A stretch of 20,074 nt of DNA, taken from IMG/VR virus record IMGVR_UViG_3300013005_000217, positions 1-20,074 of that record; one strand, given 5' to 3'. Each line of letters begins with the position of its first letter. Position 1 is the first letter of the stretch. Shown here in pieces: positions 1 to 20,074 of this stretch. A program made the translations under genes and the position numbers. The stretch comes from a virus. The notes beneath the pieces are model-generated. The model made no database searches. It had not been told where the DNA came from and saw only the letters and a list, made by a program, of their open reading frames with translations.

Positions 1-360
1 ACGGCCGCGAAGATTGCGGCCGGTGCAGTCGTCGCCGGGAAGATCGCGGCTGATGCGGTGACGGCGAACGAGATCGCCGCGAACGCGATCACGGCCGCGA
101 AGATTGCCGCCGGCGCAGTCGTCGCCGGGAAGATCGCGGCCGATGCGGTTACCGCGAACGAAATTTCCGCCAACGCGGTCACGGCCGCGAAGATTGCGGC
201 CGGTGCAGTCGTCGCCGGGAAGATCGCGGCTGATGCGGTGACGGCGAACGAGATCGCCGCGAACGCGATCACGACCGCGAAGATTTCCGCCGGTGCCGTG
301 GTCGCGGACAAGCTTGCCGCCTCTGCGGTGACGGCCGACAAGATCGCAGCCGGGGCGATT
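1..360 (+). repeat. 30-bp coding repeats in a 180-bp higher-order array
   Basis: Each 30-bp unit encodes one decapeptide, and three units make a 90-bp block. Bases 1-90 and 181-270 are identical, while the block between them (91-180) differs at several, mostly synonymous, positions. The array therefore looks like a recent duplication of a 180-bp unit. It continues past the left window edge and degenerates after about base 300. Confidence 0.9.
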
Positions 361-1764
361 ACGGCCACCAAGCTCGCGGTCGCGATGGGCGGCTCTAACT
401 TCGTCAAAAACAGCAGCTTCGAGTCCAATACAGGAACCGCCCCCGACGGCTTCGGAATGTACGACAACTCCAGCGAGGCTACCTATTTCGGCGTGCAGAC
501 CTCCGGCGGCCGCACTGGCGCGAATTTCCTTCGTATCTCGTTCAACGCGAACAACTCCACCAAGGGCTTCTACTTCGCAAACAACGGCCAGTACGACAAT
601 TCAGGAATTTTCAGAACCGGTCGCTGGTATGTGTTCTCGTGGTACGCGCGCGCGAGCGGCGGGGCGCTTGGCTACGGGATGACAACGGCGTGGAATATCG
701 GCCCGAACGATTACATCGTGCTGGCAAACCCGGCTCTTAACGGTAACTGGCAGCGTTACGCCTTCGCGTGTCGCTGGACCGGTGGGTCGGTCGATAACAA
801 TGGCTTTGCGACGGTATCCGGTGGAATCGGCGCAACATCATCAATTGACTTCGACGACATACAGGTCGAGGAGGGCGAGTATCCGACCGGCTACGCGCCG
901 CGCCTTGCGCCGGGCGAGGTCATCGGGACCTTTATCGCCGATGGGGCCATTGTTACCAACAAACTCGCGGCTAACGCGATCACCGCGGACAAAATCAACG
1001 CCGGCGCCGTGACCGCGGCAAAGTTATCGGTCTCGTCGCTCGACGCTATCTCGGCGAATGTCGGAACGCTCACGGCCGGCGTCATCCGCAACACCGCCGA
1101 CTCGTTCCGCGTCGACGTCACCAACGGCCGGACGATCGCCACGACCGGCTCGTTTATGAAAGTCACCGGCGCGCCGTTCGGCAGCTCGTCGCAGTTCATC
1201 GAATGGTACGGGCCGTATCAATCGAACCTCGCCAACTGCACCGAATCGAACGCGACGTACTACCTCAAGACCAACGGCACCGCGTATTTCGGCGGCGCGC
1301 TGCTCGCGGGCGTCCTTAAGAACAGCGTGCAGGGGACCAACCTCACCGACGCAAACGAGGCCATCCTCGGCCCGTTCTCCACGAACGGCGGGAGCATCAC
1401 GCTCACGATGGCGCTCAACTTCTACGGGCGCATCGATTACCCCGGCACATCTGGCGGCCTCACCAACTACAACGCAAAGACCAAGCAGAACCCGTCCTTC
1501 ACGGTCGTGCTCTCTCGGAAAATCGGTAGCGGCTCCTACTCCGACGTCGCCACCTACAACTTCACCGGCTCGTGGAACGGCGAAGCGCCCGTTCCGGTTG
1601 ACAGCGCGCCCGGCTACTACGAGCAAGAAGGCGCTGGCTCCGGCACCTACACGGACACCAGCGGCGGCACCGCCGACAAGACTTTCAAGCTCCGGTTTAC
1701 CTCGTGGGCGAACGTTAACTCGACCGTGATCGCCAACACCCTTTCCCTGACCAGCGTGGAGTAA
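1..1764 (+). CDS. phage tail fibre / central tail protein, C-terminal part (5' end outside window)
   Basis: The frame is open from base 1, so the true start lies upstream; 587 residues are visible. Residues 1 to about 127 are a decapeptide array of the type TAAKIAAGAV / VAGKIAADAV / TANEIAANAI. Next comes a roughly 160-residue jelly-roll domain, starting near GGSNFVKNSSFES and ending in FDDIQVEEGEYPTGYAP. That ending is typical of carbohydrate-binding-like domains in phage tail proteins. More decapeptides follow (NKLAANAITADKINAGAVTA), so the domain is inserted in the array. The C-terminal 250 residues are Gly/Ser/Thr-rich and beta-like, as in receptor-contacting fibre tips. Decapeptides of this kind are common in lambda-J-like and central fibre proteins. 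The role is inferred to be host-surface binding at the tail tip. The next gene's ribosome site overlaps its stop, consistent with the end of a late tail operon. Confidence 0.85.
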   Translation, partial: TAAKIAAGAVVAGKIAADAVTANEIAANAITAAKIAAGAVVAGKIAADAVTANEISANAVTAAKIAAGAVVAGKIAADAVTANEIAANAITTAKISAGAVVADKLAASAVTADKIAAGAITATKLAVAMGGSNFVKNSSFESNTGTAPDGFGMYDNSSEATYFGVQTSGGRTGANFLRISFNANNSTKGFYFANNGQYDNSGIFRTGRWYVFSWYARASGGALGYGMTTAWNIGPNDYIVLANPALNGNWQRYAFACRWTGGSVDNNGFATVSGGIGATSSIDFDDIQVEEGEYPTGYAPRLAPGEVIGTFIADGAIVTNKLAANAITADKINAGAVTAAKLSVSSLDAISANVGTLTAGVIRNTADSFRVDVTNGRTIATTGSFMKVTGAPFGSSSQFIEWYGPYQSNLANCTESNATYYLKTNGTAYFGGALLAGVLKNSVQGTNLTDANEAILGPFSTNGGSITLTMALNFYGRIDYPGTSGGLTNYNAKTKQNPSFTVVLSRKIGSGSYSDVATYNFTGSWNGEAPVPVDSAPGYYEQEGAGSGTYTDTSGGTADKTFKLRFTSWANVNSTVIANTLSLTSVE

Positions 1765-1770
1765 CGACCG

Positions 1771-2163
1771 ATGGCACTGCGAAAACTTCTCACCCTTCCG
1801 TCCGGTCACGCCGTCGAATACTGGCGGATCGCGTCGATCACGACCGCGTTCGCCGCGGGTCACGGCGTCGTCGAGCTCGCGGGCTACCGAGATCAGGCCG
1901 CGCGCGAGGCCGGGATGCCGCCGCTCGCGGACGCGCGGCAGACGTTCTCCGGCTACCTCGGCCACGGCGGCACGGCCGAGGCTTACGCGTGGCTGCGCTC
2001 GCAACCGGTGCCCGTTCCCGGTCACTACGAGACGCGAGATCTTACGGTCCCGATGCCGTCGGCTAATCCTGACGAGCCGCCGGTTATGCAGGTCACGCGC
2101 CGGCAAGTGTGGGTGATGGAACAACCTGGCGCGCCGCTCTTTGCCGACGCGGAGGATTGCTAA
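1771..2163 (+). CDS. small tail-associated protein, function unknown
   Basis: This 130-residue protein starts at ATG 1771. GGAG at 1758-1761 overlaps the stop of the fibre gene. The N-terminus (RKLLTLPSGHAVEYWRI) and the middle (GYRDQAAREAG) resemble small proteins found directly after tail fibre genes in many siphophages, which suggests a fibre chaperone or minor tail component. No catalytic motif, signal peptide or membrane segment is visible. Position between fibre and lysis genes is the only functional clue. Confidence 0.75.
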   Translation: MALRKLLTLPSGHAVEYWRIASITTAFAAGHGVVELAGYRDQAAREAGMPPLADARQTFSGYLGHGGTAEAYAWLRSQPVPVPGHYETRDLTVPMPSANPDEPPVMQVTRRQVWVMEQPGAPLFADAEDC

Positions 2164-2164
2164 C

Positions 2165-2434
2165 ATGAGCGCGACCGATCTCTCGAAGTTCCGAGTGCCG
2201 CTCGGCTCGCTCGTCGTCGACGCCTCGCTCGTTATCGCGCTGATCTGGTGGGGCGCGACGATGACCTCGAAGCTCGACGAGATGAACCGCCGGATCGCCA
2301 ACGTCGAGCAGGTGAAAATCCAACCCGAGGCGGACCGGCGCATCGCGGTCATCGAGGCGCGGCTTACTGACCAGACCTCGAGGCTACAGTCGATCGAGGA
2401 CAAGCTAGATCGCGCCCTCGATCGCGGCCGATGA
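2165..2434 (+). CDS. single-span membrane protein with coiled coil, lysis-region
   Basis: The start at ATG 2165 is chosen because GGAGG at 2151-2155 lies 9 nt upstream; an in-frame TTG at 2141 would have no such site. The 89-residue product has one hydrophobic segment near residues 13-31 (LGSLVVDASLVIALIWWGA). A heptad-like charged C-terminus follows (DEMNRRIANVEQ... RLQSIEDKLDRALD), predicting a coiled coil. Its stop overlaps the endolysin ATG (ATGA, 2431-2434). A single span plus coiled coil directly before an endolysin suggests a holin-like or lysis-modulating protein, reminiscent of XhlA-type haemolysins though with the opposite domain order. The function is inferred from context. Confidence 0.7.
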   Translation: MSATDLSKFRVPLGSLVVDASLVIALIWWGATMTSKLDEMNRRIANVEQVKIQPEADRRIAVIEARLTDQTSRLQSIEDKLDRALDRGR

Positions 2435-2943
2435 GCCTGTTCCTCTCCGCCGGTCACTCGCCGGCGGCTCCCGGCGCGGCGTGGCGTGGCTTCGTCGAGC
2501 ACGCCGAGGCTCGCGAGTGGGTCGCGGAGCTCTCGCGGCTCCTTCCCGGCGCGCAGCTCGTTCCGCCCGGCGAGCTCGGCGCGAAGATCCGCTGGGTCAA
2601 CGCGCGCGCGCGGCCGACGGATCTCGCCGTCGAGGTGCACTTTAACGCAGCGACGCCGACGGCCCGCGGGTCCGAGACCCTGCACGCACCCGGCTCTGGC
2701 CGTGGCGCACTGCTGGCGGTCGAAGTGCAGGCCGTCCTCGCCCGGCACTTCTTGCCGAACCGCGGCATCAAGCAAGGCTGGTATCAGCAGAACCCCGCAA
2801 AGGGGCCGCTCGCCTTTCTCGCCAAGACCCGATGCGCGGCGCTGATCCTGGAGCCCGCCTTCATCTACCAGGCAGACGAGATCCGCGCCAAGCGGGCCGC
2901 CTGCTGCCTCGACCTCGCCAACACACTCCGGAGATTCACATGA
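2431..2943 (+). CDS. endolysin, N-acetylmuramoyl-L-alanine amidase (Amidase_3 type)
   Basis: This 170-residue enzyme is predicted to cut the amide bond between MurNAc and the stem peptide. Zinc-amidase features are visible: AGHS with His9 at the N-terminus, Glu26 (or Glu23), His70 in AVEVHFNA, and a C-terminal catalytic Glu141 in LILEPAFI. The GSETLH stretch at 80-85 is also typical of the family. No signal peptide or N-terminal membrane anchor is seen, so it should need a holin to reach the wall. The length fits a bare catalytic domain without a cell-wall-binding module, as usual for phages of Gram-negative hosts. It overlaps both neighbours by ATGA, indicating translational coupling. Confidence 0.88.
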   Translation: MSLFLSAGHSPAAPGAAWRGFVEHAEAREWVAELSRLLPGAQLVPPGELGAKIRWVNARARPTDLAVEVHFNAATPTARGSETLHAPGSGRGALLAVEVQAVLARHFLPNRGIKQGWYQQNPAKGPLAFLAKTRCAALILEPAFIYQADEIRAKRAACCLDLANTLRRFT

Positions 2944-3167
2944 CCGACGAAACCGAAGTCTCGACCCGCGACTGGCTGCGCGGCGCTCTGCGCTCGCGCA
3001 CGGTCTGGATCAACATCGCGCTCGCCGTGCTCGGGGGCCTCGAGCTGTCGGGCGCGCACCTGACGACGCTGTTCGGGGCGCAGCTGTCCGCCGCTGTTCT
3101 GCTGATCGGCTCGCTCGCGAATCTCGCGCTGCGCGCCATCACTACGACCCCGCTGCCGCACCGCTGA
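2940..3167 (+). CDS. two-span small membrane protein, holin candidate
   Basis: The product is 75 residues from ATG 2940, which overlaps the endolysin stop (ATGA). After a charged N-terminus (MTDETEVSTRDWLRG) there are two hydrophobic segments, near residues 22-41 (VWINIALAVLGGLELSG) and 47-65 (AQLSAAVLLIGSLANLALRA). The short tail TTTPLPHR is polar. The pattern 'SKT-W-N-two spans-N-LR-hT' recurs in small phage membrane proteins beside endolysins. A pore-forming role in releasing the amidase is inferred from topology and location. It could instead be an antiholin partner of the coiled-coil membrane protein at 2165. Confidence 0.72.
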   Translation: MTDETEVSTRDWLRGALRSRTVWINIALAVLGGLELSGAHLTTLFGAQLSAAVLLIGSLANLALRAITTTPLPHR

Positions 3168-3169
3168 CC

Positions 3170-3484
3170 GTGGCCGTGCGCACCGAGCGTCAGCCGTTTC
3201 GCATCCCGAAACGGTTCGAGCTCATGGGGCACACGGTCCGGGTGCGCATCGTCCGCCGCGATCGCTGGCGGCACGGCAAGGATTGCGTCGGCATCTGGGA
3301 CCCGTCCCGCCTGACGATCGACATCGTCGCGGGGCAGATGCGAACCCTCACCGAGCAGGTGTTCTTCCACGAACTCGCCCATGCCGTCGCGACCATGCAG
3401 TCGCACCCGCTCGCGTCCGATGAAACCTTCATCGACCAGCAAGGGCACCTGTACCACCAGTTTTTCACCAGCTCGACCTACTGA
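3170..3484 (+). CDS. zincin-like metallopeptidase domain protein
   Basis: This 104-residue protein starts at GTG 3170, two bases after the previous stop; GTG 3176 is an alternative, and neither has a strong ribosome site, so reinitiation is likely. The zinc-protease motif is clear: FFHELAHAV with His67, Glu68 and His71. It is followed by SDETFIDQQGHLYHQF, where Glu85 or Asp89 could supply the third zinc ligand. The fold is inferred to be a minimal ImmA/IrrE-like or SprT-like zincin. Its substrate is unknown. Proteins of this type sit in phage accessory positions, and some members of related families cleave repressors. No secretion signal is seen, so it should act in the cytoplasm. Confidence 0.75.
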   Translation: MAVRTERQPFRIPKRFELMGHTVRVRIVRRDRWRHGKDCVGIWDPSRLTIDIVAGQMRTLTEQVFFHELAHAVATMQSHPLASDETFIDQQGHLYHQFFTSSTY

Positions 3485-3502
3485 CCCACCTTCGGAGGCC
3501 TC

Positions 3503-4615
3503 GTGCCCAGCCAAAAAGTAACGGATGAGCAGATCATCGCGGCGCTCAACGCCGCCAAGGGCGTGCGCGCCGAGGCTGCACGCCAGCTCGGCATCAACAC
3601 CCGAGGTCTCGCGCAGCGCATCGACGGGCTCAAGTCCCGCGGCGTGCCTGTGCCCGACTCGAGCTATGACCCGGGCGCTCGGTTCCGCACCGCTGGCGGC
3701 GTGGTGGAGAACACCCCGCGCAAGCGTGAGCTCTTCGAGGTGCCGAAACTGCCCTCGGGCAAGATCGACATCCGCGAGCTGATCGATCGGCGCAAGTCCG
3801 CCTTCGCGCGAAAGGACGCGGCTGCCGAGGCCCGGAAGCTGATCAAGGTCAAGGTCCGCGGGAACGATCCGATCGCGGTCACGCTCCTCGGCGACCCGCA
3901 CGTCGATGACGACCACACCGACCTCGGCCAGCTCGAGCGCGACATCGAGGTCATCAAGCGCACGCCCGGTCTCTACGCGGCCTGTATCGGCGACCTGCAG
4001 AACAACTGGATCGGGCGTCTCGCTCGGCTCTACGGCGAGCAGGAGACCACGACCGACCAATCGTGGCAGCTCGTCGAGTGGCTCGTCTCTGAGCTGCGCG
4101 AGGACTGGCTGTTCATGGTGCAGGGCAATCACGACCATTGGAGCGGCGGAGGCGACCCGCTGCGCTGGATTCAGCGTCAGGCCGGCGTCACGCTCACCGG
4201 CGACCACACTGTCCGCGTCGCGCTGACCTTCCAGAACGGCACCGAGGTCCGCATCGCTGCCCGCCACGACTGGCCCGGGAACTCGATGTGGAACCCCAAC
4301 CACGGGCAGCTGAGGGCGGCGAAGCTCACGCACCACGACCACGTCATCGTCTCAGGCCACAAGCACACCGGCGGCTATCAGCTCCTGCGCATCGCAGCGA
4401 CCGGCCAGCTCGCGCACCTGCTGCAGCTCGGCAGCTACAAGATGCACGACTCCTATGCCGACGCGCTCGGCCTGCCTCCCGCGATGATCGCGCCCAGCTG
4501 CACTGTCATCCTCGACCCGATGGGCGGCGAGCTCGGCCTTGTGCGGGTCGAGCACGACATCGAGGCCGCGGCGGACTACCTGACATGGCTCCGGAAGCGC
4601 CGGGCGGCCGCATGA
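3503..4615 (+). CDS. HTH-calcineurin-like metallophosphoesterase fusion
   Basis: The start is GTG 3503 with GGAGG at 3494-3498 (short 4-nt spacing). The 370-residue product has an N-terminal Fis-like helix-turn-helix (residues 6-45, IIAALNAAKGVRAEAARQLG) and a linker rich in charged residues to about 120. A complete metallophosphoesterase domain follows: GDPH (130-133), GDLQNNW (163-169), GNHDHW (208-213), RHDW with His255, and GHKHTGG (285-291). All five metal-binding motifs are intact, so phosphodiesterase or phosphatase activity is likely. The HTH suggests a nucleic-acid target or DNA-bound function. The substrate is unknown. It is unusual inside a lysis cassette, and its stop overlaps the next ATG. 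Confidence 0.85.
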   Translation: MPSQKVTDEQIIAALNAAKGVRAEAARQLGINTRGLAQRIDGLKSRGVPVPDSSYDPGARFRTAGGVVENTPRKRELFEVPKLPSGKIDIRELIDRRKSAFARKDAAAEARKLIKVKVRGNDPIAVTLLGDPHVDDDHTDLGQLERDIEVIKRTPGLYAACIGDLQNNWIGRLARLYGEQETTTDQSWQLVEWLVSELREDWLFMVQGNHDHWSGGGDPLRWIQRQAGVTLTGDHTVRVALTFQNGTEVRIAARHDWPGNSMWNPNHGQLRAAKLTHHDHVIVSGHKHTGGYQLLRIAATGQLAHLLQLGSYKMHDSYADALGLPPAMIAPSCTVILDPMGGELGLVRVEHDIEAAADYLTWLRKRRAAA

Positions 4616-4833
4616 CCGACCCCGTCAACCGTCCCGCCCACTACAACCAAGGAGACGTCGAGTGCATCGACGCCATCCGCGCGCAGCTCTCCGACGAGGA
4701 GTGGCGCGGATACCTGCGCGGGCAGGTGGCAAAGTACAACTGGCGGCTCGGCAGGAAGGACGCGCTCGAGCAGGACGCCCGGAAGCTGCGCTGGTACGCG
4801 AGCTGGCTCTGCGGCGTGGACCCGCGCAAATGA
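4612..4833 (+). CDS. DUF3310 family small protein
   Basis: The product is 73 residues from ATG 4612, overlapping the phosphoesterase stop (ATGA). The family signature is clear: an N-terminal 'PxHYxxG-xECIDAI' (PVNRPAHYNQGDVECIDAI) and a C-terminal 'GQVAKYNWRLGRKDALEQDARKL' helix. DUF3310 proteins are widespread in phages, where they are sometimes annotated as nucleotide-kinase-like, but their activity is not settled. They normally sit with nucleotide or replication genes, so a place between phosphoesterase and spanin is notable. The stop overlaps the Rz start. Confidence 0.85.
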   Translation: MTDPVNRPAHYNQGDVECIDAIRAQLSDEEWRGYLRGQVAKYNWRLGRKDALEQDARKLRWYASWLCGVDPRK

Positions 4834-5210
4834 TCCCGCCCTGGCTGACGCTCCGGCTGGCCGGTTATGTGGCCGGTTCCGTCCTGATCCTGACCGGCCT
4901 CTGGCTCGCCTACGATTGGGCGCACGACCGCGGGGTCGCCGAAGAGCGGGCCCGGTGGGAAGCGTCCACGGCGGAGGCGGGTGCCCGGTTCGCCGAGGCT
5001 CTGGCCGCACAGCAGGCCGTAATGGCCGACCTTGACCGTGACCTTACCGACGCCCGTCGCCGGGCGAACAGCCGCCGCGAGGGCCTCAGCAATGCGTTCC
5101 AGAATGATCCCGCTGCTCGCGACTGGTCTCGCGAGCCTATCCCTGACAGCGTGCGGGTCGCGATTGGTCGTGATCGAGCAGTGCCCGGCGATCCCGGTCG
5201 CGCTGACTGA
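4830..5210 (+). CDS. Rz-like inner-membrane spanin (i-spanin)
   Basis: This 126-residue protein starts at ATG 4830 (ATGA overlap with DUF3310). It has an N-terminal signal-anchor at residues 9-28 (RLAGYVAGSVLILTGLWLAY). A long charged Ala/Arg/Glu-rich periplasmic helix follows (35-90), with a C-terminus NDPAARDWSREPIPDSVRVAI typical of Rz/LysB proteins. It should join the outer-membrane lipoprotein encoded in the overlapping frame and fuse inner and outer membranes in the last lysis step. The overlap architecture (Rz1 starting inside Rz and running beyond it) supports the call more than sequence similarity does. Confidence 0.85.
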   Translation: MIPPWLTLRLAGYVAGSVLILTGLWLAYDWAHDRGVAEERARWEASTAEAGARFAEALAAQQAVMADLDRDLTDARRRANSRREGLSNAFQNDPAARDWSREPIPDSVRVAIGRDRAVPGDPGRAD

Positions 5211-5382
5211 GCCCTGCGCGCTGGCCGCGCGTGACCTCGCCACGAACGGGGATCTCGCGCGCGCATACCTCGATGCCACCGAATGCGTCGATGAGTCGTC
5301 GCTGAAGCTGCGGGCTATTCGCGAACTTGCGGCCTGCCGGCTGCAGACAGAGACCAGGCGAGGCACGCGACCCACCCGATGA
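5092..5382 (+). CDS. Rz1-like outer-membrane lipoprotein spanin (o-spanin)
   Basis: This gene is encoded in a different frame within and beyond Rz. ATG 5092 has GAGGG at 5079-5083, 8 nt upstream; ATG 5104 is an alternative start. The 96-residue product has a signal peptide ending in the lipobox LTAC (residues 18-21), so Cys21 should be lipidated. The mature part contains further cysteines (CPAIP, EPCALAARDL, TECVDES, AACRLQ), a pattern common in P2 LysC-like o-spanins. The C-terminus (RAIRELAACRL) is also typical. Its last 68 bases overlap the 3' end of the opposite-strand Imm gene. Confidence 0.85.
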   Translation: MRSRMIPLLATGLASLSLTACGSRLVVIEQCPAIPVALTEPCALAARDLATNGDLARAYLDATECVDESSLKLRAIRELAACRLQTETRRGTRPTR

Positions 5383-5530
5383 AGGTCCAGCCGAGGAACA
5401 GGTTCACCACCGCGATCGAGTAAACGTTCGGGTGCTTGCGTCCCTTCGCGATCCACCACGGCAGCAGGTAAATCCACAGCAGGAAAACCAGCAGCAGCAG
5501 GCCGCCGATCGAGTCGATTCCGAATCCCAT
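5315..5530 (-). CDS. imm: superinfection immunity protein (Imm family membrane protein)
   Basis: This 71-residue protein starts at ATG 5530 with GGGAG (5536-5540) 5 nt upstream. Two hydrophobic spans are seen, near residues 9-27 (GGLLLLVFLLWIYLLPWW) and 37-58. Between and within them is the family signature 'YLLPWWIAKGRKHPN ... AVVNLFLGWTFIGWV', typical of the Imm_superinfect family named for T4 Imm. Such proteins sit in the inner membrane and block DNA entry of related phages. The gene is convergent to Rz1 and isolated from the early operon, as expected for a lysogenic-conversion moron expressed from its own promoter. I could not assign a convincing -35/-10 pair. Confidence 0.85.
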   Translation of the reverse strand: MGFGIDSIGGLLLLVFLLWIYLLPWWIAKGRKHPNVYSIAVVNLFLGWTFIGWVACLAWSLSAAGRPQVRE

Positions 5531-5555
5531 AACGTCTCCCGAAAGTGTCCAAAAT

Positions 5556-5588
5556 AAAAAAGCCGGTACCTGATTCTATTGGCTTTTT
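5556..5588. terminator. possible bidirectional terminator hairpin
   Basis: AAAAAGCC (5557-5564) and GGCTTTTT (5581-5588) form an 8-bp inverted repeat with a 16-nt loop, A-rich on one side and T-rich on the other. It lies just past the lysis genes and could stop late plus-strand transcription before the attachment site. The stem has only three G-C pairs, so the call is weak. On the minus strand it lies in the leader of the Imm gene. Confidence 0.35.
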
Positions 5589-5654
5589 CCCGGCCTGAGT
5601 CCGTAAAGTATTGGACACTGCGCGGGGGTCTTTTCCCTGATATTCTGCGGCCTT

Positions 5655-5719
5655 GCGCCCGTTCGGCTGTCAGGCTTCGAACCTGAGGGTCGGGAGTTCG
5701 AATCTCTCCGGGCGCGCCA
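5655..5719 (+). tRNA. degenerate tRNA-Arg(UCG) lacking the D arm
   Basis: The 65-nt element folds as follows. Acceptor GCGCCCG (5655-5661) pairs perfectly with CGGGCGC (5709-5715), followed by discriminator G and encoded CCA. The anticodon stem TCAGG/CCTGA (5670-5674, 5682-5686) carries loop CTTCGAA with anticodon TCG. The variable loop is GGGTC, and the T arm is GGGAG-TTCGAAT-CTCTC. Only eight bases (5662-5669) replace the connector and D arm, which normally take about 19. The identity matches proteobacterial tRNA-Arg. It is probably a vestigial copy kept as the attachment site and not an active tRNA. Confidence 0.55.
5670..5719 (+). other. attP: attP core: 3' half of a tRNA-Arg gene
   Basis: The block from the anticodon stem to the CCA end is intact and lies 70 bp from the 3' end of the integrase gene, the standard position for attP of tRNA-targeting tyrosine integrases. 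Integration at the host tRNA-Arg(UCG) would restore the host gene's 3' half. The exact core boundaries cannot be set without the host sequence. Confidence 0.65.
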
Positions 5720-5787
5720 CTTTTCAATGACTTACACCATCTCCGCGTGCCTCGCTTGGCCCGGAAATATTGGACGTCCAAAAAAAC

Positions 5788-6774
5788 TCACCGCAACGGG
5801 CGCACCTTCACCGGCTTCGCGACGTAGAACCGGCGCGTCGTCGCCTGGTCGGAATGACCGAGCCGTTCCTGCGCATCCGAGACCGTGTCCGAGTCGCTCG
5901 CCGACTTCCGGCGGATGTCGTGGAAGGTGAACGACTCAACCCCGCCCGCGATCGCCTTGCGCATCAGCCGCTGCCAGATCGCCGAGAACCCGCTGCCCGT
6001 GTACCGCTTCCCGCCGGCCGTCTTGACGACATGGTGGCGGGGCAGCTGCGGCGTCAGTCGCCGCGCGCGATCGAGCACCGCCTCGAGGTCCGGCGTCCGC
6101 TGGATCAGCAGCCCCGCACCCGTCTTGCTGGTGCGCACCTCCACCCCGTCCGCCTTCACCTGGTCCCAAGTCAGCGCCAAGAGATCACCCCGGCGCAGTC
6201 CCGTCAGCAGCGCGAGATCCATCGCGATCTTCATGCGTTCGGCTGCGAGCTCGCGGACCTGCGCGAACTCTTCATCCGTGACGTATCGCATGCGCTTCGT
6301 GCGCGGCAGGCGCTCGAGCTGGCGCACCGGATTCCGTGTTGCAAGCCCCCAGCGGGCGGCCTTCTGCAGCACATGCCCGAGCAGCTTCACTTCGTGCCGG
6401 GCTGCGGTCGGCGCTGCCGAACCGTCCGGGCCACGACGGCGATCGAGGTACTGGTAGAGCTGGGCGACCTCGAGCTCGTCGGGCGCCATGTCGCCGAACA
6501 CCGCCTGCAACCGCCCGAGCTGCGCGGTCTCGTTTACCCGGGTCTGCGGGCTCCGCTTGAGCGGCAGCACTTCGGTCCGGTAGCGTTCGATAACCTCGCC
6601 GAGCGTCCGGCCTGACCAGGTCGTCGTGACCATGCGCCCGTAGGCCGCAAGCGCCGGCGCGAGATCTCGCCCGAGGTTGTGCCAGCGCCCCGCCTGGTCG
6701 ACGAAGAAGTAGGCACCCCGCCGCAGGTACATACGGCGCGGCAGGTGCCGGTCATGCTTTCGCGATCTGCCCAT
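5788..6774 (-). CDS. int: tyrosine-type site-specific integrase
   Basis: The start is placed at ATG 6774 (MGRSRKHDRHLPRRMYLRRG), the usual N-terminus of this subfamily; an in-frame ATG at 6816 is less likely. The 328-residue protein has an arm-binding N-terminus, a SAM-like core-binding domain (about 55-145) and a catalytic domain. Catalytic residues visible are Arg194 (LTGLRRGDLLAL), Lys217 (TSKTGA), His285 and Arg288 (FHDIRRKSAS), His307 (LGHSDQATTRRFY) and nucleophile Tyr317. It should recombine the phage attP with a host tRNA-Arg gene. It is the last gene of the left operon, and its 3' end points at attP as in lambda. The upstream DUF4224 gene overlaps its start by 23 nt. Confidence 0.95.
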   Translation of the reverse strand: MGRSRKHDRHLPRRMYLRRGAYFFVDQAGRWHNLGRDLAPALAAYGRMVTTTWSGRTLGEVIERYRTEVLPLKRSPQTRVNETAQLGRLQAVFGDMAPDELEVAQLYQYLDRRRGPDGSAAPTAARHEVKLLGHVLQKAARWGLATRNPVRQLERLPRTKRMRYVTDEEFAQVRELAAERMKIAMDLALLTGLRRGDLLALTWDQVKADGVEVRTSKTGAGLLIQRTPDLEAVLDRARRLTPQLPRHHVVKTAGGKRYTGSGFSAIWQRLMRKAIAGGVESFTFHDIRRKSASDSDTVSDAQERLGHSDQATTRRFYVAKPVKVRPLR

Positions 6775-6979
6775 CGAGCACCCCGAAGTTAGGTTCTTTG
6801 CGGGCCGCCGCAGCACCGGCTCCGGAGACCATCCTACGCGACATCTCTTGAACAGCCACCACCGGCTCGCTGAGGCCGTTCATGGTGAACTTCCAGCCGT
6901 TCCGCGCAAGCCAGCGCGCCTGTGCGGACGGTCGCCGGTAGCCGGTCAGCTTCGCCAGTTCTGCGGAACTCAGGAACAC
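6752..6979 (-). CDS. DUF4224 protein, excisionase candidate
   Basis: GTG 6979 is preferred because GGAG lies 8 nt upstream and family members begin MFL; GTG 6988 is possible but lacks a site. The roughly 75-residue product has the DUF4224 pattern: FLSSAELAKLTGYRRPSAQARWLARNG, then WKFTMNGLSEPVV. DUF4224 proteins are small phage proteins found next to integrases, with a winged-helix or MerR-like DNA-binding appearance. A recombination directionality role is inferred from that position and the overlap with int. The tail after residue 45 (VQEMSRRMVSGAGAAAARKEPNF) is less typical. Confidence 0.8.
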   Translation of the reverse strand: MFLSSAELAKLTGYRRPSAQARWLARNGWKFTMNGLSEPVVAVQEMSRRMVSGAGAAAARKEPNFGVLDGQIAKA

Positions 6980-7230
6980 TCGACGCACTCCACGATCCGG
7001 ATCTCGTCGCCCAAATGCAGCTGCAGCGCCGACTCGGCCGCCGGGCCGGTCAGGTGCACCACCACCGACGCGCCGGTCTTAATGCGCCGGACGCTGCGCA
7101 CCGTGCCGGTAGCGCCGCGATCGACGTGGAAGGCACCGCGGCACTTCGTCGAGCAGAAAGCCTGCTGGGGCCGCGCAGGGACGAACAGCGTCTGGCAGTA
7201 GGCGCAGGCTCTCATCTCGCCCTGATTCAT
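6970..7230 (-). CDS. small zinc-binding protein, function unknown
   Basis: This 86-residue protein starts at ATG 7230 (ATGA overlap with the gene upstream). It has a treble-clef or zinc-ribbon-like N-terminus: CAYC at residues 9-12 and FCSTKCR with Cys26 and Cys30. The rest is a beta-like domain (VRRIKTGASVVVHLTGPAAESALQLHLGDEIRIVE) ending in CVEC, another potential metal pair. The N-terminal 'CxxC...F...QxFCSxKCR' resembles zinc knuckles in phage and bacterial DNA-associated proteins. The function is unknown; co-transcription with int and DUF4224 points to early phage physiology. Confidence 0.75.
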   Translation of the reverse strand: MNQGEMRACAYCQTLFVPARPQQAFCSTKCRGAFHVDRGATGTVRSVRRIKTGASVVVHLTGPAAESALQLHLGDEIRIVECVECS

Positions 7231-7778
7231 TGCTGGTACCTGCGGACGAGCGCCTCGACCCGCGCGGCGGTGCGCACGGTAACGGTGCGCCGGTTGATCT
7301 GCAGTGCGCGCGTCTTGCGCCCGAGCTCGAGCGCGATCCGTCCCTTCGTGAAGCCTTCCTCGAGCAGCCACTCGATGCGCTGCCAAGTCGGACCGGCGGG
7401 GATCAGCGTCGCGTCGCCGCGGGCCGCTGGCGTCACGGCCAAGATGCGGCGCTCAGTGCGCGCGCGGATGCGGGTCTTTCGGCCTGCGCGGATCTCCTGC
7501 AGCACGGTCACCGAGACATCAGAGACGGCGTGAACGATGCGCCTGCCGACGCCCTGGCGAGACAGTCGCCGCAGGTGCGCTCGGGCACCGGCAGCGTCTA
7601 CGATTCCGTTCCAGTCGCCAGATTCGCGGGCCTTCTGGCGCTCGCGCTCGTAGTCGCTGTTCGCGCGCCGGCAGTGAAAGCACTTGCACCCGGCGAGGTA
7701 CCGCAGCCTGGTCCCGTGTGGGCGGTCGGACATGCGCTGCGCTGCGGCGGTCAGGCCGCGCTGCTCGATAAAGTTCAT
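7227..7778 (-). CDS. Cys-motif and helix-turn-helix early protein
   Basis: This 183-residue protein starts at ATG 7778 with GAGG 7 nt upstream, and overlaps both neighbours by ATGA. Residues 20-36 (PHGTRLRYLAGCKCFHC) carry a CxCxxC cluster, and the next part (RRANSDYERERQKARESGDWNG) is strongly charged. A helical region from 65 to 115 (LRRLSRQGVGRRIVHAVSDVSVTVLQEIRAGRKTRIRARTERRILAV) looks like a helix-turn-helix with a basic recognition helix. A second HTH-like segment lies at 133-165 (RIEWLLEEGFTKGRIALELG). Proteins of this layout recur in phages of high-GC Proteobacteria without assigned function. A DNA-binding regulator is inferred. Confidence 0.75.
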   Translation of the reverse strand: MNFIEQRGLTAAAQRMSDRPHGTRLRYLAGCKCFHCRRANSDYERERQKARESGDWNGIVDAAGARAHLRRLSRQGVGRRIVHAVSDVSVTVLQEIRAGRKTRIRARTERRILAVTPAARGDATLIPAGPTWQRIEWLLEEGFTKGRIALELGRKTRALQINRRTVTVRTAARVEALVRRYQQ

Positions 7779-7882
7779 CGGATCGCCTCGAAGATTAGGG
7801 CAGCAGCGCCGAGGGATACGGCGCTCACCACCACGACGCGCGTCAGCAGCTCGGCGAGCCGCTCCCATTCGAGCGCAGTCAT
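7775..7882 (-). CDS. 35-residue single-span membrane microprotein
   Basis: ATG 7882 overlaps the stop of the upstream gene (ATGA, 7879-7882), and its own stop overlaps the ATG of the downstream gene (7775-7778). This double coupling is the main evidence that it is real. The product has a charged amphipathic start (MTALEWERLAELL) and one hydrophobic helix (TRVVVVSAVSLGAAALIFEAIR). A GGTGGGG stretch precedes the start. The function is unknown; it should insert in the inner membrane. Confidence 0.6.
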   Translation of the reverse strand: MTALEWERLAELLTRVVVVSAVSLGAAALIFEAIR

Positions 7883-8469
7883 CGCCCCACCTTCTGCGGA
7901 TCTGCCGCGCGCGGGCCTGAGCACAGGCCGGCGAACATCCGCGGGCAACGGTTCCCGGCCTTGTCGCAGCAATGCGGATACGCGCATTGCATGGCCGGTG
8001 CCGTTGAGGCATCCACCGCCGCCGCCGCTGGTGTCGCGGGGGCATCCATCGCCGCGTCGATGGCGGCGTCCTCGGTTTGCCCGTAGCCAATCAGCGAACT
8101 CCCGTCGATGACTGCAGGCTTACGAAGAATCCACCAATCGCCATAGGACGCGGGTGAGTCAATGCGACACCGCTCCCAACTTAGCAGGCCGGTTTTGACC
8201 AGCCAATTCAGCAGCCACCAATACCGCCCGGCATCCCGGCGCAGCGCTTCGATATTTTTGTTCGGTGCGACTGCGGGTGGTGCGGCGTAAAGTGGGATGC
8301 GCCCTGGTGCCTCGCATGTGTAAATGTCGGCGTGCACGTTGGCACCAAGCGCAAGAAGCCGCACAGCCTTGTCACTGACCCACCCCACCAGCTCCAGCTT
8401 CGGTTCCGCAGACAGCCGCTGCTCGTCGAACCGCTGCTGCTCGATCTCGAAACTGAACTTGCCGCTCAC
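7879..8469 (-). CDS. hypothetical early protein with Cys-rich C-terminus
   Basis: This 196-residue protein starts at GTG 8469 (GTGA overlap, AGAGG upstream). The N-terminal half (SFEIEQQRFDEQR ... CEAPGRIPLYAAPPAV) carries the 'PLYAAPP' motif seen in many phage early proteins of unknown function. The middle (NIEALRRDAGRYWWLLNWLV) is helical. 'GYGQTEDAAIDAAMDA' resembles a recurring phage protein ending. After an Ala-rich linker the last 30 residues hold six cysteines (CAYPHCCDKAGNRCPRMFAGLC), a possible zinc-binding tail that may have been added by fusion. The function is not recognised. Confidence 0.7.
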   Translation of the reverse strand: MSGKFSFEIEQQRFDEQRLSAEPKLELVGWVSDKAVRLLALGANVHADIYTCEAPGRIPLYAAPPAVAPNKNIEALRRDAGRYWWLLNWLVKTGLLSWERCRIDSPASYGDWWILRKPAVIDGSSLIGYGQTEDAAIDAAMDAPATPAAAAVDASTAPAMQCAYPHCCDKAGNRCPRMFAGLCSGPRAADPQKVGR

Positions 8470-8654
8470 GGCTTCACCTCTTCGTAGCTGCGCAGCCCAT
8501 CGGCGAGCGCCTTGTGAATCACCGACGGGCTCACACCCAGCTCGCGGGCGAGCTCCTTGTTCGACGGCGTGCGCGCGCGCAAGGTACGCACCTCGACGAC
8601 CCGCCGGTACTGCTCGCGCGTCAGGTTCGGCTTTCGACCTGGGCGAGCCTTCAT
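8466..8654 (-). CDS. small helix-turn-helix protein
   Basis: The product is 62 residues from ATG 8654 (ATGA overlap upstream, GTGA overlap downstream). A basic N-terminus (KARPGRKPNLTREQYRRVV) leads into a clear helix-turn-helix, TPSNKELARELGVSPSVIHKAL. It resembles the resolvase- or sigma-like HTH microproteins common in early phage operons. Sequence-specific DNA binding is likely; the target is unknown. Confidence 0.75.
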   Translation of the reverse strand: MKARPGRKPNLTREQYRRVVEVRTLRARTPSNKELARELGVSPSVIHKALADGLRSYEEVKP

Positions 8655-8971
8655 GGCCTCGTCTCCATGTCGTGTTCGTCGAGCGCTTCCTCGGCGGTGC
8701 CGATCGCAAGCTCGAGATCTTCGTCCGACGGTTGAACCTCGTCGTGCAGTGCACACCACGCCGGGTCGAGCCTGCGCACCACGGCGATCAGGTCGCGCAG
8801 CTGCTGCCACCCGGCGTCGCTGTGACCGAGCAAGGCATCGCACTCGTGCCCGAGCCCGCGCGCGCGCATGCCTGTCACGGCCTTGCGCACATCGAGCGGC
8901 GGCGGGCGTCTGTCGAGCGCCTCGAGGGCGGCGTACAGACCGTCATCTGTCGTGTCGTCGGCTCTTAACAT
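8651..8971 (-). CDS. hypothetical acidic early protein
   Basis: The start is ATG 8971 with AGGAGG 4 nt upstream, a strong site that restarts translation after the gap before it. The 106-residue product is acidic and helical (DDTTDDGLYAALEALDRR ... SDEDLELAIGTAEEALDEHDME) with no signal, membrane span or catalytic motif. Its stop overlaps the next ATG. The function is unknown. Confidence 0.65.
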   Translation of the reverse strand: MLRADDTTDDGLYAALEALDRRPPPLDVRKAVTGMRARGLGHECDALLGHSDAGWQQLRDLIAVVRRLDPAWCALHDEVQPSDEDLELAIGTAEEALDEHDMETRP

Positions 8972-9106
8972 TGGTCCTCCTAGTTCCGCCTGCTGCGTCC
9001 GGGGCGGCCTCGGTAGAGGGGTCACGCGCAGCTCGTGTCATGTCAGTACCGGCTCCCGCAGAGGCGGCCGGCGCGCCTCACAACTCCTGCGCGGGTCAGG
9101 GGAGAG

Positions 9107-9217
9107 TCATCGCATCAGCCACCGAAGCGCGATCACCAAGGCCAGCACCAGCGCCAACACTGCAAAGGCGACCCCAAGCGAATCGACCACCGCCAGCAAC
9201 AGGCCGAGCTCGATCAC
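9107..9217 (-). CDS. 36-residue single-span membrane microprotein
   Basis: GTG 9217 overlaps the stop of the upstream HTH gene (GTGA, 9214-9217), and a G-rich stretch lies just upstream. The whole product is hydrophobic: MIELGLLLAVVDSLGVAFAV followed by a Leu/Val/Ala run and a basic end RWLMR. The basic C-terminus suggests an N-out, C-in single span. It is about the same size as the microprotein at 7775-7882 but not obviously homologous. The 135 bases between its stop and the next start hold no better gene. Confidence 0.55.
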   Translation of the reverse strand: MIELGLLLAVVDSLGVAFAVLALVLALVIALRWLMR

Positions 9218-9432
9218 AGCAGCACCCCCTGCGGGCTCGCGAGCCGGTACCGCGCGAACCGCTTGCCGTTCGCCAGTTCGGCGACTGTCTCGACGGGGAT
9301 GCCTTGAGCGCGCAGGTCAGCGACGCGCGCGGCAAGGCGCAGGCAGCCGAACCGATGCAGGGCCTCAAGCGGGGTGATATCGCGCCCCGATACTAGGTGC
9401 GCGCGGATCTGCTCAACCTGCGAGGCGCTCAT
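9214..9432 (-). CDS. helix-turn-helix domain protein (HTH_39-like)
   Basis: The product is 72 residues from ATG 9432 (ATGA overlap with the RecT-like gene). The pattern 'IRAHLVSGRDITPLEALHRFGCLRLAARVADLRAQGIPVET' matches the winged-HTH family found in many phages next to recombination genes. The C-terminal 'KRFARYRLASPQGVLL' forms the expected wing. It is probably a small DNA-binding accessory or regulator. Confidence 0.8.
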   Translation of the reverse strand: MSASQVEQIRAHLVSGRDITPLEALHRFGCLRLAARVADLRAQGIPVETVAELANGKRFARYRLASPQGVLL

Positions 9433-10157
9433 GCGGCCTCTGGCTGATCGGCAGGCTCCGCGTCGATCGCCTCGAGCTCGGCCTTCCGCGCATCCTTCGC
9501 GGCCGACAGCTGCGCCTCGAGGTCCTTGTCCTTCGCCTTTCTCGCGACGACGATCGCGTCTCGGTAGCGGGTCTTGAGCGCGTCGACGTCCGGGGCCTCG
9601 CGCACGAGCTGCACGGGGCTCGCCACCACCGGCTCGTCGGCGACCGCCACCGAGCTCGCGGTCGCGGCCATCGTGTCCTGCATCTCCTCGGAGGTGTAGA
9701 CGCCAACGGCGACGCCCGGGAACACCGCGCGGACGCCTTCGCTGATCACGCGCGCGCGGAGCATCTGGCGCGGGTAGGACTTCCAGGTCGGGTTCCGGGT
9801 CAGGCCGGCGCGCTCCGCCTGCTCGATGGTCCAGCGGATCTCTACGGTGCCGCCTTGCGGGTGGCCGACTTTGGCGGTCACCGCCTTGTCGGTGTACTCG
9901 GTCCACTCGACCCGGCCACCGTTCGCCTGGAACCGCGCGAGCAGCGCGTCGGACTTGAGCGTCGGCTTGCCGTTGATGACGTGGTAGTCGCGCGCGGCAA
10001 TCGCCGGATGCAGGCCCTCAGCCTGCGCGATGAGCATCAGCGACAGCGCCTGATCAGGAGTGCGGACTCCGAAAAGGCCGGACTTGGCGACGGCGCTCGC
10101 CATGCGCTCGACATCGCTGAATCCGATGTGGGGTGAAAGTGTGGTGGTCTGGGTCAT
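9429..10157 (-). CDS. RecT-like single-strand annealing protein
   Basis: This 242-residue protein starts at ATG 10157 with GGAGGA upstream and an ATGA overlap with the exonuclease gene. The core (residues 20-160) matches a known phage annealase family: GVRTPDQALSLMLIAQAEGLHPAIAARDYHVI, GKPTLKSDALLARFQANGG, GHPQGGTVEIRWTIEQAERAG and YPRQMLRARVISEGVRAVFPG. The C-terminal third is charged and helical (RKAKDKDLEAQLSAAKDARKAELEAI), as in annealases that contact SSB or the exonuclease. With the YqaJ exonuclease it should form a two-component recombination system acting on resected DNA ends. Confidence 0.88.
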   Translation of the reverse strand: MTQTTTLSPHIGFSDVERMASAVAKSGLFGVRTPDQALSLMLIAQAEGLHPAIAARDYHVINGKPTLKSDALLARFQANGGRVEWTEYTDKAVTAKVGHPQGGTVEIRWTIEQAERAGLTRNPTWKSYPRQMLRARVISEGVRAVFPGVAVGVYTSEEMQDTMAATASSVAVADEPVVASPVQLVREAPDVDALKTRYRDAIVVARKAKDKDLEAQLSAAKDARKAELEAIDAEPADQPEAA

Positions 10158-10771
10158 GCTGCGGTCCTCCGGGTGAGCTGGTCGACGGTGCTGTCGACCT
10201 CTGCAAGAAAGGAGCGGACCTCGGTGTCGAGCCCCGCGATAAAGATGTCGTTGCGCTCGATGCGCTGGATGTAGATCTGCAGGTTCTTGGGCATTCGCGG
10301 GTCATAGGACACGAAGTCCCACCACGCGCGGCCGGTGATCCACATCGCGCCCTGCAGCTGCGCCATGTGCTCGTCCGGCATCCCGTGAATCAGGGTGTCG
10401 ACGTGCGTCGTGCTGCTCGGGCACTTGATCTCGATTCCGCCATCGGCTTCGACGAGACCGTCTGGCGAGGCACCCGCGAGAATGGACGGGTGACGGATGA
10501 ACCCGGTCTCCTCGACCACGCGCTCGGTGCGGAACTCGTACTCGATGCGCGCGGCGGGTTCGTTGTCGGTGCCCCATTGCATCGCGGCGGTCGTGAAGTG
10601 CGGCACCGGCTGGCCGGTCAGCCGCTCGGTGACGAGCTCGATGAGGTACGACTCGCGGGCCTGCCCGGGCTTGCCGGTCTTGAGCTTGGCGAGGACGCTC
10701 TTGAAGGAGGAGGCGGTCGCGCACCCGAGGCGGGCGGCGAACCAATCGGCGGAGCCTTGTTCTGCGAGCAT
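10154..10771 (-). CDS. YqaJ-type phage recombination exonuclease
   Basis: The product is 205 residues from ATG 10771 (stop of the gene upstream overlaps as TAATG). PD-(D/E)XK nuclease features of the YqaJ/lambda-exonuclease family are visible: start motif EQGSADWFAARLGCATASSF, Glu71 in WGTDNEPAAR, Asp104 in GASPDGLV, and the Glu114-Ile-Lys116 pair in IEIKCPSS. The bridging Gln lies in HMAQLQGAMW. It should resect double-strand ends 5' to 3' to feed the annealase encoded next. The length and motif spacing are normal for the family. Confidence 0.92.
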   Translation of the reverse strand: MLAEQGSADWFAARLGCATASSFKSVLAKLKTGKPGQARESYLIELVTERLTGQPVPHFTTAAMQWGTDNEPAARIEYEFRTERVVEETGFIRHPSILAGASPDGLVEADGGIEIKCPSSTTHVDTLIHGMPDEHMAQLQGAMWITGRAWWDFVSYDPRMPKNLQIYIQRIERNDIFIAGLDTEVRSFLAEVDSTVDQLTRRTAA

Positions 10772-10983
10772 TAGATTCCCCTGCGGTGAAGGACGATGCG
10801 GCCGTCGCGGTTCGACGCGACGATGCCGGTGAACTTGATGGCGGTGAGCAGCTCCGAAACCGTGACGCCTTGGAGGCGGACCGAGACGGGCGGCGGCGCG
10901 GGTGGGAGGCCTGCGACGATGGCGTCGGCGAGGCGGTCGCGGAATCGCGCCCAGGCGAGGCGATCGACGTGCGTGGGCGTCAT
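10771..10983 (-). CDS. hypothetical protein upstream of exonuclease
   Basis: The product is 70 residues from ATG 10983 (ATGA overlap upstream). A helical N-terminus (HVDRLAWARFRDRLADAIVAGL) is followed by a Pro-rich hinge (PPAPPPVS). It ends with a small domain, VRLQGVTVSELLTAIKFTGIVASNRDGRIVLHRRG. The last part resembles short 'secretin/STN-like' beta-alpha-beta motifs, but no family is recognised. It is tightly coupled to the exonuclease. Confidence 0.65.
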   Translation of the reverse strand: MTPTHVDRLAWARFRDRLADAIVAGLPPAPPPVSVRLQGVTVSELLTAIKFTGIVASNRDGRIVLHRRGI

Positions 10984-11177
10984 CGGGTGCTCCCCCACCG
11001 GCTGACCGACGGCGGGTCGGCGCGGTAGATCCGCGCGCGGCCGCCCGGGGGCGGGAGCAGGTCGCGCTTGCGATGGCGCTCGTACCACTCGTACACGCCG
11101 AGCGCCGCTGCACCGATGCCAAAAAGCGCGAGCCATGCGCAGAGCAGCACGGTCCAGTTGAATGCCTCGGCGCTCAT
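10980..11177 (-). CDS. single-span small membrane protein
   Basis: The product is 65 residues from ATG 11177, overlapping genes on both sides by ATGA. A strong membrane helix occupies residues 8-29 (NWTVLLCAWLALFGIGAAAL). It is followed by a basic cytoplasmic tail (YERHRKRDLLPPPGGRARIYR), consistent with N-out, C-in topology. No family is recognised; this is one of several tiny membrane proteins in the early operons. Confidence 0.7.
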   Translation of the reverse strand: MSAEAFNWTVLLCAWLALFGIGAAALGVYEWYERHRKRDLLPPPGGRARIYRADPPSVSRWGSTR

Positions 11178-11446
11178 GCGGCCACCTGCGCGCAGCCCGA
11201 AAGCTGCTCGGCGGTGTCGAGCATCGCGCGCACGGCCGGCGATCGGTAATGCTCGCGGGCCGCCGCGAAAGTGTCGAAGCTCTTTCCGATTCCGCGCCAA
11301 GCGCGGTGAGAAGCGTTCAGCACCAAAGCGCGGACGCCCATCGGCCCCACCGACACCGAGATGCTCTGCTTGCCGCAGGCCAGCTCGAAGAAGCTGTACC
11401 CGTTGGCGTGGCTGGACTCCGTCACGCGAACCATCAAGTTGTTCAT
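11174..11446 (-). CDS. hypothetical protein, first gene of the left operon
   Basis: The product is 90 residues from ATG 11446 with AGAGG about 8-9 nt upstream, and is the first gene after the PL-like promoter. The sequence (VRVTESSHANGYSFFELACGKQSI ... SHRAWRGIGKSFDTFAAAREHY) suggests a small alpha/beta fold. It is not Arg-rich and does not look like a lambda N antiterminator, although it sits in that position. The function is unknown. Confidence 0.7.
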   Translation of the reverse strand: MNNLMVRVTESSHANGYSFFELACGKQSISVSVGPMGVRALVLNASHRAWRGIGKSFDTFAAAREHYRSPAVRAMLDTAEQLSGCAQVAA

Positions 11447-11492
11447 CGTCCGACCCTCTTGTCTGGCCCAGCACTGCGCTGGGGGTAGAGGG

Positions 11493-11521
11493 ATGTTAGG
11501 CGATGCCTTTTCTACTGTCAA
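11493..11521 (-). promoter_or_regulatory. PL-like sigma-70 promoter of the left operon
   Basis: Read on the minus strand, TTGACA (11516-11521) and TAACAT (11493-11498) are separated by exactly 17 nt, close to ideal. The promoter points at the first left-operon gene, 47 nt beyond the -10. It lies downstream of the convergent-side repressor gene end, as expected for PL. Confidence 0.8.
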
Positions 11522-11534
11522 GCGTTACCTGACA
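11516..11534. promoter_or_regulatory. candidate operator overlapping PL -35
   Basis: TGTCAAGCGTTACCTGACA has perfect 5-bp inverted ends and covers the -35 box. The CCTGAC part also appears in the PR operator. A repressor or Cro site is inferred from location; symmetry in the centre is poor. Confidence 0.4.
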
Positions 11535-11576
11535 AAAAGGCAAAGCGCCTCCTAACTTGGTCGGCGGCCTACCTGG

Positions 11577-12230
11577 TCAGATTCGGTCGGACTGCTTGGT
11601 AACGACGCGGCCGAGAATCGAGGCGGCCTCGTCGCAGCGCTTGTCGGGATACAGGCGCTTGTCAAAATTATCGGATGACAGGAACCACTGGCCGGCGTCG
11701 CGGCGCAGGCGCTTGATCACGCACTGGCCCTCGTAGTTCACGGCGAACACCACCCCATCCTGCGGCTGGATGTCCGCGAGATTGATCACAACGGTGTCAT
11801 CGCCCCAGAGCCCGGGCTCCATCGAGGAGCCGCTCACCTTCATCGCGATTAGCTTTTCGGCGCGCAGTCCGTTGCGCAGCAGCCATTCCCTGCGAAACAC
11901 GATAGGAGGAGCGTCGTCGTCGTCCTTGAACTCGACGGTGTAGCCGCAGATCCCCGCCTCGAGCTTGAACCGCGCGCGGCGGACCCGCTCATAGTGGTGA
12001 TCGAGATCGCTGGCCGTGTCGGGAGCATGCTTCTCATCGCCAGTCAGCAGCCACTCCGAGCTGACGCGCAGCACGCGCGCGAGATCCGTGAGCTTCATCA
12101 GGTCGGGGTTCGAGCGTCCGCTTTCCCACTCCGCCACTGATGCGCGATTGATACCGAACTCGTCGGCGACCTGTTGAAGGGTCAGCCCGAGGAGCTTCCT
12201 GCGCTGCCTGATTCGTTCGCCAATAGTCAT
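11577..12230 (-). CDS. CI/C2-like phage repressor with S24 autoprotease domain
   Basis: This 217-residue protein starts at ATG 12230. An N-terminal Xre-type HTH (residues 4-37, ERIRQRRKLLGLTLQQVADEFG ... SVAEWESGR) binds operators. After a linker, the C-terminal LexA-like S24 domain carries Ser136 (SGSSMEPGLWGDD) and Lys173 (GQCVIKRL) as the catalytic dyad. A92-G93 (LEAGIC) is the most plausible self-cleavage site. It should keep the lysogen quiet and be inactivated after DNA damage through RecA. It is divergent from the Cro-like gene, and its 3' end runs toward PL. I could not identify its own promoter securely. Confidence 0.93.
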   Translation of the reverse strand: MTIGERIRQRRKLLGLTLQQVADEFGINRASVAEWESGRSNPDLMKLTDLARVLRVSSEWLLTGDEKHAPDTASDLDHHYERVRRARFKLEAGICGYTVEFKDDDDAPPIVFRREWLLRNGLRAEKLIAMKVSGSSMEPGLWGDDTVVINLADIQPQDGVVFAVNYEGQCVIKRLRRDAGQWFLSSDNFDKRLYPDKRCDEAASILGRVVTKQSDRI

Positions 12231-12246
12231 AAGTTGAGCCTAACAG

Positions 12247-12276
12247 TTGATAGTTTGGTTATGCCTGACTTATAGT
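12247..12276 (+). promoter_or_regulatory. PR-like promoter of the right operon
   Basis: TTGATA (12247-12252) and TATAGT (12271-12276) are 18 nt apart and point to the Cro-like gene. The -10 ends only 6 nt before the ATG at 12283, so transcription should begin at or next to the start codon, giving a leaderless or near-leaderless mRNA. Confidence 0.65.
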
Positions 12277-12281
12277 TAGGC
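12263..12281. promoter_or_regulatory. candidate repressor/Cro operator at PR
   Basis: GCCTGACTTATAGTTAGGC is a 19-bp inverted repeat (7-bp arms, one mismatch, 5-nt centre) that covers the PR -10. A further half-site GCCTAAC lies at 12238-12244, just before the repressor start. The location between divergent regulators supports the operator call. Confidence 0.6.
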
Positions 12282-12282
12282 C

Positions 12283-12606
12283 ATGCCTAGCGAAAAACCA
12301 GTGCGTACGTCACACAATCCCGTCGAAATCGCGATTCAGGTCGCAAAAGGCGTCCGACCGCTCGCGCGGCTCATCGGCATCGCGGCGCCGTCTGTCTGGG
12401 AATGGCGCAAGCGTGGCCGCGTGCCAGCCGAGCGCGTCCTGCAGCTCGAGGCCGTCACCGGCCTTTCCCGCCACGTCCTCCGCCCGGACCTGTATCCGAT
12501 CGACATCCCGCGCCGCGGCCGACCGGCAAGAACTTCCACCGAACATCGCCCTGACCGAGCCCGACCGCGGGCGCCGCACCCGAAAGGGGCGGCCAGGGCG
12601 ACCTAA
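12283..12606 (+). CDS. Cro-like / YdaS-family transcriptional regulator
   Basis: This 107-residue protein starts at ATG 12283 right after PR. Residues 10-70 match the YdaS/Cro HTH family: NPVEIAIQVAKGVRPLARLIG, then PSVWEWRKRGRVPAERVLQLE, then TGLSRHVLRPDLYP. It should act as the lytic counterpart of the divergent repressor by binding the shared operators. Typical members end soon after 'RPDLYP', but this one has about 33 extra Arg/Pro-rich residues (PRRGRPARTSTEHRPDRARP...). That tail is either a DNA- or RNA-binding extension or a read-on into formerly noncoding sequence. Confidence 0.85.
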   Translation: MPSEKPVRTSHNPVEIAIQVAKGVRPLARLIGIAAPSVWEWRKRGRVPAERVLQLEAVTGLSRHVLRPDLYPIDIPRRGRPARTSTEHRPDRARPRAPHPKGAARAT

Positions 12607-12620
12607 CCACAGAGAGACCG

Positions 12621-13421
12621 ATGCCACGGATCAGATCCATCAAGCCCGAGTTTCCACAGTCGGAGAGCATGGGCCGAGTCTCGCGAGAAGCTCGGCTGCT
12701 GTTCGTCCTGCTCTGGACAGTTTGCGACGACGACGGGAGGACTCGCGCGGCCTCGCGAATGCTCGCGAGCCTTCTTTACCCCTACGACGACGACGCCCCT
12801 AAGAAGATTGAGGGCTGGCTGGTCGAACTCGAGCGCGAACAGTGCATCGAGCGCTACACCGCCGACGGCTCGACCTATCTGCAGGTCTGTAAGTGGCGGA
12901 ATCATCAGCGAATTGACCATCCGACAGCCTCGAAGTTGCCCGGTCCTCGCGAAGGTTCGCGAATCCTCGCGAGTGATTCGGAGCCCCTCGCGCCTGATAT
13001 GGATAGGATAGGAAGGGATAGGATAGGAATAGAGGTTCCTTCGGAACCTCTGTCAGGCGATGCGCCTGACCGCGAGGTCGTCGACCGCGTGTTCGAACAC
13101 TGGCGAACCGTCCACGGTCACCCGCAGGCCAAGCTCGACGCCAAGCGCCGCAAGCTCATCCGCGACGCCCTGAAGGGCTACTCCGAGGCGGATCTCTGCC
13201 AGGCCATCAGCGGGTACAAGAACTCACCGCACCACCAGGGCCAGAACGACAAGGCCACGGTGTACGACGCGATTGAGCTCCTGCTGCGCGACGCCAAGCA
13301 CATCGACGCCGGCCTGCGCTTCTACCGCGACCCGCCTCGAACCGACCTGTCGACGCTCACCCGGCGCAACGTCGCAGCCGTCGAGAACTGGGTGCCGCCC
13401 GAGATGAGGGCCGCGCAATGA
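12621..13421 (+). CDS. phage replication initiation protein (O-like), contains origin repeats
   Basis: This 266-residue protein starts at ATG 12621 (weak AGAGAG upstream). The N-terminus, RIRSIKPEFPQSESMGRVSREARLLFVLLWTVCDDDGR, is typical of phage winged-helix replication initiators. A low-complexity linker follows at about 105-150, then a C-terminal domain (VVDRVFEHWRTVHGHPQAKLDAKRRKLIRDALKGYSEADLCQAI) that likely contacts the helicase loader or helicase. The linker region is encoded by the repeats listed separately (TCGCGA triplet, 15-bp tandem repeat, two hairpins), as lambda's ori lies within O. The stop overlaps the loader-like gene (ATGA). Confidence 0.85.
   Translation: MPRIRSIKPEFPQSESMGRVSREARLLFVLLWTVCDDDGRTRAASRMLASLLYPYDDDAPKKIEGWLVELEREQCIERYTADGSTYLQVCKWRNHQRIDHPTASKLPGPREGSRILASDSEPLAPDMDRIGRDRIGIEVPSEPLSGDAPDREVVDRVFEHWRTVHGHPQAKLDAKRRKLIRDALKGYSEADLCQAISGYKNSPHHQGQNDKATVYDAIELLLRDAKHIDAGLRFYRDPPRTDLSTLTRRNVAAVENWVPPEMRAAQ
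12944..13070. repeat. ori: candidate replication origin within the initiator gene
   Basis: In order: three TCGCGA palindromes at exact 10-bp steps (12947, 12957, 12967), with TCCTCGCGA repeated at 12944 and 12964; a 14-bp sequence GGATAGGATAGGAA repeated at 13001 and 13016 (15-bp period, purine-rich strand); a perfect hairpin with arms AGAGGTTCC and GGAACCTCT (13031-13051, loop TTC); and a 19-bp inverted repeat GTCAGGCGATGCGCCTGAC (13052-13070). Two more TCGCGA sites 10 bp apart lie at 12753 and 12763. Origin function is inferred by analogy with lambda. Confidence 0.55.
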
Positions 13422-13945
13422 CCGCCGACGACTTCACCCGCTTCCGCTCGGTGCTCGCCGGCATGTCGAAGCTGTACGAGCGCGAGCTCGACGGCCCGCT
13501 GCTCGATGCGTACTGGCTCGCCCTGCGCGAGTGGCCGCTCGCTGAGTTCGAGCAGGCGGCAGGGCACCTGCTGGCGCACTCCCGGTTCATGCCGCGCCCG
13601 GCGGACTTCACCGAGCTGCGCAACGCCGGACGCATGACCGCAGGCGAGGCGTGGTCCGCAGCGCTGCAACACGCGCGCGGGGCATGGCGCGCAGGACCCG
13701 CGGTGCCCGAGGTCGAACGCGCCGTCCAGGCGATCGGCGGCTGGCCGGTCATCGCGGGCGCCTACGCCGACAGTCTGCAGTTCCTCGAGCGCCGCTTCGC
13801 CGACGCGTTTCGCGAGATCGAGGCACGCGTCGAGATCCGTGAGCAGCTGCCGGCCATCGCCGGTCCGAGCTCCACCTGGCGCGGACGAGTCACCGGCCCC
13901 ACGAAGGTCGCCGAGCTGCTGCCGCACCTGCGGAGGCCCGCGTGA
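13418..13945 (+). CDS. helicase-loader-like replication protein (P-like)
   Basis: The product is 175 residues from ATG 13418 (ATGA overlap with the initiator gene). The helical N-terminus ([51 protein letters not shown]) leads to a '[13 protein letters not shown]' turn. After this comes '[38 protein letters not shown]'. This layout is typical of phage proteins that follow the initiator and load or inhibit host DnaB-type helicase. No Walker motif is visible, so it would be a non-ATPase loader like lambda P. The call rests on layout and position. Confidence 0.7.
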
Positions 13946-14196
13946 ACACCGACAGGCTCGTCATCGAGATCTGGATGGCCCGGAAGCTCGGCATGCCGCT
14001 CGGCTGGGACGGCGGCATCACCACGAGCGAGGACCGCCGCGAGCGCATCCGCGCCGAGATCCTCAAGCAACAGCGACAGGGCTCAATCGCCGGGCGCCAA
14101 GCCGGGCAGCCCTGCGAGACCTGGGCGCAGCTGTTCCTGCGCGTCTACGGCCAATCAATCAACCCAACCGGCAAGGAGAAAACATGCGCGGAGTGA
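13942..14196 (+). CDS. hypothetical early protein
   Basis: The product is 84 residues from GTG 13942 (GTGA overlap). The sequence ([38 protein letters not shown]) is charged and helical, with no recognised domain. Its last 13 bases overlap the SSB start and contain the SSB ribosome site. The function is unknown, probably replication-linked by context. Confidence 0.65.
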
Positions 14197-14615
14197 ACAA
14201 GGTCATCGTGCTCGGGAACCTCGGACAAGACCCCGAGCTGAAGAACCTCCCGAGCGGCGGCGCGGTCTGCAATCTGCGGATCGCGACCACGGATTCGTGG
14301 AAGGACAAGACCAGCGGCGAGGCGAAGGAACAGACCGAATGGCACAGCGTCAGCCTGTTCGGGCGCCTCGCTGAGGTCGCCGCGCAGTACCTGCGCAAGG
14401 GCGCCCAGGTCTACATCGAGGGCCGCCTGCGCACCCGCAAGTGGCAGGACAAGACCGGCGCCGATCGGTACACCACCGAGATCATCGCCAACGAGATGCA
14501 GCTGCTTGGCGGCAAGGGCGACGGCCAACGCTCCGAGCGGCCCGCCCAGGCGAAGGCGCCGGCGCAGCAGCAGGCGCCGTCCGGCGATGAGTTCAACGAC
14601 GACATCCCGTTTTGA
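14184..14615 (+). CDS. ssb: single-stranded DNA-binding protein
   Basis: This 143-residue protein starts at ATG 14184 with AAGGAG (14173-14178) 5 nt upstream. An OB-fold covers residues 1-110: [24 protein letters not shown], then [31 protein letters not shown] and [13 protein letters not shown] Gln/Pro/Ala linker precedes the acidic tip DEFNDDIPF, the conserved partner-binding end of bacterial SSB. It should coat single-stranded DNA at the fork and supply the annealase with substrate. It is a full-length, canonical SSB. Confidence 0.96.
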
Positions 14616-14617
14616 CC

Positions 14618-14755
14618 ATGAGCACGCTGCAGGCACTCATCGCGTGGTCGAAGGTGTTCGCGGTCTGGGCCGCGATCGCCGTGTTCTTCGGCGCGGTCGC
14701 GGGTGTCGGCATCGTGGCCGCGCGCGCGGTCGTCGCGCTGCTGTGGGGGGAGTGA
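14618..14755 (+). CDS. 45-residue membrane microprotein
   Basis: ATG 14618 follows the SSB stop by two bases, and its stop shares a base with the RusA ATG (TGATG). The product starts MSTLQALIAWSKVFAVWAAI and continues as a Val/Ala/Gly/Phe-rich hydrophobic stretch to LLWGE. It forms one long or two short membrane helices. The gapless fit between two firm genes supports it. The function is unknown. Confidence 0.6.
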   Translation: MSTLQALIAWSKVFAVWAAIAVFFGAVAGVGIVAARAVVALLWGE

Positions 14756-15150
14756 TGGACCTGCAGTTCACGCTCCCCTGGCCTCCGAGCGTGAACCACT
14801 ACTGGCGGAACTTCAGGGGCCGCATGGTCATTGGCGCGCGCGGGCGACAGTTTCGAACTGAGGCGCTCGTCGCGATTCGCGAACAGCGAATCCCGGCGGA
14901 TCACCTCGGCGGCCCACTGCGCGTCGAGCTGGTGGCAAACCCGCCGGATCGGCGACGGCGCGACCTCGACAACCTGCAGAAGGCGCTCCTCGATGCCGTC
15001 GTCGCGGCGGGCGTCATCGAGGACGACAGTTACATCGACGACCTGCGCGTGACGCGCGGGAAGGTCCTGCCGGGCGGATCGGTGACGGTCAGCATCCGAC
15101 CGCTCACCACGGAGACCGCCTTCACGACCCGCCGAGGTGCCGAACCGTGA
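14755..15150 (+). CDS. rusA: RusA-family Holliday junction resolvase
   Basis: The product is 131 residues from ATG 14755. Typical RusA features are the N-terminal 'FTLPWPPSVNHYWR' and the catalytic block 'PDRRRRDLDNLQKALLDAV' with Asp70, Asp72 and Lys76. A third acidic site follows at Asp91 in 'GVIEDDSYIDDL', the same numbering recalled for E. coli RusA. The enzyme is a homodimeric, metal-dependent resolvase that cuts four-way junctions and helps debranch replicating phage DNA before packaging. Lambdoid phages place this gene just before Q, as seen here. Confidence 0.94.
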   Translation: MDLQFTLPWPPSVNHYWRNFRGRMVIGARGRQFRTEALVAIREQRIPADHLGGPLRVELVANPPDRRRRDLDNLQKALLDAVVAAGVIEDDSYIDDLRVTRGKVLPGGSVTVSIRPLTTETAFTTRRGAEP

Positions 15151-15386
15151 CCGACCGCGACCCTCCGCTGGTCTGGACCATCAGCCGGCGGACGGAGACG
15201 AGCGAGGTGTACCTCACCGGCCTCGACCGCCACGGACAGGCGCTCTGGTGCCAGTTCTGGAACGGAGCCCTGCGCTACGCCACCGCGCGCGAGGCTCTCG
15301 ACGTCCTGCGCCTCTACGCCCATTCCGGCCAAGGCGCGGACTGGTACGTCACCCGGATCACTTTGCGCTCGCTGAGGACCTCATGA
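15147..15386 (+). CDS. hypothetical early protein
   Basis: The product is 79 residues from GTG 15147 (GTGA overlap with rusA). It looks like a compact alpha/beta protein (LVWTISRRTETSEVYLTGLDRHGQALWCQFWNG ... ALDVLRLYAHSG). No family is recognised. It overlaps the Q-like gene by ATGA. Confidence 0.65.
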   Translation: MTDRDPPLVWTISRRTETSEVYLTGLDRHGQALWCQFWNGALRYATAREALDVLRLYAHSGQGADWYVTRITLRSLRTS

Positions 15387-15748
15387 CTGCACAGCTCGAC
15401 CCGGATCTGATCAAGATCGACCAGCTGCTCGACGCTTGGGCGCGCGACGGACGGCCGGGGCAGGGCGGCGGCATGCACCCTTTGGAGCGACTGCGCCTGA
15501 TCCACGACGGCGTCGTGCTCGGCGGTGATCGTCTCTCGAACGACGAGATTATGATTCTGCTTGACCAGGCCTACCTGACCTCGCCGCCGCGGACGAAGGC
15601 GCTGCTCGATGTCTGGTACAAGTCCTCGAGCCCTGCGCAGGTGAAGGCGCACCGGCTCGGGATCTCGCGCGCGGCGCTGTACACGCATTGGCGCGCTGCG
15701 CTTTGGTACCTGCTTGGAGTCCTTCGCGCCAAAGGCTTGACTATCTAG
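15383..15748 (+). CDS. Q-like late regulator (antiterminator or HTH activator)
   Basis: The product is 121 residues from ATG 15383. The C-terminal half has a sigma-like helix-turn-helix: KALLDVWYKSSSPAQVKAHRLGISRAALYTHWRAALWYLLGVL. The N-terminal half is helical (DPDLIKIDQLLDAWARDG). Position as the last gene of the right operon, after RusA and directly before the late block with a terminator in between, is that of lambdoid Q antiterminators or DUF1133-like proteins. The role in late transcription is inferred from layout and HTH. Confidence 0.6.
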   Translation: MTAQLDPDLIKIDQLLDAWARDGRPGQGGGMHPLERLRLIHDGVVLGGDRLSNDEIMILLDQAYLTSPPRTKALLDVWYKSSSPAQVKAHRLGISRAALYTHWRAALWYLLGVLRAKGLTI

Positions 15749-15774
15749 GCGTCTAGACGACAGCGTCCGCTCAA

Positions 15775-15830
15775 CTCGGGGCGCTGCGCCCGAGACGATC
15801 CACCAAAGCTCGCCATGTGCGGGCTTTTTT
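15775..15830 (+). terminator. intrinsic terminator after the early-right operon
   Basis: AAAGCTCGC (15805-15813) pairs with GCGGGCTTT (15819-15827), 9 bp with one G-U pair and a 5-nt loop, followed by TTTTTT ending at 15830. A second GC-rich hairpin (arms CTCGGG 15775-15780 and CCCGAG 15789-15794) lies just upstream without a T tract. The pair could be the stop that the Q-like protein overrides. Confidence 0.75.
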
Positions 15831-15847
15831 CGTTTTAGGAGCACGAC

Positions 15848-16255
15848 ATGCCCGTCCAGCTGTCCACCGTTGTCCGCAACGCTCGCCTCGATGCGATCGA
15901 GACCGCCATCGGTACGAGCGCAATCCTCCGCATCCGCTCGGGCGCCGTGCCGGCGAACTGCGCCGCAGCCGACGCCGGATCGGCGCTCGCGACCATCAAC
16001 CTGCCGTCCGACTGGATGGCCGCAGCCTCGGGCGGCTCGAAGGCGCTCTCCGGCTCCTGGGTCGACTCGAGCGCCGACGCCTCGGGCACCGCTGCCCACT
16101 TCCGCCTGTACGACTCGGGCGGCTCGACCTGCCACGCGCAGGGCACCGTCACGCTCACCGGCAACGGGGGCGACATGACCGTCGACTCGTTGGCGTTCAC
16201 CGCCGGCCAGCAGTTCAGCATCACCGGCTTCACGCTGACTGACGCGAACGGCTGA
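15848..16255 (+). CDS. small virion-type protein
   Basis: The product is 135 residues from ATG 15848 with AGGAG 6 nt upstream. The N-terminus, PVQLSTVVRNARLDAIETAIGTSAILRIRSG, is followed by a beta-rich region (LPSDWMAAASGGSKALSGSWVDSSADASGTAAHFRLY ... FTLTDANG). This is a recurring phage protein type associated with virion modules, of unassigned role. It is the first gene after the early terminator, so it probably depends on late transcription. Confidence 0.75.
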   Translation: MPVQLSTVVRNARLDAIETAIGTSAILRIRSGAVPANCAAADAGSALATINLPSDWMAAASGGSKALSGSWVDSSADASGTAAHFRLYDSGGSTCHAQGTVTLTGNGGDMTVDSLAFTAGQQFSITGFTLTDANG

Positions 16256-16265
16256 GGCTGATCCC

Positions 16266-16454
16266 GTGACGACTATCACCGTAGAGCAGCTTGACATCGT
16301 CCAGGGCGCGCCCGGTTATCGCGTGGCCGAGGCCGGCACCTACGGGCTGCTCGAGCTCGTGCCGTGCCGGCGAGAAATCGACACTAACGGCCCAATCTGC
16401 GCCTTCCTCGGCGCGACCGTTGCCGGCGTTGACCCGAACGAGGTTCAGGAATGA
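16266..16454 (+). CDS. small hypothetical protein of the virion block
   Basis: The product is 62 residues from GTG 16266 with no strong ribosome site. The sequence (ITVEQLDIVQGAPGYRVAEAGTYGLLELVPCRREID) appears beta-like, with no known family. The stop overlaps the next start (ATGA, 16451-16454), which supports translation. Confidence 0.6.
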   Translation: MTTITVEQLDIVQGAPGYRVAEAGTYGLLELVPCRREIDTNGPICAFLGATVAGVDPNEVQE

Positions 16455-18586
16455 AGGCCGCAATCGAACAGCTGTTCAACGGATCGCTCGCCCAGGTTGC
16501 GATCGGCGGCGCGTATGACGCGACGAAGATCAACCGCGGCAAGCACACCGGGCAGTTCAACTTGGGCGCGGGCGCGGTCGACAAGTTCATCGGCCCGACT
16601 CCGGTCGGCGTGGCGAACCTTGCCGAAAGCCCGCTTGCGATTCCGTCCGCATACGTGTGCCCAATTAAGATCAACGACGACCTGTTCTGGATTTTTGGTG
16701 CGGATGCGACAACGGCGGCGGCGACCCGGCGGGTGCAGCTTTGGACCTTTGTTCCGAGCCTCGGCCCGGCAGGCTACACCTTCGTCGGCGCGGTGAACCT
16801 GACTTTCCCAACCGCCACCACTCACACCGTCCGGGGCTTTAGGGCGATCCTCGAAAACTACACGACCGGCACCGTGGCGGTCTCCGGGACCGGCGTTACC
16901 GGGACGGGCTCCGCGTGGGCCACAGGTCTGTCTGTTGGTTCTCGAATCGGCTTCGGCTCGACCGACCCGGCGCAGATTACGACGTGGTTTCAGATTCAAG
17001 CCATCGGATCGGACACCGGCATTACCCTGACGACCTCTGCGGGCACCATCGCGGCGGGGACGGCTTACGTCATTCAGGACCTCATGCTGGTCCACGCCAA
17101 CACCAACGCCACCGTCACGAACGGCGGGCTTTTCGTGACCAAGGGCCTGCAATATGCCGACTTCCAGAACCCGGCGTTTGCCATCCCGGCGGCGACGACT
17201 GTCGACAAGATCAAGGCGACCTACTGGCTGAAAGACGCCGCAACGATCACCAACGACGTTATCGGCGGCTGCGCTCTCGAAGATCGCGCCTCTTGGACCC
17301 AGCAGTATGTCTATGCGACCGAAGGCGCGGCGTCGTCGCTGAACGTCTATCGCTACAATATCCGCGCCCCGCTGACCCTGACCGCTGGCGCTATGGTCCT
17401 GACCGGCGCGGACATGGTCATTACCGGGGCTCAGGCAGTCACGGGCACCATCTCGCAGGCGAACAATGGCCGGGTAGCGACCCTCTCGGGGAATGGCGTC
17501 CCGTCGCTTTATCTGTTCACCACAACCCGTATCCTCCGGGTGCCTCTTGCCAATGTCACCACAGGTTCGACGACCTTCGTGGCAGACAGTATGACGGAGG
17601 TGCTCCCCGGCGGATCGAACACAAACACACCCACAAACACCTTTACTTCGCTCGACATTGCTGGGTCGATTGACAAGCTGGTGATCACCGGAGCGACCGG
17701 TACCGGCGCGGTTTACGTGACCGACTACTACACTGGCGGTCAACAGATCGACCGTCGTGCTGGGTGTCTCACAACGCAGAACCCATCTGCCCTGCGCGAC
17801 ACCGACAGCCCGATTTTCATTCATAACGTCAGCAACAACGCGCCCTTCGTTTGGGTCGAGGACGGGTGGCTTTTCTGGGTTTACAGTCAGACGACGGGCA
17901 CGACCGTCAACGCCCTGACCGTCTACCCTCTTGCGGCGGATTTGGAGTATCAGGCGGAAGTTAACAACCGAATCATCTGCCCGAAGATCCCGCTCGGCGC
18001 GACCCCGGCAAAGCTCTATCGCGCGCTGGTCAACTGCGTGGAGAACATCGGCGATCACACAATGGGCGTGTCGCCTGACGCCTACCGCATGCAGGTTCGC
18101 ACTTCGGGCATCGACGACAACTCAGGCGCGTGGACGGACGTCCCGCAGGACGGCGACCTGTCCGGCCTCGGCACTCCGAGCAACCTCCAGTTTGCGTTCC
18201 AGTTCCGTACGGCGGGGGTCATCATGCTCCCGGCGCGCATCCTGTCGCTCGCGCTCGTGTACGAGACCGACGACGCACTGCCGAGCCAGTACCGCTGGAA
18301 CTTCGGCGACTTCAACGCGGGCAACGGCACCTTCGCATGGGTGCAGACCGCGCTCTTCGGCGCGACCCCGGGCGTGCACGCGATCAACATCTACCGCGCC
18401 GACACGGACGCGCTGGTGCTGACGCAGGCCAGCAGCGGCACGACCAACGGCGACTTTGAGAACTGGAACGGATCGGCTTGGGTGGCTGGCATCGGTGCCG
18501 ATACCATAGGCCGTCGTCGTCGCTTCGTGCCCTCCGGCTCGCTGCCGGGCGGCGTGGATCTGTACGCCAAGCTGACGGTGGCCTGA
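16451..18586 (+). CDS. large beta-rich phage structural protein (fibre/adhesin-like)
   Basis: This 711-residue protein starts at ATG 16451. It is rich in Thr, Gly, Ala and Val, with almost no predicted long helices and no enzyme motif. Around residues 139-211 is a small beta domain (GTVAVSGTGVTGTGSAWATGL ... GSRIGFGST ... GITLTTSAGTIAAGTAYVIQD) of the 'V-x-G-T-G-x-W' type that recurs in phage tail and neck proteins. The rest resembles a beta-propeller-like or lectin-like virion protein. Codon use from about 16600 to 18050 is less G+C-biased by eye than in the flanks, suggesting acquisition. A receptor-contact or decoration role is inferred. Confidence 0.75.
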   Translation: MKAAIEQLFNGSLAQVAIGGAYDATKINRGKHTGQFNLGAGAVDKFIGPTPVGVANLAESPLAIPSAYVCPIKINDDLFWIFGADATTAAATRRVQLWTFVPSLGPAGYTFVGAVNLTFPTATTHTVRGFRAILENYTTGTVAVSGTGVTGTGSAWATGLSVGSRIGFGSTDPAQITTWFQIQAIGSDTGITLTTSAGTIAAGTAYVIQDLMLVHANTNATVTNGGLFVTKGLQYADFQNPAFAIPAATTVDKIKATYWLKDAATITNDVIGGCALEDRASWTQQYVYATEGAASSLNVYRYNIRAPLTLTAGAMVLTGADMVITGAQAVTGTISQANNGRVATLSGNGVPSLYLFTTTRILRVPLANVTTGSTTFVADSMTEVLPGGSNTNTPTNTFTSLDIAGSIDKLVITGATGTGAVYVTDYYTGGQQIDRRAGCLTTQNPSALRDTDSPIFIHNVSNNAPFVWVEDGWLFWVYSQTTGTTVNALTVYPLAADLEYQAEVNNRIICPKIPLGATPAKLYRALVNCVENIGDHTMGVSPDAYRMQVRTSGIDDNSGAWTDVPQDGDLSGLGTPSNLQFAFQFRTAGVIMLPARILSLALVYETDDALPSQYRWNFGDFNAGNGTFAWVQTALFGATPGVHAINIYRADTDALVLTQASSGTTNGDFENWNGSAWVAGIGADTIGRRRRFVPSGSLPGGVDLYAKLTVA

Positions 18587-18587
18587 C

Positions 18588-19400
18588 ATGGCGCTGCTCG
18601 CGGGCGGCGCATCCGCGCAGCTCGTGCGCGCATCCGGCACGGCTGGAGCGGTGCAGGGGTTCCGCGCAGACGGGGCGCTTGCGGGTGCCCGGCTCTCGAC
18701 CGCGCTGCCGTTTACCGCCCGATTCCAAGTCGGGGACGGGCTGGCGCAGCAGGGCGTCCGGGAGATCCTCGGCGCGCTCGATGTCACGCTCGGCGCGCTG
18801 ACGCTCTCGGCCTCTGGGTCGCTGGGCGGCGGCATCACCGGGTCGCTCAACGCGACGCTCGGGGCGCTGACTGTTGTCTCGACCGGGCGCCTCGAGGTGC
18901 GCGGCACGCTGGGCAGCACGCTCGGCGCGCTGACCTTGAGCGCCGCCGGCCAGCTCTCAAGCGGCGCCTCAGGCACGCTCAACGCGACGCTCGGATCGCT
19001 GACGCTCGACGCTCAGGGCCGCCTCGCCATAAGCGGCACGCTCGCGGTGACGCTCGGGGCGCTCACGGCCAACTCGGCGGGACGCACCGAGATCCGCGGG
19101 CAGCTCGACCAGACCCTCGGCGCGCTGACGCTCTCGGCCTCTGGGCAGCTTCCCATCACAGGCGCGGCCTCGGTCACCCTTGAGGCCTTGAGCCTCTCTG
19201 CGGCCGGCAGCCTCGCGCTGCGGGGCAGCCTGACGGCAACGCTCGGGGCGCTCACGCTCCAGGCGAACGGTCAGACGGTGCCCTACGAGCCCGGCGTGTA
19301 CCGCCTCGCGCGCGTGCGCGGGTCGGTCTCGGGCGAGACGGTGAGCGGTGGACGCAGCTCGACGGTGAGCGCACGCAGCAGGACGGACACGGTGCACTGA
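18588..19400 (+). CDS. repeat-rich virion protein with TLGALTLSA repeats
   Basis: The product is 270 residues from ATG 18588, one base after the previous stop. The N-terminal 60 residues are unique. Then eight copies of a 21-23-residue repeat follow (TLGALTLSASGxLxIxG), with TLGAL-type cores starting at residues 67, 90, 111, 134, 155, 176, 197 and 218. A basic Ser/Arg tail (SGGRSSTVSARSRT) ends it. Repeats of this kind occur in phage fibre or tail-associated proteins and would form stacked beta strands, a shaft-like fibre. Next to the 711-residue protein and a fibre-adaptor-like protein, a fibre shaft role is inferred. Confidence 0.78.
   Translation: MALLAGGASAQLVRASGTAGAVQGFRADGALAGARLSTALPFTARFQVGDGLAQQGVREILGALDVTLGALTLSASGSLGGGITGSLNATLGALTVVSTGRLEVRGTLGSTLGALTLSAAGQLSSGASGTLNATLGSLTLDAQGRLAISGTLAVTLGALTANSAGRTEIRGQLDQTLGALTLSASGQLPITGAASVTLEALSLSAAGSLALRGSLTATLGALTLQANGQTVPYEPGVYRLARVRGSVSGETVSGGRSSTVSARSRTDTVH
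18786..19253 (+). repeat. eight 63- to 69-bp coding repeats
   Basis: Repeat spacing in residues is 23, 21, 23, 21, 21, 21, 21. At the DNA level the common core is ACGCTCGG(G/C)GCGCTGAC, repeated with divergence. Copies are imperfect, so the array looks older than the one at the left edge. Confidence 0.8.
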
Positions 19401-19657
19401 TGATCAACCTTGACCCCAACGACAGCGCGAACGTGTCCATCACCTGGACCGACCTCGGCAACGCGACGCTGGCCTCAGTCGCCTACACGGCGATCAGTGG
19501 CGTCACGCTCACCCCGCAGGGCGTGAACGGGTCGGTGTCCACGGTGCGCGTCTCGGGCCTCGTGCACGGGCGCACTTACCAGCTCGAGGCGACGGCCACG
19601 CTGTCGACCGGCGAGACCCTCAACCGCAACGTGCCCATCCGCGCGTTCAACGGCTGA
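19400..19657 (+). CDS. Ig-like fibre-tail adaptor-type protein
   Basis: The product is 85 residues from ATG 19400 (TGATG overlap). The pattern 'DPNDSANVSITWTDLGNATLASVAYTAISGVTL ... VNGSVSTVRVSGLVHGRTYQLEATATLSTGETLNRNVPIRA' matches a small Ig-like beta-sandwich family annotated in phages as fibre-tail adaptor or head-tail joining accessory. The 'G-x-x-Y-x-L/V-x-x-x-x-x-x-x-G-x-T' end is characteristic. It probably attaches the neighbouring fibre proteins to the particle. Confidence 0.75.
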   Translation: MINLDPNDSANVSITWTDLGNATLASVAYTAISGVTLTPQGVNGSVSTVRVSGLVHGRTYQLEATATLSTGETLNRNVPIRAFNG

Positions 19658-20016
19658 TGCCTGCAGCTGCACCACGACCGTGTAACGCGTTCGGATGCCG
19701 AGCGCTGGTGACAGGGAAGGTCGGCTACTGCGCGGAGCACCAGAACGACGCGCGCAAGCAGGTAGACCTACGGCGTGCCTCGAGCACAGCACGAGGCTAC
19801 GGCTACGTCTGGCAGACACGCATCCGACCAGGCGCTCTGATCCGCGAACCGCTCTGCAGGTTCTGCACTGACGCGGGACGAACGACGCCCGCGACCGAGG
19901 TCGACCACATCGACGGCAACAGCCGGAACAACGACCCCGGGAACCTCCGGGCGCTGTGCCGGTCGTGCCACTCGGCCCGCACGGCCCGCGACCAAGGGTT
20001 CGCCCGCGCGCGGTGA
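19657..20016 (+). CDS. HNH endonuclease
   Basis: The product is 119 residues from ATG 19657 (TGATG overlap). The HNH domain is complete: CRFC (67-70), the catalytic EVDHIDGN with His84, NNDPGNLRALC with Asn96, and CRSCH (101-105) closing the zinc site. An N-terminal Cys/His cluster (Cys9, Cys14, Cys25, His28) could bind a second zinc. HNH genes of this type lie beside terminase genes in many cos phages, and some are required with terminase for cos cleavage. The DNA after its stop runs out of the window, where a small terminase gene would be expected. Confidence 0.93.
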   Translation: MPAAAPRPCNAFGCRALVTGKVGYCAEHQNDARKQVDLRRASSTARGYGYVWQTRIRPGALIREPLCRFCTDAGRTTPATEVDHIDGNSRNNDPGNLRALCRSCHSARTARDQGFARAR

Positions 20017-20074
20017 GGCCGAGGGGGCAGGGGTGGGTTGAAAGTCAGGGGGTTGACCGTCTAGACCGAACGGG
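20017..20074. other. G-rich intergenic DNA after HNH, possible cos-proximal region
   Basis: No gene start is visible. The sequence has G tracts (GAGGGGGCAGGGGTGGG) and a CGTCTAGAC motif at 20058-20066. G-rich stretches between HNH and small terminase genes are often near cos in phages of this organisation. The assignment is only positional. Confidence 0.25.

Follow-up and report, generated by a model that had tools for sequence, protein, structure and literature searches.

A D-armless tRNA-Arg(UCG)-like element at a phage attachment site most likely combines a conventional attP with a coincidental acceptor strand

Results

Genes around the attachment site

The window, that is, the whole stretch of DNA analysed here, is an IMG/VR virus record of 20,074 bases classed as linear. 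From left to right it carries tail-fibre genes, an exonuclease-like gene, the attP region, an integrase, an excisionase, a CI-like repressor and replication genes. The integrase and excisionase are directed leftward and the replication genes rightward. PHROG matches support the following assignments:

5788-6774, minus strand: tyrosine integrase (PHROG integrase phrog_1, E 2.9e-42; alignment to relatives)
6752-6988, minus strand: excisionase (phrog_4764, E 3.3e-13)
11577-12230, minus strand: CI-like repressor (phrog_4, E 1.1e-42)

The integrase reading frame is open to 6816, and alignment identifies a start at 6774 as the better fit to relatives. The gene for the CI-like repressor points to a temperate lifestyle. 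The attachment site has phage genes to its left and right, so we read it as attP and not as the end of an integrated element. Across the 20 kb of the record, which is possibly incomplete, ARAGORN called no complete tRNA gene.

A small hydrophobic protein is encoded next to attP (5315-5530, minus strand). A 48-bp stretch at about 5368-5415 has 87-90% DNA identity to mycobacteriophage genes, among them several with an annotation as superinfection immunity proteins. This is an unexpectedly wide spread, given that the integrase relatives of the phage are found in Gammaproteobacteria.

Anatomy of the tRNA-like element

Positions 5655-5719 read as tRNA-Arg(UCG) without a D arm, with an acceptor stem that pairs at 7 of 7 positions. 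The parts below were identified by direct reading, to which the Rfam model and shuffled sequences were added for the 5' acceptor strand:

5655-5661, plus strand: GCGCCCG, the perfect complement of the acceptor 3' strand
5662-5669, plus strand: TTCGGCTG, 8 nt in the place of the D arm
5670-5674 and 5682-5686, plus strand: anticodon stem TCAGG/CCTGA
5675-5681, plus strand: anticodon loop CTTCGAA with anticodon UCG; probable 7-bp crossover (overlap) region, judged from the anticodon-centred attP type (PMC4383910)
5687-5691, plus strand: variable loop GGGTC, 5 nt
5692-5708, plus strand: T arm GGGAG-TTCGAAT-CTCTC
5709-5715, plus strand: acceptor 3' strand CGGGCGC
5716 and 5717-5719, plus strand: G73 and CCA

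The anatomy and coordinates given in the preliminary description are thus correct, and the covariance-model search that it had proposed returns 41.1 bits for the element with the Rfam tRNA model (gathering threshold 29). ARAGORN calls no tRNA at 5655-5719, and the complete cloverleaf with D arm that a functional phage tRNA needs is absent there. RNA of the element folds more stably than shuffled sequences (z -2.4), with pairing within the 3' half contributing to this stability. A scan limited to sigma-70-like promoters found none in the surrounding 600 nt (5300-5900).

The attP core and its host target

The 3' half of the element is identical to a host gene and defines the core of the attachment site:

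5670-5719, plus strand: attP core, the tRNA-Arg(UCG) 3' half from anticodon stem to CCA, 50 nt (host identity; restoration in silico)

We sampled 296 genomes from one bacterial order, that of a host genome carrying a related integrase. The core matches the host tRNA-Arg(UCG) gene at 50 of 50 positions in 16 of these genomes, and 11 further genomes match with 1 or 2 mismatches. Host tRNA-Arg(UCG) genes carry GCGCCCGTAGCTCAGCTGGATAGAGCA directly before the matching segment, and when this host 5' half is joined in silico to window positions 5670-5719, ARAGORN calls a complete tRNA-Arg(tcg). At a related locus in a gammaproteobacterial genome (L012), a complete tRNA-Arg(ACG) directly adjoins a 52% identical integrase, an arrangement that fits the expectation for a restored tRNA end.

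Sites that hold the 3' part of their tRNA target, with crossover in the anticodon loop, form a standard attP class (PMC4383910). The window shares with the anticodon-centred tRNA attPs (Islander, PMC4383910) a host-identical 3' tRNA fragment, a tyrosine integrase adjacent to it and a target that is restored, here in silico. It differs from that class in the perfect 5' acceptor strand that happens to precede the fragment. Mycobacteriophage tRNA-dependent lysogeny likewise uses a tyrosine integrase, with attB inside a host tRNA gene. In that system, however, a core of about 10 bp does not rebuild the tRNA, and the phage brings a complete tRNA of the same isotype (PMC10865867); in the window, by contrast, the tRNA is rebuilt through a 50-bp identity and no complete tRNA gene is present. 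The sequence gives solid grounds for reading 5670-5719 as a conventional attP of the anticodon-loop type with tRNA-Arg(UCG) as target, as the preliminary description had it; no part 3' of the D arm is missing.

A repeat scan of the region around the core, with direct reading for the palindrome, suggests candidate arm-type integrase sites:

5546-5552, plus strand: TGTCCAA, candidate arm-type site, P side
5611-5617, plus strand: TTGGACA, candidate arm-type site, inverted relative to that at 5546
5770-5781, plus strand: TTGGACGTCCAA, a palindrome, candidate arm-type site, integrase side

In the integration that we propose, the integrase and excisionase would act on attP, with recombination by the tyrosine integrase between the phage site and the host tRNA-Arg(UCG) gene, probably at the anticodon loop. 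One prophage end would then join the host 5' half to the phage 3' half, rebuilding a complete tRNA-Arg, and the other would join the phage left flank to the displaced host 3' half. The GCGCCCG strand would need no function in this scheme.

The upstream strand in relatives and in a base-rate set

All attPs of related integrases that we compared keep the same 3' fragment and have other sequence at the place of GCGCCCG, the pattern that the preliminary description had tied to a chance match. This holds at L002, L004, L009, L014, L148, L153, L155, L157, L158 and others; additionally, 7 further attPs of UCG type lack GCGCCCG and form at most 5 Watson-Crick pairs there. The closest integrases are at most 66% identical over the full length, or 69% over part of it, among viral contigs, and 52-53% identical among genome contigs. 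Relatives at up to 69% integrase identity are too far away to show whether the GCGCCCG segment is conserved. The exact D-less element, GCGCCCGTTCGGCTGTCAGGC, is carried by no other viral contig, and the pattern GCGCCCGN{4,14}CAGGCTTCGAACCTG was absent from all 369 genomes of a sample of the class.

As a base rate we assembled 3' tRNA fragments with CCA around relatives of the integrase and from tRNA-pattern searches. After 12 complete tRNAs were taken out, 95 sites remained, which are partly related loci rather than 95 fully independent ones. The best Watson-Crick complementarity between upstream flank and acceptor averages 3.74 pairs over the 95 sites and 3.75 in dinucleotide shuffles. A 7/7 Watson-Crick match occurs at one site, the window itself, where 0.22 are expected (P 0.2); the expectation among the 95 rises to 1.6 sites if G-U pairs count. 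These means and the single perfect site indicate that attPs have no general tendency to form an acceptor stem. For this site on its own, shuffles give P 0.007 for a GCGCCCG in the 40 nt upstream. Thus, the match is rare singly, but with 0.22 such sites expected in 95 it is unremarkable for a site picked for having the strand.

Chance easily yields a tRNA-like 5' completion. When shuffled flanks were joined to the 3' half of the window, ARAGORN called a complete tRNA-Arg in 336 of 2000 (17%). It also does so at two real attPs (L009:834-911 and L231:4913-4993), whose 5' halves are unlike the host tRNA 5' half; these calls are likely false positives. Relatives without a host-like 5' half still score 24.9-27 bits with the Rfam tRNA model.

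Other tRNA-like stretches

A looser D-less pattern matched 89 stretches of viral contigs, and those read out were unrelated except for one odd tRNA-like stretch. This stretch (L076:5900-5980), in a phage tRNA array, resembles tRNA-Arg(ACG), but its D arm is replaced by 8 nt and its variable region is long; ARAGORN passes over it although 23 genes are called in the locus. Next to another integrase (L160:1704-1766), a stretch has a D arm, a T arm and an acceptor stem, and a short palindrome, CGTTAATTAACG, replaces the anticodon arm. A third, of 107 nt (L153:5090-5196), scores 47.5 bits as a tRNA; it has D and T arms, and its middle region is long and atypical.

Discussion

We suggest that GCGCCCG is most likely a coincidental match in the GC-rich flank of attP, and neither a working nor a once-working part of a tRNA. 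The opposite proposal, that the element functions, would have a D-armless RNA or cruciform act in integration, or an RNase P and tRNA 3'-processing site form at the attR end. The full 7-bp acceptor stem and the stable fold speak for such a role, the latter in part through pairing that lies within the 3' half. Acceptor complementarity at the shuffled level across the 95 sites, the absence of the strand from relatives and the lack of a sigma-70-like promoter in 5300-5900 speak against it, and we consider a functional element very improbable; the special structured attachment site and the tRNA-Arg mimic raised in the preliminary description are likewise not supported. A coincidental strand also admits a refinement. 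The nine relatives named above carry a motif, [GC]TTAnGCnCnAGAGAG, at a fixed distance of 23 nt from the anticodon loop and outside the tRNA identity, which may be a site for the integrase or an accessory factor. If GCGCCCG were a derived form of this motif, acceptor-like GC-rich sequence would be likelier at that place, which is compatible with coincidence. The window sequence CTTGCGCCCG is in register with CTTATGCCCG of L155 and CTTACGCGCG of L153 and keeps CTT and GCCCG in the motif register, the flank fits the profile of the motif family at P 0.024, and that profile lifts the chance of GCGCCCG at its place from 0.0002 to 0.0014. However, the conserved A and AGAG are missing from the window, whose score is -4 bits, against +12 to +17 for true members in leave-one-out scoring, so that we hold derivation from the motif to be rather unlikely.

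The strongest competitor to coincidence, though itself on the doubtful side, is that the element is what decay has left of a copy of the entire target tRNA gene. An ancestor would also have taken the 5' half, perhaps through imprecise excision or through recombination with the host locus, and deletion would later have removed the D arm, since only the 3' half is needed. In an alignment anchored at the anticodon stem, GCGCCCGT plus TC(G)GCTG matches host GCGCCCGTAGCTCAGCTGGATAGAGCA at 14 of 15 positions with two deletions (P 0.0014-0.002 against shuffles), the best alignment to a host 5' half among 22 attPs of Arg type, and a position-matched, ungapped 20-nt comparison with host tRNA upstream regions gives a weak P of 0.03. 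The decay proposed in the preliminary description keeps this much in its favour, but the match is short, and its P rises to about 0.04 once corrected for the 22 sites, before allowing for the selection of this site for the very feature in question. The D remnant TTCGGCTG is ordinary by itself, with a 6/8 ungapped match to the host D region that 6.5% of window 8-mers equal. Compared locally with host tRNA upstream regions, the flank does no better than shuffled sequence (P 0.85), and no other fragment in the 95-site set has such a 5' copy. We also considered capture of a host promoter along with the tRNA 5' end, as TATTCTGCGGCCT precedes GCGCCCG, and rejected it: L002 has a similar 15-mer about 105 nt before its fragment, with no tRNA 5' end, the best local similarity to 27 host upstream regions does not exceed that of shuffled sequence, and there is no sigma-70-like site. 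Both the decay alignment and the motif register are short matches, and closer relatives are needed to separate these readings further from a coincidental strand.

Mobile elements produce partial tRNAs, which are known to give rise to false tRNA calls (PMC9897764). The present fragment resembles those in that a mobile-element partial tRNA scores in a covariance search, and differs in lying in a phage attP instead of at the end of an integrated element. At an attP, neither a tRNA-like score nor a perfect acceptor stem counts as more than weak evidence, because any 3' tRNA half gives the bulk of the signal and chance sequence in the flanks supplies the rest often enough. The base rate from the 95 sites offers a usable yardstick for similar claims. 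Were the element functional after all, it would give tRNA mimicry a new role, that of a part in prophage integration.
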